64,000 nucleotides of DNA from Pedosphaera parvula Ellin514 (GTDB taxonomy: Bacteria > Verrucomicrobiota > Verrucomicrobiia > Limisphaerales > Pedosphaeraceae), in the NCBI RefSeq assembly GCF_000172555.1, contig NZ_ABOX02000027.1:1-64000 (forward strand), written 5' to 3'. Position numbers and translations under genes: made by a program. Positions within the stretch are counted from its first letter, which is position 1, and the number at the start of each line of letters is the position of its first letter. The notes under the pieces were generated by a model. It was not told where the DNA came from. It saw only the letters and a program-made list of their open reading frames with translations, and did not search any database. Shown in pieces: positions 1 through 64,000 of the stretch.

Positions 1-1
1 G

Positions 2-85
2 AATGGAAAGATGGGGGCGATGCTCGCTGGGCTCGCGCCTGTCGGCAAAGTGATGTTGTTTGGCGGAGCTGGTACACCTAACTGA
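2..85 (+). CDS. possible C-terminal end of an unidentified gene (partial)
   Basis: The frame starting at base 2 stays open to a TGA at 83-85. It encodes 27 residues rich in Gly, Ala, Leu and Met, ending in GGAGTPN, which looks like a protein terminus rather than noise. The start lies outside the window and the piece is too short to name. The stop codon falls in the loop of a perfect hairpin, as often happens at a gene end. It would be the gene upstream of pyrC on the same strand. Low confidence. Confidence 0.3.
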   Translation, partial: NGKMGAMLAGLAPVGKVMLFGGAGTPN

Positions 86-95
86 AGTTAGGTGT
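74..95 (+). terminator. perfect 9-bp hairpin at a gene end, no T tract
   Basis: Seen directly: ACACCTAAC, loop TGAA, GTTAGGTGT, a perfect 9-bp stem with a 4-base loop. No run of T follows, so it is not a canonical intrinsic terminator. It could protect a 3' end or act as an attenuator ahead of pyrC. Confidence 0.4.
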
Positions 96-198
96 TAATG
101 AGATGGGTGACTGAGATGGGAAACTCGAATGAGTAACGACCGTAGGGAATCGGGGATCGCAGGGATGAAAATGAGGCAACTTGTATTCTGTGGAATAA

Positions 199-1635
199 AT
201 GGTTGAATGTCGGCGTATGGCTGCTGCGCATAAAGATTTAGAGTTTGCGGATTGGAATTCGATTCTGCTGACGGGTGGTCGGGTGATTGATCCGGCGAAT
301 CAGCGGGATGAGGTGGCGGATGTGTTGATTTTGGAGGGGAAGGTGGCGGCGATTGGCGCGGAGGCGAAAACGAAAGCCGGAGAGTTCCAGTCGGTTTTGG
401 GTTCGGTGCCGCATTTTGATGCCACTGGATTGGTGGTGTGCCCGGGCTTGATTGATTTGCACGTGCATTTGCGGGAGCCGGGACAGTCGGCGAAGGAGAC
501 GATTGCGACGGGGACGGCGTCGGCGGCGAAGGGAGGGTTTACTTCGATTGTGTGCATGCCGAATACTTCGCCCTCGATTGATAATGCGGGGACGGTGGCG
601 TTGATTCGGGAGAAGGCGGCGCGCGAAGGGGTGGTGAATGTGTTCGTGGCGGGGGCGATCACGAAGGGTATTGCGGGGGAGGAATTGGCGTCGATTGGGT
701 CGTTGAAGGCGGCGGGGGTGGTGGCGATCACGGATGACGGGCATTGCGTGCAGAATAACGACATGATGCGTCGCGCGCTGGAATATGCGGGGATGTTCGA
801 TTTGACGGTGATGGATCATTGCCAGGATTACGGGTTGGTGATGGATGGGGTGATGCATGAGGGGTATTGGAGCACGGCGCTGGGTTTGAAGGGGTGGCCA
901 GCATCGGGCGAGGAGATGATTGTGGCGCGGAATATTTTGTTGGCGGAATTGACGGGGACGCGGGTGCATTGCCAGCATTTGAGCAGCGCGGGGAGTGTGC
1001 GGTTAATACGCGAGGCGAAGAAGCGCGGGGTGCCGATTTCCGGCGAGGCGTGTCCGCATCATTTTGTGCTGACCGACGCGGCGATTGCGGGAAGCGAGCA
1101 ATTTTGGAAAGAGGATGGGAAGGGGATTTTTGGGTTTGAGAACGGGGCGGTGAAGCCGACGTGGCCGAATTACGATACGAATTTCAAGATGAACCCGCCG
1201 TTGCGGTCGGTGGCGGATCGGGAGGCGATTTTGGAGGGATTGGTGGATGGGACATTGGAGGTTTTGGGGAGCGACCATGCGCCGCATTGTGATTACGAGA
1301 AGGAAGTGGAGTTCGATTATGCGCCGTTTGGGATTACGGGATTTGAAACGGAACTGGCGTTGAGTTTGATGCAGCTTTATCACACGAAGCGGTTGGGGTT
1401 GAGCCAGATTATTGAGAAGTTCACGGTGGCGCCGGCGCGGTTGTTGAATTTGAAGAAGGGGACACTGAGCCTGGGGGCGGATGGGGATGTGACGGTATTT
1501 GATCCGGATGCGGAGTGGGTGTTTGAGAGGGAAGCGACGGCGAGTAAGTCGAAGAACAGCCCGTTTTATGGCTGGAAGTTGAAAGGGAAGCCAATCATGA
1601 CGATAGTAAATGGAAGGCCGGTATATACCGAGTGA
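199..1635 (+). CDS. pyrC: dihydroorotase (class I, PyrC)
   Basis: Cyclises N-carbamoyl-L-aspartate to dihydroorotate in cytoplasmic de novo pyrimidine synthesis. At 478 aa it has an amidohydrolase TIM barrel with the metal-binding pair in LIDLHVHLREPG (His88 and His90), a His-rich middle region, and the GSDHAPH motif near residue 357 that carries the catalytic Asp. It ends with the small beta-sandwich typical of the superfamily. Length is slightly above the usual 420-450 aa because of N-terminal residues. A second in-frame ATG at 217 is an equally possible start, and neither has a strong ribosome-binding site. The presence of carA 1.1 kb downstream supports a pyrimidine role rather than allantoinase or hydantoinase, which are encoded separately in this window. 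Confidence 0.9.
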   Translation: MVECRRMAAAHKDLEFADWNSILLTGGRVIDPANQRDEVADVLILEGKVAAIGAEAKTKAGEFQSVLGSVPHFDATGLVVCPGLIDLHVHLREPGQSAKETIATGTASAAKGGFTSIVCMPNTSPSIDNAGTVALIREKAAREGVVNVFVAGAITKGIAGEELASIGSLKAAGVVAITDDGHCVQNNDMMRRALEYAGMFDLTVMDHCQDYGLVMDGVMHEGYWSTALGLKGWPASGEEMIVARNILLAELTGTRVHCQHLSSAGSVRLIREAKKRGVPISGEACPHHFVLTDAAIAGSEQFWKEDGKGIFGFENGAVKPTWPNYDTNFKMNPPLRSVADREAILEGLVDGTLEVLGSDHAPHCDYEKEVEFDYAPFGITGFETELALSLMQLYHTKRLGLSQIIEKFTVAPARLLNLKKGTLSLGADGDVTVFDPDAEWVFEREATASKSKNSPFYGWKLKGKPIMTIVNGRPVYTE

Positions 1636-1700
1636 ACAAAAGCGGGTTGGAGAATGTCCAACCCTTGAGCGGGGAAAAATCCCTGCCAGGAAGGAAGCTT

Positions 1701-2168
1701 ATGAAGCGGTTTATTTTTGGATTTGTGGCGGTGTTCTGGTTGGCGATGGGATTGGCGGTGCCGGTGCGGGCCGCCGAAGCGGAGTGGTTGACGGACTTCT
1801 CCAAGGCTCAAAGCAAGGCGCTGACAGATAAGAAGATGATTCTGATGGATTTTACGGGGTCGGACTGGTGTCCACCTTGTCAGAAGTTGCACGAAAATGT
1901 TTTTAGCAAGGATGAGTTTATTAAATTCGCGAATTCGAATCTGGTTTTGGTGGTGGTGGATTTTCCGGAACATAAGGAGCTGACCCAGGAACAAAAAAAG
2001 GCGAATCAGGCGCTGTCAGACAAGTTCAAGGCGGACGAGTTTCCAACCGTGATTTTGTTGAACAGTGAAGGGAAGGAGTTGGATCGCAAATTGGGAGAGG
2101 AAACGACGCTGAAAGGTTTCATGAAGCAACTGCGGAAATTGCAGGAAAAGGAGAAGAAGAAGGAATAG
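1701..2168 (+). CDS. secreted thioredoxin-like protein (CPPC)
   Basis: Small thioredoxin-fold protein of 155 aa, probably a thiol reductase or oxidase acting in the periplasm. The ATG at 1701 is chosen because AGGAAGG precedes it at 1688-1694 and it begins a clear signal peptide (MKRF, a hydrophobic core, then VRAA near residue 24). An in-frame start at 1632 would place 23 polar residues before the signal. The redox motif is WCPPC (Cys57 and Cys60), and a cis-proline follows in EFPTVIL. The C-terminus is very Lys/Glu rich. A paralogue with the same layout follows after 30 bp, so the two look like a tandem duplication. The substrate is unknown. Confidence 0.8.
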   Translation: MKRFIFGFVAVFWLAMGLAVPVRAAEAEWLTDFSKAQSKALTDKKMILMDFTGSDWCPPCQKLHENVFSKDEFIKFANSNLVLVVVDFPEHKELTQEQKKANQALSDKFKADEFPTVILLNSEGKELDRKLGEETTLKGFMKQLRKLQEKEKKKE

Positions 2169-2198
2169 AACGAGTTGGTAACTGTAAGTCATTGTCAC

Positions 2199-2645
2199 AT
2201 GAGAAAGCTGGTATTATTTTTTGCAATTTTAACAACGGTGCTGCAAATAAAGGCGGCGGAAGAACTGGTTTGGACCACAGATTTGCCAAAGGCGGAGGCT
2301 CAAGCCAAACAGGAGCACAAGCTTGTGTGGCTGGAGTTTTCGGGGTCCGATTGGTGTCCAAGGTGCATTTTGATGGAGAAGGAGGTGTTCGCAAAACCGG
2401 AGTTTATCGATTATGCACAGAAAAATCTGGTGATGGTTTTGTTGGATTTTCCGGAAAAGAAGAAGTTGAGTGAAGATCTGGTAAAAAAGAATGAGGCGTT
2501 GCAGGAAAAGTATAAGGTAACGGAGTATCCCACGATTTTCATATTTAACAGCATGGGAAAAAAGGTGGGAGAGTTGGGATATGTGGAAGGCGGACCCCAG
2601 GCCTACATCGCGAAGCTGGAGAAATTGAGAAGCAAAAACAAATGA
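2199..2645 (+). CDS. secreted thioredoxin-like protein (CPRC)
   Basis: A 148-aa paralogue of the preceding gene: signal peptide (MRKLVLFF, cleaved near KAAEE), thioredoxin fold with WCPRC (Cys53 and Cys56), cis-proline in EYPTIFIF, and a basic C-terminus. The ATG at 2199 is preferred over an upstream TTG at 2175 because it places the signal peptide at the very N-terminus, although its ribosome-binding site is weak. The -PR- pair between the cysteines, against -PP- in the neighbour, suggests different redox potentials. Both keep the SGSDWCP or TGSDWCP context and a DFPE(H/K)K segment. Likely co-transcribed with the first copy. Confidence 0.78.
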   Translation: MRKLVLFFAILTTVLQIKAAEELVWTTDLPKAEAQAKQEHKLVWLEFSGSDWCPRCILMEKEVFAKPEFIDYAQKNLVMVLLDFPEKKKLSEDLVKKNEALQEKYKVTEYPTIFIFNSMGKKVGELGYVEGGPQAYIAKLEKLRSKNK

Positions 2646-2747
2646 ATTTATGCAGAGGGAGTCAAAAGCTTTTAAACTTGAGAGGTTAACACTTGACCCC
2701 AGCGGTGGCGGACTTAGCATCGCCCGTTAGTTGCAGAGAAGAAAGAA

Positions 2748-3911
2748 ATGAAAGCGATTTTAGCCCTCGAAGACGGTTCAGTGTTTCACGGAGAAGGTTT
2801 TGGCGCGCGCGCCACGGCCTGCGGCGAGGTTTGTTTCAACACCTCGATGACAGGGTATCAGGAAATTTTGACCGATCCGTCCTATAAAGGGCAGATTGTG
2901 GCCATGACGTATCCGTTGATTGGGAATTACGGGATTAATCTTCAGGACATGGAATCGTGGCGTCCGCACGTGGCGGGATTTGTGATTCGCGAACTGTCGC
3001 CGGTGGTGAGCAATTGGCGGGCGGATTTGTCGTTGGCAGAATATTTGGAGAAGAATGGCATTCCGGGGATTCAGGGAATTGATACGCGGGCGTTGACGAA
3101 GAAATTGCGTGTGCGCGGGGCATTGAATGGGTTTATTTCCACCGAAGGAATTTCCGAAGAGGAGGCCATTGCCCGGGCCAAGAATTGGCAGGGGTTGGTG
3201 GGGGTTGATTATGTGAAGGAAGTCACGCATAAGGAGCCGTTTCTCTGGGATGCAAAGGATGAGCAGAGCGCGAGTTTTAGTTTGACGCGTGGTGCCGGAA
3301 AAACTGAGCCGAGAAATGTGCGTGATCCGTTACCGGCCGCGGAGATTCCGATTGTGGCGTACGATTTCGGGATGAAATACAATATTCTGCGCCGGTTGCG
3401 CCAGCAGGGTTTCAAGGTGCAGGTGGTTCCGGCGACAACGTCGGCCGAGGAGGCCCTAAAGTATAAGCCAGCAGGAGTTTTTCTTTCGAATGGCCCTGGT
3501 GATCCGGCGGCCCTTGGTTATGCAGTCAAGGCAGCCAGTGATTTGGTGAAGAGTGGAGTTCCGATTTTCGGGATTTGTCTTGGGCATCAGATTTTGGGCC
3601 AGGCTTTTGGCGGGAAGACTTTCAAGCTGAAATTCGGTCATCGGGGAGCGAATCAGCCGGTGAAGGACATGCAGAGCGGGAAGGTCGAGATCACCTCACA
3701 GAACCATGGTTTTGCTGTGGATCCAAAGTCATTGCCATCAGAGGTGAGCGTAGATCGAATTAATTTGAATGACGAAACGGTGGAGGGGATGAGGCATAAG
3801 ACGAAACCAGTTTTTTGCGTGCAATACCATCCTGAAGCCTCGCCGGGGCCGCATGATTCGACGCCTTTATTTGCCGAGTTTCGTGCGTTGATTGAGAAGA
3901 AGTCCAGGTAA
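2748..3911 (+). CDS. carA: carbamoyl-phosphate synthase small subunit
   Basis: Glutamine amidotransferase subunit that supplies ammonia to the large subunit CarB for carbamoyl phosphate, shared by pyrimidine and arginine synthesis. At 387 aa it has the usual length. The N-terminal CPSase small-chain domain begins ALEDGSVFHGEGFGA, followed by a class I GATase domain with nucleophile Cys277 in FGICLGHQ and the His361/Glu363 pair in YHPEASPGPHD. A purine-rich ribosome-binding site (GAGAAGAAAG) precedes the ATG. carB is not in the window. Grouped with pyrC, with the thioredoxin pair between them. Confidence 0.95.
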   Translation: MKAILALEDGSVFHGEGFGARATACGEVCFNTSMTGYQEILTDPSYKGQIVAMTYPLIGNYGINLQDMESWRPHVAGFVIRELSPVVSNWRADLSLAEYLEKNGIPGIQGIDTRALTKKLRVRGALNGFISTEGISEEEAIARAKNWQGLVGVDYVKEVTHKEPFLWDAKDEQSASFSLTRGAGKTEPRNVRDPLPAAEIPIVAYDFGMKYNILRRLRQQGFKVQVVPATTSAEEALKYKPAGVFLSNGPGDPAALGYAVKAASDLVKSGVPIFGICLGHQILGQAFGGKTFKLKFGHRGANQPVKDMQSGKVEITSQNHGFAVDPKSLPSEVSVDRINLNDETVEGMRHKTKPVFCVQYHPEASPGPHDSTPLFAEFRALIEKKSR

Positions 3912-3983
3912 ATGTTGATACAACCCAGATAAATCCGTTTGACTTCGAACGGTTAGTGAAGATAATCATTTCCACAACCAGCT

Positions 3984-4526
3984 ATGGCCAAACTTGTAGT
4001 GCTCAGTGAGGGTCTGACCGGACAATCGTTCGATTTGAAAGTGGATAAGACCACCATCGGACGTGTCGAGGACAACGCCTTCCAAATTGCGCAGCCATCG
4101 GTCTCGAGTCACCACTGTGAAATTCTTTTAAAAGGGAATGAAGTGGTGGTCGTGGATCTGAATTCCACCAATGGGACTTTCATCAATGGCAAGCAGATCG
4201 CGGGTGAAGCGGTTCTAAAGCCCGGCCAAACCTTGCGGTTGGGGCAGGTTGACTTGCGTTTGGATGATGGCACTGGAGTGGTCACTCCAGCTGCAGCCCC
4301 AGCGGCGGCGGCCAAGAAGAAGGTTGACTCCACCATGGTTGTTCCCAAAGGGGTCAGCATGGAGCAACTGGAGCAGGGTGGTCAGACTGGTTTTGACTCT
4401 GGCAAAACCGGGTTTTCCAAGAAGGACAACAAGACCAATAAATATTTCGTTATTGGTGGCGTAGTCTTTGGCGTCATCATCGTTGGCATCCTGCTGGTAG
4501 TGCTGCTCTCCATTGGCAAAAAGTAG
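3984..4526 (+). CDS. FHA-domain protein with C-terminal membrane anchor
   Basis: Tail-anchored phosphothreonine-recognition protein of 180 aa. The FHA fold spans about residues 3-95 with all hallmark positions: GR(V)EDN (26-31), SSHH (41-44) and NSTNGT (60-65). An Ala/Lys-rich linker contains TMVVPKG, a plausible phospho-threonine site of its own. A hydrophobic helix at about 153-176 ends in a short basic tail, so the FHA domain should face the cytoplasm. No Ser/Thr kinase gene lies nearby. It is convergent with hemB, 16 bp away. Partner unknown. Confidence 0.85.
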   Translation: MAKLVVLSEGLTGQSFDLKVDKTTIGRVEDNAFQIAQPSVSSHHCEILLKGNEVVVVDLNSTNGTFINGKQIAGEAVLKPGQTLRLGQVDLRLDDGTGVVTPAAAPAAAAKKKVDSTMVVPKGVSMEQLEQGGQTGFDSGKTGFSKKDNKTNKYFVIGGVVFGVIIVGILLVVLLSIGKK

Positions 4527-4542
4527 CAGCAGCACACTGCCC

Positions 4543-5550
4543 TTATTTTTCCCTTAGCCAACGGGCTGCGTCAGTTGCCGAGTAGGTAATAATGATATCG
4601 GCACCGGCGCGCCGCATCGCGAGCAAACTTTCGAGAGTCACTGCTTTTTCATCCACCCAGCCATTGGCGGCGGCGGCTTTTATCATGGAATATTCCCCGC
4701 TGACAGCGTAAGCGGCGGTTGGATATCCAAATTCGGTTTTCACCCGGTGTAGAATATCGAGGTAGGCCAAGGCAGGTTTCACCATCACCATGTCGGCGCC
4801 TTCCTGGATGTCCAGGGCGACTTCGCGGAGGGCTTCGTTGGTGTTGCCCGCGTCCATTTGATAACTGCGGCGGTCTCCGAATTGGGGGGCGGACTCGGCT
4901 GCTTCGCGGAAGGGGCCGTAGAAGGCGGAGGCAAATTTGGCGGCGTAGGACATGATCGGAGTCTCATCAAAGCCGAGTCTGTCGAGTTCCGTGCGAATGG
5001 CTTGAATGCGTCCGTCCATCATATCGCTGGGGGCGATGATGTCGGCCCCTGCTTCGGCGTGGCTGGCAGCCGAGCGGGCCAGCAGTTTCAAGGTTGGATC
5101 ATTTAGGATGCGCGTGCGGTTTTTCGAGTGATGCACAATTCCACAGTGACCGTGCGCCATATATTCACAAAGGCAAACGTCGGTAATGATTAGTAACTCG
5201 GGAAGTTCCTTTTTCAGGAGGCGAACTGCTTGTTGAACGATGCCATTCGAGGCGTACGCGCCGGAGGCTTTGGCATCCTTTTTTTCAGGAATGCCGAAGA
5301 GCAAGACTGCGGGAACTCCAGCTTCGAAAGCCTGCGTGGCTTCACGCAGGAGCTCATCGAGTGAAAGCTGAAACACGCCTGGCATGGCATTGATCGGCTT
5401 GCGCAGTTTCCTGCCAGCGCGGGCGAACAAAGGGAGCACCAACTGATCCGCACTCAGGCGAGTTTCGCTGATCATGCGGCGCAAAGCCGGAAACTGACGC
5501 AGGCGGCGGGGACGATATTCGGGGAATTGTCCCATGCAATTCAAATTCAT
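4543..5550 (-). CDS. hemB: delta-aminolevulinic acid dehydratase (porphobilinogen synthase)
   Basis: Condenses two 5-aminolevulinate molecules to porphobilinogen, the second common step of tetrapyrrole synthesis. At 335 aa it matches the family length. The catalytic-zinc cysteines are all present in DVCLCEYMAHGHCG (Cys126, 128 and 136), so this is the zinc-dependent form rather than the Mg-only DxALD form. The two active-site lysines are in MSYAAKFAS and MVKPAL. The start used has AGG four bases upstream of the ATG; a second in-frame ATG lies five codons on. Single gene on the minus strand between an FHA gene and a small unknown. Confidence 0.96.
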   Translation of the reverse strand: MNLNCMGQFPEYRPRRLRQFPALRRMISETRLSADQLVLPLFARAGRKLRKPINAMPGVFQLSLDELLREATQAFEAGVPAVLLFGIPEKKDAKASGAYASNGIVQQAVRLLKKELPELLIITDVCLCEYMAHGHCGIVHHSKNRTRILNDPTLKLLARSAASHAEAGADIIAPSDMMDGRIQAIRTELDRLGFDETPIMSYAAKFASAFYGPFREAAESAPQFGDRRSYQMDAGNTNEALREVALDIQEGADMVMVKPALAYLDILHRVKTEFGYPTAAYAVSGEYSMIKAAAANGWVDEKAVTLESLLAMRRAGADIIITYSATDAARWLREK

Positions 5551-5744
5551 ACACCTATTCTAAATTCAAACCTTGAACTGCAAAGACCAAAGTTACTGTT
5601 TTCAGTGGCGCAGAACTGATGGAGTCGTCCACCATAATGAGGTTGAAGTCTCGATAAGGCAGGTGAAGGCTGTGCCCCATTATAAGCCAGCAGTGCCTCG
5701 TTTAAGGTTGGTAATCGGAAGGGAGAGGCATCTGAAAGAGAGTT

Positions 5745-5966
5745 CTACAATTTCGTGACCTTTCCTGTCCTGGCTTTACTCGCCAAGCCCTCTTTCAATT
5801 CGATTGAAATCAGCTTTCTACCCTTGGAGGATTGAGCTTTAGCCACGTGAGATCGTAATTCCAGCAGGTAGAGTCCCGCTGGTTTGGAAGCCTGCCGTCG
5901 AACGGGAGCCTTCTCCGGAACGCGGACTTCCTTTACGAATCTTGTAATTTTAGCTTTGCGGGCCAT
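5745..5966 (-). CDS. small basic protein, unknown
   Basis: A possible 73-aa, strongly basic and low-Cys protein (MARKAKITRFVKEV... ending KARTGKVTKL). No family is recognised. It could bind nucleic acid, judging only from charge. It occupies the gap between hemB and lptD, which otherwise holds nothing recognisable. Reality of the gene is uncertain because there is no strong ribosome-binding site. Confidence 0.35.
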   Translation of the reverse strand: MARKAKITRFVKEVRVPEKAPVRRQASKPAGLYLLELRSHVAKAQSSKGRKLISIELKEGLASKARTGKVTKL

Positions 5967-6133
5967 GACCTGTCAGGATCTATTGCAATTCACGTGCCAA
6001 GGCGGGATGGACTTGCTTTTCGAGCCCCAGTAGGCTGGGCCTAAACGTTCACCGGCGGATGATCTGACATGTGCGTGTGTGGAATAATCCAGCTTGGCAC
6101 GGCGGGGGCGATTTGATTAGCTTTCGGCGCTTA

Positions 6134-8326
6134 ATGACAAAACTGCGCACACCTTTTTTATTTTTCCTGCTATGGGTGGCATTTTTATGTGGCGCGCAGG
6201 CAGCGGAAGAGCCAGTTCCAATTGAGATTCATCCCCTCGGTTCCGAGACCAACAACCTGGTGGAATTTGATTTTTCGTCTAACATCGCCACGATCACCAA
6301 TGCTTTCATCGTAACCTACGGTCAAACTGTCATGACCGCCCAAAGAGCAACGATAAATCAGGTGACCGGGGATGTCTTTGCGGAGGGATCGGTGCGAGTG
6401 CAAAAGGATGACCAAACCTGGACCGGTGAGCATGTGCATTACAATTTTTTAACCGGCGAAATGGATTCCAATCGGTTTCGCACAGGGAGATATCCATTCT
6501 TTGCCGAAGGTCAAGGTTTGCATCGTGACCCGACCAATCAGGCATACATCGCGACCAACACCGTGATAACGGCAGATGATTATGAGCATCCACGCGAAAA
6601 AATTCGTGCGAAGACGTTGAAGATTGTTCCCGGAAAGTATTTTGAAGCGCGCCAGGCGACGCTCTACGTGGGGAATGTGCCAGTATTTTTCTTTCCTTAC
6701 TACAAGCGAGGGTTAGGTGAGCATCAAAACAATTTCTCTTATGTGCCCGGGTATCGCAGCACCTTCGGACCTTACTTGCTTAGCAGTTACAACTGGTTTT
6801 ACGACGATAAACTGAGCGGTTCCATCCATGCGGACTGGCGCGAGAAGCGCGGGTTTGGTGCCGGCCCCGATTTCAATCTTCATTTGGGCGAATATGGTGA
6901 TGGGATGATGAGGTACTATTATACGCATGATGACAATCCGGGAGTTAACCAGAACAACCAGCCAATCCCCAACGACCGTCAACGTTTCTATTTTTCATAC
7001 ACCGGCAGTCTGCGCACGAATCTGGAAGTCAACTCGCAGGTAGCCTACCAGAGCGACCAATATGTTATCCGCGACTTCTTCGAAAGTGAATATTTAAGAA
7101 ACGTTGAACCGAACACGTTCGTTGAGGTGAACCAGCTTTGGCAGAACTGGAGTTTGGATGGGTTAGTCCAGCCTCGGGTGAATGGTTTTTTTGAGACGGT
7201 GGAACGATTGCCGGATGTCCGCCTTACCGGATTTCGACAACAAATTCTTGATACTCCTCTCTATTACGAGAGCGAGAGTTCGGCGGGATATTTCCAGAGA
7301 TTATTTTCAGACACAAATACCTTCAGCACGAACTACGCAGCTGCGCGCGCGGATACATATCATCAGATCACGATGCCGGAAAATTTCTTTGGCTGGCTTA
7401 ACCTCACGCCGCGGGTAGGCGGGCGCTTCACTTATTACAGCGAAGCCAGCGGGCCGGGTGCAACCACCGACGAACAATATCGCACTGTTTTCAACACAGG
7501 CGCCGAGCTTTCGACAAAAGCATCGCAAGTCTGGCCCGGTGTTCGTAACCACTTCCTGGACATGGATGGGTTGCGACATATCGTGGAGCCATCCATGAAC
7601 TATGTTTACGTGCCGTCGCCCAGCGTCGCCCCGTCCCAGTTGCCGCAGTTTGATTACGTGCTGACAAACAGCCTGCGGCTATTGCCAATTGAATTTCCTG
7701 AATTCAACGCGATCGATTCGATTGACAGTGAGAATGTCATCCGCTGGGGATTGCGGAACCGGTTGCAAACAAAACGTGATGGCAAGATCGATGATCTGCT
7801 CAATTGGGCCATCTACACGGACTGGCGGTTGAAGCCGAGCAGCGGGCAGACGACTTTTTCCGATATCTTCTCTGATCTTTCACTAAAACCACGCAGCTGG
7901 CTAACCTTGTCCTCATTCACAAGGTTCGACCCGCAAGGTGCCAATTTCCAGGTAGCCCAGCAAAGTATTGTCATCCAACCCAATGACAGGTGGAGTTGGG
8001 CAGGTGGATATTTTTACCTGCGTCAGGGTCCGCTCTTTGGCGAGGGTCACAATTTGTTTACGAGCGCCTTTTTCTATCGGTTCAACGAGAATTGGGGCGC
8101 GCGGGTATCGCATCATTTTGAGGCTCAAACCGGGACGATGCAGGAGCAATATTATACCCTTTACCGTGATTTGCGAAGCTGGACGGCAGCTCTTACCCTC
8201 CGTGTTCGTGACAACAATCCTGGAGCCACTGATTACACGATTGCTGTAAGTTTTTCAATCAAAGCGATGCCGCGATTCAGGCTGGGTCAGGATACGGCCA
8301 ATGCTTCCACGCTCGTGGGTTATTAA
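6134..8326 (+). CDS. lptD: LPS-assembly outer-membrane protein LptD
   Basis: Outer-membrane beta-barrel that inserts lipopolysaccharide into the outer leaflet with LptE. From the ATG at 6134 it is 730 aa: signal peptide (MTKLRTPFLFFLLWV, ending GAQA), an OstA/LptA-like periplasmic domain (about 50-170, with the NQVTGDVFAEGSV repeat pattern), then a long barrel rich in alternating aromatics (for example FSYVPGYRSTFGPYLLSSYNWFY). An in-frame start 63 bp upstream would bury the signal peptide, so 6134 is preferred. The final residues are GY rather than the usual C-terminal Phe, as in many non-proteobacterial LptDs. Indicates an LPS-bearing outer membrane. Confidence 0.85.
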   Translation: MTKLRTPFLFFLLWVAFLCGAQAAEEPVPIEIHPLGSETNNLVEFDFSSNIATITNAFIVTYGQTVMTAQRATINQVTGDVFAEGSVRVQKDDQTWTGEHVHYNFLTGEMDSNRFRTGRYPFFAEGQGLHRDPTNQAYIATNTVITADDYEHPREKIRAKTLKIVPGKYFEARQATLYVGNVPVFFFPYYKRGLGEHQNNFSYVPGYRSTFGPYLLSSYNWFYDDKLSGSIHADWREKRGFGAGPDFNLHLGEYGDGMMRYYYTHDDNPGVNQNNQPIPNDRQRFYFSYTGSLRTNLEVNSQVAYQSDQYVIRDFFESEYLRNVEPNTFVEVNQLWQNWSLDGLVQPRVNGFFETVERLPDVRLTGFRQQILDTPLYYESESSAGYFQRLFSDTNTFSTNYAAARADTYHQITMPENFFGWLNLTPRVGGRFTYYSEASGPGATTDEQYRTVFNTGAELSTKASQVWPGVRNHFLDMDGLRHIVEPSMNYVYVPSPSVAPSQLPQFDYVLTNSLRLLPIEFPEFNAIDSIDSENVIRWGLRNRLQTKRDGKIDDLLNWAIYTDWRLKPSSGQTTFSDIFSDLSLKPRSWLTLSSFTRFDPQGANFQVAQQSIVIQPNDRWSWAGGYFYLRQGPLFGEGHNLFTSAFFYRFNENWGARVSHHFEAQTGTMQEQYYTLYRDLRSWTAALTLRVRDNNPGATDYTIAVSFSIKAMPRFRLGQDTANASTLVGY

Positions 8327-8363
8327 TTGAGTGGTTTAGGCGGCCGGCTTTCGAACAAGCCAG

Positions 8364-9341
8364 TTACCTTGGCAGGCGGTGGAAGGTAAAGCGCGCAGGC
8401 TCGCGGGCTTCTGAATCCAGATCAACCGTGTAGTAGCCACCGTCCTTAAGCAATTCGATCCCTGACAATGAAGGGCAAAGAATTATTTTGAATGGCTTCC
8501 AGTAACGGCCCTGGCTCACGGCGGTGCTCAATCGTTTGGCGGTATGGCCGAGGAAGCGAATGGGTGGCATGCCGGAGAGCAGCTGGCTTTTCCATAGCAC
8601 AAGGGGGGAATGAAGATGGCCAATGATGGTGTGCTCAATCTGAGGAATTTTGCCACGCACTGTTTCATCGCGGTATAGGAATGGTAGTGCGGTGGGATCA
8701 TGGCAGAAAAAAAGAATTTTCTGTTCAGGCTTTACGCTGCCGAAGGCCTGGGTGATCTCGCGCAAGTGTTGCTCACGCAGCCGGTGCCATTCGGGTCTTT
8801 CCGCCGGCAATGTATCGGCTTCAAATACGGGCAGTCCCACCAGCGAGGAGACAACGCCGAGGAGGACATAATTACCCAGTTCAATCCGCCACAAAGGCTG
8901 CAATCCCAGTTCCTTTTGAGCCCGGTTGAAACTTGCCAGGCGCATTCCCCCACGCATTCCGAAAAAGCTCATTTTACCAAGTTCATGATCTCCGAAGGTG
9001 GCTTGGAAGTTTGGTGAGAATTTCTGACGCAACTTCTCCAGGCACTCACTGGCGCTCTGACAGGCAGCATCGTCGCTGACGCCTACAAAGGCGGAGTTAC
9101 AGGAGAAATCGCCATTGGCAATTACGTAGTCAGGACTGCCGACACCGCTTAAGAATTCGTCCAAAAGATGATTCTGCCTGAGTGGATATCGCAGCCAGAT
9201 GAAATATCGGTAGAACCTCACGAACCAGCGGACAAAAGGATTTTTCAAATCGCGAAATTCGTAATCATCACCCCGTGCCTGTTCGGCAGCACTGGCGTAA
9301 TGAATATCGCTTACGATGGCGATTCGATATTTGCGAGCCAT
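8364..9341 (-). CDS. calcineurin-like metallophosphoesterase
   Basis: Cytoplasmic phosphoesterase of 325 aa, substrate unknown. Family motifs appear in order: DIH near residue 10, NGDF (the GDx box), GDHE in place of the common GNHE/D, a lone His in FFCHDP, and GHLHSP (GHxH). The Asn-to-Asp change in the third motif affects the transition-state residue and may alter activity. It lies 25 bp downstream of the homocysteine methyltransferase/MTHFR fusion on the same strand and is probably co-transcribed, though no functional link is evident. Confidence 0.8.
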   Translation of the reverse strand: MARKYRIAIVSDIHYASAAEQARGDDYEFRDLKNPFVRWFVRFYRYFIWLRYPLRQNHLLDEFLSGVGSPDYVIANGDFSCNSAFVGVSDDAACQSASECLEKLRQKFSPNFQATFGDHELGKMSFFGMRGGMRLASFNRAQKELGLQPLWRIELGNYVLLGVVSSLVGLPVFEADTLPAERPEWHRLREQHLREITQAFGSVKPEQKILFFCHDPTALPFLYRDETVRGKIPQIEHTIIGHLHSPLVLWKSQLLSGMPPIRFLGHTAKRLSTAVSQGRYWKPFKIILCPSLSGIELLKDGGYYTVDLDSEAREPARFTFHRLPR

Positions 9342-9366
9342 GCCGCATCATCCGCGAAATCACCGG

Positions 9367-11241
9367 TCAATCAACCGAAATGTTATCGAAATGACGAAGC
9401 GGAACCTTCGGCCGGCGCACATGCTCCCGGACATACCGGCTGAGTTCGACGGTAAGGTCATAGCGCATGAGCGGCGTGATCAGATAGATGCCGTTGAAGC
9501 AATCAAGCACGGCATCACATAGTTCCCGGGAAATGGCCAATCCCTCTGCGTTTGCCTGAGCCCCCTCCTTGCCTCGCAGCCGGTCCCGGGTCATTTCCGG
9601 AATGATAATCCCCGGCACTTCGTTGTGCAAAAATTCAGCGTTGCGAGAATTCAACAAAGGCATGACGCCGACCAGCACAGGCACTCCCAAACCTTTGGTT
9701 TTCTCATGGGTCACCTTGGCGAGCACCGGATCAAAGATCGGTTGAGTCATGACGAACTGGGCACCGGCTTCAAGTTTGTCCTCCAGCTTACGAACCTGTG
9801 AATCGAGGTTTCGTGCGTTAGGATTGAACGCGCAACCGATGACAAATTGGGTTTTGGTTTTCAAGTCACGCCCATTGGCCGCAAACCCCTCGTTCAAGCG
9901 CTTGATCATACGGATAAGGCCGACCGAATTCACATCGTAGACGCTGGTGGCTTCCTGATGATCGCCGACCTTGGCTGGATCGCCTGTAAGAGCGAGCACG
10001 TGATCGATGCCCAGGGCGTGCAACCCCATTAATTCGGATTGCAAACCGATCAGGTTTTTATCACGACAAGCGAGATGGATGAGCGGCTCGGCGCCTGTTT
10101 TCTCCTTCACCAGAAAACCAGCGGCCATGTTCGAGACGCGCAGGATGGCGAGGGAATTATCGGCCAGCGTGACAAAATCAGTTCCCGCTTGCTTCAACGC
10201 TTGAGCGCCTTCAAGCAGCTTATCCAGGCTAAGGCTTTTGGGCGGATCCAGTTCGGTGACGATGATCGGCTTCTCGCGACTGAGTTCCAAGAGGCTTTTG
10301 GTGCGTGGTGCAGCTGGTTTTAAAGACGGGCTGATCCGCGAAGGGGGAACAATCAGTCCCTGTTTGCTTTCCACCGGCTTCAAACCCGGCAAAACCCTGG
10401 CCATTGCGGCAATGGTTTCCGGAGTCGTGCCGCAGCATCCCCCAATGAGTCGTGCTCCCTGGGCAATCAATTTGGGGGCAAAGTCCGCGAAGTAAGAAGG
10501 AGTGGAATGGTAGATGTATCGTCCTTCGTAAAAATAGGGACGCCCTGCATTTGGATAGATACTGATCAAATCGCCGGGACGGACGATGAGTTCCTCCAGA
10601 AGTTTCTCGGCGATGGTCGGTCCGAAATGACAGTTCAGCCCCACCACATCAGCTCCTGCTTCTTTCAAGCGTGAGAATGCTTCGTTGATCCGCAGTCCAT
10701 CGGCAGTATGGCCATCATCTCCGAAACTTAAGGAGGCAATGATCGGAGTATTTCCGAGAGACCTGGCAATGCGCAAGACGAAGGCCAATTCATCCAGGCG
10801 ATTAAACGTTTCCAAGAACAGGGCATCCACGCCCTCTGAAACCAGAGCTTCCAACTGTTCCCGATAGGCACTGTCCTTCGTCTGAGTCGATAGGCTGGAG
10901 GGATCCGCCGACAGAGGACCTACCGATCCGGCCACGAAGGCTCCGCGCCCGCAAGCGACTTCGAGCGCCAACTGCGCACCGTGCTTATTTATATCCACCG
11001 TTTTTTGAGCCAGTCCGAATTTTTCCAGCTTAATTCGATTGGCTCCGAACGTATTGGTTTCGATCAAGTGCGCGCCGGCGTCCAGGTAATCGCGATGAAG
11101 TTGGCTGACAATCTCCGGATGCTGCAGGTTGAGGGCATCATAGGAAGCGTTTAGCGGCTGGCCGCGCTGATAGAGAAGCGTGCCGATCGCCCCGTCTCCC
11201 AAGAGAACACCTTGGTTCAGTCGGTTTAGAAAGTTAGACAT
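9367..11241 (-). CDS. bifunctional homocysteine S-methyltransferase / methylenetetrahydrofolate reductase
   Basis: Two enzymes of the methionine branch of one-carbon metabolism in one 624-aa chain. Residues 1-300 are a homocysteine methyltransferase domain with the three zinc ligands Cys204 (LNCHFGP), Cys269 and Cys270 (GGCCGT). After a linker near 300-330, residues 330-610 form a MetF-type TIM barrel (PIIVTELDPPK at its start, then TQPIFD, which is diagnostic of MTHFR). No cobalamin or SAM-activation domains are present, so it is not full-length MetH. The arrangement matches the fused BHMT/MTHFR proteins of some Firmicutes and Verrucomicrobia (YitJ type). No SAM or SAH riboswitch was recognised upstream. 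Confidence 0.88.
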   Translation of the reverse strand: MSNFLNRLNQGVLLGDGAIGTLLYQRGQPLNASYDALNLQHPEIVSQLHRDYLDAGAHLIETNTFGANRIKLEKFGLAQKTVDINKHGAQLALEVACGRGAFVAGSVGPLSADPSSLSTQTKDSAYREQLEALVSEGVDALFLETFNRLDELAFVLRIARSLGNTPIIASLSFGDDGHTADGLRINEAFSRLKEAGADVVGLNCHFGPTIAEKLLEELIVRPGDLISIYPNAGRPYFYEGRYIYHSTPSYFADFAPKLIAQGARLIGGCCGTTPETIAAMARVLPGLKPVESKQGLIVPPSRISPSLKPAAPRTKSLLELSREKPIIVTELDPPKSLSLDKLLEGAQALKQAGTDFVTLADNSLAILRVSNMAAGFLVKEKTGAEPLIHLACRDKNLIGLQSELMGLHALGIDHVLALTGDPAKVGDHQEATSVYDVNSVGLIRMIKRLNEGFAANGRDLKTKTQFVIGCAFNPNARNLDSQVRKLEDKLEAGAQFVMTQPIFDPVLAKVTHEKTKGLGVPVLVGVMPLLNSRNAEFLHNEVPGIIIPEMTRDRLRGKEGAQANAEGLAISRELCDAVLDCFNGIYLITPLMRYDLTVELSRYVREHVRRPKVPLRHFDNISVD

Positions 11242-11381
11242 ATAATCATATCCTGATTCGTTGATATGTACTAAAACTTAAGTGAAAGCGTTTTGCAAGA
11301 GTGAAAATGGATTAAAAATTGCTTATCGCAGGGAAGAAAAACATTTAGAAAGCATTAGCAGAACGAGACTTACGGTTGTTT

Positions 11382-11407
11382 CCAGCCACAAGCGATTGTG
11401 ACGCTGG
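11382..11407. other. bulged hairpin in divergent intergenic region
   Basis: In the 224-bp gap between two divergent genes, CCAGC/GCTGG enclose CACAA-GCGA-TTGTG with a two-base bulge on one side. A competing pairing of the 5' arm with CTGGA at about 11420 is possible. This could be part of a leader RNA of either flanking gene or a binding site. No known riboswitch family is recognised. Confidence 0.3.
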
Positions 11408-11465
11408 CTTCTTGTTGTCTGGAATATAGAGATTGCGGCTGAAATAATGAATATCCTATGATGCG

Positions 11466-12053
11466 ATGACGGTTTGGATTATGAAACCTGAGATTTTTAT
11501 ACCCATAGCCTCTGTTTTCCTCATCTACACGGCACGAATCATCGAATTACGAACCAAACGTGATACGATTCGTGGGCCGGTTAAGGAAAATTTGACATTC
11601 AGACTTTTTGTGCTTGCCGGAACGGTGATGGTGGCAGGCGGTTTGGTGGAATTTTTGATACGGCACTCGCAATTGTTCTGGCCAACCTTTGTTGCGGGTT
11701 GGCTTTGTGCATTTTTCTCATTTGCCTTGCGGCGAAGAGCGATTGCGGCTTTGGGTAAGTTCTGGAGCCTGCATGTGGAAATTCGGGACAATCATCAGTT
11801 TGTGCGATCCGGGCCGTTCCGCTTTGTCCGTCATCCGACTTATTTTTCGATGATTTTGGAACTCTTATCCGGCGGATTTATTTTTAATGCCTACTGGACC
11901 ATGATGGCGGTGACTCTGCTCTTTATTCCGGCATTATTGATGCGGCTGAAATTGGAAGAATCCGCACTTATCGAAAAGTTTGGTCCGACCTATAAGGACT
12001 ATCAGCAGGAAACGCCGGCAATCTTTCCTTATAAATGGCCCAGCACCAAATGA
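11466..12053 (+). CDS. isoprenylcysteine/phospholipid carboxyl methyltransferase-like membrane enzyme
   Basis: Integral-membrane SAM methyltransferase-like protein of 195 aa with four to five hydrophobic helices. The C-terminal signature GPFRFVRHPTYFSM (about residues 117-130) and the following acidic motif EESALIEKFG...YKDYQQ are the cofactor-binding elements of the ICMT/PEMT family. The substrate is unknown; bacterial members methylate small or lipidic acceptors. An in-frame ATG at 11481 is an alternative start. Its stop overlaps the next gene's ATG by 4 bp, so it is translationally coupled to a ketoacyl synthase, suggesting a lipid substrate (inference). Confidence 0.72.
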   Translation: MTVWIMKPEIFIPIASVFLIYTARIIELRTKRDTIRGPVKENLTFRLFVLAGTVMVAGGLVEFLIRHSQLFWPTFVAGWLCAFFSFALRRRAIAALGKFWSLHVEIRDNHQFVRSGPFRFVRHPTYFSMILELLSGGFIFNAYWTMMAVTLLFIPALLMRLKLEESALIEKFGPTYKDYQQETPAIFPYKWPSTK

Positions 12054-13306
12054 GCTACGACATTCCTCCTCGCCGCGTTGTCATTACCGGAATGGGTTTC
12101 ATGACCCCGAGTGGTCATAGTGTCGAGACTTTTTGGAATAACATCCGTCGCGGCATCAGCGCTGCCGGGTTTGTTTCACGCTTCGATACCAACAAAATGC
12201 CGAACAAATTGGCGGCTGAGGTCAAGGATTTTGATCCCACACTTTACATGGATTCCAAGACGGCCCGTCGTTGTGACGTGGTGACGCAGTATTCCATTGC
12301 GGCAGCCTATATGGCAGTTCAGGATTCAGGAGTTGACTTCACCAGCATCGACCCGGACCGGACCGGGGTGGTGGAAGGCACGACGGTTAGCGGCATGGAG
12401 AGCATGTTCGAGGGGCAGCAGACTTATCTGAAAAAGGGGTATCGTGGACTGAGCCCCTTCACGGTGATTAATGCGTATTGCGGCGAAGGAAGCAGTCGAA
12501 TCGCCCTGGAATTGGGGATCAAAGGGCATGCGATTACCTACTGCTCAGGTTGTGCCTCGGGCAATGACGCGGTGGGTTACGGCCTGAAAATGATTCAGGA
12601 TGATGAAGTTGATGTGATGGTGGCCGGGGCAACTGATGATACCATGGCAGAACCAATGTATGGCGGGTTCTGTCTGCTCGACGTGATGACACGCCACAGT
12701 GACAATCCGCAGAGGGCCATGCGTTCTTTTGATCGTTCGCGAGACGGTTTTGTACTGGGTGAAGGCGCGGTCTTTCTGGTGTTGGAGGAATTGTCCCACG
12801 CACTGGTGCGAGGCGCGAAAATTTATGCAGAAGTGATCGGTCATGGCCGCAGTTGCGAGGCTTATCACTCCACCAACACTCATCCCGAGGGAATTGGGTT
12901 TCGCCGTGCAATGGAGAAAGCTTTGCGCAAGGCGCGCATTCATCCTTCCGAAGTGAGTTACATCAATGCGCACGGTACCGCGACGCAGTCGAACGATCCC
13001 ATTGAGACGAAAGCGATCAAGCACGTTTTCCATGAGCATTCCCGTCGGCTCGCCATCAGTTCCACAAAGGCAATCACAGGACACTTGATGGGCGCCGCTG
13101 GAGCCATTGAGACAGCGGTCTGCGCGCTGGCTTTGAAGCATCAAGAGTTGCCGCCAACCATTAATCTGAACGACCCGGCTGATGGGTGCGATCTGGATTA
13201 TGTGGCCAACCATTCGCGCCCATATCCAGTGAAGGTGGCCGTTAATTTGAATGCCGGATTTGGCGGTAAAAACGCTTGTCTGGTTTTGAAGGCCTATTCA
13301 CCGTAA
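12050..13306 (+). CDS. beta-ketoacyl-ACP synthase II-like (FabF family)
   Basis: Condensing enzyme of 418 aa from the ATG at 12050, chosen because it overlaps the previous stop as ATGA. The catalytic triad is complete: Cys168 in GCASG, His308 in NAHGTAT and His345 in ITGHLMGAAG, with the NAGFGGKNA gating loop near the end. Divergence from housekeeping FabF is visible in TYCSGCASG where TACASG is normal, and there is no acyl-carrier protein or other fab gene beside it. Coupling to an ICMT-like enzyme and to sensor kinases suggests a specialised lipid or secondary-metabolite role (inference). Confidence 0.85.
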   Translation: MSYDIPPRRVVITGMGFMTPSGHSVETFWNNIRRGISAAGFVSRFDTNKMPNKLAAEVKDFDPTLYMDSKTARRCDVVTQYSIAAAYMAVQDSGVDFTSIDPDRTGVVEGTTVSGMESMFEGQQTYLKKGYRGLSPFTVINAYCGEGSSRIALELGIKGHAITYCSGCASGNDAVGYGLKMIQDDEVDVMVAGATDDTMAEPMYGGFCLLDVMTRHSDNPQRAMRSFDRSRDGFVLGEGAVFLVLEELSHALVRGAKIYAEVIGHGRSCEAYHSTNTHPEGIGFRRAMEKALRKARIHPSEVSYINAHGTATQSNDPIETKAIKHVFHEHSRRLAISSTKAITGHLMGAAGAIETAVCALALKHQELPPTINLNDPADGCDLDYVANHSRPYPVKVAVNLNAGFGGKNACLVLKAYSP

Positions 13307-13309
13307 ACG

Positions 13310-15502
13310 ATGAATTTTCCCCAGCTAGCTGCATTGTTCGCTGTTATCGCCAACCTGGCGTTGACCTTCTTTGTGCTTAGCCGTGATCTGCGTTCGGTGC
13401 TGAATCGCGTGTATTTCATGTGGGGAATGTCGGTCACCATCTGGAACCTTGGGGCCTATTATTTGTTCAAAGTTGAGGACCAGGCGGCGGCACTCTATTG
13501 GGCTCATTTCCTGCAATTTGGCGTTATTTTCCTGCCCGTGACCAATTTGCATCTTTGTCTCCTGATCGCCCGTATTTCCATAGGCCCCTTGTTGTATTTG
13601 TTTTATGCATTGCACTTTCTGCTCGCGTTCAGCCTGTTTAGCAGCCACTACTTCATTCAGGGAGTGCATAAACTGGATTATGCAAATGGAGTGCATGCCT
13701 ATTATTCCATAGCCGGTCCATTTTTCTTTGTGTTCCTGGGGCTATACGCCATTTCGACGAGTTCGACGATGCTCATGCTCTATTATAAGCAACGCACATT
13801 GCCGCAACTGCATCGTGCGCGGTTGAGGTCGTTGATGTTGGCTTTGGGAATTTTGATTGTCTTTGGTACCAATGATCTTCTGCCAATCCTGAGAATCGAT
13901 CGCTACCCATTCCCGTTTAATGAACACAAGGTGTACCCGTTCGGCAATGTAGCGGCGGTGTTCTATGTCTTCATCATTGCTTACAGCGTATTGCAACATA
14001 AGTTGCTGGACATCCACCTGGTCATGAGCCGGTTTGCTGCGCAGGTGGTTCGTGTCAGCTTCATGATGCTTTTGGGGTTCGTGTTGTTGTTCCTGCTCAC
14101 TCGGGCTGCTCCCGAGCGATTCAACAATTTTTCCTTCTTTGGAGCCTTGGGAGTGCTGCTGGTCACGGCGATTGTGGCATCAATCCTATTTCCGAGATTC
14201 TTCGGAAGAGGGGAGGAAGCTCTGGAACGGCGCATTCTTGGGGACCGATTTGAGTACCACGACACGGTGCAGGCTCTGATTCGCACGATGCGCAACAATC
14301 CCGAGCCCAAAATGGTGCTGGACGAACTGCGGCAGTTGCTCGTCAAGACCATGCGAGTGCAAAGCTATCAAATCATTCTGCTGGACGAGAGCACGCATGG
14401 ATTTTCTTTGTTCCATTCGTATCCGGCGCGACTGCGGGTTCCCCTGCCGGATCTGCAATTGGACACCCCGATATTCCAGCTTTTTACCACTGTCAAACCT
14501 GATTACCTGGCGTGCAAGATTGCCTATGCGATGCCTGGAGAAAGCGAACTGGAACGGGGCGCGCGCAAACAGTTAAAGCAGTTTGACCCGGAATTTTGCT
14601 TTGCTTTGTTTACAGCAGATGATCCCTTCGGCCTGCTGCTTATCGGCCCCAAGGAGAGTGGAGAGCCTTATACCCAGCAAGATCTTCGTTTGATGACTGA
14701 GTTGGTTCAGAACTTGAGTTTGATTCTGAATCAGGTGCGTCTTAAGAATCAGATTCATATGGCACAGGAGCAGGAACTGCTCGGGCGCATGTCCCGGGGA
14801 TTGGCTCACGACCTGAATAACCTGCTCACGCCGGCACAAACCTTCCTGCAATTGTTCAGCGGCGGCACTCCCGACCAGGATGTCATTGACGACCTTTTAC
14901 CGGTTGCGCTGCGCAATGTGGAAACGGTTCGCTCCTATGTGAAGGAAGCCCTGTTCTTTTCCAATACACATTCCTTGCAGGTTCAATCCAGCCGGCTCGA
15001 TGAAACCATCCGTGCGGCGGTGGAATTGATGGAACCCGCAGCTCAGCGCAAGGGTGTGGAATTGAACATTCAAGGATTAACCGGATGTCATGCTGAAATG
15101 GATGAGGTGTTGATCCAACGCATGATGGGGAATCTGATTTCGAATGCCATCGACGCCTCGCCGCGAGGCTCGGCCATCAATATCCGGTTGTTGAAGCTGC
15201 CGAGGACTGAATTCAGCCGGGAATGGTATCGCCTGGAGATTATTGATTCCGGTGACGGCATCAGTGCGGAAAACCTGAAGCGAGTGTTTCAACCTTATTT
15301 CAGCACGAAGAACGTCGGGGATGAACGCCGCGGGTTTGGGCTTGGTCTGGCCATAGCGCGCAAGATCATGAATTTACACGGTGGCAATTTGAACATTGTC
15401 AGCGAAGAGAAAAAGGGAACAACTGTGCAGGTGGATCTGCCCAGTCGCAGGGGTAATAATGGAAAGTATAATCCTGCCCAGGCGCAGGTGGGTGTAGCAT
15501 GA
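13310..15502 (+). CDS. membrane-bound sensor histidine kinase (N-terminal multi-TM, GAF, HisKA, HATPase)
   Basis: 730 aa. The N-terminal 260 residues contain seven to eight hydrophobic helices, as in 7TM-type histidine kinases. A GAF-like region follows at about 320-480, then an H-box with phospho-acceptor His500 in RGLAHDLNNLLTP. The HATPase domain spans about 600-715 (N box NLISNAIDAS, G boxes DSGDGIS and GFGLGLAIA). It begins 3 bp after the ketoacyl synthase and overlaps the next kinase by 4 bp (ATGA), so three to four genes are one transcription unit. The ligand is unknown; a lipid or membrane cue would fit the neighbours. Confidence 0.88.
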   Translation: MNFPQLAALFAVIANLALTFFVLSRDLRSVLNRVYFMWGMSVTIWNLGAYYLFKVEDQAAALYWAHFLQFGVIFLPVTNLHLCLLIARISIGPLLYLFYALHFLLAFSLFSSHYFIQGVHKLDYANGVHAYYSIAGPFFFVFLGLYAISTSSTMLMLYYKQRTLPQLHRARLRSLMLALGILIVFGTNDLLPILRIDRYPFPFNEHKVYPFGNVAAVFYVFIIAYSVLQHKLLDIHLVMSRFAAQVVRVSFMMLLGFVLLFLLTRAAPERFNNFSFFGALGVLLVTAIVASILFPRFFGRGEEALERRILGDRFEYHDTVQALIRTMRNNPEPKMVLDELRQLLVKTMRVQSYQIILLDESTHGFSLFHSYPARLRVPLPDLQLDTPIFQLFTTVKPDYLACKIAYAMPGESELERGARKQLKQFDPEFCFALFTADDPFGLLLIGPKESGEPYTQQDLRLMTELVQNLSLILNQVRLKNQIHMAQEQELLGRMSRGLAHDLNNLLTPAQTFLQLFSGGTPDQDVIDDLLPVALRNVETVRSYVKEALFFSNTHSLQVQSSRLDETIRAAVELMEPAAQRKGVELNIQGLTGCHAEMDEVLIQRMMGNLISNAIDASPRGSAINIRLLKLPRTEFSREWYRLEIIDSGDGISAENLKRVFQPYFSTKNVGDERRGFGLGLAIARKIMNLHGGNLNIVSEEKKGTTVQVDLPSRRGNNGKYNPAQAQVGVA

Positions 15503-17529
15503 AAACATTGCTCGTTTTAGCGGATACTCAGGGACTGGCCGAAGCCATTCGCGCCGTTGTGGACGCAGGTCGGTACCGTGTGGTGTACCAGGCCGAATTA
15601 CGCGCGGGCGACGTGCTGGTCAGCCAGGGCAGAGTGGACGGGTGCATCCTCGATGCGGAACTAACGACCATCCGCCCCATCCGCACCATCGAAACCGTGC
15701 GCCGCTGGTTGCCGGCTGCTCCCATTTTGGTTTATGCGAATGCAACGCAATGGGAGTGGGAAGAAGAGGCCTATCTGCTGGGAGTGGGTCATATTCTCAC
15801 CAAGCCGGTACGTGCCAAGTTGTTGAATTCATTGTTGGATCGATTCCTCCCAGTCGAAACCCGGACGGCGGAAAAACCTTCGCTACGGTCGGTTATTGAA
15901 GCAAAACCAGCAGAGGGTAATCGTCCTTCGCAGAAAACCCTGGAAGTGTTGCGCAGCTTCTCGGCATTGTTGCCGCACAGCCTGTCCACGGAATCGATTC
16001 TCAAACAATTCCTGCTTTTGCTGCGTGAAACCGTGGCGGTGAATCGTGCTGCCATTTTCCTGGTTCCGTCTCCGGAAATGCTTTCGCAGGCGAAGGACCT
16101 GGATGACGCGCGCCGATTGCGTTCAGCCTGCACCATCGGCTTGCAGCAGGAATTGTTGCAGCACTTTGCCCTTTCCCTTAACTCCGGTGTCGGTGGCCAC
16201 ATTGCCCGGGAAGGGCGGATTTTAAGACGCGACACCGATGCAGTGCATGATGATCCGGAAATGCGCAAGGAGTTTGAGTTGCTGGGCTCCGAGGTCGCTT
16301 TACCTATTTTAGATCGTGAAATGCTGATGGGGGTGGCGTTTTTCGATCGCCGTGTGACGGGCGAGCCGCTGACCAATGAGGAGCTGACCCTGGTGTTTTA
16401 CATGCTCGAAGGATTAGGGATGGCCATCAAGAACATCTGGTTGCACGACCAGGTGGCCACCAATCATGAAATGATGGGTGACATCCTGCGTCAGTTGAGT
16501 TCCGGTTGCGTGGTCATTGGGCGCGATCTGACCGTGCAGCACGCGAACAAAATGGCACGTGATTACTTCACGGCACCAGGCCGGAAGGGGGCAATGGAAT
16601 TCAGCGATCTGCCACAGGTGTTGGGAAGCAAGGTTTTTGAAGCGCTCAATACCGGATTGGCGATTGCACCATTCAAATATCGTCCGCCCCATGGAGGGGA
16701 TACCATCTACAGGATCACGATTTCACCCTTCCAAAAGCAAAGTCAGGGCGTGCCGAGCGCCGTGCTTTTGCTGGTGGATGATGTCACTCATAACGAGCGG
16801 TTGCAAAAAGTGGAGGTGGAGGCAGCCAACCTGCGCATGGTTAAAAAGATGGCGGAGCGTTTGGCCCACGAGGTCGGCAACGCAGTCGTGCCACTTTCAA
16901 CTCATCAGCAGCTTTTCGCCCAGCAATATAAGGACCCGGAATTCAGGGATTCACTTGAGGCAGCTTTGGCGGATGGAGTAAAACGTATTGCCCGCCTGGG
17001 ACAGCAGATGCTTTTCCTGGCTCAGGACCGTTCACCGTCGGGGGAACCGATTCCGGTTTCCAAGCTGATTGAAGAGGCTTTTCGTGAAGCCCAAAAACAT
17101 CATGGAGAACAACCGGTGTTCCTGCAGTATGAAACCGGTGGCCAGCCCCTTTTGTTGGCAGGCGATCGCGCAGGGTTGAAACATGCCCTGGCCGAAGTCA
17201 TGTTGAACGCACTGCAGGCAAACACGCCAGCACCGAAAGTAAAGGTGAGCACTCGCGCAGATGATGATGCCAAGGGTGGTCGCTGGGTGCATATCGAAGT
17301 GCAGGATACGGGGACAGGTTTTACACCTGAAGCTTCGCAAAAAGGATCAGAACCTTTCTTCACCACCCGGAATGTGGGTCTGGGTTTAGGCCTGACCGTG
17401 AGCCGGAAGATCATCGAGACACATCAGGGTAAGATTGAAATTGCCCGGCCAAGGGAAGGACAATCGGGGACGGTGACCATCTCGCTGCCATTGGTTTCTG
17501 CCGAGGTTCCGCACCATGCTTTGCAGTGA
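15499..17529 (+). CDS. cytoplasmic hybrid histidine kinase with degenerate receiver, GAF and PAS domains
   Basis: 676 aa with no membrane helix. Residues 1-118 resemble a receiver: Asp52 in CILDAEL and Lys102 in ILTKPVRA are kept, but the acidic pair is reduced to a single Asp (VLADTQ), so phosphorylation is doubtful. A GAF domain (about 150-310) and a PAS-like domain (about 325-430) follow, then the H-box with His457 in RLAHEVGNAVVP and a HATPase domain ending GLGLGLTVSRKI. Translationally coupled to the upstream kinase. Paired kinases without a regulator of their own suggest heterodimers or a shared partner. Confidence 0.87.
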   Translation: MKTLLVLADTQGLAEAIRAVVDAGRYRVVYQAELRAGDVLVSQGRVDGCILDAELTTIRPIRTIETVRRWLPAAPILVYANATQWEWEEEAYLLGVGHILTKPVRAKLLNSLLDRFLPVETRTAEKPSLRSVIEAKPAEGNRPSQKTLEVLRSFSALLPHSLSTESILKQFLLLLRETVAVNRAAIFLVPSPEMLSQAKDLDDARRLRSACTIGLQQELLQHFALSLNSGVGGHIAREGRILRRDTDAVHDDPEMRKEFELLGSEVALPILDREMLMGVAFFDRRVTGEPLTNEELTLVFYMLEGLGMAIKNIWLHDQVATNHEMMGDILRQLSSGCVVIGRDLTVQHANKMARDYFTAPGRKGAMEFSDLPQVLGSKVFEALNTGLAIAPFKYRPPHGGDTIYRITISPFQKQSQGVPSAVLLLVDDVTHNERLQKVEVEAANLRMVKKMAERLAHEVGNAVVPLSTHQQLFAQQYKDPEFRDSLEAALADGVKRIARLGQQMLFLAQDRSPSGEPIPVSKLIEEAFREAQKHHGEQPVFLQYETGGQPLLLAGDRAGLKHALAEVMLNALQANTPAPKVKVSTRADDDAKGGRWVHIEVQDTGTGFTPEASQKGSEPFFTTRNVGLGLGLTVSRKIIETHQGKIEIARPREGQSGTVTISLPLVSAEVPHHALQ

Positions 17530-17625
17530 AAAAGGGGTTGAATTGCAGATTGGCAATAATTCTGCTTGAGATACGGGCTGATTACTGAGATTAACATTAA
17601 ACAGCCAGAAGTTGACCCTTAGACT

Positions 17626-18837
17626 ATGAAATTGAAATCGGCTTTGTTGGTGTCCGCAGCAGCAGTTGCTTCTCCAGGCATGGTGTTTGGACTGGGTATT
17701 CGTATTCCCGATCAGGATGCATTCGCAAGTTCCCGTGGTAACGCGTTCGTAGCAACGGCAGATAATCCCTCGGCCATTTATTACAACCCGGCAGGAATTT
17801 CCCAATTGGAGGATCAAAATGTCCGCGCGGGATTTTATGGCATCTACCTTAAGGACAAATATAGCGGTCCGACCGGATCGTTTGATACCAAGGACAAATT
17901 TCAGGCTGTTCCGCAAATTTACTATAGTGCCCATTTAAAGGATACTCCGTTGACGTTGGGCTTGGGGGTGTACTCGCCCTATGGATTGGGCTTGGAATGG
18001 CCTGACAATACCTCGTTCCGCACTTTGGCGACTCGCGGAGATCTTACCTATTTCAGCATCAACCCGGTTTTGTCCTGGAAGGTTTGTGATTCGTTTTCCA
18101 TTGCGGCCGGCCCGACGATCAATTACGGCAACGTGGACTTGCGTCGCGGATTTCTCCCTTTCCCGGGAAACGAGTTTCGCTTTAGAGGTGACGATGTGAC
18201 CCCGGGTTTCACCGCCGGGGCAATGTGGAAGCCGATTGAAGAACTATCCTTCGGTGCGAGCTATCGCAGTCAGACCACGATGGGCTTCCATGGAACCTCC
18301 AGCACGGCCGGGGGAGAGCCTTTTGTGCCGTCGTTCACCCAACCGGCAGGAGCAGAATTCAAGTTTCCTCAAAATGTGGTGGTTGGGCTTTCCTATCGGC
18401 CAACGCCGGACTGGAATCTTGAGTTCGATGCCGACTGGACGGATTGGAACCGCTTGCAGACGGTCAATCTGCAGCAGCAATTCTCTGGAACATTGCCGTT
18501 GGTTTTCAATTGGGCATCAAGCTGGTTCTATGAATTTGGCGCCACCCGTTATTTCGGTGAAGGCTGGCGCGTAAGCGGTGGTTATATCTTCAGCGAGAAC
18601 TCCGTGCCGACGGCTACATTTAGCCCGGCAATCCCCGATTCAGATAGACATGTCTTCAGTATCGGGGTAGGAAAGACGTACTCGAAGTTCAGTTGGGATG
18701 CGTCTTATCAATTTGCCTATGGCCCTACTCGAACTGTAACTGGTAGTGCGCCATCATTTCCGTTTGGTCAAAGCGCAGATGGTAAATACGAATACATAAG
18801 CCATGCACTCCTCGTCTCACTCGGCTACCATTTCTAA
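17626..18837 (+). CDS. OmpP1/FadL-family outer-membrane transporter
   Basis: Outer-membrane barrel of 403 aa with a signal peptide (MKLKSALLVSAAAVA, cleaved before LGIRIPDQDA). The family N-terminal plug follows: DNPSAIYYNPAGISQL is the FadL signature for hydrophobic-ligand channels. Alternating aromatic strands run to the final YHF, a normal outer-membrane C-terminus with terminal Phe. FadL proteins take up long-chain fatty acids or aromatic hydrocarbons. It lies between sensor kinases, and its 3' end overlaps the next gene by 35 bp, so a lipid-related stimulus for the kinases is plausible (inference). Confidence 0.88.
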   Translation: MKLKSALLVSAAAVASPGMVFGLGIRIPDQDAFASSRGNAFVATADNPSAIYYNPAGISQLEDQNVRAGFYGIYLKDKYSGPTGSFDTKDKFQAVPQIYYSAHLKDTPLTLGLGVYSPYGLGLEWPDNTSFRTLATRGDLTYFSINPVLSWKVCDSFSIAAGPTINYGNVDLRRGFLPFPGNEFRFRGDDVTPGFTAGAMWKPIEELSFGASYRSQTTMGFHGTSSTAGGEPFVPSFTQPAGAEFKFPQNVVVGLSYRPTPDWNLEFDADWTDWNRLQTVNLQQQFSGTLPLVFNWASSWFYEFGATRYFGEGWRVSGGYIFSENSVPTATFSPAIPDSDRHVFSIGVGKTYSKFSWDASYQFAYGPTRTVTGSAPSFPFGQSADGKYEYISHALLVSLGYHF

Positions 18838-20074
18838 GCCGCAGCCAACCTTTGGCGCGGCAGCACAGAAGCGGACGTTGCTCATCGTCGATGACGAGGA
18901 AGGGCCGCGTCAGTCCTTACGAGTAGTCTTCAAGGACGAATACAATCTCCTGATGGCCAATGACGGTGTCCGCGCCATCGAGTTGGCCAAGCAGAATAGA
19001 ATTGATGTAGCCATCACTGACATCCGAATGGTTGGAATGTCCGGGGTGGAGTTGCTGGAACATTTGAAGAGCATTGATCCGGGAATTGAAGTGATCATGC
19101 TCACGGCCTATGAAACTGTGGATACATTGCGCCTGGCTTTGCGATTGGGTGCGTGCGACTATCTGAACAAGCCATTCGACATTTCCACGATGCGCAAGGC
19201 CGTGTCCAATGCGATGGAGCGTCGATCGCTCGGTGAAGAGATCCGAAACAATGGTCAGCAACTGAACGAACTGCAAAAGGAATTGCAGAATCAAAAGATG
19301 GTGGAGGAAATCACCCGCACGAGGGGGGAAATTTATGCCAGCATCATTCATGATATCAATGGTCCATTGACGGTCATCTCCGGATTCATTCAATTGATGA
19401 ATCAGCGGATCGGGAGCAGTCCGAAACTCGAAGGAGAAGATTTGGATTTCTTGAAGGATCGTCTCAAAACCATTACGCGTCAGGTCACCAACTGTATCGA
19501 AATTTCCCGCCGGTATTTGAGCTTTCTACGGCAGAATTCGGATGAGAATCCTCCCGTGGGAGTCAACCACATCCTGGCTGACCTTCATGAGTTGCTTAGG
19601 GTGCATCCCTATGTAAGAGACAATGAATTCGTAATTGATCGGTTGAGCGACGATGTGACAGTAAAGATCAACGGCACCGATCTAATTCAAATCCTGTTGA
19701 ATTTGGCGGTAAACGGTTTCCAATGCTCGCCGCAAAAGCATTCCGTGGTGATTGACGGCCGGTTTCTTCCCAATGCGGTGGATCTTTCCAGGTTTGAGGA
19801 CAATGGCGAGGAACGTTTTCTCAACCGCGAGGGTTTCAAAAATGTCGGTCCACTATTGGCTATTGCAGTGAAGGACACTGGCCCCGGGATTTGTGGAGAT
19901 GTCCTTCCCAAAATTTTTGATCCTTACTTCACGACGAAATCCGCTTCACAGGGAACGGGGCTGGGTTTGAACGTGGTGCAACGGCTCATCAAAGAGGCGA
20001 AGGCTGCGCTTCACGTCAAAACAAAGGTTGGCGAGGGAACGACGTTTACCGTTTACCTGCCGGTGGCACAATAA
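18803..20074 (+). CDS. receiver-histidine kinase fusion (response regulator plus HATPase)
   Basis: 423 aa. The N-terminal receiver is intact: acidic pair Asp30/Asp31 in LIVDDEE, phospho-acceptor Asp73 in ITDIRM, Thr in MLTAYE and Lys123 in LNKPFD. A coiled-coil linker (about 135-165) leads to an H-box with His183 in IIHDINGPL and a HATPase domain (about 285-420; DTGPGI, GTGLGLNVV). There is no DNA-binding output. The start overlaps the FadL gene by 35 bp; a later non-ATG start is possible. It can take phosphate on Asp73 and may be the relay between the two upstream kinases and an unlinked regulator. Confidence 0.86.
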   Translation: MHSSSHSATISKPQPTFGAAAQKRTLLIVDDEEGPRQSLRVVFKDEYNLLMANDGVRAIELAKQNRIDVAITDIRMVGMSGVELLEHLKSIDPGIEVIMLTAYETVDTLRLALRLGACDYLNKPFDISTMRKAVSNAMERRSLGEEIRNNGQQLNELQKELQNQKMVEEITRTRGEIYASIIHDINGPLTVISGFIQLMNQRIGSSPKLEGEDLDFLKDRLKTITRQVTNCIEISRRYLSFLRQNSDENPPVGVNHILADLHELLRVHPYVRDNEFVIDRLSDDVTVKINGTDLIQILLNLAVNGFQCSPQKHSVVIDGRFLPNAVDLSRFEDNGEERFLNREGFKNVGPLLAIAVKDTGPGICGDVLPKIFDPYFTTKSASQGTGLGLNVVQRLIKEAKAALHVKTKVGEGTTFTVYLPVAQ

Positions 20075-20104
20075 CCTTCTTCAGACGGTAGGGCGCTGAC
20101 GGAA

Positions 20105-20944
20105 TTAATCCCGGGTGACCGTGGCTTCTATCTGACCGTGTGGTTCTTCCGTGGGTACGAACACCTCGTTGTTATTCTCCAATCCAAACGGTTTTAAATT
20201 GATGAGCAGGTAATGCTTGTTTGGCATTTTCAGAGTTACCCGGGAGATTTCGGGAACAGCTTTCAACGCAGCTTCGGCCATTTGGTAGAGGGTAGTCTGG
20301 ACGGAGGGGCTGTAGTTGTTCGCAAAGATGGCAAGCATCTCATTTAAAATCTTCCGATTGGCTTCGCCATAAAGTTTTGGCGATTTTTGAAAAGTCCAGC
20401 TGGCCTCAAGACTCGTGGCCATGATGCGATCCTTGGTTTCAGGCAGGGTGGTGTACTCGCATTTGGGATAACCCTCGAAGCCTGACTCTGTCGATTTAAG
20501 GATAAGCAAATCCTTTATGCCGGATTCGACCAATATCTTGTCGCGGTTACAGGTGACATGGGCAAACGGGCAGGCCTCGGAATTGCCGGAGAAGGCGTGC
20601 GGATGGGGTTTGCCATCGATGCTCAGGCGTTTCCACATGCGCTCGCTCAGGTGGAGTGTGACCTTTTGAATTTGGCTGTAATGCTTGAGGAAGTGTTCAC
20701 CAAGGGCGATGCCGAAGCGTTCGGTCTCGCCACCGAGATGTTGTTTGGCGAGGGCGTTGACGGTATTTTTCATCGTGTCCGTGGGCACGACTGTACTGTT
20801 GTCACCGCTGGTGTAGGAGCTGACGAAATCACCTTCCAGAGCCACCGAGACGTCGACTTCCTTGACGGTATGTTCTGAACCGTTGCGCGTAACTTTCATT
20901 ACGCGCACACGGTCCTTGCCATATTGTTGATGGGCCAACTTCAT
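20105..20944 (-). CDS. urate oxidase (uricase)
   Basis: Cofactor-free oxidase turning urate into 5-hydroxyisourate. At 279 aa, with two tandem T-fold halves, it is slightly short for the family (about 300). The catalytic Lys10 is in QQYGKDRVRV, the paired Thr55 in VVPTDTMKNT, and the conserved KHYLLINL lies near residue 245. There is no C-terminal peroxisomal-type signal. It starts 4 bp after the AGXT2-like gene, at the distal end of the minus operon. Its products feed the HIU hydrolase and OHCU decarboxylase encoded on the opposite arm. Confidence 0.93.
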   Translation of the reverse strand: MKLAHQQYGKDRVRVMKVTRNGSEHTVKEVDVSVALEGDFVSSYTSGDNSTVVPTDTMKNTVNALAKQHLGGETERFGIALGEHFLKHYSQIQKVTLHLSERMWKRLSIDGKPHPHAFSGNSEACPFAHVTCNRDKILVESGIKDLLILKSTESGFEGYPKCEYTTLPETKDRIMATSLEASWTFQKSPKLYGEANRKILNEMLAIFANNYSPSVQTTLYQMAEAALKAVPEISRVTLKMPNKHYLLINLKPFGLENNNEVFVPTEEPHGQIEATVTRD

Positions 20945-20948
20945 TGGC

Positions 20949-22289
20949 TTACAGCGTGGAGAATGCGGCGTCGAAGACTTCGAGCATGAAATCAGCGTCG
21001 CCCTTGTTGATGCACATCGGGGGAGCGAAACGGATAATGTTGCCAGTGAGACCGCCTTTGCCGAGCAGCAGGCCGAGGTCTTTGCAGGTTTCGAGTATCT
21101 GGGCGCATTCAGACTTGGCCGGTTCCTTGGTGGTGCGGTCCTTGACGAGTTCGATGCCGAGCATCAATCCCTTGCCGCGGACGTCGCCGATAATGTTGTG
21201 TTTTTCCTTGAGGCGTTCGAGACCGGCGAGGACGTAGCTGCCCATGTTGAGGGCGTTGGCCTGGAGATTTTCCTTTTCGATAACTTCCATGACGGCCTTG
21301 CCCTGAGCGCAGACAACGGGGTTGCCGCCGAAGGTATTAAAATGAATGCGCTTGGCGAGGACGCTGGCGATTTGAGGCGTGGTGACGACGGCGGCGAGGG
21401 GACAGCCGTTGCCGATGCCTTTGGCCATGGTGACGATGTCGGGAATGACGCCTTGAGTTTCAAAGCCCCAGTAGTGTGTTCCGGTGCGGGCGAAGCCGGC
21501 CTGGACTTCGTCAGCGATGCAGACGCCACCAGCAGCGCGGGCGTGCTCGTAAGCATGCTTCAGGTAGCCGTCCGGGAAGACGATAACGCCACCAACGCCT
21601 TGAATGGATTCAGCGATGAAACCGGCGATCTGACCGGAGGTGCCGAAGTCGATGAGGTTTTTCACGTCTGCGGCATATTTCTTCCCGGCATCGGGATCGT
21701 TGCGGCCGTAAGGTCCACGATAGGGATCGGGGGCCATGGCATGATGGACGCCGAAGCTATGGGGGACGTTGAATTTCCAGGTGCTATGGGAGGTCGCCGC
21801 CATGCCGGAGGCGTTGCCGCCATGGTAGGAATTGCGCAAGGCAATCATGTCGTAGTTGCCGGTATAAGCGCGGGCCATGAGCATTGCGAGGTCGTTGGCT
21901 TCGGAACCGGAGTTGACGAAATAGCAGACCTTGAGGTCGCCAGGCATCTTGGAGGCGAGCTTCTGGCCGAACTCGGCGATGTTTGGATGAAGATAAATAG
22001 TGGTGCTGTGCTGGAGCGTGGCGTTTTGTTTGTTTACGGCTTCCAACACATGGGGATGGCAGTGGCCCACGCTGATGGTGACGATGCCACCGAGACCATC
22101 GAGATAGCGGCGGCCTTTTTCGTCAAAAATGTATTGGCCTTTGCCTTCCACGAACATGACCGGCTTCTTGTAGTAAAGAAAGAGAGCGGGGCTGAGAAAT
22201 TCCTTGCGGAGACGGAGCACTTCTTCGGCGGAAGGACCGGTATAAGGCTTCGGAGTATAGTTGAATAGAGGCAATGTCGGTGTCTTCAT
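20949..22289 (-). CDS. class III aminotransferase, AGXT2-like (alanine/beta-alanine:glyoxylate)
   Basis: PLP enzyme of 446 aa. Class III signatures are seen: CYFVNSGSEANDLAM, then DEVQAGFARTG with the PLP-contacting Asp, and the Schiff-base Lys in TMAKGIGNGCPLAAV. The C-terminal half (HFNTFGGNPV..., VGDVRGKGLMLGIELV) resembles animal and plant AGXT2, which transfers amino groups from alanine, beta-alanine or beta-aminoisobutyrate to glyoxylate. The context fits that exactly: glyoxylate comes from allantoin on one arm and beta-amino acids from pyrimidines on the other. Precise donor specificity is inference; a beta-alanine:pyruvate enzyme is the alternative. Confidence 0.85.
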   Translation of the reverse strand: MKTPTLPLFNYTPKPYTGPSAEEVLRLRKEFLSPALFLYYKKPVMFVEGKGQYIFDEKGRRYLDGLGGIVTISVGHCHPHVLEAVNKQNATLQHSTTIYLHPNIAEFGQKLASKMPGDLKVCYFVNSGSEANDLAMLMARAYTGNYDMIALRNSYHGGNASGMAATSHSTWKFNVPHSFGVHHAMAPDPYRGPYGRNDPDAGKKYAADVKNLIDFGTSGQIAGFIAESIQGVGGVIVFPDGYLKHAYEHARAAGGVCIADEVQAGFARTGTHYWGFETQGVIPDIVTMAKGIGNGCPLAAVVTTPQIASVLAKRIHFNTFGGNPVVCAQGKAVMEVIEKENLQANALNMGSYVLAGLERLKEKHNIIGDVRGKGLMLGIELVKDRTTKEPAKSECAQILETCKDLGLLLGKGGLTGNIIRFAPPMCINKGDADFMLEVFDAAFSTL

Positions 22290-22357
22290 AGGATCATCAT
22301 TTACAATAGTATGAGTTTAGACTGCTAGAGTGGTGGCGTAAGTCAAGTTGAGATGTG

Positions 22358-23896
22358 TTACGGCAAAGCGGGGGTGGATGGTTTGATGCCGGCCAAAGGC
22401 TTCATCGCCGGAGCGAGACTTCGCAAAATGGAATAGAGCAGGAAGGCAATGAGGAAGCCGACAAACCAGGCATAACTGTAAATCGTCATGAGAAAGGGAG
22501 GGAGCTTGTCCTTGGGGATTACGTTGATTGTGGCCAGAAAGCCGGGGACGTTGGGCAGGATGCTAACAATCAAGGCGAACAAACCCACCAGGCTGAAGCC
22601 TTTGGTGTAGCGATACTCGCCATCTGGTTTATAGAGATCCACGAGGCTGAGCTTGCATTTGCGGATGAGAAAATAGTCGGCAATCATGATGCCACCGATG
22701 GGGCCGAGCAGAGCGCTGTAGCCGACCAGCCAGGTAAAAATGTAACCGGAAGGATTGGCCAGAAGTTTCCAGGGCATGATCAGCACTCCGATGATTCCGG
22801 TGATGAGACCGCCCGTTCGGAATGAAATAAATTTGGGAGCCAGATTTGCAAAGTCGTTGGCCGGGCTGACGACATTGGCGGCGAGGTTGGTCGCCAGAGT
22901 GGCGATGCAGAGTGCGAGCATGGCAATGATCAGCACGAAGGGATTGGTAAAGTGAGTGAGAACATCGACCGGGTCCCAGATGGTTTTCTTGAAGATGATG
23001 GTGGTGGCAGAGGTGACGGCGACGCCGATGAATGCGTAGAGCGCCATGGTAGGTGGCAGGCCGATGGTTTGGCCGAGAACTTGATCGCGCTGGGATTTGG
23101 CGTAACGGGAGAAATCGGGGATGTTGAGCGAAAGAGTCGCCCAGAAGCCGATCATGCCAGTGAGCGCGGGGACGAAATATTTCCAAAATTGGCCATCTTT
23201 CGGTTGGCCGGGATCGAAGGCGGAAGGTTGGGAAAGCATGGGGCCGAAACCGCCCGCGGCGCTGTAGGCCCAGCCGAGCAGCAGGAGGCCGAGCACGATG
23301 AGGAGAGGAGCTTTGAAGCTGAGCAGCAGGCGAATGGAATCGATGCCCTTGTAGATGACCCACATGTTGATGCCCCAAAAAAGCATGAAGCAGAGGAACT
23401 GCGGGAAGGTGATGCCAAAGGCATTTTGGGCAGGAGTGGCGGCGAGCGAGGGGACAAAGACGGCCAGGATTTTGAAGATGGCATTGCCACCAATCCATGC
23501 CTGGATGCCAAACCAACCGCAGGCGACGAGAGCGCGAAGGAGAGCGGGGACGTTGGCTCCGTGCGTGCCAAAGGAGGCGCGACAAAACACGGGGAAGGGA
23601 ATGCCGTAGCGCGTTCCGGCGTGGGCATTCAGAATCATTGGAATGAGGACGATGAGGTTCGCAAGGAAGATGGTGAGAATCGCCTGCCACCAGTTCATGC
23701 CGCCATCGATGAGCGAGGAGGCAAGCATGTAAGTGGGAATGCAGGCGGCCATGGAAATCCAGAGCGCGGCGAAATTCCACATGCCCCATTTACGCCGCTC
23801 GGGTGGCACGGGCGCGAGGTCGGGGCTGTAGAGGTGGCTGCCTTCGATGGCGATCAGCTCATCGGGTGTCGATGCTTGCTCGGGTAAAGCGGGCAT
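22358..23896 (-). CDS. NCS1-family nucleobase/hydantoin/allantoin permease
   Basis: Twelve-helix cation symporter of 512 aa. The N-terminus (LYSPDLAPVPPERRKWGMWNF, then WISMAACIPTYMLAS) carries the NCS1 signature shared with Mhp1, PucI and plant NCS1 proteins; RASFGTHGANVPALLRALVACGWFGIQ is the first substrate-site region. It sits between the aminotransferase and dihydropyrimidinase genes, so uracil, hydantoin or allantoin are likely substrates, but sequence alone does not decide. Gaps to its neighbours are 68 bp downstream and 3 bp upstream. Confidence 0.85.
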   Translation of the reverse strand: MPALPEQASTPDELIAIEGSHLYSPDLAPVPPERRKWGMWNFAALWISMAACIPTYMLASSLIDGGMNWWQAILTIFLANLIVLIPMILNAHAGTRYGIPFPVFCRASFGTHGANVPALLRALVACGWFGIQAWIGGNAIFKILAVFVPSLAATPAQNAFGITFPQFLCFMLFWGINMWVIYKGIDSIRLLLSFKAPLLIVLGLLLLGWAYSAAGGFGPMLSQPSAFDPGQPKDGQFWKYFVPALTGMIGFWATLSLNIPDFSRYAKSQRDQVLGQTIGLPPTMALYAFIGVAVTSATTIIFKKTIWDPVDVLTHFTNPFVLIIAMLALCIATLATNLAANVVSPANDFANLAPKFISFRTGGLITGIIGVLIMPWKLLANPSGYIFTWLVGYSALLGPIGGIMIADYFLIRKCKLSLVDLYKPDGEYRYTKGFSLVGLFALIVSILPNVPGFLATINVIPKDKLPPFLMTIYSYAWFVGFLIAFLLYSILRSLAPAMKPLAGIKPSTPALP

Positions 23897-23899
23897 AAG

Positions 23900-24202
23900 T
23901 TATTTCACGATTCGGACACATTTGCCGTAGATGGCGTTCCTACCAACCCATCCATTGATTCTGCCACGATTGTTTCCAATTTGGAAGCGCTCACCCTGAA
24001 TGGCTTTTATCAAATGCAGATATTGAAACCCATTGGCCTTGCAGAGGACGATGTCGCCGACTTCCAAGTTTTCAATTTTTACGGGTTCAACGGTGCAGAG
24101 TTGTCCTGATTCGATCTTGCCAGACATGGAGTTGCCACGCGGACGAAACTGCACTGTCTCGCCGTTTTTCAATTTTTCGATGTAAGCAGTGGCCCATCCC
24201 AT
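23900..24202 (-). CDS. small S24/S26 (LexA/signal-peptidase-like) fold protein
   Basis: A 100-aa stand-alone peptidase-fold domain. RPRGNSMSGKIESGQLCTVEPV resembles the Ser-containing box of S24/S26 families (G-x-SM-x-P-x-I-x-x-G), followed by VGDIVLCK and a possible Lys partner in LIKAIQGERFQIGN. The Pro after SM is missing, and there is no helix-turn-helix or membrane anchor. It is packed into the catabolic operon, 3 bp upstream of the permease and 12 bp downstream of dihydropyrimidinase, so co-expression is near certain. Function unknown; it could be a processed regulator remnant or a phage-type repressor relative. Confidence 0.65.
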   Translation of the reverse strand: MGWATAYIEKLKNGETVQFRPRGNSMSGKIESGQLCTVEPVKIENLEVGDIVLCKANGFQYLHLIKAIQGERFQIGNNRGRINGWVGRNAIYGKCVRIVK

Positions 24203-24214
24203 ATTATGCGAAGA

Positions 24215-25597
24215 CTAGAAATGACTTGGTTTTCGTTCCAGGAACTTACCACGCCCGATGGTGCCGACGAATTTACCGTTTTTTACGGCGACTTGGCCGC
24301 GGACGGTGACGGCGCTGGGGCGGCCTTCGAGTTTCCAGCCTTCGAATGCGCTGTAATCGACGTTCATCATTTGTGAATTGGCGGAAATGGTGCCGCGATA
24401 ATTGGGATCAAAGATGACGAGGTCGGCGTCGCTGCCGGGTTGGATGGCGCCTTTGCGCGGGAAGAGGTCGAATGTTTTGGCAACCTGCGTGCTCGCGACA
24501 TCGACGAGGGTATGGATATCGATTTTGCCGGTTTTTACACCGTAAGTGTAGAGCAGGTTAATGCGCTCTTCGAGAGAGGGGATACCATTGGGAATTTTGG
24601 TGAAGTCATCCTTGCCCATCGGTTTCTGGCCTTTGAAATCGAAAGGAGCGTGATCGGTGGCGACGGTGTTCACGAGGCCGGAGCGGAGGCCGTTCCAAAG
24701 GACAGACTGATTACGGACGTCGCGCAGGGGAGGAGACATGACATATTTCGCGCCTTCGAAATTCGGACGTTCGGCGTAGGATTTGTCGAGGACGAGATAT
24801 TGGATGAGGGTTTCGACTTTGACATCGACACCACGTTGACGGGCGGCGATTGCTTCATTGAGTGCTTCCTGGCAACTGAGATGAACGATGTAGGTGGAGG
24901 CGCCTGTGAGTTCCGCGAAAGTCATTAAGTGGTGAACGCCTTCCGCTTCAACGACTGGAGGCCGACTCTCGTGATGTTGGCCGGGATCGGTTTTACCGGC
25001 GGCGAGCAGTTCCTTGGAGCGTTCAGCGACGAGGGTTTCGTTTTCGCAATGAGCGGTGACGACGACACCGAGTTCCTTCGCCAGCTTAAGTGTGCGGTAG
25101 AGTTCGGTATCGTCGATGCCGAAAGCGCCTTTGTAGGCCAGGAAGATTTTGAAAGAGCTGATGCCACGCTTTACGATCTCGCGGAGTTGCGCTTCAGCCA
25201 TGTCATCAAATTTGGTGACGCCCATGTGGAACGTAAAATCGCAGGCGGATTTGCCGACGGCTTGAGACATCCAGGTTTCGAATCCGGCCAGGGCTTCCTC
25301 CTTGCGTGAAGGGCAGCACATTTCGATCAGTGTGGTTGTGCCGCCGACGAGCGCGGCCTTGCTGCCGGTTTCGTAGGTGTCCTTCGAGAAGGTGCCCATG
25401 AAGGGCAGATAAATATGGACGTGCGGATCGATGAAGCCGGGGAAGACATATTTGCCAGTGGCATCGATGATCTCCGTGCCGGGTGGGGCATCGATGTTGC
25501 GATCAATGCGCGTGATGGCTTCGTTTTCGCAGTAGATGTCGGCGGTGTAGCGGGCGGAGGTCGTTATGATTTCGCCGTTTTTGATTAGGAGCGGCAT
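24215..25597 (-). CDS. dihydropyrimidinase (D-hydantoinase)
   Basis: Opens dihydrouracil or dihydrothymine to the N-carbamoyl beta-amino acid, the second step of reductive pyrimidine breakdown. 460 aa from the internal ATG at 25597 (MPLLIKNGEI), where homologues begin. The binuclear metal site is visible: HVH in GFIDPHVHI, the carboxylated Lys in SSFKIFLAYKG, His in TAHCEN, His in YIVHLS and Asp in ATDHAPF. The FKIFLAYKG context distinguishes it from allantoinase and dihydroorotase. It sits in the minus operon with preA and the semialdehyde dehydrogenase. Confidence 0.92.
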   Translation of the reverse strand: MPLLIKNGEIITTSARYTADIYCENEAITRIDRNIDAPPGTEIIDATGKYVFPGFIDPHVHIYLPFMGTFSKDTYETGSKAALVGGTTTLIEMCCPSRKEEALAGFETWMSQAVGKSACDFTFHMGVTKFDDMAEAQLREIVKRGISSFKIFLAYKGAFGIDDTELYRTLKLAKELGVVVTAHCENETLVAERSKELLAAGKTDPGQHHESRPPVVEAEGVHHLMTFAELTGASTYIVHLSCQEALNEAIAARQRGVDVKVETLIQYLVLDKSYAERPNFEGAKYVMSPPLRDVRNQSVLWNGLRSGLVNTVATDHAPFDFKGQKPMGKDDFTKIPNGIPSLEERINLLYTYGVKTGKIDIHTLVDVASTQVAKTFDLFPRKGAIQPGSDADLVIFDPNYRGTISANSQMMNVDYSAFEGWKLEGRPSAVTVRGQVAVKNGKFVGTIGRGKFLERKPSHF

Positions 25598-25619
25598 AGT
25601 GATCGTTCGTTGGAAATTG

Positions 25620-25904
25620 TTATTCTTTGTGGTGCGGGTTTCCGAATCTAAATTCTTTGATAAAGGCAATTACTTCCTCTTCGGAAGCATTTTTTTTAAC
25701 AATGGAGTCCGCTTCGATCAGGAAGGGGACGTTTCCAGAGGGAGACTCGATCTGGATTTCTTCTTCGCATTCGGACAGCTTGACCCACCAGAGGCCATCG
25801 TCGTCTGCGGGATGAGTCTTCTTCAATTGCTGAACAAGAAGGCTTGGAAATTCATCCTTCAATCTAGCTATTATCCTATCTATATCCCGCTGCATAAATT
25901 GCAT
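25620..25904 (-). CDS. small acidic protein, unknown
   Basis: 94 aa from the ATG at 25904 (a TTG at 25934 is possible). The N-terminal amphipathic helix is QRDIDRIIARLKDEFP. The middle is WWVKLSECEEEIQIESPSG, and the tail is charged. No family is recognised, no signal or membrane segment is seen, and one Cys is present. It lies 22 bp upstream of dihydropyrimidinase, within the minus operon. Codon use and Glu/Asp/Lys balance look coding. Function unknown. Confidence 0.5.
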   Translation of the reverse strand: MQFMQRDIDRIIARLKDEFPSLLVQQLKKTHPADDDGLWWVKLSECEEEIQIESPSGNVPFLIEADSIVKKNASEEEVIAFIKEFRFGNPHHKE

Positions 25905-25935
25905 TCTCAACCATTGGCAGATGTGCAGAGTCAAA

Positions 25936-25954
25936 CCCAGGGTTTTGCCCTGGG
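25936..25954. other. perfect 7-bp hairpin upstream of a small gene
   Basis: CCCAGGG, loop TTTTG, CCCTGGG. It lies in the 184-bp gap between the semialdehyde dehydrogenase and the small unknown gene. Neither strand shows a T tract immediately after the stem, so it may act as a processing or stability element in the operon transcript rather than a terminator. Confidence 0.4.
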
Positions 25955-26088
25955 CTGTATTAGGTTACTCTTTCAGGGTAATCGGACTTTTGTCCATCTA
26001 GTTTCAGATACTGCGCACTTAATCTCCTCCATCCGTTTCATGGCGTTAATGTGAGCCTTTTTGGCAGCTAAGCCAAGGCCAAAGGCGG

Positions 26089-27600
26089 TTAACGATTCCC
26101 CTCCCGATGCCAAATATCGCCTTCGCCGTAGCTGAACCAGCGGCTGGTGGTGACTTTGAGCTGGGTGAAAAATTGGACCCCTTCCTTGCCTTGCATGTGG
26201 AGATCGCCGAAGAAGGAATCGTCCCAACCGTTAAAGGGGAACCAGGGCATGGAGGCAGGCACGCCGATGTTGATGCCGACCATACCGGCTTTGACGCGGT
26301 GTTTAAATTCGCGGGCGGCCTTGCCGGAGCGGGTGAAGATGGAGGCGCCATTGCCGAAGGCGGAACGATTGGCGACTTCGATGGCTTGATTGAGGTCGTC
26401 CATACGCATGACGCTGAGGACGGGGCCAAAGATTTCCTCGCGCATGACAGTCATGCTGCTCTGCACTTCATCGAGGAGAGTAGCACCGACGAAGAAGCCG
26501 TTCGGGGCGGAGTCGACTTTAACATTGCGACCGTCCGCCAAAACCTTGGCACCTTCCTTGATGCCAGCGTCAACGAGTTCGCAAACACGGTCGCGATGTT
26601 GCTTAGTGATGACGGGTCCCATGTGGGGTTGAGGGCTGCGGTCGGTGGGGCCGACTTGAATTTTGCGCGTTACTTCGGCGAGAGTGGGCAGAACAGTCTT
26701 GGCGGCATCTCCCACCACGATGGCAGTGGAACCGGCCATGCAACGTTCACCGGCGCAGCCGAAAGCGGCTTCCGTCACGCCACGCACAGAATTTTCCACA
26801 TCGGCATCGGGCATCAGGAGGATGTAGTTTTTCGCACCGCCATTGGATTGCACGCGTTTGCCATGTTTGGTGCCGATCTCGAAGATTTGTTTGGCGACCG
26901 GCGTAGAGCCGACAAAAGAAATGGCTTTGACTTTGGGATGCTTGAGCAAGGCATCGACGCAATCGCGTCCGCCGTGAACGATGTTAAGCACGCCTTTGGG
27001 CAAGCCCGATTGTTCGAGGAGTTCCGCGATGCGAATGGCGGTGAGGGGAACCTTTTCGCTCGGCTTCAAGACGAAGGTGTTGCCGCAAACCAAGGCCACG
27101 GGATACATCCAGAGTGGGACCATTGCGGGGAAGTTAAAGGGAGTGATGCCGACGCAGACGCCGAGAGGTTGACGCATGGCATCGCAATCGATGCCGCGGG
27201 CAACGTTCTCGAGAATGTCGCCCATTAACAGAGAGGGAATGCCGCAGGCGAATTCGACCATCTCGATGCCGCGACGGACGTCGCCGCGAGATTCGACGAG
27301 CGTTTTGCCGTGCTCACGAGTGACCATCTGCGCGAGCGCTTCGAAGTTTTCTTCGAGCAACATTTTGAATTTGAAAAAAATGCGGGCGCGTTCGGTTGGG
27401 GGCGTTTCCCACCAGCCGGGATAGGCAGCGTGCGCGGCATTGACAGCGGCCTCTACGTGCTGCGGTGTGCACATGGGAGTTTCGGCGATGATGTCGCCCG
27501 TGGACGGGTTGTGGACGGGAGTGGTGGCGACGTCAGAGACAGTGAGCCAATCGCCGCCGATGTAATTGGGGCACGGAGTGAGAACTGTGGTGGATTTCAT
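26089..27600 (-). CDS. mmsA: CoA-acylating (methyl)malonate-semialdehyde dehydrogenase
   Basis: Oxidises methylmalonate semialdehyde to propionyl-CoA, or malonate semialdehyde to acetyl-CoA, with NAD and CoA. At 503 aa it has the usual family length. ALDH features: FNFPAMVPLWMYPVALVCGN (NAD site), GGAKNYILLMPDAD, and the nucleophile Cys in AAFGCAGERCMAGS with the mmsA-typical double-Cys context; the catalytic Glu of other ALDHs is replaced by Asn/Gly, as in CoA-dependent members. It lies 118 bp downstream of preA. In this operon it would finish beta-alanine and beta-aminoisobutyrate breakdown after transamination. Confidence 0.92.
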   Translation of the reverse strand: MKSTTVLTPCPNYIGGDWLTVSDVATTPVHNPSTGDIIAETPMCTPQHVEAAVNAAHAAYPGWWETPPTERARIFFKFKMLLEENFEALAQMVTREHGKTLVESRGDVRRGIEMVEFACGIPSLLMGDILENVARGIDCDAMRQPLGVCVGITPFNFPAMVPLWMYPVALVCGNTFVLKPSEKVPLTAIRIAELLEQSGLPKGVLNIVHGGRDCVDALLKHPKVKAISFVGSTPVAKQIFEIGTKHGKRVQSNGGAKNYILLMPDADVENSVRGVTEAAFGCAGERCMAGSTAIVVGDAAKTVLPTLAEVTRKIQVGPTDRSPQPHMGPVITKQHRDRVCELVDAGIKEGAKVLADGRNVKVDSAPNGFFVGATLLDEVQSSMTVMREEIFGPVLSVMRMDDLNQAIEVANRSAFGNGASIFTRSGKAAREFKHRVKAGMVGINIGVPASMPWFPFNGWDDSFFGDLHMQGKEGVQFFTQLKVTTSRWFSYGEGDIWHREGNR

Positions 27601-27718
27601 TAATAAAAAAGTAAAGGGAACGAAGTGCTAAATATGGAGGCTGACCACAAAGCACCCAACGCCGTTGGCAGAAGGATGCAGGAGTCGATCTCGCTGATTT
27701 GATTCGAGTAATAACTGA

Positions 27719-28843
27719 TTAGCCCCGCGACAATTCATCGGATTGTTTTACAAATTCGTCGCCGTGCCATTCGCCGTCGCTGGTGACGACTTTTTTTGTC
27801 GAAGCGGCTTTTTGGGCGGCTTTGCGTTCGGTCTGGCGTTTGACGAGGTCGGCATGCGTGGTGAAATAATCCAGACTTTTGCCTTTGAAATCAGCCAGCG
27901 TTTCGAACTTGTGTTTGGCCATGAAGTTGAGCAACTCTTCACACATCGGTTTGACACATTCATAACCGAACTTCATGACGCCCGTGCAAACCTGGACGGT
28001 GTCCGAGCCGAGCAGAATGAATTGGGCGGCGTCGTTGCCACTTTCGATTCCTCCGAGGCCGGAGAGTGAGCGACCGGGGAATTCCTTGCGAATCATTTGA
28101 GCGATCTCCATGACCATGCGGAGCGCGATGGGCTTGACAGCTTTGCAGGAGTAACCGCCGGGCGTGGTGTAGCCTTCAACCGTGGGTTCAGGGCGCAGGG
28201 TATCCAAGTTCACGCCAGTCACACTGCGAATGGTGTTAATGGCGCTGAGACCGGTGGCACCGCCGAGCAACGCTGCGCGGCTGGGGTCTTCGATGTGGGT
28301 GACGTTCGGCGTCATTTTTGCCCAGACCGGTTTTTTGGCTGCGCTCTTGACCCAGCCACAGACTTCCTTGAGGACGTCCGGGTCCTGGCCCATAGCGGCA
28401 CCCATTTTGCGTTCGGGCAAGCCGTGCGGGCAGGAGAAATTCAATTCAAAGGCATCGACGCCGGCGTCCTGGCAGCGCTCCACGATTTCGATCCAACCGT
28501 CCTTGCGGTACTCCTCCATGATGGAGGCGATCAGCACGCCATCGGGGAACTGGTCCTTGCACTTCTTGAATTCCTCGATCCACAAATGAAAGGGGCGGTC
28601 GCTGATGAGTTCGATATTTTCCCAACCGATCACTTCGCCGCTGTTGGCCAAAAGTTTGGCATAGCGCGGGGTAACATTGACTACCTTGGAAGAATCCAGG
28701 CTGACGGTCTTGGCGATGACCGCGCCCCAACCTTCCTTGAATGCCTTGGTGATGACGTTGAGATTTGTTCCCGGCGGTCCGGAGCCGATGATGAAAGGAT
28801 TTGGAAGTTTTAGACCGTCAACGGTGGTGGCTAATGTAGGCAT
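27719..28843 (-). CDS. preA: dihydropyrimidine dehydrogenase, catalytic PreA-type subunit
   Basis: FMN barrel that reduces uracil or thymine to the dihydro form. 374 aa from the ATG at 28843 (MPTLATTVDGLKLPNP); an upstream in-frame extension reaches into the divergent promoter and is rejected. The active-site Cys sits in NFSCPHGLPERKMGAAMGQ, and the phosphate-binding GLGGIESGNDA follows. The C-terminus is Lys/Ala rich and lacks the two 4Fe-4S motifs found at the end of E. coli PreA (about 411 aa). No PreT-like electron-input subunit is in the window, so its electron donor is unclear. First gene of the minus operon. Confidence 0.88.
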   Translation of the reverse strand: MPTLATTVDGLKLPNPFIIGSGPPGTNLNVITKAFKEGWGAVIAKTVSLDSSKVVNVTPRYAKLLANSGEVIGWENIELISDRPFHLWIEEFKKCKDQFPDGVLIASIMEEYRKDGWIEIVERCQDAGVDAFELNFSCPHGLPERKMGAAMGQDPDVLKEVCGWVKSAAKKPVWAKMTPNVTHIEDPSRAALLGGATGLSAINTIRSVTGVNLDTLRPEPTVEGYTTPGGYSCKAVKPIALRMVMEIAQMIRKEFPGRSLSGLGGIESGNDAAQFILLGSDTVQVCTGVMKFGYECVKPMCEELLNFMAKHKFETLADFKGKSLDYFTTHADLVKRQTERKAAQKAASTKKVVTSDGEWHGDEFVKQSDELSRG

Positions 28844-28885
28844 AGGTTTGACTTTCCATTTTTGTTCTATAACCCATAATAAGGC

Positions 28886-28907
28886 TGTGGTAACGCTGTT
28901 TGCCACA
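28886..28907. promoter_or_regulatory. candidate operator: 22-bp inverted repeat
   Basis: TGTGGTAA, six bases, TTGCCACA: 8-bp arms matching at 7 of 8 positions. It lies between the divergent preA and amidohydrolase genes, 43 bp from the preA start and 59 bp from the other. The layout suits a dimeric repressor controlling both arms. No regulator gene is in the island, so the binder is unknown. Confidence 0.45.
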
Positions 28908-28917
28908 ACAAAATCGC

Positions 28918-28933
28918 ATCGAGATATCCCGAT
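28918..28933. promoter_or_regulatory. candidate operator: 16-bp near-palindrome
   Basis: ATCGAGATATCCCGAT: symmetric about GATATC except for one mismatched pair. It lies 10 bp from the first dyad in the same divergent region. A TAAAAT hexamer follows at 28935-28940 and could be a -10 element for the plus arm, which would place this dyad over that promoter. Confidence 0.4.
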
Positions 28934-28965
28934 GTAAAATGCCAAACTGTTTCAAACAAACCCAC

Positions 28966-30219
28966 ATGAGCAATTTTCTCCAACCCAAGCGGACCATCGC
29001 TGAGCTCAAAGAATTACGGAGCCTGACGGGCGATGAGAACGGCGCACAGCGGGTGGCGTTTACAAATATGTGGACCACGACACGAGCGTGGCTGCGGAAA
29101 AAGTTGGAAGAATTGCCAGTGGAGATTCACAGCGATGAGGCGGGAAATTTGTGGGCGATGTTGAAGGGTGAATCAGAGCGTGAGTTGTTGATTGGCGGGC
29201 ACATGGATTCCGTGCCGAACGGCGGATGGCTGGATGGTTGCCTGAACGTGATGGCGGGCGTTGAAATTTTACGACGAATCCATGCGCAATATGGAGGCAA
29301 GCCACCCGTGACCGTGAGGCTCGTCGATTGGGCGGATGAGGAAGGGGCGCGGTTCGGGAAGAGTTTGTTTGGATCGTCAGCCTGTTCAGGGACGCTGAAC
29401 ATGGAAGAGGCGCGTGGCTTGAAGGACAGGGATGGTGTGCGGTTGTCGGATGCGTTGAAGCAAGTCGGAGTGGATTTTGAGCGGGTGAAAGAGAGTGGCA
29501 AGGAATTGAAGAAAGCGGCGGCGTATTTGGAATTGCATATCGAGCAAGGGCCGGTGTTGCTGGACCTTGATTTGCCGCTGGGTGCGGTATTGGGGACGTT
29601 TGGTGTGGAACGTCATGCGATTACATTTCATGGCCAGGCAGCGCATTCCGGCAGTACGCCGATGAACCGGCGCAAGGATGCTTTTCTTGCCGCCGGAAAA
29701 ATGAGCCAGGAGATTTATAAAATTGCTGAACGGAATGGCGGTGTTTGCACAATTGGTTCCTGCACAACGAAGCCGGGAATCGTAACGAGTGTGGTGGAGG
29801 AATGTCGGATTACTTTGGATCAGCGGCATCTGGATGCAGCGGCTTTGGCAAAGATGTTGCGAGAAGCAAAAGCGGCGAGCGAACGATTTGCGACGGAAGG
29901 AAAAGTGAAAGTTTCGTGGGATCGGTTGTGGCAGATTGAGCCAGTGTTGTTCAACAATGATTTAATTGGCTTGTGCGATGAGGCGATTGGCGAGACCTGC
30001 GGGAAGAAATATCGGTTGCCATCAGGGCCGCTGCATGACGCTGCGGAAGTGGCGCGAGCGGGAGTGCCGACGGTGATGATGTTCGTACAGAGTCTGCATG
30101 GGATCAGTCACAATAAAATTGAGGACACGAAGGAGGAACATCTGGAGTTGTGCGTGAGGGCGTTTGATGGTTTGGCAGAGAAAACGATGATATGGCTGCA
30201 AAGAAAAGCTCAGAAATAA
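28966..30219 (+). CDS. Zn-dependent amidohydrolase, beta-ureidopropionase/N-carbamoyl amino-acid hydrolase type
   Basis: M20-family hydantoinase/carbamoylase enzyme of 417 aa from the ATG at 28966. Dimetal ligands in order: GGHMDSV, GGWLDG, DEEGARF, LELHIEQGP; then the dimerisation/substrate motif QAAHSGSTPMNRRKDA and the final His in HGISHNKIED. It is the first of three paralogues on this arm. Its GSTPM motif and its place opposite preA and dihydropyrimidinase suggest it hydrolyses N-carbamoyl-beta-alanine, the third pyrimidine step. Assignment among paralogues is inference from context; allantoate hydrolysis is the alternative. Confidence 0.8.
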   Translation: MSNFLQPKRTIAELKELRSLTGDENGAQRVAFTNMWTTTRAWLRKKLEELPVEIHSDEAGNLWAMLKGESERELLIGGHMDSVPNGGWLDGCLNVMAGVEILRRIHAQYGGKPPVTVRLVDWADEEGARFGKSLFGSSACSGTLNMEEARGLKDRDGVRLSDALKQVGVDFERVKESGKELKKAAAYLELHIEQGPVLLDLDLPLGAVLGTFGVERHAITFHGQAAHSGSTPMNRRKDAFLAAGKMSQEIYKIAERNGGVCTIGSCTTKPGIVTSVVEECRITLDQRHLDAAALAKMLREAKAASERFATEGKVKVSWDRLWQIEPVLFNNDLIGLCDEAIGETCGKKYRLPSGPLHDAAEVARAGVPTVMMFVQSLHGISHNKIEDTKEEHLELCVRAFDGLAEKTMIWLQRKAQK

Positions 30220-30253
30220 GATCGGTATTAATCCATTAATTTCCAATATTGCT

Positions 30254-30763
30254 ATGATGAAACTTGCTCAAATTAACTTATTTTCGCGTGACGAATTCGT
30301 GCTCGTTATTGGTCCGGTGTTTGAACATTCGCCGTGGATCGCGGAGGAGACGTGGGCACAAAAACCTTTTGCCACGAAGGAGGAGTTGCATCGGGCGCTT
30401 TGCAGGACAGTGGAGTCGGCAGGCGAAGAAAAGCAGGTGAAGTTGATCCAGGCGCATCCAGATTTGGTGGGGCGCGCGGCATTGGCGGGGACTTTGACGC
30501 AGGAGTCGAAGGGGGAGCAGGCGAGTGCGGGGTTGAGTGCGTTGAGCCCGGATGAGGTGGCGTTGTTTCAAAAGAACAATGCGGCTTATCGGGAGAAGTT
30601 TGGATTTCCATTTGTGATTTGCGCGCGGTTGAACAAGAAAGAGGCAATTTTGAAGGGGTTTGAAATCAGGCTAAAGAATACGCGAGGAGAGGAGATCAAA
30701 GCGGCGTTGGGGGAGATTGAGAAGATTGCGTTGTTGCGCTTGAATGATCTGGTGGCGGGATGA
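30254..30763 (+). CDS. OHCU decarboxylase (UraD type)
   Basis: Converts 2-oxo-4-hydroxy-4-carboxy-5-ureidoimidazoline to S-allantoin, the last step of urate to allantoin. At 169 aa it has the family length and is all-helical. The catalytic His is in IQAHPDLVGRAA, and the substrate-binding signature SKGEQASAGLSALSPDEVALF is complete. FGFPFVICAR and the final KIALLRLNDL are also typical. The start is one of two adjacent ATGs (30254 or 30257). It forms a pair with HIU hydrolase 26 bp downstream, and both act on the product of the uricase on the minus arm. Confidence 0.93.
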   Translation: MMKLAQINLFSRDEFVLVIGPVFEHSPWIAEETWAQKPFATKEELHRALCRTVESAGEEKQVKLIQAHPDLVGRAALAGTLTQESKGEQASAGLSALSPDEVALFQKNNAAYREKFGFPFVICARLNKKEAILKGFEIRLKNTRGEEIKAALGEIEKIALLRLNDLVAG

Positions 30764-30789
30764 GCAGGATTTGAAATTTATACGGAATT

Positions 30790-31149
30790 ATGGCCGCAAA
30801 ATTAAGCACACATGTTTTGGATACGGCGCATGGATGTCCGGCGAGAGGGATGCAGATTGAGCTTTGGTCCCTGGCAGGCGAGAGTCGGAAGTTGGTGAAG
30901 ATGGTTCGCTTGAATGAGGATGGGCGGACGGATGCAGCGCTTTTGGGGCCGGAGGAGATGCAAGTGGGGGAGTATGAATTGATCTTCCATGTGGGGGAAT
31001 ATTTCGCGAGTTTGAGTGGGGGCGAAGGCGACAAGCCCCTTTTTTTAAACAAGGTGCCGGTGCGATTCGGCATTTCAGATGCGGGTGCGTCCTATCACGT
31101 GCCGTTACTGACGTCACCATGGGCTTATAGTACGTATCGAGGAAGCTGA
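30790..31149 (+). CDS. 5-hydroxyisourate hydrolase (transthyretin-like)
   Basis: Hydrolyses 5-hydroxyisourate to OHCU. 119 aa. The signature STHVLDTAHGCPARGM at the N-terminus carries the catalytic His, Arg follows in NEDGRTD, the second His is in SYHVPLL, and the protein ends YRGS, the C-terminal tetrapeptide that separates these enzymes from true transthyretins. There is no signal peptide, so it is cytoplasmic. It follows OHCU decarboxylase by 26 bp. A 150-bp gap with no recognisable gene follows. Confidence 0.94.
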   Translation: MAAKLSTHVLDTAHGCPARGMQIELWSLAGESRKLVKMVRLNEDGRTDAALLGPEEMQVGEYELIFHVGEYFASLSGGEGDKPLFLNKVPVRFGISDAGASYHVPLLTSPWAYSTYRGS

Positions 31150-31302
31150 AGGATTAGAGGAGTTGATTCAGAATGATTGTGAGGGTTAATCATCAGGGAT
31201 GCTTCAAGCGTGGAAATCTTCTGTCAAATGCTCATATTGGTGTCAAGGAAGTGGTATTGGCGTGACAAATGCTTTAAGAGGTTCTGAACAAGAACGACAC
31301 AT

Positions 31303-32565
31303 ATGAGTACTAACGACCTCGCAATGAAAGTGATGGAGCGCATTGATGCACTTGGACGTATCAGTGAGGAGTTGGGGAAGCTTACGCGGACATTTTGCTC
31401 GCCGGCGATGCGTCAGGCCAACAAGCAAGTGGGTGTTTGGATGCAAGAAGCAGGCATGACTGTATTGCAAGATGCAATTGGAAACCTGATCGGACGTTAT
31501 CCGGGCAAGGAAGGGCATGAAAAGACTTTTATTCTGGGATCACATCTTGACACGGTGCGTGACGCCGGGAAGTTCGATGGACCTCTGGGTGTGTTGACAG
31601 CAATTGCCTGTGTGCAGCATTTGCATGACAACAAGGTGAAACTGCCTTTCGCTATTGAAGTCATCGGTTTTGCCGATGAAGAAGGAGTGCGGTATCAAAG
31701 CACGTATCTAGGCAGTAAAGCATTGGCCGGAAAATTTAACGAACAGGATTTGAAACGAACGGATGTGCAGGGAGTTTCCATGGCGGAGGCGATCAAAAAA
31801 TTCGGCGGCGATCCTGAAAAATTGAAGGAGGTGCGACGTGATCCCCAACAGTTGCTGGGTTATGCGGAGGTGCATATCGAGCAAGGGCCGGTGCTGGAAC
31901 AGAAGCATCAGCCAGTGGGAATCGTCTCAGCCATTGCCGGGCAGACGAGGGTGAATGTTCAGTTTACAGGGCTGGCGGGCCACGCCGGCACCACTCCGAT
32001 GAATTTGCGGAAGGATGCCCTGGCAGCCGCGGCTGAATTCATTGTCGCGGTGGAATCAACCGGACTGGGAACACCAGGATTGGTAGCAACCGTGGGTCAA
32101 ATTGATGCCAGACCGGGAGCAAGTAATGTGATACCCGGGACAGTGATTTTAAGCATTGATATCAGACATCAAGTGGATGCAACACGAGATTCGGCGACGG
32201 CGCGGTTGCAAGACCTGGCGGGGCAGATTGGTTACAAGAGAGGCGTAACGATGGATTGGGAATTGGTTCATGAAGTGCAGTCGGTTCCCTGTTCAAGGGA
32301 TTTGACAGCGGCATTGGGAAAGGCGGCGCGACAGCATCTGGTGGAAGTGACGGAACTGCCAAGTGGTGCAGGCCACGATGCAGCTGTGATGGGAGAGATC
32401 ACGCCGGTAGCAATGCTCTTCGTTCGCTGCAAGGGAGGAATCAGCCACAATCCTGCGGAATCCGTGGAAGTGGACGATGTGCGGGTTGCGATCGCGGTGA
32501 TGAATGACTTCATTTTATCTTTGGGACATCAAAACATACAATTTTTAAGGAAGAAGAATGCCTGA
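31303..32565 (+). CDS. allantoate amidohydrolase
   Basis: Releases ammonia and CO2 from allantoate to give S-ureidoglycine. M20 dimetal enzyme of 420 aa: GSHLDTVRDAGKFDG, FADEEGVRYQSTYLGSKA, EVHIEQGP, GLAGHAGTTPMNLRKDA, and the final His in KGGISHNPAESV. The LGS(K/R)A and GHAGTTPM motifs are as in E. coli AllC and plant AAH. It overlaps allantoinase by 8 bp and is followed by ureidoglycine aminohydrolase, which uses its product. Second of three related amidohydrolases on this arm. Confidence 0.86.
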   Translation: MSTNDLAMKVMERIDALGRISEELGKLTRTFCSPAMRQANKQVGVWMQEAGMTVLQDAIGNLIGRYPGKEGHEKTFILGSHLDTVRDAGKFDGPLGVLTAIACVQHLHDNKVKLPFAIEVIGFADEEGVRYQSTYLGSKALAGKFNEQDLKRTDVQGVSMAEAIKKFGGDPEKLKEVRRDPQQLLGYAEVHIEQGPVLEQKHQPVGIVSAIAGQTRVNVQFTGLAGHAGTTPMNLRKDALAAAAEFIVAVESTGLGTPGLVATVGQIDARPGASNVIPGTVILSIDIRHQVDATRDSATARLQDLAGQIGYKRGVTMDWELVHEVQSVPCSRDLTAALGKAARQHLVEVTELPSGAGHDAAVMGEITPVAMLFVRCKGGISHNPAESVEVDDVRVAIAVMNDFILSLGHQNIQFLRKKNA

Positions 32566-33907
32566 ATTGGATATGCTCGTACGGGGCGGGACAGTAGTCA
32601 CACCCACTGGAGTAAAGAACGCTGATATCGGAATCGCAGATGGCCGGATTGTGGCATTGGAGTCCGCCTTGCAAGCCACCAGCCATGAGGTGATCGAAGC
32701 CAAGGGATTGCATGTGCTGCCAGGTTTGATCGATGCTCACGTCCATTTCAACGAGCCAGGCCGCGCGGAATGGGAAGGATTTGAAACCGGCACGAAAGCG
32801 TTTGCAGCCGGTGGGGGGACTTTGTTCTTCGACATGCCGTTGAACGCACATCCACCAACAGTCGATGTGGAAAGTTTTGATCTGAAACTTGAGGCAGCCA
32901 AAAGCAAGGCACTTGTAGATTTTTCTTTTTGGGGAGGCTTGGTACCGGGAAATTTGGACAGGTTGGAAGAGTTGGCAGATCGCGGTGTCGTCGGATTCAA
33001 GGCTTTCATGTCGAACAGCGGCATCGAGGACTTTCAGAGTGTGGATGATCATACGCTTAGGGAGGGCATGAAACGCGCAAAGAAGCTGGGAAAGCTTGTG
33101 GCCGTCCATGCGGAGAGCGATGCAATGACAGAGGAACTGTCGCGCAAATACGTAAGTGCAGGAAAAACTTCCATTCGTGATTACCTTGATTCCCGACCGA
33201 TCGAAGCTGAACTGGAAGCCATTCAGCGGGCGTTGGGTTTGGCGGGCGAAACGGGTTGTGCATTACACATTGTCCATGTCAGCTGTGGAGCGGGCGTTTT
33301 ACTAATTGCATCAGCAAAGAAGCTTGGTCTGGACGTTACGTGTGAAACCTGCCCCCATTATCTGACCCTCACAGAAGAGGATGTTATCAGACTGGGAGCT
33401 GTGGCCAAATGCGCGCCGCCCTTGCGGCCATTGGCAGCGCAAGACTCGCTCTGGGAATATGTCAAGGCGGGGCACGTGACGACGATTGGTTCAGATCATT
33501 CCCCGGCACCACCGACCATGAAATTAAATTCAGATTTCTTCAAGGTGTGGGGAGGAATCAGCGGAGTTCAGCATACCTGGCCGTTGTTGATCACTGAAGG
33601 GCATGTGAAGCGCAGAGTGGCCCTTGAGTTGCTGAGCCGATTTGTTTCGGTCAATGTGGCAGAGCGCTTTAAACTTCCTCAGGCGAAGAAGGGAATGATG
33701 GTTGGATCGGATGCGGACCTGGCTCTGGTTGATTTGCAGCAGGAGTTCACGATTGGAGGGACAGACCTGTTATACCGCCATCAGCAAAGCCCGTATGTAG
33801 GTCGGACAGTAAAAGGGCAGGTTGTGCAAACCGTGCTCAGAGGCCAAAGTGTATTTAAAGATGGTAAAATTGTTTCAAAGCCGGTAGGACAATTTGTCAA
33901 AGTTTAA
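32558..33907 (+). CDS. allB: allantoinase
   Basis: Opens the allantoin ring to allantoate. 449 aa, cyclic amidohydrolase fold. Metal ligands: HVHFNEPGR near residue 60, the carboxylated-Lys position in VVGFKAFMSNSGIED (the FKAFM context is typical of allantoinase), His in AVHAES, His in HIVHVSCGAG, and Asp in TIGSDHSPAPP. Start at 32558 overlaps the previous gene by 8 bp, which supports coupling. In Rhizobiales and plants this gene is usually linked to AAH, as here. Confidence 0.94.
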   Translation: MPELDMLVRGGTVVTPTGVKNADIGIADGRIVALESALQATSHEVIEAKGLHVLPGLIDAHVHFNEPGRAEWEGFETGTKAFAAGGGTLFFDMPLNAHPPTVDVESFDLKLEAAKSKALVDFSFWGGLVPGNLDRLEELADRGVVGFKAFMSNSGIEDFQSVDDHTLREGMKRAKKLGKLVAVHAESDAMTEELSRKYVSAGKTSIRDYLDSRPIEAELEAIQRALGLAGETGCALHIVHVSCGAGVLLIASAKKLGLDVTCETCPHYLTLTEEDVIRLGAVAKCAPPLRPLAAQDSLWEYVKAGHVTTIGSDHSPAPPTMKLNSDFFKVWGGISGVQHTWPLLITEGHVKRRVALELLSRFVSVNVAERFKLPQAKKGMMVGSDADLALVDLQQEFTIGGTDLLYRHQQSPYVGRTVKGQVVQTVLRGQSVFKDGKIVSKPVGQFVKV

Positions 33908-33919
33908 ACAAGAATTAAA

Positions 33920-34663
33920 ATGACTGGATTATTTGGATCCACACGGACCGTAGTAAAAAGCCGGTATGCCTTGATCACTCCAGATGGACATGTGAACAGC
34001 AGCCTGCCCGGTTGGGAAAATGTAACCTGCATTGTGCAGATTTCGCCCGCCATGGGGGCAAAATTTTGCCAGCTACTCATCACGTTAAACAAGGACAGCC
34101 ATGGGCGTGGCAATACCGGGGTGAACCAGTTTTTCTTTTACGTAGTGGAGGGCAACGCCAGCATCGTGATGGATGAAAAGAAGAGCCGATTGGAAGCGGG
34201 CAGCTATGTGTACGTTCCGCCAGGGAAGGATATTCATGTGCAAGGTTCCGCCAACGGCGCCAAATTGCTTGTGTTCCAAAAACACTATGAACCGTTGCAC
34301 GGCACGGCAAAACTGACGCCGATAGTAGCCCACGAACGCGAGGTGAAGGGGCAGCCATTCCTGGGGAATGAAGATGCCAGATTGCAGGTGTTGCTCCCGG
34401 ACAATGCCTCCTTCGACATGGCAGTGAATATTTTTACGTATCAGCCTGGAGCGACCCTGCCGTTTGTTGAAACGCATATCATGGAGCATGGACTGATGAT
34501 GACCAAGGGGCAGGGTGTTTATCGGTTGGACCAGGATTATCACCCAGTGCAGACCGGCGACGTCATCTGGATGGCACCTTATTGCCCGCAATGGTTTGTA
34601 GCGATGGGCAAGACTCCGGCAGCGTATATTTATTACAAGGATGTGAATCGCGACCCGATGTGA
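33920..34663 (+). CDS. (S)-ureidoglycine aminohydrolase (bicupin, AllE/YlbA type)
   Basis: Mn-dependent enzyme that releases ammonia from S-ureidoglycine to give S-ureidoglycolate. 247 aa, two cupin domains. The first carries the degenerate half (GSYVYVPPGKDIHVQG). The second holds the metal site in VETHIMEHGLMMTKGQGVYRL (Glu, His, His) and GDVIWMAPYCPQWFVAMG. The start ATRTVVKSRYALITPDGHVNSSLPGW-like region matches YlbA. The order AAH, allantoinase, this gene and a ureidoglycolate hydrolase is pathway order. A 108-bp gap follows. Confidence 0.93.
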   Translation: MTGLFGSTRTVVKSRYALITPDGHVNSSLPGWENVTCIVQISPAMGAKFCQLLITLNKDSHGRGNTGVNQFFFYVVEGNASIVMDEKKSRLEAGSYVYVPPGKDIHVQGSANGAKLLVFQKHYEPLHGTAKLTPIVAHEREVKGQPFLGNEDARLQVLLPDNASFDMAVNIFTYQPGATLPFVETHIMEHGLMMTKGQGVYRLDQDYHPVQTGDVIWMAPYCPQWFVAMGKTPAAYIYYKDVNRDPM

Positions 34664-34771
34664 TAGCGCCAGCGGGTGCAAAAGATTGGTTGATTTGGCA
34701 GGGTCAGGGTCTATTGTTTGATCTTGCTACTGTTGCATTAATCAACTGAGAAGAAAGCTAATCGCGACATC

Positions 34772-35428
34772 ATGAAAGCCCCGATTCCCAAGAACGAAAA
34801 GCAGCGGCTCGAAGTCCTCTGGCAATACGAGGTGCTGGATACGATCCCGGAAGTGGTTTTTGACGAACTGACGGAGTTGGCCGCGCATATTTGTGAAGCT
34901 CCCGTGGCGCTGATTACGCTGGTGGATGAAAACCGGCAGTGGTTTAAATCAAAGGTCGGGATCGATCTCAATCAAACTTCGCGCGACATCTCTTTTTGTG
35001 CGCACGCGATTTTGCACGAGGATGTTTTAGTCGTTGCGGATGCCAGCAAAGACAAGCGTTTTGCGAAGAACCCCCTGGTGGTTTCGGAACCACGCATCCG
35101 CTTTTATGCGGGGGCTCCGTTGATCACCCCGGATGGGCAGGCACTTGGAACACTTTGTGTGCTGGACAAAAAGCCGCATAAGATTACGCCTGACCAGAAA
35201 CGGGCTTTGGAAATATTGAGCCGACATGTCATGACCCAGTTGGAGTTGCGCCGTCGTTCACTTGAACTGGCAAAAACTCGCAAGGATCACGACAAGGTTT
35301 TGAAGGAATTGGAGGCGGCTCGCCGCAAACTGGCGAAGATCAAAACTGCGCCACCTCGCAAAAAATTGTCCGCCCGCAAGAGCCTGCCAATATTCAAGGG
35401 ACTCAAGAAAACGAAGCGCAGAAGATGA
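34772..35428 (+). CDS. GAF-domain protein with basic coiled-coil tail
   Basis: 218-aa cytoplasmic protein. An N-terminal helix (KNEKQRLEVLWQYEVLDTIPE) leads into a GAF domain (about 20-165) with ENRQWFKSKVGIDL and FYAGAPLITPDGQALGTLCVLD, the GAF class found ahead of kinases and cyclases. The tail (165-218) is a coiled coil rich in Lys/Arg and has no output domain. Its stop overlaps the ureidoglycolate amidohydrolase start by 4 bp (ATGA), so it is made with the ureide enzymes. It could sense a purine metabolite, or be a methionine-sulfoxide-reductase relative, although the fRMsr cysteines are not evident. Confidence 0.75.
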   Translation: MKAPIPKNEKQRLEVLWQYEVLDTIPEVVFDELTELAAHICEAPVALITLVDENRQWFKSKVGIDLNQTSRDISFCAHAILHEDVLVVADASKDKRFAKNPLVVSEPRIRFYAGAPLITPDGQALGTLCVLDKKPHKITPDQKRALEILSRHVMTQLELRRRSLELAKTRKDHDKVLKELEAARRKLAKIKTAPPRKKLSARKSLPIFKGLKKTKRRR

Positions 35429-36675
35429 ACTCCCTTCCGATTGATGGCGAACGGTTGCAACGGCAAATCGATGAACTGGCTGCCATTTCCGCAGCTCCTG
35501 CTCCCGTGGTAACACGCGTACTGTTTTCGGAAGCGGATCTGCGGGCGCGTGAGTATGTCAAAGGATTATGTCGCGAAGTTGGTTTAGCCATCCGCGAGGA
35601 TGCGGTGGGAAACGTTTTTATTCGGTGGGAGGGCAAGGATGAGAAACTGCCAGCGGTGGCCACGGGTTCTCACATTGATGCGATTCCCAATGCAGGTCGT
35701 TACGATGGAGTCGTCGGCGTGCTTGGAGCCATTGAGGCGATCCGGGCGTTGCAGCAGAGTGGATTCAAGCCGCAACGGTCGATTGAACTGATTATTTTTA
35801 CGGCGGAAGAACCAACTCGATTTGGAATTGGCTGTTTGGGAAGCAGACTTTTGGCGGGAGCGCTATCCCTGGAGAAGGCCGCGTCGTTGCGCGATCCAGA
35901 GGGAAAGTCATTGGAAGAATTGCGCGACCAAGCCGGGTATGGTGGGCTGGATATGAAACAGGTCCGACTCGCGCCAAAAACATATTCAGCGTTTGTTGAA
36001 TTGCACATCGAGCAGGGACCGTTGTTGGAGAAGGAGAATATTCCAATCGGTGTGGTGGAGAAAATTGCGGCACCGAGCACGTTGCGAGTGCAATTGACGG
36101 GTGTTGGCGGCCATGCGGGGGCCGTGTTGATGCCGGAGCGGCACGATGCCATGTTGGCCGGAGCGGAGATTGCGCTGGCGGTCGAGCTGGCGGCTTTGAA
36201 GAGCGGGAGTCCTGACACGGTTGGAACAACAGGAGTTTTTCGCATCGAGCCCGGAGCTGTGAACAGTGTTCCGTGCAGGGCGTGGTTGGAAATTGATTTG
36301 CGTGATACTCAATTGCCGACACGGGATGCGGCGTTGGAAAAAATTGAAAAATCTGTGGCGGAGATTTGCCAGCGCCGAGGGATTGCGTTTGTGTTGGAAC
36401 GGCTGAATGTGGATGCGCCAGCAATTTGTGATCAAGCTTTGGTCGGCAGGGTTTTGGAATCGGGCGACGAGCTCGGTTTGAAAGTTAAGAAGATGATCAG
36501 CCGCGCGTATCATGATTCGCTGTTCATGGCGCAGATTTGCCCCACGACGATGATTTTTATTCCGTGTCGGGGAGGAGTGAGTCACAGGCCCGATGAATAT
36601 TCATCTCCTGAACAAATCAAAAATGGTGTGGCTGTGCTTGCTTCCACGCTGGCGAAATTGGCCAGCAAGGTCTAA
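35425..36675 (+). CDS. ureidoglycolate amidohydrolase (plant UAH type)
   Basis: Converts ureidoglycolate to glyoxylate, CO2 and two ammonia. M20-family enzyme of 416 aa. APAPVVTRVLFSEADLRAREYVK, EDAVGNVFIRWEG, GSHIDAIPNAGRYDGVVGVLG, LHIEQGPLLE and GGHAGAVLMPERHDA all resemble Arabidopsis UAH. The GHAGAVLM motif in particular replaces the GHAGTTPM of allantoate hydrolases. Its position after ureidoglycine aminohydrolase and before malate synthase fits. The alternative, a second carbamoylase, is less likely. No urea-releasing ureidoglycolate lyase or urease gene is in the window. Confidence 0.82.
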   Translation: MNSLPIDGERLQRQIDELAAISAAPAPVVTRVLFSEADLRAREYVKGLCREVGLAIREDAVGNVFIRWEGKDEKLPAVATGSHIDAIPNAGRYDGVVGVLGAIEAIRALQQSGFKPQRSIELIIFTAEEPTRFGIGCLGSRLLAGALSLEKAASLRDPEGKSLEELRDQAGYGGLDMKQVRLAPKTYSAFVELHIEQGPLLEKENIPIGVVEKIAAPSTLRVQLTGVGGHAGAVLMPERHDAMLAGAEIALAVELAALKSGSPDTVGTTGVFRIEPGAVNSVPCRAWLEIDLRDTQLPTRDAALEKIEKSVAEICQRRGIAFVLERLNVDAPAICDQALVGRVLESGDELGLKVKKMISRAYHDSLFMAQICPTTMIFIPCRGGVSHRPDEYSSPEQIKNGVAVLASTLAKLASKV

Positions 36676-36720
36676 ACTCCCAGCTTCCTTAAGTGCTTCT
36701 GAAAAGATAAATAATTTAAA

Positions 36721-38319
36721 ATGAATTCCAATCCATCCATTCCAACCGGTGTCGAAATCAAAGGTCCATTAGATGCGCAAGGTGCAGCCATTCTCAGCAC
36801 GGAGGCACTGAGCTTCATCGTGAAGCTGGCGCGGCAGTTCGAGGGCAGGCGTCAGGAATTGCTGGCGAAACGCATTGAGCGTCAGAAGGCAATTGATGAG
36901 GGAGAGATGCCGGATTTTCTGAGCTCGACCAAATCGATTCGCGAGGGGGATTGGAAGGTGGCTCCGGTGCCGGCAGATTTGCAGGATAGAAGGACGGAAA
37001 TCACAGGTCCGCTGGATCGCAAGATGATTATCAATGCATTGAACTCCGGTGCGAAGGTGTTCATGGCGGACTGCGAAGATGCGACTGCGCCGACGTGGAC
37101 AAATGTATTACAGGGACAGTTTAATTTGCGCGATGCGGTAAATCGCACGATTGATTTTACCAGCCCGGAAGGAAAGAAATATGCGCTTAACGAGAAGACT
37201 GCGACGTTGATGGTGCGGCCGCGTGGCTGGCATCTCAACGAGAAACATCTCTTCGTAGACGGCAAGCCGATGTCAGGCAGCCTGTTTGATTTTGGGCTCT
37301 ACTTTTTCCACAATGCGCGCACGCTGCTGTCGCGAGGATCGGGTCCTTATTTTTATTTGCCCAAGCTGGAAAGCCATTTGGAGGCGCGGCTATGGAATGA
37401 CGTGTTCAATTTTGCGCAGGAGGAGTTGAAGGTTCCGCGGGGCAGCATCAAGGCCACGGTGTTGATTGAAACGATTCTGGGGTCATTTGAGACGGAGGAA
37501 ATTCTTTATGAATTGAGGGAGCATTCAGCGGGGCTGAACTGCGGTCGTTGGGATTATATTTTCAGTTTCATCAAGAAGTTCAGTAGTCGCCCCGAATTTG
37601 TAATGCCGGACCGTTCGCAAGTTACGATGACGACACATTTCATGCGGTCGTATTGTCTGAATGTGATCAAGAACTGTCATCGGCGGGGAGCACATGCGAT
37701 GGGCGGAATGGCGGCGCAAATTCCGATCAAGAATAATCCCCAGGCAAATGAAGAGGCTTTGGCCAAGGTGCTCGCGGACAAGGAACGTGAGGCAACGGAT
37801 GGGCATGATGGAACGTGGGTGGCGCATCCAGGTTTGGTGTCGGTGGCGTTAAAGGCCTTTGATAAACACATGCCGCAGCCGAATCAGATTTCCAAGCAGC
37901 GCGAAGACGTGCATGTGACGGCCGCTGATTTGCTAAAGGTGCCGACGGGAACGATTACGGAAGAGGGAATGCGGGCGAATATGCGCGTGGGTATTCAATA
38001 TTTGGAAGCATGGCTGGGTGGTTTGGGATGCGTGCCGCTGTATAACCTGATGGAAGATGCGGCGACGGCTGAGATTTCGCGTTCGCAGGTTTGGCAATGG
38101 ATACGATATGGCGCGAAGCTGGCAGATGGGCGGCAGGTTACGGCCCAACTTTATGATGAGTTGTTGCCGCAGGAGTTGGCTCGCATTGAGAAAGAGATTG
38201 GAACGGCGCGTTATCAAAGCGGGCATTTCAATAGGGCAGTGGGGATGTTTACTGAGATGTCGAAGAGTCCGTCGTTTGTAGAATTTTTGACATTGCCAGC
38301 ATATAACGCCATCGACTAA
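36721..38319 (+). CDS. aceB: malate synthase A
   Basis: Condenses glyoxylate with acetyl-CoA to malate. At 532 aa it has the length of MSA rather than MSG. The N-terminal segment [27 protein letters not shown] is the MSA start. [16 protein letters not shown] and [12 protein letters not shown] carry the conserved acid and Arg; TVLIETI and the [15 protein letters not shown] box hold the metal-binding Glu and Asp. No isocitrate lyase accompanies it, so here it serves glyoxylate from ureidoglycolate. 45 bp after UAH and 49 bp before xanthine dehydrogenase. Confidence 0.95.
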
Positions 38320-38368
38320 CAACCTGTTGCACCGACAAGTGTTTCAGGTATGATGAGAGATAATACAT

Positions 38369-41300
38369 ATGGCGAGCGCCCTCGAATTTACGCTAAACGG
38401 ACGGGCCGTCCAGATAGAGAATTCCTCTCCGAATACGACCCTGCTGGAGTATTTGCGCGGCAATGGTTGCGCTGGTTCAAAAGAAGGCTGTGCAGAAGGG
38501 GATTGCGGAGCATGCTCGGTGGCAATTATCGATCGTAACTCGAAGGGTGAAACTTGTTATCGAGCGATCAATAGCTGTCTCGTGCCGCTGCCGCTCATGG
38601 CTGGGCGCGAAGTGGTGACGGTTGAAGGAGTCGCGAAGAATCGTGAGTTGCATCCGGTGCAGCAGAAGATGGTGGAATGCCATGGATCGCAATGCGGTTA
38701 CTGTACGCCGGGATTTATTCTTTCGCTTTTTGAAGGTTACTACCGAAATGATTTAAAGGAACAATGGCAACTGGATGATCAGTTGTGTGGGAATCTTTGT
38801 CGATGTACTGGATATCGTCCCATACTTGAAGCGGCGGCGGAGGCTTATGCAGGGCGGGAACAGATCAATGGCAAGGATCCCTTTGCGGAACGATTGCGGC
38901 AGAACGATGGCAAGGTTGGAGCCATGCAGTATGAGGCGGCCGGAGAGAAATTTTTTCGACCTGATTCGCTTAAGGAGTTGCTGAAATTATTACAAGAGCA
39001 TCCGAATGCGCGGATGGTGGCGGGGGCTACGGAACTGGGGCTTGAAATTACCAAGAGGTATAAGCGCTTTCCGACACTGATCTCAGTGGAGGCTGTGCCG
39101 GAATTGAAGGAATGCAAGGCCACGGATTTGGAGTGGCGTGTGGGGGCGGCGCTTACATTAACGCAGGTTGAGGAAGTCCTGGCCAGGGAGTTTCCGGCGC
39201 TAGGCAAAATGCTTTGGGTGTTTGGTTCGAGGCAGATTCGGAATCGGGCGACATTGGGTGGGAATCTCGTGACGGCTTCGCCGATTGGTGATAGCGCGCC
39301 AGTGCTGCTGGCGTTGGATGCCAAGGTGGTGATTGCATCGCTGGAGGGAGAGCGGACGTGTCCGTTGGAGCAATTTTTTATCTCCTATCGCAAGACGGCT
39401 TTGAATCCGGGCGAGGTGTTGAAGGCAGTTGTGATCCCTCGAAGCACTTCAGGACCTGGACTCACGCGCATTACAGAGTGGTACAAGGTATCGAAGCGGC
39501 GCGAGATGGATATCAGTACGGTAGCGGCGTGCTTTGTGGTGGATCTGGATGCTCAAGGCATGGTGCGGCATGCGCGGCTGGGTTATGGCGGTGTGGCGGC
39601 GATGCCGGCCCGGGCAAAAAGGACCGAGGCTGCACTTGTTGGTAAGAGGTGGAGTGGAGAATGGGTGGCTGAAGTGCTGCCGATTTTGAGAGCAGAATTT
39701 ACTCCGATTTCCGATGTGCGAGGTGAGGCTAAGTACCGACAGGGATTGATCACCAGTTTGTTTCAGAAGTTTTATGAGGAAACATCGGGTGGTGAAAAAG
39801 CGGTTTCCATAAAGAACGGTGAGTTGTTGAAACCTGCTGAGGTGGTCGGAAAGCGCCCTGAGCCGCATGAGAGTGCGCATAAGCATGTGACTGGCGAGGC
39901 TCTTTATACAGACGACCAAACCGCAGGAAAGAGAATGTTGGAAGTCTGGCCCGTGTGTTCACCGCATGCGCGTGCGAAGATTTTGAAGCGAGATGCGACG
40001 GAGGCTCGGAAGATGCCGGGGATTAAAGCGGTGCTGATGGCCGAGGATATTCCGGGGCACAACGATGTCGGAGCGGTGAAGAAGGATGAGATTTTGCTTG
40101 CGGATCGGGAGGTGTCGTTTCACGGACATCCGGTGGCACTGGTGGTGGGAGAGACGCAGGCTGCGTGCCGGGAGGCTGCGGAAAAGGTGATTGTGGAGTA
40201 TGAGCCGCTTCAAGCGGTGTTGACATTGCAACAAGCAATCCGTGAAGGAAGTTTCCATAACGAGTCGAATTTCATGCGACGCGGAGAGGTGGAGACAGGT
40301 TTGGCATCGGCTCCAGTTACTTTGGAAGGTGAGTTCGAGTTGGGTGGCCAAGAGCATTTTTATTTGGAGACACATGCTGCCTGGGCAGAGCCGGGCGAGG
40401 ATGGTTCAGTGCGCGTAGTTTCTTCAACGCAGCATCCTTCCGAAGTCCAGACGGTGATTGCGCATGTGCTGCATCTACCGATCAATAAAGTCGTCGTGCA
40501 AAGTCCGCGGATGGGTGGTGGGTTTGGCGGGAAGGAGACGCAGGCGAATACACCGGCAGCGTTGGCGGCGTTGGCGGCGAGCAAGACGGGGAAGTCGGTA
40601 CGGGTGCGGTTCAATCGCGATCAGGACATGATTTTGTCGGGGCATCGGCATCCGTTTTTGGCGCGGTTCAAAGTGGGATTTGATTCGCAAGGGATGTTGC
40701 TGGCATTGAAAGCGCAGCTTTATTCGAATGGTGGTTGGGCGATGGATCTTTCGCAAGCTGTGACTGACCGTGCGTTGTTCCATCTCGATAATTCTTATTA
40801 TATCCCGCAGGTGGAATTCCAGGGACGCGTGGCGAAGATGAACCTTTCATCTAACACCGCGTTTCGCGGATTCGGCGGGCCGCAGGGGATGTTGGTGATT
40901 GAGGAGATCATTGATCGGGTTGCGCGGGAGTTGGGGTTGCCAGCCGAAGCGGTGCGGGAGCGCAACCTGTATTGTGGGAAGGGCGAAACCAATACGACGC
41001 ATTACGGTCAGGAGATTGAGGATAATCGCATCCAGACCATCTGGCATGAGTTGAAGAAGACCAGCGAGCTTCTGAGCAGGCGTGCGGAGATTGCGGTGTG
41101 GAATCAAAAACATCCGCATTGCAAACGCGGGTTGGCGATGACGCCGGTGAAGTTTGGGATTTCATTTACGGTGACTCATTTGAATCAAGCAGGGGCGCTG
41201 GTTTTGATTTATCAGGATGGGACGGTGCAGGTGAATCATGGCGGGACGGAGATGGGACAGGGTATTCACACGAACATGCAGGCCATTGCGTCGAAGGAAC

Positions 41301-42211
41301 TGGGGATCAGGAAAGAAAATATCCGGGTGATGCACACGAGCACTGACAAGGTGCCAAATACTTCGGCGACGGCGGCATCGAGCGGCTCGGATTTAAATGG
41401 CGCGGCAGTGAAGAATGCGTGTGAGATTATACGCGCCCGTTTGTTGCCAGTGGCGGTGAAGTTATTGGGGGATAAATTGAGCAAGGCACCCACAGGCGAG
41501 GATGTTGTTTTTGCGGAGAATGAGTTTTGGGATAAAGCCCATCCACAGACGAAATTGCCGATGGCTGAGCTGTTGCGGGTTGCGTATATGGAACGGATTA
41601 GCCTGTCAGCGACGGGATATTATCGGACGCCGGATATTCATTGGGATCGCGTGAAGGGGAAGGGCAAGCCGTTTCATTATTTTGCTTATGGCGCGGCGGT
41701 GACGGAGGTGGAAGTGGATGGTTTTACGGGAATGATGCGGGTGTTGCGGACGGATATTTTGCAGGATGTGGGTGACTCGATCAACGCTGGTATCAATCGC
41801 GGTCAGGTGGAGGGTGGATTCGTGCAAGGGATGGGGTGGCTGACGGGTGAGGAATTGAAGTGGGATGAAAAAGGCCGCTTGCTGACGCATTCGCCGGATA
41901 CATACAAAATTCCGGCCATCGGTGATATGCCACAGGTGTTTAATGTTTCGTTTTTACGGAATGCGACGCAGTCAAGTGTGGTGCATGGCAGCAAGGCAGT
42001 CGGTGAGCCTCCGTTGATGCTGGCGATTTCGGTGCGCGAGGCGATTCGTGATGCGGTGGCGGCGTTTGGGAAGGCTGGGGGAGAAGTGCCGTTGAGTTCG
42101 CCAGCCACGTGTGAAGCTATCTTTACATCGATACAACAACGCCTGGGAAAAATCGATGGCGTGGTCTATTCTCAGGTGAAAACAGGTGCGCAGGTTTCTG
42201 CAAAGGCTTAG
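38369..42211 (+). CDS. single-chain xanthine dehydrogenase (FeS-FAD-molybdopterin)
   Basis: Oxidises hypoxanthine and xanthine to urate. 1280 aa, one chain like eukaryotic XDH, not the usual bacterial XdhA/XdhB pair. Domains: plant-type 2Fe-2S (Cys41, 46, 49 and 70); second 2Fe-2S (Cys109, 112, 144 and 146); FAD domain about 195-470 (GATELGLEITKRY); Mo domains from about 520. Mo-site motifs are LGGQEHFYLET, MGGGFGGKE, TAFRGFGGPQG (the substrate Arg) and catalytic Glu1213 in KAVGEPPLMLA. No frameshift is seen. Last gene of the plus arm; its stop overlaps xdhC tail-to-tail by 4 bp. Confidence 0.95.
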   Translation: MASALEFTLNGRAVQIENSSPNTTLLEYLRGNGCAGSKEGCAEGDCGACSVAIIDRNSKGETCYRAINSCLVPLPLMAGREVVTVEGVAKNRELHPVQQKMVECHGSQCGYCTPGFILSLFEGYYRNDLKEQWQLDDQLCGNLCRCTGYRPILEAAAEAYAGREQINGKDPFAERLRQNDGKVGAMQYEAAGEKFFRPDSLKELLKLLQEHPNARMVAGATELGLEITKRYKRFPTLISVEAVPELKECKATDLEWRVGAALTLTQVEEVLAREFPALGKMLWVFGSRQIRNRATLGGNLVTASPIGDSAPVLLALDAKVVIASLEGERTCPLEQFFISYRKTALNPGEVLKAVVIPRSTSGPGLTRITEWYKVSKRREMDISTVAACFVVDLDAQGMVRHARLGYGGVAAMPARAKRTEAALVGKRWSGEWVAEVLPILRAEFTPISDVRGEAKYRQGLITSLFQKFYEETSGGEKAVSIKNGELLKPAEVVGKRPEPHESAHKHVTGEALYTDDQTAGKRMLEVWPVCSPHARAKILKRDATEARKMPGIKAVLMAEDIPGHNDVGAVKKDEILLADREVSFHGHPVALVVGETQAACREAAEKVIVEYEPLQAVLTLQQAIREGSFHNESNFMRRGEVETGLASAPVTLEGEFELGGQEHFYLETHAAWAEPGEDGSVRVVSSTQHPSEVQTVIAHVLHLPINKVVVQSPRMGGGFGGKETQANTPAALAALAASKTGKSVRVRFNRDQDMILSGHRHPFLARFKVGFDSQGMLLALKAQLYSNGGWAMDLSQAVTDRALFHLDNSYYIPQVEFQGRVAKMNLSSNTAFRGFGGPQGMLVIEEIIDRVARELGLPAEAVRERNLYCGKGETNTTHYGQEIEDNRIQTIWHELKKTSELLSRRAEIAVWNQKHPHCKRGLAMTPVKFGISFTVTHLNQAGALVLIYQDGTVQVNHGGTEMGQGIHTNMQAIASKELGIRKENIRVMHTSTDKVPNTSATAASSGSDLNGAAVKNACEIIRARLLPVAVKLLGDKLSKAPTGEDVVFAENEFWDKAHPQTKLPMAELLRVAYMERISLSATGYYRTPDIHWDRVKGKGKPFHYFAYGAAVTEVEVDGFTGMMRVLRTDILQDVGDSINAGINRGQVEGGFVQGMGWLTGEELKWDEKGRLLTHSPDTYKIPAIGDMPQVFNVSFLRNATQSSVVHGSKAVGEPPLMLAISVREAIRDAVAAFGKAGGEVPLSSPATCEAIFTSIQQRLGKIDGVVYSQVKTGAQVSAKA

Positions 42212-43173
42212 GTGCCCTCGACTATTTCGCTGTGGGCGGCGGGGGAGCCTTGGTTTTCGTAGACGAGTTCGGCGCGTTTTTGAATGAATTGGGCCATGAT
42301 GCTGACGGCGATTTCCTGGACACTTTGAGATTTGATGGGAATGCCAACGGGGCAGGCGACGCGTTGGAGTTGTTCGGGCGTGGCGATTTTTTCTTCGAGG
42401 AAATGTTCGAAGATGGTGCGGGCTTTGCGGGCGCTGCCGATCATGCCAAGGAATAGAAATTTCTTCTGGATCCAATCTTTCAACACCAGTGCGTCGTGGC
42501 GATGACCGCGCGTGACCACAAGACCGAAAGCAGGGACGAAGGGCAAACGGAGAGTGGCTAATTTTTCCCAGACGTTGACCTGCAAGGCGATTTCCTGCGG
42601 GAAATAATTGTGGTTCGCGAGGGCAGGGCGGTCATCGAAGACGGTGACGCTGAAATCGAGTTGGGCCGCGAGAGGAGCTACGGCCTGGGCGATGTGACCG
42701 GCTCCGGCGATCCAGAGGGCGCAGGGTGGAGTGATGGTTTCCTGATATAGAAAGTCATTTGCGGCTTCTGCTCTGGTGATGGAGAAATCTTTTTTGATGC
42801 CCCAAGTCAGAGTGGATTGGCGGTTGGCGAGTGCCTGCCAGAAGGCATCGCCAGCGGATTGGGCATTGGGGATGATGAGGCCGGAAACCTTGCCGCCACA
42901 GATGAGGCCATCGTCCCAGCCGAAATCGTGATCGAGGAGGAGGTCGAAGGTGGATGGCTGATTGGTTTGAAGAGATTGGATGGCGCGGTGTTGAATTTCG
43001 GCTTCGAGACAGCCGCCGCCCAGAGTGCCTTTGATGCGACTATCGGTGTAGAAGAGTGCCTTGGCGCCGACCTTTTGCGGGCTGGAGCCTTTGGCGCCGG
43101 AGATGAGGGCGAGAGCGACAGGTTCACCGGCGCGGGCAGCTTCAGCCAAAGCCTGGAAAACGAGGTTCTTCAT
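42208..43173 (-). CDS. xdhC: XdhC-family molybdenum-cofactor sulfuration/insertion protein
   Basis: Binds Moco and helps deliver its sulfurated form to xanthine dehydrogenase. 321 aa: N-terminal XdhC_CoxI domain (ALISGAKGSSPQKVGAKALFY, GGCLEAEIQHRA with the Moco-associated Cys), then a Rossmann domain (LWIAGAGHIAQAVAPLAAQLDFSVTVFDDR) and VVTRGHRHDALVLKDWI near the end, with IGSARKARTIF. It is convergent with and touching the XDH gene, so the pair is linked physically but on opposite transcripts; it may be expressed from its own promoter in the 43.2-43.3 kb region. Confidence 0.93.
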   Translation of the reverse strand: MKNLVFQALAEAARAGEPVALALISGAKGSSPQKVGAKALFYTDSRIKGTLGGGCLEAEIQHRAIQSLQTNQPSTFDLLLDHDFGWDDGLICGGKVSGLIIPNAQSAGDAFWQALANRQSTLTWGIKKDFSITRAEAANDFLYQETITPPCALWIAGAGHIAQAVAPLAAQLDFSVTVFDDRPALANHNYFPQEIALQVNVWEKLATLRLPFVPAFGLVVTRGHRHDALVLKDWIQKKFLFLGMIGSARKARTIFEHFLEEKIATPEQLQRVACPVGIPIKSQSVQEIAVSIMAQFIQKRAELVYENQGSPAAHSEIVEGT

Positions 43174-43284
43174 GTTGCCGGTATCTGCTTGTCTGTAGGA
43201 CCAAGCTCTCTATCAATAAGTGAAAGCCATGTCAGCATAGGCTGCATGGTGGAAGACAGCAAGCACGTGTAACACGAACCAACC

Positions 43285-43657
43285 ATGCTTGAACGATTTT
43301 TTCGACTTTCTGAAAACCAAACCACCGTTCGAACCGCGGTATTGGCAGGCTGACCACGTTTCTGACGAGGGCGTATATTATCTTTGTGCAACCGGCGGTG
43401 TTGTCGGGGGGCGATGATGTGTCAGAATGTCAGAAAGATTGATTGGTCGGATTATAGTGAGTCGGTGCCATCGTTTTTTAATTATGGTGGGAATTCCACT
43501 GTGTTATTCGATTGCGGATGGACTGGCGCTGGGATTCATCAGTTACCCGATCATCAAATTTTTCAGCGGGCGCGGGAAGGAGATTGGGGCAGTGACGTAT
43601 TTGTTGGCTGCGGTTTTAATTATGTACTTTCTGTTTGTGCGGGGGAGAATGGGGTAG
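43285..43657 (+). pseudogene. decayed, internally deleted NCS2/AzgA-type purine permease (copy 1)
   Basis: Reading from an ATG at 43285 gives LERFFRLSENQTTVRTAVLAG, the normal N-terminus of an adenine/guanine permease, then a TGA caused by a missing base: GGCTGACC where GGC CTG ACC would continue as GLTTFLT. After TTFLT-AYIIFVQPAVLSG the sequence jumps to the C-terminal end of the same family (CQNVRKIDWSDY, then GIPLCYSIADGLALGFISYPIIKFFSGRGKEIG and YLLAAVLIMYFLFVRGRMG, stop). About 300 central residues are gone. Further small frameshifts are present. Such a permease would have suited this purine island; adenine deaminase lies 4.5 kb away. Confidence 0.8.
43312..43591 (+). repeat. direct repeat, copy 1 (about 280 bp)
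   Basis: Nearly identical to 45954-46231, with two 1-base indels and a handful of substitutions; the last 80 bases are identical. The two copies flank the ECF sigma factor and pseudopilin genes in direct orientation, 2.6 kb apart. Confidence 0.92.
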
Positions 43658-43828
43658 GAAAATTTCGATTTTAGATTTTTGAATTGCGATTGCCAACAAA
43701 CGACGGCGGCTATAAAAAGGCACAAAACCATTTTCCTGTGGATACTGTGTGGGCAAAGAGTTCAGGCGCATGTTCACTCGCCCCGGCCTTCGCATTGGAT
43801 ATTTCATCTCCCTGCCGCATAAACCTGC

Positions 43829-43853
43829 TGTAACCTTTTTACATCGGCGTAAA
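43829..43853 (+). promoter_or_regulatory. candidate ECF-type promoter of the sigma-factor gene
   Basis: TGTAAC followed by CTTTTTACATCGG and CGTAAA, just upstream of the sigma gene. The TGTAAC box resembles -35 elements used by ECF sigma factors. A diverged second copy of this sequence with its flanks occurs at 46291-46311, which argues that it is functional sequence. Self-recognition by the encoded sigma factor is inference. Confidence 0.45.
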
Positions 43854-43864
43854 TATATAGATAG

Positions 43865-45217
43865 ATGATGACCGATGACATGGCGTTGGTGCGGGAGTAT
43901 GCCGGGAGTAATTCCGAGGTGGCGTTTGCCACCCTGGTGTCGCGGCATGTTAATCTGGTCTATTCTGTTGCTCTACAGCAGGTCCACGACCAGCATCTGG
44001 CGGAAGAAATTACCCAGGCCGTCTTCATCATTTTAGCACGGAAAGCTGGAAAACTCAGTTCGAAGACAATTCTCTCCGGGTGGCTCTGTCGCACGGTGCG
44101 ATATGTTTCAGCCAACGCACTTAAAATTGAATGGCGGCGGAAACGTCGCGAACAGGAGGCGCACATGCAATCCATTTTGAACGAACCGGAATCTGAAGGC
44201 GCATGGAAGCAGATTGCTCCTTTACTGAGCGTGGCACTGGCGCAATTGAGCGAAAAGGACCATGACGCCATTGTGTTGCGGTTTTTCGAGGGCAAGAACA
44301 TGAACGAAGTGGGAGTTGCCTTGGGTGTCAGCAAAAATACGGCTAAAACACGGGTGAGCCGGGCGGTGGATAAATTGAGAAGATTTTTTATGAAGCGAGG
44401 CGTGGTGCTTTCGGCCTCCGTGATTGCAGGCGCAATTTCGGCAAACTCGGTTCAAGCAGCACCAGTCGGATTGGCAACCGCTGTGTCGGCCGCTAAAGGA
44501 ACAGTCGTCGTCGCTTCCACTGCAAACCTCATCACAACAACACTAAAAATTATGGCATGGTCAAAAGCGAAAACAGCAATCCTGGCTGGCGTGGCAGTTA
44601 TTCTGACTGTTGGGGTAGTGACTGGCCTCGTCAGTATTAGCACCACAAAACCTAAAGGGTCTTCCCAGCAACCCGCGGACTCTGCTTCAAAACAGAATAC
44701 GGGGACGACCGCCGATAGGAGGACACCCAAAGGAACGATGCTCGTCATGGCGAATGCGATGGAAGCTGGTGATGCAAAAACATATGTCGAGAGCTACGTG
44801 CTGGCCACCACTGAGGAATTGAAACTGAAGTCAACATTGGAGGCAATGATCGTGGCCATGGCCAGATTCAATGACGCACTTAGCAACAAGTTCGGAGGAG
44901 AGGCGGCCCACTCTGTTTTCGCGGACATGCCTTTTGCGTTCCCCACCAATCGGATTGATTCCCTTGAACAGAAAATTCAAGGCGATTCGGCCACAGTCTC
45001 CCTCGGCGAAAAAGCTGGTCGTCCCATTCAGTTCACAAAGGTTAACGGCGAGTGGAGGATGCAACCGGATAGTTTTGTTCATTTGAGTCCGGCGGTCCTG
45101 GGCGATCTTTATGTCCGGGTCATCAAGGCGCTGGATGAGACCACTCCCGAAATCTCGCAGGATAAATTCAAGACGGCCATGGAAGCCGTTGACAAGATGA
45201 AGGAAAGGGCGCGGTGA
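43865..45217 (+). CDS. ECF sigma factor fused to a membrane-anchored C-terminal domain
   Basis: 450 aa. Residues 10-95 are sigma region 2 (AFATLVSRHVNLVYSVALQQV, AEEITQAVFIILARKA) and 125-180 region 4 (LSEKDHDAIVLRFFEGKNMNEVGVALGVSKNTAKTRVSRAVDKL). A hydrophobic Ala/Val-rich stretch (185-225) and a clear transmembrane helix (about 236-260, AKTAILAGVAVILTVGVVTGLV) follow, then a Ser/Gln linker and a periplasmic domain (about 290-440) of unknown fold. The design suggests a sigma factor held at the membrane and controlled by its own outer domain or proteolysis. No separate anti-sigma gene is adjacent. Start could be 43865 or 43868. Confidence 0.85.
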   Translation: MMTDDMALVREYAGSNSEVAFATLVSRHVNLVYSVALQQVHDQHLAEEITQAVFIILARKAGKLSSKTILSGWLCRTVRYVSANALKIEWRRKRREQEAHMQSILNEPESEGAWKQIAPLLSVALAQLSEKDHDAIVLRFFEGKNMNEVGVALGVSKNTAKTRVSRAVDKLRRFFMKRGVVLSASVIAGAISANSVQAAPVGLATAVSAAKGTVVVASTANLITTTLKIMAWSKAKTAILAGVAVILTVGVVTGLVSISTTKPKGSSQQPADSASKQNTGTTADRRTPKGTMLVMANAMEAGDAKTYVESYVLATTEELKLKSTLEAMIVAMARFNDALSNKFGGEAAHSVFADMPFAFPTNRIDSLEQKIQGDSATVSLGEKAGRPIQFTKVNGEWRMQPDSFVHLSPAVLGDLYVRVIKALDETTPEISQDKFKTAMEAVDKMKERAR

Positions 45218-45221
45218 AAAC

Positions 45222-45896
45222 GTGAAACGCGCGTTCACGCTCTTCGAGTTGCTTGCCGTCGTTGCGGTGATTGCTGTGCTGGTGAGTTTGTTGCTTCCCG
45301 CCCTGTCCCGCGCAAACGCCAAGTCCAGGCGCACCACCTGTCTCAACAATCTAAAGCAGGTGAATCTTGGCTTGCGGATGTATGTCGAAGACAATGGCGA
45401 CACGCTTCCCAATACCAATGCAGTGATGTCCGCCTATAAAGGGCTGGTGAAAACGTATGTCGGGCTGGAAGCACCTTCTTCACCCAATGACCGGCTTTTC
45501 ACGTGCCCAGCCGACCGATTCAGCGTGGATGCGATCAACAATGTTGTCACAAGCGGGAGCATGCACGAAAGCTCCGCGTGGGATTATTCCAGCTATGGAT
45601 TCAACGGCCTTAACCGGATGAGCGAGTTGCTTCCTGGTGTTGCTGGTAAAAAGCTTTCTTCAATCCGTGACTCAGTGAAAACAGTCTTGTTGGCGGAGAA
45701 CTCGGCCTTCTTCGGGTTCTCGTGGCATGAGCCGGGGAGTCCGCCGATAGCAAACAATGCGCAGAGTGTCGTCAGCTTCGGTGACGGGCACGTCGATTAT
45801 GTTCGCATCTATTGGGATGGCGTTAGCGGCAAAACAGATGCGCCGATGTTTTACAATCCGCCTGCTGGATATGATTATAAATGGAGCGGAGATTGA
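45222..45896 (+). CDS. type II secretion/type IV pilin-like pseudopilin (H-X9-DG family)
   Basis: 224 aa, GTG start 4 bp after the sigma-factor stop. The N-terminus is a prepilin leader and helix: KRAFTLFELLAVVAVIAVLVSLLLPAL, with Ala instead of Gly before the processing Phe and Glu5 retained. Then come SRRTTCLNNLKQVNLGLRMYVEDNGDTLP, as in the large pseudopilin families of Planctomycetes and Verrucomicrobia, and SFGDGHVDYV, the DG motif near the C-terminus. Exported and cleaved by prepilin peptidase. Probably co-transcribed with the sigma factor and possibly its target; the role is unknown. Confidence 0.85.
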   Translation: MKRAFTLFELLAVVAVIAVLVSLLLPALSRANAKSRRTTCLNNLKQVNLGLRMYVEDNGDTLPNTNAVMSAYKGLVKTYVGLEAPSSPNDRLFTCPADRFSVDAINNVVTSGSMHESSAWDYSSYGFNGLNRMSELLPGVAGKKLSSIRDSVKTVLLAENSAFFGFSWHEPGSPPIANNAQSVVSFGDGHVDYVRIYWDGVSGKTDAPMFYNPPAGYDYKWSGD

Positions 45897-45921
45897 ATTC
45901 TGCTGCCGCGAGCGTCGAAGC

Positions 45922-46231
45922 TTCAAACTGGCGAGATATTTTTGATCACATTGGAAAACCAAACCACCGTTCGAACCGAGGTATTGGGAGGCTGACCACG
46001 TTTCTGACAATGGCGTATATCATCTTTGTGCAACCGGCGGTGTTGTCGGGGGCGGCGATGTGTCAGAATGTCAGAAAGATTGATTGGTCGGATTATAGTG
46101 AGTCGGTGCCGTCGCTTTTGATCATGGTGGGAATTCCGCTTTGTTATTCGATTGCGGATGGACTGGCGCTGGGATTCATCAGTTACCCGATCATCAAATT
46201 TTTCAGCGGGCGCGGGAAGGAGATTGGGGCA
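45922..46231 (+). pseudogene. decayed NCS2/AzgA-type permease fragment (copy 2)
   Basis: Begins at codons reading LARYFDHIGK and continues into the same deleted permease as copy 1: GRLTTFLTMAYIIFVQPAVLSGAAM joined directly to CQNVRKIDWSDYSESVPSLLIMVGIPLCYS and on to FSGRGKEIG. It stops matching at 46231 and lacks the C-terminal helix kept in copy 1. It shares the missing base at GGCTGACC and the same internal junction as copy 1, so the copies arose by duplication after decay. The 198-codon frame running through it is fortuitous. Confidence 0.78.
45954..46231 (+). repeat. direct repeat, copy 2 (about 278 bp)
   Basis: Partner of 43312-43591. Beyond 46231 the strong identity ends, but about 5 bases later a weaker match resumes to the sequence upstream of the sigma gene (43774-43848 against 46232-46311). 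Confidence 0.9.
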
Positions 46232-46290
46232 TTTTCCTTCGCGCCGGTTTCCCCATCTGGTAATCCGAGTTCCCTGCGACATAAAAGGAC

Positions 46291-46311
46291 TGTAACCTTT
46301 TTTGCATCGGC
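46291..46311 (+). promoter_or_regulatory. orphan copy of the ECF-type promoter sequence
   Basis: TGTAACCTTTTTTGCATCGGC, preceded by TCCCTGCGACATAAA, matches the region ahead of the sigma gene (TCCCTGCCGCATAAA, then TGTAACC and CATCGGC). No sigma gene follows here; instead the sequence points into the 3' end of the HEAT-repeat gene on the other strand. It is either a relic of a lost sigma gene or a source of antisense RNA. Confidence 0.45.
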
Positions 46312-47267
46312 TACTTTGCCCCGAGTTGTGCCGCGGCTTTGGGATCTAGTTGCTTCAGCATACTCTCCGCCGCTGACCGGACATTGGGGTCGGCATTGCT
46401 CAGGTTTCTGGTTAAGAGTGCTTTCATTTCGTTGGTGGAAAGAATCCGGCGCAGACTTGCGAATAGCGGATATCTGATGTTTGGGTTGGAATTTCCCAAG
46501 TACTGCTGAAGGACAGGAACGGCGGCTTTGGCCTCCCCTTCAAAGGCACCCAGGGTTCCGATCAACAGACTGACCTGGATCCGATTAAGCGCGGGGTTGT
46601 GCGGTTGGTTTTGATCGAGACTGTTCATCAGGGCCGGAACGGCCATTTGAGGGTTGCTATGGATTTTGTGTAGCGTGATGATTGCGTGAGTGCGCACGGA
46701 GGAATTAGTAGAATTCAGCGCCCGGACCAGGGCGGGAACCGCAGCCTGAGCATTGGTTCCAAACTCCCCGAGAATTGCCGAGTTCCCGGCCCAATCCTTT
46801 GCGTTGGTATCGTCAAGCGCCACAACCAGTGGGCCAATCGATTCACCTTTGATTTTCATTAACGCTGCCGTAGCTGGAAATCCAAAAACCTCCTTCGTTT
46901 GGTGGCTCGCCCGGACGAGGGCGGGGATGGCATTGCTGGCGGCTGCGCCTATTTCCCCGAGGGCGCGGGCAGCCTGGGCACGCTCGATATTCCGATCAAT
47001 GGACAGCAATTTGTCCATGGTGTTGCGCAAGGGTGAGGCTGGTCGGTCAAGAGTATCGATCAAATAAGGGACTGCCTTTTCGCCCATCGATCGCAGAGCC
47101 AACTGCGCCTCGGCTTGCTGCTGTTGATCCCCCAATTGCAATTCGGTGGACCAGTAGCTCAAGGATCGTCCGTGATAAAGGGGTCCGGCACCCCGTGAAA
47201 TCATCCAAAAGAGAGAACCTGCGATCAATCCTATGAGGACGGTGAGAATGCAGAACCTTTTTTTCAT
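46311..47267 (-). CDS. HEAT-repeat protein with N-terminal membrane anchor
   Basis: 318 aa. Hydrophobic N-terminus (RFCILTVLIGLIAGSLFWMI) acts as signal anchor, so the rest is probably periplasmic. From about residue 50 there are six to seven HEAT/PBS-lyase-like helical repeats, for example ARALGEIGAAASNAIPALVRA, SAILGEFGTNAQAAVPALVRALN and HAIITLHKIHSNPQMAVPALM. Such repeats usually bind proteins. The 3' end abuts the orphan promoter-like sequence. No enzymatic motif. Common in this phylum; role unknown. Confidence 0.8.
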   Translation of the reverse strand: MKKRFCILTVLIGLIAGSLFWMISRGAGPLYHGRSLSYWSTELQLGDQQQQAEAQLALRSMGEKAVPYLIDTLDRPASPLRNTMDKLLSIDRNIERAQAARALGEIGAAASNAIPALVRASHQTKEVFGFPATAALMKIKGESIGPLVVALDDTNAKDWAGNSAILGEFGTNAQAAVPALVRALNSTNSSVRTHAIITLHKIHSNPQMAVPALMNSLDQNQPHNPALNRIQVSLLIGTLGAFEGEAKAAVPVLQQYLGNSNPNIRYPLFASLRRILSTNEMKALLTRNLSNADPNVRSAAESMLKQLDPKAAAQLGAK

Positions 47268-47415
47268 GCAGGCGGAGTATGGCTATTTTGGAAGAAGAGG
47301 ACTAGTGGTTTCCTTATCTGCTATAAAAAGCTAAAGGCGGTAATGCCTAAGCAAGCCGGAGAAATCCGCGACACCTCTGGCGTAGTTTGAGTTCGTAAAC
47401 TGGAATATCGATTAT

Positions 47416-47712
47416 ATGCCCGAAAGAAAAACGAAGTGGAAGTTTGTAGGCGATTATCCTCTCGTGGAATATCAATGTGGAGATCGCGCCGGAGATCGAA
47501 TCAGATTGCGACGGGAGATCATTGTTCGCAATCATGAAGGCAAACCCACTGGTGAAGTTTATCGTGCCGGTGAAATATGGACAATTCTGGGGGGATCAAC
47601 GGAGCCGCCGGTTGTGCTCTGGCTGAGGCAGGCGGATGGTCGTCGCCATACCTGGGATGAGGATGATGGTTTTTGGGAGTGGTTTGAAAAGGTGGAGGAA
47701 GGTGAGCCTTAA
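47416..47712 (+). CDS. small conserved-looking hypothetical protein
   Basis: 98 aa, rich in Trp, Arg and Glu: KTKWKFVGDYPLVEYQCGDRAGDRIRLRR..., then GEVYRAGEIWTILGGSTEPPVVLWLRQADGRRHTWDEDDGFWEWFE. This reads like a compact beta-rich cytoplasmic domain with no signal or membrane helix. No family is recognised. Coding reality is supported by length, ATG start and lack of a competing frame. Stands alone on the plus strand. Confidence 0.55.
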   Translation: MPERKTKWKFVGDYPLVEYQCGDRAGDRIRLRREIIVRNHEGKPTGEVYRAGEIWTILGGSTEPPVVLWLRQADGRRHTWDEDDGFWEWFEKVEEGEP

Positions 47713-48106
47713 CGTTGTAATAGCGATATGGTCGAGGGAAGCGCGGCGGTTTTTCAGATGGGCACTGGTCCTTACTGATTAGAATGATGCCTAGACGGTG
47801 GGATTGAAGTCGTCGGCCGCCTCCGCGGGAAACAGGTGAGGGTTGGGTTGGATCGCGGGCATTGTTGGGGAGCGCGCGGCGTTGGCAACCGCAAAATAGC
47901 ACAATAACCCTTTGACCATGCAGACCGTATCTACCATTAGAACGAGCCTGGCGGTTGAATTGGAGTCTGTGGGCCGCGTACGCGGATGTGGCAGCATGGA
48001 CAAAAGGAGACAGGGATAATTATGTGTGAGAAGGCTGCTATTTGGTGGGATTTTGTTGGGGATATGGTAGAAGTAATTGAATGCGAGCCGTCAACGATCC
48101 TATCTT
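47713..48106. other. 394-bp intergenic region with a 12-bp palindrome
   Basis: No convincing gene. It contains a perfect 12-bp palindrome CCGCGTACGCGG at 47974-47985 and GC-rich sequence at 47810-47890. A 49-codon frame from the ATG at 48022, preceded by AGGGA, overlaps the adenine deaminase start and might be a leader peptide, but nothing else supports it. No purine riboswitch was recognised. Confidence 0.35.
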
Positions 48107-49813
48107 ATGAGGCATCTACAAGAAAAACTAAGCATCGCACGCGGGGAGAAGCCAGCGGAGTTACTCTTTAAAAATGCCAATTTGGTCAACGTCTTGAGTG
48201 GTGAGATTCATCGCACCAATGTGGCAGTGACGGATGGACGGGTGGTGGGGATTGGAGATTATGAAGGGGAGCAGGTCATTGATTTAAAGGGGGCGTATCT
48301 GGCGCCGAGTTTGATCGATGGCCATTTCCATGTGGAGAGTTCGATGTTGACGATGCCGGAGTTTGCGCGTGCAGTGGTGCCGCATGGCACCGGGGTGGTG
48401 GTGATTGATCCGCATGAGTATGCCAATGTGCTCGGGTTGGATGGGATTCGCTACGTGTTGGAATCGAGCAAGAATCTCCCGATTGATTTCTTCATCATGT
48501 TGCCTTCCTGTGTGCCGGCGACGCATTTGGAAACGGCGGGGGCGCGGTTGACGGCGGATGATTTGAAGTTGATGATTGCGGATGAGCGGGTGGCGGGGGT
48601 TGCGGAGTTGATGAATTATCCCGGCGTGTATCTCGGAGTGGAGAGTGAGTTGGACAAGATAAAGGCAGGGAAGGGAAAGGCGATTGATGGGCATGCGCCG
48701 GGATTAAGGGGAAAGAATTTAAATGCTTATGTGCTTGCCGGAGTAAAGTCGGATCATGAGTCGACTGAGTTGGAAGAGGCGCATGAGAAGTTGCGGTTGG
48801 GGATGCATTTACTGTTGCGCGAAGGGAGCACGGAACGGAATTTAGCAACGCTCGCGCCGTTGGTGAATCCGCATAACGCCATGAATCTCTCATATGCGAC
48901 GGATGACAAGCTGGCGGGAGATTTGGTTTCTGAGGGGCATATTGATCATGCGGTGAGGAAGTCAATTCAGATGGGGGTGTCGCCGATTACGGCGTTGCAG
49001 ATCGCGACCATCAACACGGCGCGGCATTATCGATTGAGGAATTACGGGGCGATTGCGCCACGATATTGGGCGGACTTCATTGTGTTTGATGATTTGAAGA
49101 ACATTGTGGTTCGGCAGACGTATAAAAAGGGAATTCTAGTAGCGGAGAATGGGAAGTATTTTGGCGAGCATCCTGAGATTGTGCCACAGCCGCGCAGCAC
49201 AATGAATTTGCGTTATAAGCCATCGGACCTGGAGGTTAAAGCGGAAAAGCCGGGGCGCATCCGGGTGATTGAAATTGTGCCGCAGCAGATTGTCACGAAG
49301 GAGTTGCTCGAAACGCCCAAGGTTGAGAATGGGAAGATCGTGGCGGATGTGGAACGGGATATTTTGAAGATGGTGGTGGTGGAGCGGCATCGGGCCACGG
49401 GAAATGTCGGAGTTGGTTTTGTGCGCGGGTTCAAGCTGAAGCAAGGGGCATTGGGGTCAACGGTGGCGCATGATGCTCACAATGTGGTGGTGGTGGGGAC
49501 GAACGATGAGGATATTCTGAAGGTGATACAGGAACTGGAGAATTTGAAGGGTGGCCAGGTGGCGGTGTCGCAAGGCCAGGTGAAGGCTGAACTGGCGTTG
49601 CCGATTGCGGGGTTGGTATCGGATCAACCGTTGGATGAGGTGATCGATCGGATTGCGGGATTGAATGCAGCAGCGGCAGAGATGGGCTGTGAGCTGGAAG
49701 CGCCGTTTATGACGCTGTCCTTTCTAAGTCTGTCACCGATACCGGAGTTGAAGTTGACGGATCAAGGGTTGATTGATGCGGTGCATATGCGGACGACGAG
49801 TTTGTTTGAGTGA
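48107..49813 (+). CDS. ade: adenine deaminase (Ade/AdeC type)
   Basis: Deaminates adenine to hypoxanthine, feeding xanthine dehydrogenase. 568 aa from the ATG at 48107 (MRHLQEKLSIARGEKPAELLFKNA); an upstream TTG adds ten residues without homology. It has an amidohydrolase barrel with LIDGHFHVESSMLTMPEFARAVVPHGTG, DPHEYANVLG, GHAPGLRGKNLNAY and SDHESTELEEA metal or active-site motifs, then the C-terminal AdeC domain (VERHRATGNVGVGFVRGF, AHDAHNVVVVGTNDEDI). It lies outside the main catabolic divergon, beyond the broken permease copies. Confidence 0.94.
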   Translation: MRHLQEKLSIARGEKPAELLFKNANLVNVLSGEIHRTNVAVTDGRVVGIGDYEGEQVIDLKGAYLAPSLIDGHFHVESSMLTMPEFARAVVPHGTGVVVIDPHEYANVLGLDGIRYVLESSKNLPIDFFIMLPSCVPATHLETAGARLTADDLKLMIADERVAGVAELMNYPGVYLGVESELDKIKAGKGKAIDGHAPGLRGKNLNAYVLAGVKSDHESTELEEAHEKLRLGMHLLLREGSTERNLATLAPLVNPHNAMNLSYATDDKLAGDLVSEGHIDHAVRKSIQMGVSPITALQIATINTARHYRLRNYGAIAPRYWADFIVFDDLKNIVVRQTYKKGILVAENGKYFGEHPEIVPQPRSTMNLRYKPSDLEVKAEKPGRIRVIEIVPQQIVTKELLETPKVENGKIVADVERDILKMVVVERHRATGNVGVGFVRGFKLKQGALGSTVAHDAHNVVVVGTNDEDILKVIQELENLKGGQVAVSQGQVKAELALPIAGLVSDQPLDEVIDRIAGLNAAAAEMGCELEAPFMTLSFLSLSPIPELKLTDQGLIDAVHMRTTSLFE

Positions 49814-49845
49814 AGGTTAATCGCCGTCGAGAAATAGAAATACGA

Positions 49846-50921
49846 TTAGAAATCCTCAGTTTCGGACTTATTGTAAGCAATTTTATAGGCCGTGACAGCA
49901 GCAAAGAAGAGCCATAGGACCAAGTAAGGGCTCCAAGCCTGCACAAGCATTTTGTTGAGGGACAGATTTTCGCCAACCACGCCACGAAGAGTGCGGGAAA
50001 ATTCTTCCTGAGAAGGTCTTCCCTGCAGAAATTCCCTCAGCTCCGGCAACTCTCTTTTGCGAAACTCAACAATATCCTGGTCAGTTATTGTGCCCTGTTT
50101 AACGTAATGTTTTGCCAATTCTTTAACAGAGGGCAAGGGACCGTGTTGTGTAAAGTTGCTGAAGGCAACCGCCATGATCCTGGCATAGCGTTTTTTGCAA
50201 AACACAACCTTCTCTCCGGGGTCTAAATCGCGAGGAGAAAAGCCCTGCTCTTCCAATACTTTCCTTATGTCATCATCGGTGACGGCCTTGTCGGCATCCT
50301 TCGCATAATCGATTAGATTCTCGTAAGAAAACAGTGTGGCCACATCCAATGCGAGGTTGATGCGAGCGTGAATCACAAAGTATTCTCCACCCAATACGGA
50401 AATAAATGCTGCGAACGAAGCCACACCGGCCAGGCCGAAACTGCCTGCCCCGGCAGCGAAACGAGCCGCAAAGCCAATCGTAAGGCCGATAACAATGCCC
50501 ACGAGCGAGCCGACTCCCCAACCCATAAAACGGAAGGCGGGATCAAATTGGACTTTGAGTTTATGCCAGAGCAGCATGGCGGCTACAGAAGCCAGGCTGG
50601 TGATGAGGATGCCAAGACAGAAGCGGAACCTGGTTGGTCCCGACAGAATTGGTGAGATAGAACCTTCGTCTTCCGACCTCAAGACTCGGCGCCACCAAGT
50701 ATTGGCTCGTCTTTGTTCACGCGCCAAAGCCCCGCTTTGTGCCTTTCGAATATATTCATTGGCCAGAGATGTGCCATCGGCTCCACAATTTGGACAAGCA
50801 ATGGGAAATTGCAACCGGCCATTGATTGGCTCTTCATACACCGTATAACTCGGGCCACAAAGATTGGCTCTTCATACACCGTATAACTCGGGCCACAAAG
50901 GCATTTAACTGTAATGTCCAT
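49846..50921 (-). pseudogene. zinc-ribbon membrane protein frameshifted by a 38-bp tandem duplication
   Basis: The open part encodes CPNCGADGTS, a linker, three to four hydrophobic helices (about 75-165), a cytoplasmic-looking domain and a final helix (MLVQAWSPYLVLWLFFAAVTAYKIAY). Reading upstream, an ATG at 50921 gives MDITVKCLCGPSYTVYEEP, the first half of a zinc ribbon (CxC...CPNCG). That frame is lost because a 38-base segment is repeated; removing one copy joins it in frame to INGRLQFPIACPNCG. As it stands, translation can restart only within the repeat (GTG at 50841), losing the first Cys pair. No family name is recognised; a sequencing error is possible. Confidence 0.7.
50825..50900. 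repeat. perfect 38-bp tandem duplication
   Basis: Two identical 38-base units, 50825-50862 and 50863-50900, starting ATTGGCTCTT and ending CCACAAAG. The unit length is not a multiple of three, and the repeat lies in the 5' coding part of the minus-strand zinc-ribbon gene. Confidence 0.97.
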
Positions 50922-51153
50922 TTCAATTTCGTCGGTGATTTCTCTTTCCGTAACCGTGCTGATTTGTGAGAGCATTAGTTGAGCCAGATTCAAAACAAGG
51001 TGAGATGCAAAGTCTTGATAGAAGCGAAAACTGGTGAGGCAAATAGGGGTTGGCCAGATTACGTGGCGGGATTCAATCCAGGCTCTCCATATGTGAGTCA
51101 ACGATCCCCGCAGGCAGGATTGACGAGAAGAGGCGCCTGGTGGTTAATGCGGG

Positions 51154-51576
51154 ATGATGTTGATGCGGTATCTGGCGAATTTGAATAAGGCGCGGCTTAT
51201 TTTGTGGTGCTATTTCATCTGGTATCTGGTGGTGTTGGTGCGGTATTTCGATGCGAATGTGCGGCTGTGGATGACTTCGCTGGGGTTGAGTGCGATTATT
51301 GGGGTTGCTCTTTATATCAGCACGACAGCGTCGGGGAAGGGGGCAGTAAAGTTGGGAACCTGGCAAACAATCCGGCTGTTTATGATGCCGTTTTGTGTCT
51401 CAAGTTTTTCAGCGTTGGTGAAGGGAAAAGGATTTGTGCTGATCTTCTCACCGAATCCAATGGAGATACTGGTGGCGATGGGGATTTGCGCGGTGTTGTG
51501 TGGGACGGTGTTTGCGCTGAAGCATAAAATGCTCCCCAAAATGTCTGATACAAGAGTGGAGCGGGAACGAGTCTGA
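51154..51576 (+). CDS. small integral membrane protein, unknown
   Basis: 140 aa with four predicted hydrophobic helices: ARLILWCYFIWYLVVLVRYF, WMTSLGLSAIIGVALYIS, LFMMPFCVSSFSALV and MEILVAMGICAVLCGTVFAL, then a charged tail. Alternating basic loops fit an inner-membrane protein. No family recognised. The start may be any of the first Met codons. It is the only gene between the frameshifted zinc-ribbon gene and a small minus-strand membrane protein. Confidence 0.65.
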   Translation: MMLMRYLANLNKARLILWCYFIWYLVVLVRYFDANVRLWMTSLGLSAIIGVALYISTTASGKGAVKLGTWQTIRLFMMPFCVSSFSALVKGKGFVLIFSPNPMEILVAMGICAVLCGTVFALKHKMLPKMSDTRVERERV

Positions 51577-51602
51577 TTGCCAATTTTGAAAGCAACGAGG
51601 AC

Positions 51603-51773
51603 TTAACGCAAGTTGGCGAAGTAAAATCCAACTGCGAGCATGGCGGAGATCACAGCACCTGCAGCCAGGGACCAGATTAAAAAAATCTTACGTTTACGAC
51701 GAAGAGCCCGACCACCCATGCCTGGGAGCAGGTAAAATCGTTCCTGTTCTTTATTTTTTTTTGACCAAAACAT
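51603..51773 (-). CDS. 56-aa single-span membrane protein
   Basis: From the ATG at 51773: FWSKKNKEQERFYLLPGMGGRALRRKRKIF, a strongly basic juxtamembrane segment, then one transmembrane helix (LIWSLAAGAVISAMLAVGFYFAN) and a two-residue end. By the positive-inside rule the N-terminus is cytoplasmic. An in-frame 20-codon upstream extension lacks these features and is not used. The conserved-looking LLPGMGGRALRRKR stretch argues for a real gene. Function unknown. Confidence 0.6.
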   Translation of the reverse strand: MFWSKKNKEQERFYLLPGMGGRALRRKRKIFLIWSLAAGAVISAMLAVGFYFANLR

Positions 51774-52073
51774 GCTAAATACGACAATTAAGAGTGAGAT
51801 TATGAAGGATTCATCGCGACTGCGCCAGTTCAAAATTATCCCACATATCTGCTATTAAGACGTTGGGGCTTGGAGCCTATCCCAGTAGAGCATGTTACTC
51901 TTTTCAAGTGGTTGATAATCAAGCCACTTACCTACAGGCATAGGCTCTCAGAGTTTTGTTTCAGCAAATTGTGTGAATTCATGTGAGAAGAAAGCTTTGG
52001 ATTGGAATCTGTCTGATCGCCTTACGGGACGGCTTGAAGTTCAGGTTGTGCATGGAAACTTAAAGGTTGAGGC

Positions 52074-52961
52074 ATGGCATACGAAATCAAAAAGGGGGGA
52101 GAGCTTGAGGATGAGCTACGCCGTGCGGCGCGGAGGCAGGCTCGATGCGCGGTGAGGCATCTGAAGGAAAGGAATGCGAGGGGAGTTGGAGAGTCCGTTC
52201 ACGAGGCTCGAAAGAATTTGAAGAAGATCCGTGGGTTGATCCGGTTGGTGCGCGCGAACCTGGGGAAGAAGTTTTACAATAAGGAAAATCGATCTTTTCG
52301 GGACATAGCGAAGGTTTTGTCGGCCCGAAGAGATGTCGAGGTTTTGATCAAGACGCTCAAAAAATTTCGATCAGCTCATCGGTTTGCAGCCTCGAATCCG
52401 GCACTGACAAAATTGCACAAATCCTTAATCAAGCAGGAGAAGGAAGTTGCCGGAAAAATGAAGCATGAGAGCAAACAAGTATTGAAAAATCTTAAATCCG
52501 CGCGGCGACGCACAAAGGATTGGCCGATTGGGAAGATCAAGCGATCTGACCTTTGCATTGGCTTCAAGGCAACTTATCGGCGGGGACGCAGGGCCTTTCA
52601 GAAAGCCCGGACCCAACCCAGTCCGGAGAATCTACACGAATGGAGAAAGCGGGTGAAAGATCTTGGATATCACTTCGCGCTGCTCAAGCAGTTTGGTTCG
52701 AAGAGATTGGGTTCCTATTGCACCGATTTAACATTGCTGGGTGATCGCCTTGGTGATGATCATGATCTCGTGATGTTGGCGACGGCTGTGCAAGCTAATT
52801 TGCCTACTCCGCACGAATTCGCCACGATTTCAAAATCAATTGATGCCAGCCGAAAACCATTGCAGAAATCAGTTTTTCGCCTGGGGAAAAAGCTGTATGC
52901 CGAAATACCTAAAACTTTTGTCGTTCGAATAAAAAAGGACTGGGCAAGGCAAAGAAAATAA
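52074..52961 (+). CDS. CHAD-domain protein
   Basis: 295-aa helical protein. CHAD domains bind polyphosphate granules through basic and His-rich surfaces. The signatures occur twice, as in the duplicated CHAD fold: VHEARKNLKKIRGLIRLVRANLG near residue 45 and LHEWRKRVKDLGYHFALLKQ near 190, with LGDRLGDDHDLVMLATAV after. Very basic overall, with many Lys/Arg. The ATG is preceded by AAAGG. No CYTH domain or polyphosphate kinase gene is adjacent; the next plus-strand gene is the potassium transporter. Confidence 0.87.
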   Translation: MAYEIKKGGELEDELRRAARRQARCAVRHLKERNARGVGESVHEARKNLKKIRGLIRLVRANLGKKFYNKENRSFRDIAKVLSARRDVEVLIKTLKKFRSAHRFAASNPALTKLHKSLIKQEKEVAGKMKHESKQVLKNLKSARRRTKDWPIGKIKRSDLCIGFKATYRRGRRAFQKARTQPSPENLHEWRKRVKDLGYHFALLKQFGSKRLGSYCTDLTLLGDRLGDDHDLVMLATAVQANLPTPHEFATISKSIDASRKPLQKSVFRLGKKLYAEIPKTFVVRIKKDWARQRK

Positions 52962-53132
52962 AATCAGTTCAATCGTCACGAAAATGTCACCTGATTTCCA
53001 TTTTGATGGAACACTACGCAGCCAAACTGCTGGATGATAATGTGCATCCTGACACTGATTTACATTTTTCTAGTGTTGCTCACCGCGCGGTTTTGCCGGC
53101 TTAGCCGGGAAAGGCGCGGAGGTTTCGCAGAT

Positions 53133-53288
53133 TTATAAAATCCAGGAGATAAAAACGATCAGGAGAACTGCGAAAAAGAAAAACAGGCCGCTGAGAATTT
53201 TCTTGCCATTTTTCGTGCAGGCAGTGGAGCCGCAGTTCTTGCATTGGGTTAAACTATCAGAAATCCGATGACCGCAATAACCGCACAT
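53133..53288 (-). CDS. 51-aa double CxxC zinc-ribbon protein with membrane tail
   Basis: A short frame not usually reported because of its size. ATG at 53288, stop at 53133. It begins MCGYCGHRISDSLTQCKNCG, giving two CxxC knuckles typical of a zinc ribbon, followed by STACTKNGKK and a hydrophobic helix (ILSGLFFFFAVLLIVFISWIL) to the end. This layout of a zinc ribbon facing the cytoplasm on a single C-terminal anchor is common among small bacterial membrane proteins. The upstream sequence lacks a clear ribosome-binding site. Function unknown. Confidence 0.62.
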   Translation of the reverse strand: MCGYCGHRISDSLTQCKNCGSTACTKNGKKILSGLFFFFAVLLIVFISWIL

Positions 53289-53582
53289 GTTAAAAGATGC
53301 CATAATTCTGAAAATTAGAACGGCTTGGGTTGATATCGTTCAAACTTCCCAAATTCTTCATCCAGAAAATCTTCTGAGCCTTCCGAGATCAGTTGTTTTT
53401 TTGGAAGAAGATCCTTTAAAGGATTTTCGCATACGTGCGAGGAAACTGCAAATTCATGAATTTGAAACTTTGCATGATTTGGTATAAAACTGCCTGTAGC
53501 CTAATGGGTTGCGCGTTGGATTGCCATAGCTCGCTTTGACTTGACAGGCGGGCACTGATAACAGTTTTAGTTAGTTCTTTGT

Positions 53583-53720
53583 CTGCTTAATGGTCTGACC
53601 TGTTCAGGCCAGCGGGGAACCCAGATTTTCCGGTAAAACGGATTGGGGCTTACGGTGCCTGCGGCATCGGGAACACTTAGTGGTTCCAGCCCGACAGCTA
53701 ACCTCGTGTGCGTAAACATT
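53583..53720 (+). promoter_or_regulatory. c-di-AMP riboswitch (ydaO-yuaA class)
   Basis: Conserved blocks of the class appear in order: GCTTAAT (53585-53591), GGGGAACC (53614-53621), GGATTGGGGC (53640-53649), GGGAAC...GTTCC, and the highly conserved 3' block CCCGACAGCTAACCTCGT (53690-53707) followed by GCGTAAAC. The class binds cyclic di-AMP and normally switches off potassium or osmolyte transport and cell-wall genes. It precedes a KimA-like transporter, the classic partner. A TTGACA at 53541 is a possible -35. The stretch 53289-53540 holds no other recognisable feature. Confidence 0.88.
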
Positions 53721-53759
53721 AAGGGCAGGAAGCCTTCCAAGACTTTCTTACCCAAACAG

Positions 53760-53778
53760 AGTGCCTATGGCACTTTTT
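53760..53778 (+). terminator. intrinsic terminator forming the riboswitch expression platform
   Basis: AGTGCC, loop TAT, GGCACT, followed at once by further T residues (53774-53778). Located 40 bp after the aptamer and 26 bp before the transporter ATG, so ligand-dependent read-through control is the natural reading (off-switch, by analogy with the known class). Confidence 0.8.
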
Positions 53779-53803
53779 CCGCAGACCGCGAAAGGTGTGG
53801 TCT

Positions 53804-55639
53804 ATGATTGCCAGTAATACACGGCGTCCCCGCAATGTGGATGCGCCGAGGGCGGCCGCTATTCTTTATGGTGACTGGGGAACCAGCAAGGCATACGTGA
53901 TTGGTCTCGCGTTTGCAGTGGCTGGCTACAGTTCGTTTTGGCTGATCGCCGCCATGTGTTTGCTTACGGCCCTGGTCGGGGTGAATTACATGTCCATCTG
54001 CAAACACTATCCCGATGGCGGGGGAGTTTATGCGAGTGTGCGGCATCGTTCGGAAATCATTTCGATTGTCGGAGCGTTTCTGCTGATTGCTGATTACATT
54101 GTAACAGCGGCCATCAGTGCGTTATCAGCCTTTCAATATCTGGGCTTCGCGCATCCGGAGATTTTTGCCGCGATTGCGATTGCCTTGATCGGCGGTTTGA
54201 ATTTCTTCGGACCGAAGAACACTGCTGGTCTGGCCTTTCTCATCTCGATTCCCACGCTGGTGGTGGTGGTGCTGTTGGGGATTTTTTGTCTGCCACATTT
54301 GGGAACCGCGGTGCACAACCTGCAACCGCTATCAGGAGGCTTTTGGAAAAACTGGAATGGTTTTGTCGGAGTGGTATTGGCGTTGTCCGGGGTGGAAGCG
54401 ATTGCCAATGCGACGGGGGTGATGAAACTGAATCCAGGCAGCACAGATGCGAAACCGTGCGTTTCCAAAACTTCGAGCAAGGCCATTCTCTGGGTGATGA
54501 TTGAGGTTTGTGTCTTCACCGCGCTGCTCGGTTTGGCAATGCATGCTTTGCATGGGCTGCAGATCAACAAGGACGATGTCGATGCTCCGGGTGCGACCGG
54601 GGTGCGGGATTACATGCTGCGTTATATGGCGCAGGTATTCGTGACCGGACCATTTGGACTGGCCGCTGGCCATGTTGCCGGCGTGGTGGTGAGCATTGTG
54701 TTTGGGTTGCTTTTGCTCTCGGCCGTGAATACCGCCATTGTGGATTTGATCGCCATTTCTTACTTGATGTCACGCGATGGAGAGCTGCCAGCCTCTTTTC
54801 AAAAACTGAATAAGTTTGGTGTGCCAAACCTCGGCATCATAGTGGCGACGGTCATTCCGGCGATACTTGTCCTGGCGGTCAAAGATATGGCCGGGTTGGC
54901 GGATCTTTATGCTGTCGGGGTGGTGGGAGCCATCGCGACAAATCTCGGGGCCAGTTCGACAGACAAGAAGCTTGGGTTGGCCAAATGGGAACGAACGCTG
55001 ATGTTCGTTACGTTCCTGATTATGGTGGCGATCGAGATTTCGCTCTTTGCGGACAAGCCGAGTGCGCGGGTATTTGCTGTTACAGTGCTGGCGGTAGGTT
55101 TGATATTACGCGGCCTAGCAAGCGAACATATTCAGAGGAAGAAACTGGCTGCGGAGACAAGCGGAGCTTTTGCGAACACGATCATTCCCACTCCGATTGC
55201 AAAAACTGAGGTCGTTGCTCCATCGCAAACAGCGACTGGCGTCCCCATCATGGCGGCCATTCGAGGATTGGGGAAGACATTGGATTTTGCCATCAATGAG
55301 GCGAAGGAGACGCACCGGCCCCTTTACCTGCTCTTCGTGCGCGCACTGCCAGTGTTGAGCGAGCTCGACCAGACACGGAAGTGGCAGGACGATGACGAGG
55401 CTCGCGAAATTTTTACGCTGGCGAACGCGCGGGCGGAAGGGCATCCAATAATTCCCTGTTATGCCGTAAGCGATTCCGTGGCGGATACAATCGTTGATAT
55501 CGCGGCCACGATGGGAGCGAGCCATCTCATTCTTGGCGCGCCCGAACGCAAAGGGCTCGTGCAGATGTTGCGGGGAGATGTGGTGCGGAAGGTATCAAAC
55601 GATCTTCCGGAAGCCATTCATCTATTGGTTTACGCCTGA
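53804..55639 (+). CDS. KimA-like potassium transporter (APC superfamily)
   Basis: 611 aa from the ATG at 53804, eight bases after AAAGG; a GTG at 53795 is possible. About twelve transmembrane helices (residues 10-450) begin APRAAAILYGDWGTSKAYVIGLAFA and include YPDGGGVYASVRHR and ANATGVMKLNPG. The C-terminal cytoplasmic domain (about 485-611) resembles a universal-stress-protein fold (PLYLLFVRALPVL, ATMGASHLILGAPERKGL), as in B. subtilis KimA (formerly YdaO). The c-di-AMP riboswitch and terminator upstream strongly support potassium uptake. The 3' end overlaps the convergent DUF4855 gene by 18 bp. Confidence 0.86.
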   Translation: MIASNTRRPRNVDAPRAAAILYGDWGTSKAYVIGLAFAVAGYSSFWLIAAMCLLTALVGVNYMSICKHYPDGGGVYASVRHRSEIISIVGAFLLIADYIVTAAISALSAFQYLGFAHPEIFAAIAIALIGGLNFFGPKNTAGLAFLISIPTLVVVVLLGIFCLPHLGTAVHNLQPLSGGFWKNWNGFVGVVLALSGVEAIANATGVMKLNPGSTDAKPCVSKTSSKAILWVMIEVCVFTALLGLAMHALHGLQINKDDVDAPGATGVRDYMLRYMAQVFVTGPFGLAAGHVAGVVVSIVFGLLLLSAVNTAIVDLIAISYLMSRDGELPASFQKLNKFGVPNLGIIVATVIPAILVLAVKDMAGLADLYAVGVVGAIATNLGASSTDKKLGLAKWERTLMFVTFLIMVAIEISLFADKPSARVFAVTVLAVGLILRGLASEHIQRKKLAAETSGAFANTIIPTPIAKTEVVAPSQTATGVPIMAAIRGLGKTLDFAINEAKETHRPLYLLFVRALPVLSELDQTRKWQDDDEAREIFTLANARAEGHPIIPCYAVSDSVADTIVDIAATMGASHLILGAPERKGLVQMLRGDVVRKVSNDLPEAIHLLVYA

Positions 55640-56839
55640 GGCTGGCTTGCTGTTGCGAACTGCCCTGTCCGCCAGGTCCTGTCGATCCAGAACCCAGCGG
55701 GCAAGGCGGTCGTAGAATTGACGGTGTTCGGGTTTTTCGGACTTGGAAATCTTGATGAATGCACCACCACCTTCGTAGTAGGCGATGGCGGCTGAACTCT
55801 TGATTCCATTGGTTTCAAAAGCATTCAGATAAGGCTGCAGGCGTGAGCCGAATCTTTGCGGATCGGTGATGAGTCGACCATCGAGTTCCAGCTCCATGCC
55901 CATGCTGTGTTGACGGGCAAAGTCACATGCCTCCTGCAAGCGGCTAAGAGGCAATTCGGGATGAAAGAAGTAGTTCGGCTGCTGGTATGCGACGTCGAAG
56001 CCGAGTTGTTTCCAATCACCGGAATGAGTTGAGCGCCAGTAAGGAATCCAGAAGAAGCTCAGTTTGTTGGAACGGATGTGATTGCCGATTTCGGGAAGGA
56101 TGATCTTTCGTGAGTCGGGTGCACTTTCTGCGATCCAATAGAATCCGGCAAGCTCAAGATGCGCAGGGGCGAGCTGCTTCCATTTTTCAAGAGCGGCCTG
56201 AATATACCAATCGCAGGCGGCGATACGATCCGTTGGATTCGTGAAATTGAGTTGTTTACCTGCGATTTCACCCCAATCGGTTTGCGTATGATTTGGTTCA
56301 GGAAGTGTGATGACCACCTGGCGTGGGCGGAGTGGTTTGCCGATGCGTTTCTCGGTATTGCCGATGGTTGTTTCCAGGGCAGGAATCGCATGGCCGGGTT
56401 CGAAAAAACGATTTAGAAGCCATTGCCATTGCTCTTTGTGAGCCGGCTTTTGTTTCCATCCCTCCTCGAATTCGGCTCCCTGGCCATCCTTGAATTCCAG
56501 GAACAAGAAGCCATCGAACAGCCATTCTTCCTTGCCGGTCGTGCGATCAGCATAGCTGACGTATGGCTGAAGTTCATCCAAGGTCCAGGCTGGCCGGTTA
56601 CTCATGCCGCAATAGATGATCGTGAGATCGGTGATGTTTGGCCTGGTGGTTTGGTATAATGGAAAGTTAGCCGTATTGGTTTCTGCAGCTCGTGACACCC
56701 GGCGTAATCCGAATACGGTGACGATTACCAATAAACAATAAATCAAACATTTGTTCACGCAGTAACAGAAGCTGGAGCACGAGAAGATATTCAAACCGAA
56801 TTTAAAAGAGATTCGAAGATGAGTTAAAACAGAGGGCAT
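55622..56839 (-). CDS. DUF4855-like exported protein
   Basis: 405 aa from the ATG at 56839; the start is uncertain because an in-frame extension reaches 56938. A hydrophobic segment (CLIYCLLVIVTVFGL) near residue 40 acts as signal or anchor. The body has DLTIIYCGMSNRPAWTLDELQPYVSY, DGFLFLEFKDGQGAEFEEGW, LAGFYWIAE and FFWIPYW, resembling DUF4855, a glycoside-hydrolase-like barrel family; YYEGGGAF lies near the C-terminus. Enzymatic activity is unproven. It is convergent with kimA. Confidence 0.6.
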   Translation of the reverse strand: MPSVLTHLRISFKFGLNIFSCSSFCYCVNKCLIYCLLVIVTVFGLRRVSRAAETNTANFPLYQTTRPNITDLTIIYCGMSNRPAWTLDELQPYVSYADRTTGKEEWLFDGFLFLEFKDGQGAEFEEGWKQKPAHKEQWQWLLNRFFEPGHAIPALETTIGNTEKRIGKPLRPRQVVITLPEPNHTQTDWGEIAGKQLNFTNPTDRIAACDWYIQAALEKWKQLAPAHLELAGFYWIAESAPDSRKIILPEIGNHIRSNKLSFFWIPYWRSTHSGDWKQLGFDVAYQQPNYFFHPELPLSRLQEACDFARQHSMGMELELDGRLITDPQRFGSRLQPYLNAFETNGIKSSAAIAYYEGGGAFIKISKSEKPEHRQFYDRLARWVLDRQDLADRAVRNSKPASGVNQ

Positions 56840-56877
56840 TGCGGATACTAAGTGGGCAAAGCGGTACGCAGAGAAGC

Positions 56878-57729
56878 CTAAGACCCCTTCAGTTTCCAAC
56901 CATAACCACCCCAAGGTTTGTGTTGGAGATGTGCCCAAAAAGCCTCGGCAATTCTTCGGTCCATTTCCCCAAGAATTTCAGGATCGTTGATGTCACGATC
57001 CACATGATTGAAGACACCATCCGTTCCAATTTCCAGGACCAGCCATTTGCCATTCTGCTGAATCAAATCCACGCAACCGAAGGATTCCAAAAGCCCGGCG
57101 GCTGAAAGGGTGGCATGTGCTTGATCTTTGGCTTCTGACGGAGGCTTATCTAAATGAACGTACCGAGCGCCGCGTGCATGAGCCACCCATGGTGATGGTT
57201 TCACGCCGGAAGGAAACCTGCGTACGTTGAATCCAAATATGTCACCAGCAACTCCGTAGAGTCGGTAAACTTCAGGATTCTCCATGCGCACAAATTCCTG
57301 GACGATGTAAGGAGTCGGCCAGTCCGCAGGAATCGTTTCAGCGGGTTTGAGGAGGCGATGACCACTGGCACCGCAAGAAATCGGATATTTCAGAGCCCAT
57401 TCCTTTGGCGAGTGCGAGACTAGAGCATTCACCTCTTGCGGCGTGTTCAGGAGATGGGTTTCTGGCGTGGAGATTTTGTGCTTCAAAAAGAGTTCAGCCT
57501 GAAGTCGCTTATCAGATGCAACTCTGATGGATTCGAAAGGAATGAAAAGCTTTTCAGAAGGGGGAGAGGTTTTTTCCCAGCACAAAAGGTAATTAAACTC
57601 GCGTGGCGTATCAGACACCTCCACCCATAAGACTTGTGTCATGTGCCGGGCATGTTCTTCAAATGCCCAAGCACCGCTTCCCTGATTTACAACGGTACAT
57701 GAGGGTAAAACCGCACTCTCCCTATTCAT
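56878..57729 (-). CDS. ATP-grasp domain protein
   Basis: 283 aa from the ATG at 57729 (MNRESAVLPSCTVVNQG). The upstream in-frame extension overlaps the esterase gene and is rejected. ATP-grasp features: WALKYPISCGASGHRLL (nucleotide-binding Lys), PYIVQEFVRMENPEVYRLYGVAGDIFGFNVRRF, and LESFGCVDLIQQNGKWLVLEIGTDGVFNHVDRD, where the Asp and Glu/Asn-like metal ligands sit. It resembles RimK/glutathione-synthase-like ligases, but the acceptor is unknown. Same strand as its neighbours, with gaps of about 40 bp on both sides. Confidence 0.72.
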   Translation of the reverse strand: MNRESAVLPSCTVVNQGSGAWAFEEHARHMTQVLWVEVSDTPREFNYLLCWEKTSPPSEKLFIPFESIRVASDKRLQAELFLKHKISTPETHLLNTPQEVNALVSHSPKEWALKYPISCGASGHRLLKPAETIPADWPTPYIVQEFVRMENPEVYRLYGVAGDIFGFNVRRFPSGVKPSPWVAHARGARYVHLDKPPSEAKDQAHATLSAAGLLESFGCVDLIQQNGKWLVLEIGTDGVFNHVDRDINDPEILGEMDRRIAEAFWAHLQHKPWGGYGWKLKGS

Positions 57730-57772
57730 GGTAGAAAGAGTGCAGGACCCGAATTGAAAAGAAAAGCTGGAA

Positions 57773-59503
57773 TCAGAGATGCGGGGTTGGCGGTTTGATA
57801 GGTGTTTGAGAGGACAAGACACCTTTTGCCTTGGTTTTGCGCTTGTAAACCTTGTCGCCGCAGGTGACGTAGAGATCGTCGAAGTTGCTGCCACCAAGGA
57901 CAACATTGGAGAGCCAGGCTCTTTGTGGTTTTGAGATAATGCCGTTGACGCGGCCAGCTTGATCACAAACTTGCACGCCCATTTCGGTGGCGACGTAGAG
58001 CCGCCCCTGGGTATCAACCGTCATGCCATCAGCACCGCTTTGTGAGGTGCCGTTGGGTGTGTGCAAATAAAAATATTTTTGTTTGTCTACCAAAGAACCA
58101 TCAGACTGAATGTGAAATGAGTAAACAAATTCACCATCGGTGTCAGCAACGAGCAAAAGACTTTGGTCCGGTGTGAACCTAACGCCATTCGGCTTCGTAA
58201 TACCTTCATCAACGACACGCTTCTCACCCTTGGAATTGATAAACCAGACTTTGTGATGGGGTGGATCTGTGAAGTAGATTTCCCCTTTGGAGTTGACTGC
58301 GATGTCGTTTGAATCCGCGTCCTCAGCAATGACAGTTTCCTTTGCATTTTCGTCATAGGATACGATGCGCTTTTTGCCGTTCTGACAGGCGTAGAGCTTA
58401 CCGTCCGGGCCAAACATAAGCCCGTTCGCAGCGAAGGTGTTCTCAGCAAAGACAGAGACTTTGCCATCGAGACCAATTTTGTGAATGCGATTGTTGGGGA
58501 TATCGGTGAAAAAGACTTCGCCTTTGATGTTGGCGGCGGGACCTTCAGTGAATTTGTAGCCGGAGCAAATCAATTGCCATTGCTCGCCTGGAATCAGAAT
58601 GTCCATCAGGGGTTGTTTGGAATCCTTGCCGGCAGTGATGGCAGCAGGATAATCCTTCCAGAGCCACCGCATGGCGTCAGGAAAGATGGCTGTGGCATGC
58701 TTGCCGTTGTGACTGCCATCGCCCCAAATGTGATTGACTTCATAACCTGAGAATTCCAGGGCGGAGAGCATTTCCAGATTGGCAAGATGCCAGTTGCCGC
58801 CGTAGATATTCAAGTCGTTGGAGCCGTCCTGCAGAAAGATGCGAATGGGTTTTGGTTCCGTCTTGCGGATCAAGGTTGGGTATTCGTTCCCGCCCCGAAG
58901 TCCCACATAGGTGCCGATGGAACTGAAAACGCGGCTGAACTGCTGCGGGCGTTCCCAGGCAGCGGTAAAGGCACAAATCGCTCCTGAGCTGGCGCCAGCA
59001 ATGGCGTGGTCATTGCCATTGGTGCTGATGTTGTATTTTTTTGTGACCGCCGGAAGCAGTTCATCCATCAGAAAGCGGACGTAGTTGTCGCCCAGGCCAT
59101 CGTATTCGTAGCTGCGATTGAATCGGTCCAAGGCATTGGTTGAATCGGCAAGGACGCGGCCATGCATAATGAATACACCAATGGTGACGGGCATTTCCTT
59201 TTTTGCGATCAGGTTGTCGAACACGACCGGGGCTTGATACTGAATGCCATCCTGAAAAACCATCAGGCAAGCCGGGTTGGCAGCATCATACTGTTTTGGA
59301 ACGTACACCCAATAATCACGCACGGTGCCTGGGAAAATCTTGCTATGCGCGAAAGTATATTTGGTGACTTCGCCCTTGGGAACGCCGTCCTGCGGTTTGG
59401 AGTCGGGGCCAGGCGGATAATCATCAGCACCAAAAGCAGGCGAAGTTAGACACAGGGCCAGAAAGCTGAAAAAAAGAAATGCGCGCATAAAGGATGCGCG
59501 CAT
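57773..59503 (-). CDS. secreted esterase/SMP-30 (gluconolactonase-like) fusion
   Basis: 576 aa with signal peptide (MRAFLFFSFLALCL, ending AFGADD). Residues 50-290 are an alpha/beta hydrolase of the esterase D/Fes type: nucleophile Ser172 in AIAGASSGA, acid in FLQDGSNDLNIYGG, and His in GDGSHNGKHA. Residues 305-560 form a six-bladed SMP-30/gluconolactonase propeller (EGPAANIKGEVFFTDIPNNRIHKI, ANGLMFGPDGKLYACQNG, PNGVRF, GADGMTVDTQGRLYVAT). Both domains act on sugar esters or lactones, so periplasmic carbohydrate-ester processing is likely; the exact substrate is unknown. Confidence 0.82.
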   Translation of the reverse strand: MRASFMRAFLFFSFLALCLTSPAFGADDYPPGPDSKPQDGVPKGEVTKYTFAHSKIFPGTVRDYWVYVPKQYDAANPACLMVFQDGIQYQAPVVFDNLIAKKEMPVTIGVFIMHGRVLADSTNALDRFNRSYEYDGLGDNYVRFLMDELLPAVTKKYNISTNGNDHAIAGASSGAICAFTAAWERPQQFSRVFSSIGTYVGLRGGNEYPTLIRKTEPKPIRIFLQDGSNDLNIYGGNWHLANLEMLSALEFSGYEVNHIWGDGSHNGKHATAIFPDAMRWLWKDYPAAITAGKDSKQPLMDILIPGEQWQLICSGYKFTEGPAANIKGEVFFTDIPNNRIHKIGLDGKVSVFAENTFAANGLMFGPDGKLYACQNGKKRIVSYDENAKETVIAEDADSNDIAVNSKGEIYFTDPPHHKVWFINSKGEKRVVDEGITKPNGVRFTPDQSLLLVADTDGEFVYSFHIQSDGSLVDKQKYFYLHTPNGTSQSGADGMTVDTQGRLYVATEMGVQVCDQAGRVNGIISKPQRAWLSNVVLGGSNFDDLYVTCGDKVYKRKTKAKGVLSSQTPIKPPTPHL

Positions 59504-59536
59504 TATGAAGAGGACAAGAACAGTTTCAACTAAAAG

Positions 59537-59560
59537 CGATCCTAACTACGATCCTAACTA
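59537..59560. repeat. 12-bp tandem duplication at a stop codon
   Basis: CGATCCTAACTA occurs twice in a row; the second unit contains the stop codon of the PfpI-family gene. Likely a small slippage event in the intergenic region. Confidence 0.9.
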
Positions 59561-60268
59561 AATGACCGGAGTTCCAACCGGTTCCTCTTCCTCTTCCATT
59601 TCCACCCCTTCCCTGGATTCAAAAACATTACTGCCATAGATGGCGGCGGCAACCGCAGCGCCAGCAGTGAGCCAGCCCAAAGTTGGCAGCAGGCGGCCCC
59701 TGCGTGAAGTTTTGATGGACGCCTTGTGCTCGGCAAACAGGGAGATCATCTCACGATTGAACTGGATCAAGTCCAAGGGAGACCGGCTGGAAATCCAATT
59801 GCCGTCACGCACAGCGGCATTATTAACCCAATTGCCGCCCGCGTTGATAACATCGTCCTTAATACCGGGCCAGGAAGTAAGCGTGCGGTTTTTAACCACG
59901 CCTGCAGAAACCAGGACCCATGGTCCGTGACAGATGACGGCGATGGGTTTGTTGGCAGCGTCAAATTCCCGCACAAACTGCAGGACACTGTCACTCTGGC
60001 GCAAAAAGTCCGGGTTTATGTGACCACCAGGTATCAGCAACGCATCGTAGTTGTCGGGGTTGGCCCTGAAAATGGTGCGATTAACCTTAATGTTCTTGCC
60101 GGGAAGGAGAAGGTTCATGCCTTTGATTTTTCCCGGATGCAATGAAATGACCTCTATTTGGGCACCGTGTTTTTCCAGGTGTTTTACGGGAGAGGTTAAT
60201 TCAATCTGTTCAACTCCATCGGCTGCCAGGACGGCAACGCGTATTCCATTCAGTTTCTTTCCGGCCAT
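59558..60268 (-). CDS. DJ-1/PfpI-family protein with C-terminal membrane segment
   Basis: 236 aa. Residues 8-180 are a class I glutamine-amidotransferase-like PfpI domain: VAVLAADGVEQIEL (Glu of the triad region), LIPGGH, and nucleophile elbow ICHGPWVL with Cys113-His114, typical of stress-induced YraA/YhbO proteins (deglycase or glyoxalase III activity is reported for relatives). Unusual is the tail: a basic stretch, a hydrophobic helix (TLGWLTAGAAVAAAIYGSNVF) and an acidic end with EMEEEEE. A strong AGGAGAAA lies upstream of the ATG. Confidence 0.85.
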   Translation of the reverse strand: MAGKKLNGIRVAVLAADGVEQIELTSPVKHLEKHGAQIEVISLHPGKIKGMNLLLPGKNIKVNRTIFRANPDNYDALLIPGGHINPDFLRQSDSVLQFVREFDAANKPIAVICHGPWVLVSAGVVKNRTLTSWPGIKDDVINAGGNWVNNAAVRDGNWISSRSPLDLIQFNREMISLFAEHKASIKTSRRGRLLPTLGWLTAGAAVAAAIYGSNVFESREGVEMEEEEEPVGTPVI

Positions 60269-60434
60269 AGATTTTTCTCCTTAGTTCGTTGATAATCACA
60301 TCCAATAACTGCCGGGCGCAAAGTGGAGTACGCACCTGCACCTCTATTGTGGGAAACCAGTCCTCACAAATGAAGGTAGATCACAAGAGACGCGAGTCAA
60401 GCGGACTAGTGAAACTGACCCAACCAACACGACG

Positions 60435-60475
60435 TTGACAGGGAAAAACTCATGGTATACCGTCCGGTCGGTTTA
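60435..60475 (+). promoter_or_regulatory. promoter with overlapping TetR-type operator
   Basis: TTGACA at 60435-60440, 15 bases, then TATACC at 60456-60461. The -10 overlaps the dyad ACCGTCCGGTCGGT (60459-60472), whose arms ACCGTCC/GGTCGGT pair except at one position, the classic form of TetR-family operators. It directly precedes the TetR gene, so autoregulation is the likely reading. Confidence 0.65.
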
Positions 60476-60478
60476 CGG

Positions 60479-61027
60479 ATGAGAGAGTATTCCAATTCGC
60501 GAGAGAAGATACTGCATGCCGCCGAAGAACTGGTAATGGAGGTCGGCGCAGGTCATCTGACCCTTGACGCGGTGGCAAGAAAGGCTGGCGTCAGCAAGGG
60601 GGGATTGATGTATAATTTTCCAACCAAAGAATCGCTGTTGGAAGGAATGATAGTTCGCCTGGTCACCTTTTGGAAGGAGAGCTATTTGAGGGCGGTAAAC
60701 GATTTTCCCAATACCGCGATTGGAAAATTGAAGGCGCAAATCAAAGCAGCCGTGACTCTAGATCCAAGATATCGCTGCGTAACGAACGCATTGCTGGCGG
60801 CATCGGCCAACGAGCCGAAATTAATGATCCCGGTGAAGAAGCATTATCGACAGGTGTTTGCTGAATTACAGGATGCCGGGATTGATTTTGAAACGGCGGC
60901 CGTGCTCCTGATGGCCGCGAGCGGCCTGTGCACCACGGAAATAATGGGTTGCTCACCCTTCTCGGGTGGCGAGAGAAGCGGAGTAATAGATCAGCTTTTA
61001 ACGATGGCCGATTCGGCCAGAGGTTAG
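60479..61027 (+). CDS. TetR-family transcriptional regulator
   Basis: 182 aa from the ATG at 60479; the longer frame from 60452 would translate through the operator and is rejected. The N-terminal helix-turn-helix REKILHAAEELVMEVGAGHLTLDAVARKAGVSKGGLMYNFPTKESLLEGMI is complete. The C-terminal domain (about 60-182) is a ligand pocket of TetR_C type (VTNALLAASANEPKLM). It lies 36 bp upstream of squalene-hopene cyclase on the same strand, with a candidate operator over its own promoter. It probably controls both genes; the ligand is unknown. Confidence 0.88.
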   Translation: MREYSNSREKILHAAEELVMEVGAGHLTLDAVARKAGVSKGGLMYNFPTKESLLEGMIVRLVTFWKESYLRAVNDFPNTAIGKLKAQIKAAVTLDPRYRCVTNALLAASANEPKLMIPVKKHYRQVFAELQDAGIDFETAAVLLMAASGLCTTEIMGCSPFSGGERSGVIDQLLTMADSARG

Positions 61028-61063
61028 CGGGAAACCTTAATCAGAAGAGTTTTCAGTCAAACG

Positions 61064-63019
61064 ATGAAATCAGAAGAAGTAACAATAAAGCCAGCCGTAG
61101 GTTTGGAGAAAGACGAACTGAATGCGGCAATCACCAGATCCCAAAGTTTTTTGCTCTGCGAGCAGAAACCGGAAGGCTATTGGGTGGGCGAGCTGATGGT
61201 TGATTCCACAATCGTTTCGGACACGATTGCTTATCATCACTGGAACGGCAAGGTGGACCCGGAATGGCAGCGGAAAGCGGTAAATCACATCCTTTCCATG
61301 CAACTGCCGGAAGGCGGTTGGAACATTTATCAGAATGGACCGCCCGAAGTGAATGCGACCATCAAGGCATACCTCGCCTTGAAGCTGGCGGGCATACCGA
61401 TTACCGATCCGCGCATGCTGAAGGCGCGTCAGGTGGCATTGACCCTGGGAGGTGTTCCACGCATGAATACCTTTTCGAAACTTTATCTGGCGCTCCTCGG
61501 GTTATGGCCGTGGAAGTATGTTCCGACCATTCCTTGCGAAGTATTGCTGCTGGGCAAATGGTTTCACGTGAACATTTGGGACATGAGCAACTGGAGTCGC
61601 GCCATGATTGTCCCGCTTGCCATCATTAACCATTACAAGCCGACACGGCCGGTGAAGGTTGATTTAAGCGAGCTCTTCCTGGAAGGGTTTCATGAACGCG
61701 ATCTGGCGTTGCCAAAGGATCCTCAGTCATTCACCTGGAGAAATTTTTTCCTGGGATTGGATCAGTTGCATAAGTTCGCAGAACTGTGGGTGAATGCAGG
61801 AATTCATCCGTTTCGTCGGTTGGCGTTGAAGAAATGCGAGCAATGGATGCTCGAACGCTTCGAAGGTTCGGATGGCTTGGCAGCCATTTTCCCGGCAATG
61901 CTTAACTCACTGATTGCTTTGAAGTCGCTTGGCTATCCGGATGATCATCCCGAAGTGTTGCGGGCCGAGCGTGAGTTAAAGAAATTGGAACATGAAACCA
62001 AGGACACGGTCCGTATTGAACCCTGTTTGTCGCCTGGTTGGGACACGGCCATTGCCGCAATGTGCCTGCGCGAATCGGGGGTTCCCGCCGAACACCCGCG
62101 TTTGAAAAAGGCGGGTGATTGGCTGGTGAATCGTGAAGTTCGTTTCAAAGCCGACTGGCATCACAAAAATCCGGTCGATGTCGAACCGAGCGGTTGGGTA
62201 TTCCAGTTCAATAACAAATGGAATCCCGACCTGGACGATACAGCCATGGTGTTGCTCGCACTCAGGTTGATTCCGACGGACCATCCGCGGCGTCGCGACG
62301 AAGCTTTTCAACGCGGATTGAAATGGCTGCTGGCCTTCCAATGTCGCGATGGCGGCTGGGCGGCCTACGACAAGGATTGCACCAAAAATATTTTGGAAAA
62401 AGTGCCGTTCGCAGATCACAACGCAATGCTCGATCCAGAGTGTGCGGACATAACGGCGCGTGTGCTGGAGTTGTTGGGATTCGAAGGTTATGCGCTCGAT
62501 CATCCGCAGGTGCAGGAAGCGGTGGAGTATTTGCGTGAGCATCAAGAAACTGATGGTTCGTGGTACGGGCGTTGGGGCGTGAATTACATCTACGGCACCT
62601 GGCAAACGTTGCGTGGTTTGTGGGCGTTAAAGATGGATATGAATCAACCGTGGCTCTTGAAAGCTCGAGACTGGTTGGAGAGCGTGCAATTGCCGGATGG
62701 CGGCTGGGGTGAGCGTTGCAACACCTACGATGATCCCGTGTTCAAGGGGCAAGGACCAAGCACGGCTTCGCAAACCGCATGGGCAGTCATGGCGCTTTGC
62801 ACTTTTGGCGATCCCAAACGGCCAAGTCTGGTGCGTGGAATTCAATATTTGATTGAGAATCAAAACGAAGATGGCTCCTGGACAGAGCTGGAGACCACCG
62901 GCACTGGATTCCCGCGCGTTTATTATTTGAAATACGACATCTACCGTAATACATGGCCGCTGCTGGCTATGGCCACCTATCGCAAGATGCTTGATCCGAA
63001 GGAAGTCAGGGTGAAGTAA
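61064..63019 (+). CDS. shc: squalene-hopene cyclase
   Basis: Membrane-associated enzyme cyclising squalene to hopene, the core of hopanoids. 651 aa, in the family range. The catalytic DXDD motif is DLDD at 389-392 in WNPDLDDTAMVL. Repeated QW motifs line the two alpha-barrels (QLPEGGWNIY, QCRDGGWAAYD, QETDGSWYGRWG, QLPDGGWGE, QNEDGSWTE). The MWxxR-like GTWQTLRGLWALK is present. No squalene synthase genes (hpnCDE) are beside it. Ends at a strong intrinsic terminator. Confidence 0.95.
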   Translation: MKSEEVTIKPAVGLEKDELNAAITRSQSFLLCEQKPEGYWVGELMVDSTIVSDTIAYHHWNGKVDPEWQRKAVNHILSMQLPEGGWNIYQNGPPEVNATIKAYLALKLAGIPITDPRMLKARQVALTLGGVPRMNTFSKLYLALLGLWPWKYVPTIPCEVLLLGKWFHVNIWDMSNWSRAMIVPLAIINHYKPTRPVKVDLSELFLEGFHERDLALPKDPQSFTWRNFFLGLDQLHKFAELWVNAGIHPFRRLALKKCEQWMLERFEGSDGLAAIFPAMLNSLIALKSLGYPDDHPEVLRAERELKKLEHETKDTVRIEPCLSPGWDTAIAAMCLRESGVPAEHPRLKKAGDWLVNREVRFKADWHHKNPVDVEPSGWVFQFNNKWNPDLDDTAMVLLALRLIPTDHPRRRDEAFQRGLKWLLAFQCRDGGWAAYDKDCTKNILEKVPFADHNAMLDPECADITARVLELLGFEGYALDHPQVQEAVEYLREHQETDGSWYGRWGVNYIYGTWQTLRGLWALKMDMNQPWLLKARDWLESVQLPDGGWGERCNTYDDPVFKGQGPSTASQTAWAVMALCTFGDPKRPSLVRGIQYLIENQNEDGSWTELETTGTGFPRVYYLKYDIYRNTWPLLAMATYRKMLDPKEVRVK

Positions 63020-63049
63020 CTTTCGAAGTTGAAAAGCTGTTGGGAATCA

Positions 63050-63076
63050 CGCGGGGGCTTTTGCCTCCGCGTTTTT
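63050..63076 (+). terminator. intrinsic terminator after shc
   Basis: CGCGGGGGC, loop TTTT, GCCTCCGCG (one G-T pair), then TTTTT at 63072-63076: a 9-bp stem with a T tract, 30 bp past the shc stop. It overlaps the stop codon of the convergent radical-SAM gene. Confidence 0.9.
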
Positions 63077-63941
63077 ATTGTCGAAGCGTTTGCCAATCTT
63101 CGGGGACGCGCTCCAGAACGCCGTCGCCAAATACGTCATAAAGGTTGAGCTTATTCATGTGCACATAGCCAATGTGACAGCCACAGGATGGCTGGGGGCA
63201 TGTGCGGGGAAGCAGGACTTTTTCAAAGCCTGGCTCGTAGATATTACCGATCGGATCGCGTATAAAATGACAACGGCGAATGACACCTTCACCATCCACC
63301 GAAATCACACTCTCGCCCGCATGGCATTCCAGTCCTGCGCTCGGATGGCGGGTATTATTAACAGGAAATAGCGGATCAATGCTGGTGAACCGTTTGATAA
63401 GTTCGGGCGTATAATAATCGGGGACACGCTTATAGGCATTAATCCAGAGATAAACGTTGGGGGCCAGTTCACGACGGAGTTCATCGATCTCCGATGCGTG
63501 CTCCTTCAGCCCAACGACACCGACGCTGTAACGCACACCTCTTTGGTCCAGTTTATGACATTGAGCCACGAACCGTTTGCGTGTGATTTCAGAAGGATGG
63601 AAGGTGGTCCACAAGGCAATTCGAGATTTGTTGCAATCCTCGATCCAATCCAAACGGCAGGAAAGATTCGTTTGAATGGCTATTTTCTTCACGTGCGGCA
63701 GGTGGCTGAGTTCGACAAAGGCGCGTTGATACCAGCGGCGAATGAGAGCCTCGCCCCAAGGAGTGAAGAGAATGGAAATGCGATCACCGGAGCGGGAGGA
63801 AACCCAACTCACAAAGCGAGTAAGTGCCTTTTCGTCAATCGCCAGTTGCGCGGCAGTCTCCTGGCGCTTGGCAAAAGGACAGTAGTCGCAACCATAGTTG
63901 CAACTCGAAAGGGGGCCACGATACAGGATCGACAGGTTCAT
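63075..63941 (-). CDS. STM4011-family radical SAM protein
   Basis: 288 aa. The radical-SAM cluster motif is CNYGCDYC (Cys14, Cys18 and Cys21) directly after MNLSILYRGPLSS, the typical opening of the STM4011 family. The C-terminal half has an auxiliary-cluster-like Cys set: ECHAGESVISVDGEGVIRRCHF and CPQPSCGCHIG. STM4011 belongs to a four-gene locus (STM4011-4014) of unknown function in Salmonella and many other bacteria. The ATG overlaps the upstream gene's stop by 4 bp (ATGA). Confidence 0.82.
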   Translation of the reverse strand: MNLSILYRGPLSSCNYGCDYCPFAKRQETAAQLAIDEKALTRFVSWVSSRSGDRISILFTPWGEALIRRWYQRAFVELSHLPHVKKIAIQTNLSCRLDWIEDCNKSRIALWTTFHPSEITRKRFVAQCHKLDQRGVRYSVGVVGLKEHASEIDELRRELAPNVYLWINAYKRVPDYYTPELIKRFTSIDPLFPVNNTRHPSAGLECHAGESVISVDGEGVIRRCHFIRDPIGNIYEPGFEKVLLPRTCPQPSCGCHIGYVHMNKLNLYDVFGDGVLERVPEDWQTLRQ

Positions 63942-64000
63942 TCCAGTTTGCAGTTGCGCATTAATTCCACGACCTGTGGAGAATAGAGCCAGGGGCCGAT
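63938..64000 (-). CDS. C-terminal end of the upstream coupled gene (possibly STM4012 family)
   Basis: The last 63 bases on the minus strand form an open frame reading IGPWLYSPQVVELMRNCKLE, then TGA overlapping the STM4011-type start. The gene continues beyond the window. In the known locus the coupled upstream gene is STM4012, another radical-SAM protein; that identity is inferred from order only. Confidence 0.5.
   Translation of the reverse strand: MGPWLYSPQVVELMRNCKLE

Follow-up and report, generated by a model that had tools for sequence, protein, structure and literature searches.

The 64,000-nucleotide stretch of the Pedosphaera parvula Ellin514 genome analyzed here (contig NZ_ABOX02000027.1, positions 1 to 64,000 of the forward strand; hereafter, the window) carries, with a probability that we put at roughly 0.85, a genuine c-di-AMP riboswitch that lowers the expression of a K+ importer when the messenger is high. 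The presence of a switch before the transporter gene is near certain, and the aptamer, the gene downstream of it, the conserved ion-binding residues of the encoded protein and the c-di-AMP cyclase of the genome can all be read from the DNA, from which we infer a mechanism that would run as follows. When K+ is plentiful, c-di-AMP would rise, and two c-di-AMP molecules would bind the aptamer and hold its closing helix, upon which either a hairpin at 53760–53778 would stop transcription or a hairpin on the start codon, at 53783–53803, would stop translation. When K+ is scarce, c-di-AMP would fall and the importer would be made.

A search of the whole window with cmscan against Rfam places the c-di-AMP (ydaO/yuaA) riboswitch aptamer RF00379 at positions 53574–53727 of the forward strand, both model flanks included, with 39.3 bits against a gathering score of 38 (E = 1.2e-5), and this is the sole Rfam family above its cutoff in the window. 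In the subregion 52900–54100, the same family is matched with E = 2.2e-7, with no other match up to E = 1. The score of this copy is marginal. When the Rfam structure line is mapped onto the window, the aptamer core, delimited by the first and last pairs of P1, lies at 53584–53712 (+). Merging identical sequences reduced 83 aptamers to 78 distinct ones, and when these are aligned with MAFFT, the window copy deviates in none of the 47 columns that are conserved to at least 90% in the other 77.

For covariation, we used the Rfam structure with P2 lengthened by five pairs taken from the predicted fold. Across 42 aptamers, 93.7% of the cells are paired, a percentage that is favored (the covariation less so) by the fact that the structure comes partly from the window's own fold, and slid controls of the same structure fall to 29–44%. 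Two-sided change is seen in 18 of the 31 pairs, compared to a shuffle mean of 11.3, with none of 500 shuffles reaching the observed number, and in 114 cells, compared to a shuffle mean of 39.0. Support is poor for two pairs: at the outermost position of P1, 24 of 39 cells are unpaired, as are 32 of 42 at the second position of the short helix 4. An earlier reading of this DNA from its letters alone (the sequence-only reading) had assigned the element to the ydaO class, and this assignment is borne out by the significant covariance-model match in the whole window, the intact conserved columns and the covarying helices. Binding of c-di-AMP by this aptamer is thus expected from its class membership. 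We also note that the 5′ flank TTCTTTGT (53574–53583) recurs in most aptamers of the window type, outside the P1 helix of the model, which suggests that it takes part in another pairing, the 3′ flank being a possible partner. A CHAD-domain gene (52074–52961) lies upstream on the same strand.

The candidate expression platform is a terminator-like hairpin, AGTGCC-TAT-GGCACT followed by a T tract (53760–53778, +), with a 6-bp stem at 53760–53774 and five T at 53774–53778, located before the ATG at 53804. This hairpin has a folding energy of −7.2 kcal mol–1 alone and −9.7 kcal mol–1 with flanking pairs, its pair probabilities are 0.98–1.0 when the leader is folded to 53800, and a terminator-like site of ≤ −6 kcal mol–1 arises in 6 of 1000 shuffles of 53728–53806. 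The sequence-only reading had proposed a terminator here, and for the window copy the hairpin and T tract are indeed present; however, counting the window itself, only 3 of the 34 window-type leaders have such a site, compared to 1.1 ± 0.9 (mean ± sd) in shuffles, and a generic terminator scan of 53000–54000 reported none (shuffle mean 1.4), we think because it extended the stem into the T run. With 3 of 34 leaders, we reject a terminator conserved across the family: termination is not the conserved mode of the family, and OFF control by termination is proposed, plausibly, for this copy, where transcription termination is our first choice for the output.

In a transcript ending at 53772, CTTTGT (53577–53582) is predicted to pair with ACAGAG (53756–53761), a 6-bp pairing that shares two bases with the 6-bp stem of the terminator. 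No strong antiterminator pairing was found in the predicted folds of the window leader. In the OFF-type aptamer described in PMC9337991, the right shoulder of P1 and the pseudoknot can pair with the left shoulder of the terminator; inspection of the window folds by eye gave no convincing match to an antiterminator of this type, built from the P1 right shoulder and the terminator left shoulder. No sigma-70-like promoter was found in 53000–54000.

A second hairpin, AGACCGCG-AAAGG-TGTGGTCT (53783–53803, +), has an 8-bp stem of −9.4 kcal mol–1 and reaches the ATG with its 3′ arm; its AAAGG loop resembles a ribosome-binding site, such that this hairpin is a possible platform for translational control. 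The riboswitch could thus be real but act on translation (or via Rho), with this hairpin hiding or showing the ribosome site, which we consider a serious possibility, if short of a likely one. In its favor are the rarity of terminator-like sites in the family, the placement of the window hairpin, and the leaders of 20 more distant relatives (19 labeled as Verrucomicrobiota or a group of it, and one, L097, as Acidobacteria), in which a different hairpin, lacking a T tract, is conserved a short way upstream of the start and shows covariation in 5 of its 10 pairs. It is less easily reconciled with a window hairpin and T tract of a kind seen so rarely in shuffled sequence, and the AAAGG, lying in a loop, may stay accessible. 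The transporter gene has two in-frame starts, ATG 53804 and GTG 53795, and we take the former because five of six set-A1 relatives start earliest at the matching M.

From its Pfam domains, profile, fold and ion residues, the gene downstream (53804–55639, +) encodes a probable K+ importer of the KUP family, of what we call its YGD/Usp branch, with 611 amino acids and likely acting as a K+/H+ symporter. Its Pfam domains are AA_permease_2 and Usp (PF00582, 39.8 bits), the latter match covering residues 491–599 (55274–55600, +), which form a Usp-like cytosolic domain that might bind c-di-AMP. The Kup family PF02705 has no match at 0.001 in the protein and none in its genome. Against solved structures, the single sequence has no match at 0.01, whereas the KimA-type protein L040 matches KimA with 6e-63. 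A profile of 7 close relatives likewise did not find KimA, returning two chance matches only, whereas a profile of 37 window-type relatives places Bacillus subtilis KimA (6s3k) first, with 2e-10, followed by Usp proteins at 0.012 and 0.077 and then by chance-level rows, so that the link to KimA depends on a sufficiently deep alignment and on the fold. Profile-profile comparison of the transporter family gives probabilities of 91% for KimA-type proteins and 95% for Kup.

An AlphaFold model of the transporter (mean pLDDT 83, pTM 0.68) has KimA at ranks 1–3 both in Foldseek (best 8b70, 3.9e-17) and in VIA-align (Z 43.3, rmsd 11.7 over 520 residues), and we read the large rmsd of the model as the tail being placed differently. 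The next matches in VIA-align are amino acid transporters (Z 37), and so the fold alone would not decide between K+ and amino acids; the residues do. That the gene instead encodes an amino acid permease of the APC superfamily, with the switch serving osmolyte or amino acid balance rather than K+, is suggested by the Pfam name AA_permease_2 and by these runners-up, but we consider it improbable, as KimA comes first by profile, Foldseek and VIA-align alike, the ion and proton residues of KimA and Kup are invariant, and sister riboswitches stand before Kup, KimA-type and TrkH genes.

The residues in question are KimA D36, Y43, D117, T121, S125, E233 and Y377, which correspond to D24, Y31, D97, T101, S105, E198 and Y369 of the window protein, and all seven positions are identical in 37 of 37 window-type and 5 of 5 KimA-type sequences. 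They are likewise the same in 8 of 8 Kup sequences, save S125 (4 Ser, 4 Thr). The position of KimA T230, a residue that is nonessential in KimA, is Ser in the window-type proteins, while KimA Y118 is kept in 36 and N237 in 35 of 37. In window-type proteins, Y22, G23 and D24 are invariant, and L21 is nearly so. The HMM alignment from the 37-sequence profile sets in late at TM1, with W25 falling on KimA Y43; three MAFFT settings put D24 and Y31 on the residues that the KimA-type match aligns with KimA D36 and Y43. In KimA, D36, Y43 and E233 are reported as essential and Y377 and T121 as setting the affinity, with D117 unneeded for uptake, and the VFGD/IYGD motif of KUP members is described as absent (PMC6994465). 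The position of R337 in the c-di-AMP loop of KimA is A330 in the window protein; it is Arg in 2 of 37 window-type proteins, and Arg is absent from it in 5 of 5 KimA-type proteins of the order. According to PMC10284832, Arg337 is important for high c-di-AMP affinity but not necessarily for relaying inhibition.

In a tree, the window-type, KimA-type (5 sequences) and Kup proteins are each monophyletic, with support of 0.75, 1.0 and 1.0, respectively. Because of the residues, the YGD motif and this tree, we assign the transporter to a separate branch within the KUP family, and not to KimA. The KimA-type label of the sequence-only reading accordingly stands at the level of the KUP family and its ion-binding residues, but not for KimA proper, from which the window protein is set apart by its separate group and Kup-like YGD. 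Two paralogues of the transporter in the same genome (C11 and C58, with 46% and 44% identity) are not among the genes behind its three riboswitches. Somewhat tentatively, and at not quite even odds, we propose that these proteins form a third KUP-family branch, with YGD and a Usp tail, that is common in Verrucomicrobiota and controlled by c-di-AMP at the RNA level and perhaps, via the Usp tail, at the protein level, and that in some relatives the riboswitch stands before a porin-importer pair, so that a single messenger would govern how K+ enters through both membranes of a Gram-negative cell.

The 7.41 Mb genome encodes one DAC domain, in a 281-aa protein of CdaA type (DAC plus CdaA_N), whose gene lies between pterin-binding (folP-like) and phosphoglucomutase-type (glmM-like) genes on one strand. 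Four DHH matches fall in three genes: a DHH-DHHA1 protein that is a candidate c-di-AMP phosphodiesterase, a DHH-CBS-DRTGG-DHHA2 protein, and a third that we take as a candidate RecJ. The domain of the 7TM-HD (PgpH-type) phosphodiesterase, PF07698, was not found in the genome. The cyclase and phosphodiesterase that the sequence-only reading led one to look for are thus represented by the one CdaA-type DAC protein and the DHH-DHHA1 candidate, but not by a PgpH-type enzyme, and the combination of c-di-AMP with hopanoid traits that it described is matched by this cyclase and by a squalene-hopene cyclase encoded at 61064–63019 (PF13243, 2e-141). A DAC cyclase is found in 27 of 29 genomes with the riboswitch and in 27 of 29 without, and its co-occurrence with the riboswitch consequently adds nothing, the cyclase being equally common in both groups.

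RF00379 is matched three times in this genome, and it speaks against our preferred reading that the window copy is the weakest of them (39.3 bits, compared to 60.5 and 54.6) and that the other two precede not K+ transporters but SPFH/Band_7 genes (L005:5315-7150 and L006:5771-7246, both on the minus strand). One of the SPFH genes is followed by a gene for a histidine kinase (L006:4412-5608, −) that contains DUF4118, a domain also found in KdpD. At a distance of 6.7 kb from one of the SPFH riboswitches, the genome encodes a TrkA_C-containing protein that resembles Na+/H+ exchangers.

Across 58 genomes of the order and nearer, RF00379 occurs in 29, with 45 matches, 43 of them above the cutoff. 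Among the 44 with readable downstream DNA, 25 precede genes for K+ transporters or APC proteins, namely, 11 Kup, 7 window-type (the window included), 6 KimA-type (the 5 of set A2 and L014, which is 65% identical to L040) and 1 TrkH, while 17 first genes form a single BLAST cluster of SPFH proteins, 16 of them with a Band_7 match; the other two are L012, cut by the contig end, and L050, behind a match below the cutoff. In 194 genomes drawn over the phylum, by a search whose filters lose weak matches, RF00379 was found in 11 (10 above the cutoff), our own included. It was found in all 7 other genomes of the family that were searched, in 4 of them before the orthologous gene. We therefore give very little credence to the idea that the window RNA is a decayed aptamer that has lost c-di-AMP binding, as might be argued from a score that is 1.3 bits above the cutoff and the lowest of the genome's three, since the absence of any deviating conserved column means that a low score is not decay, and the other genomes of the family that were searched carry the element.

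The survey of the transporter itself covered 80 relatives from named contigs, kept of 255 confirmed, and RF00379 lies near 39 of these (9, 14, 13 and 3 per batch of 20); in 33 it ends 44–109 nt before the transporter, and in 6 a single gene intervenes and the distance is ~1.5 kb. The remaining 41 have no RF00379 above the cutoff in the flanks examined, and two contigs (L098 and L099) end too near to the gene for a judgment. Among relatives below 66% identity, 20 of 22 are without RF00379. The five nearest orthologues (L057, L061, L058, L132 and L059; 76–79% identity) come from Pedosphaera and other Verrucomicrobiota assemblies, and an orthologue with a riboswitch is present in Chthoniobacter flavus Ellin428 (L103). 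In all six cases of an intervening gene, Pfam identifies it as a BBP2 β-barrel porin (L092:589-1998, L094:589-1998, L096:519-1997, L104:586-1998, L108:559-1998 and L135:547-1998), and the six porin genes end on the first base of the transporter gene or immediately upstream of it; the porin-importer pair looks like an operon. A BBP2 gene occupies the corresponding position in L080, where the flank examined has no riboswitch. Other elements were also seen near the transporters. Fluoride riboswitches (RF01734) lie on the opposite strand in three relatives (L078:1574-1649, L090:4234-4313 and L100:62-137), and 16 more distant transporters without a riboswitch are each preceded by a short open reading frame bearing the motif E(R/K)(T/A)G(M/T)LDA (L113, L117-L119, L121-L125, L127-L129, L131, L133, L134 and L136).

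The balance of c-di-AMP and K+ has been studied mostly in Firmicutes. The introduction of PMC6488665 already lists Verrucomicrobia among the phyla in which c-di-AMP riboswitches are predicted before ktr, trk, kdp and kup, and the occurrence in this phylum is therefore less surprising than the sequence-only reading held. The same source reports that in Bacillus thuringiensis c-di-AMP promotes termination and falls under K+ limitation; DacD proteins are listed for Verrucomicrobia (PMC6741144); and ydaO-yuaA is described as regulating varied transporters in PMC3766115, where the part seen has no mention of Verrucomicrobia. Thus, neither the class nor its ligand nor its occurrence in this phylum is new (PMC6488665, PMC9337991 and PMC6741144). 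Literature searches joining the c-di-AMP or ydaO riboswitch with porin, flotillin or SPFH listed no paper that was on this subject by its title and the start of its abstract, and for the c-di-AMP riboswitch with Chthoniobacter, Pedosphaera or Verrucomicrobiota, the riboswitch term appeared in none among the matches listed. Taken together, the observation is confirmed and its earlier interpretation is partly supported; the riboswitch is an ordinary member of its class, and less ordinary are the branch to which the transporter belongs, the pairing of porin and importer, and the SPFH genes. The same logic of c-di-AMP and K+ thus appears, with a transporter branch of its own, in soil Verrucomicrobiota, including Chthoniobacter flavus Ellin428, and the porin-importer pair and SPFH genes suggest that control by c-di-AMP may, in cells with two membranes, extend over the envelope beyond K+ importers.

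Compared to known systems, the window has the sequence blocks and helices of the ydaO/yuaA riboswitch (RF00379) and its place before a K+ importer gene, but differs in a terminator that is not conserved among orthologues and in a second hairpin on the start codon. A hairpin and T tract lie downstream of the aptamer, as they do in the kdp leader of Bacillus thuringiensis, although the kdp terminator is located 143 bp before the start codon (PMC6488665), compared to ~25 nt in the window. With Kup (PF02705), the transporter shares the YGD-x-GTS motif of TM1 and the D, Y, T, E and Y ion residues, but it has no PF02705 match and carries a Usp tail, and at KimA positions 118 and 237 the window-type proteins carry Tyr and Asn, compared to Gly and Ala in all 8 Kup proteins of the order. 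Compared to KimA of Bacillus subtilis (6s3k, 8b70, 8b71), finally, its identity is ~17%, with a Kup-like YGD, a tail that is of Usp type by Pfam, Ser in place of T230 and no R337, but the two are alike in an APC fold with a cytosolic α/β tail, in their K+/H+ residues, and in riboswitch control.
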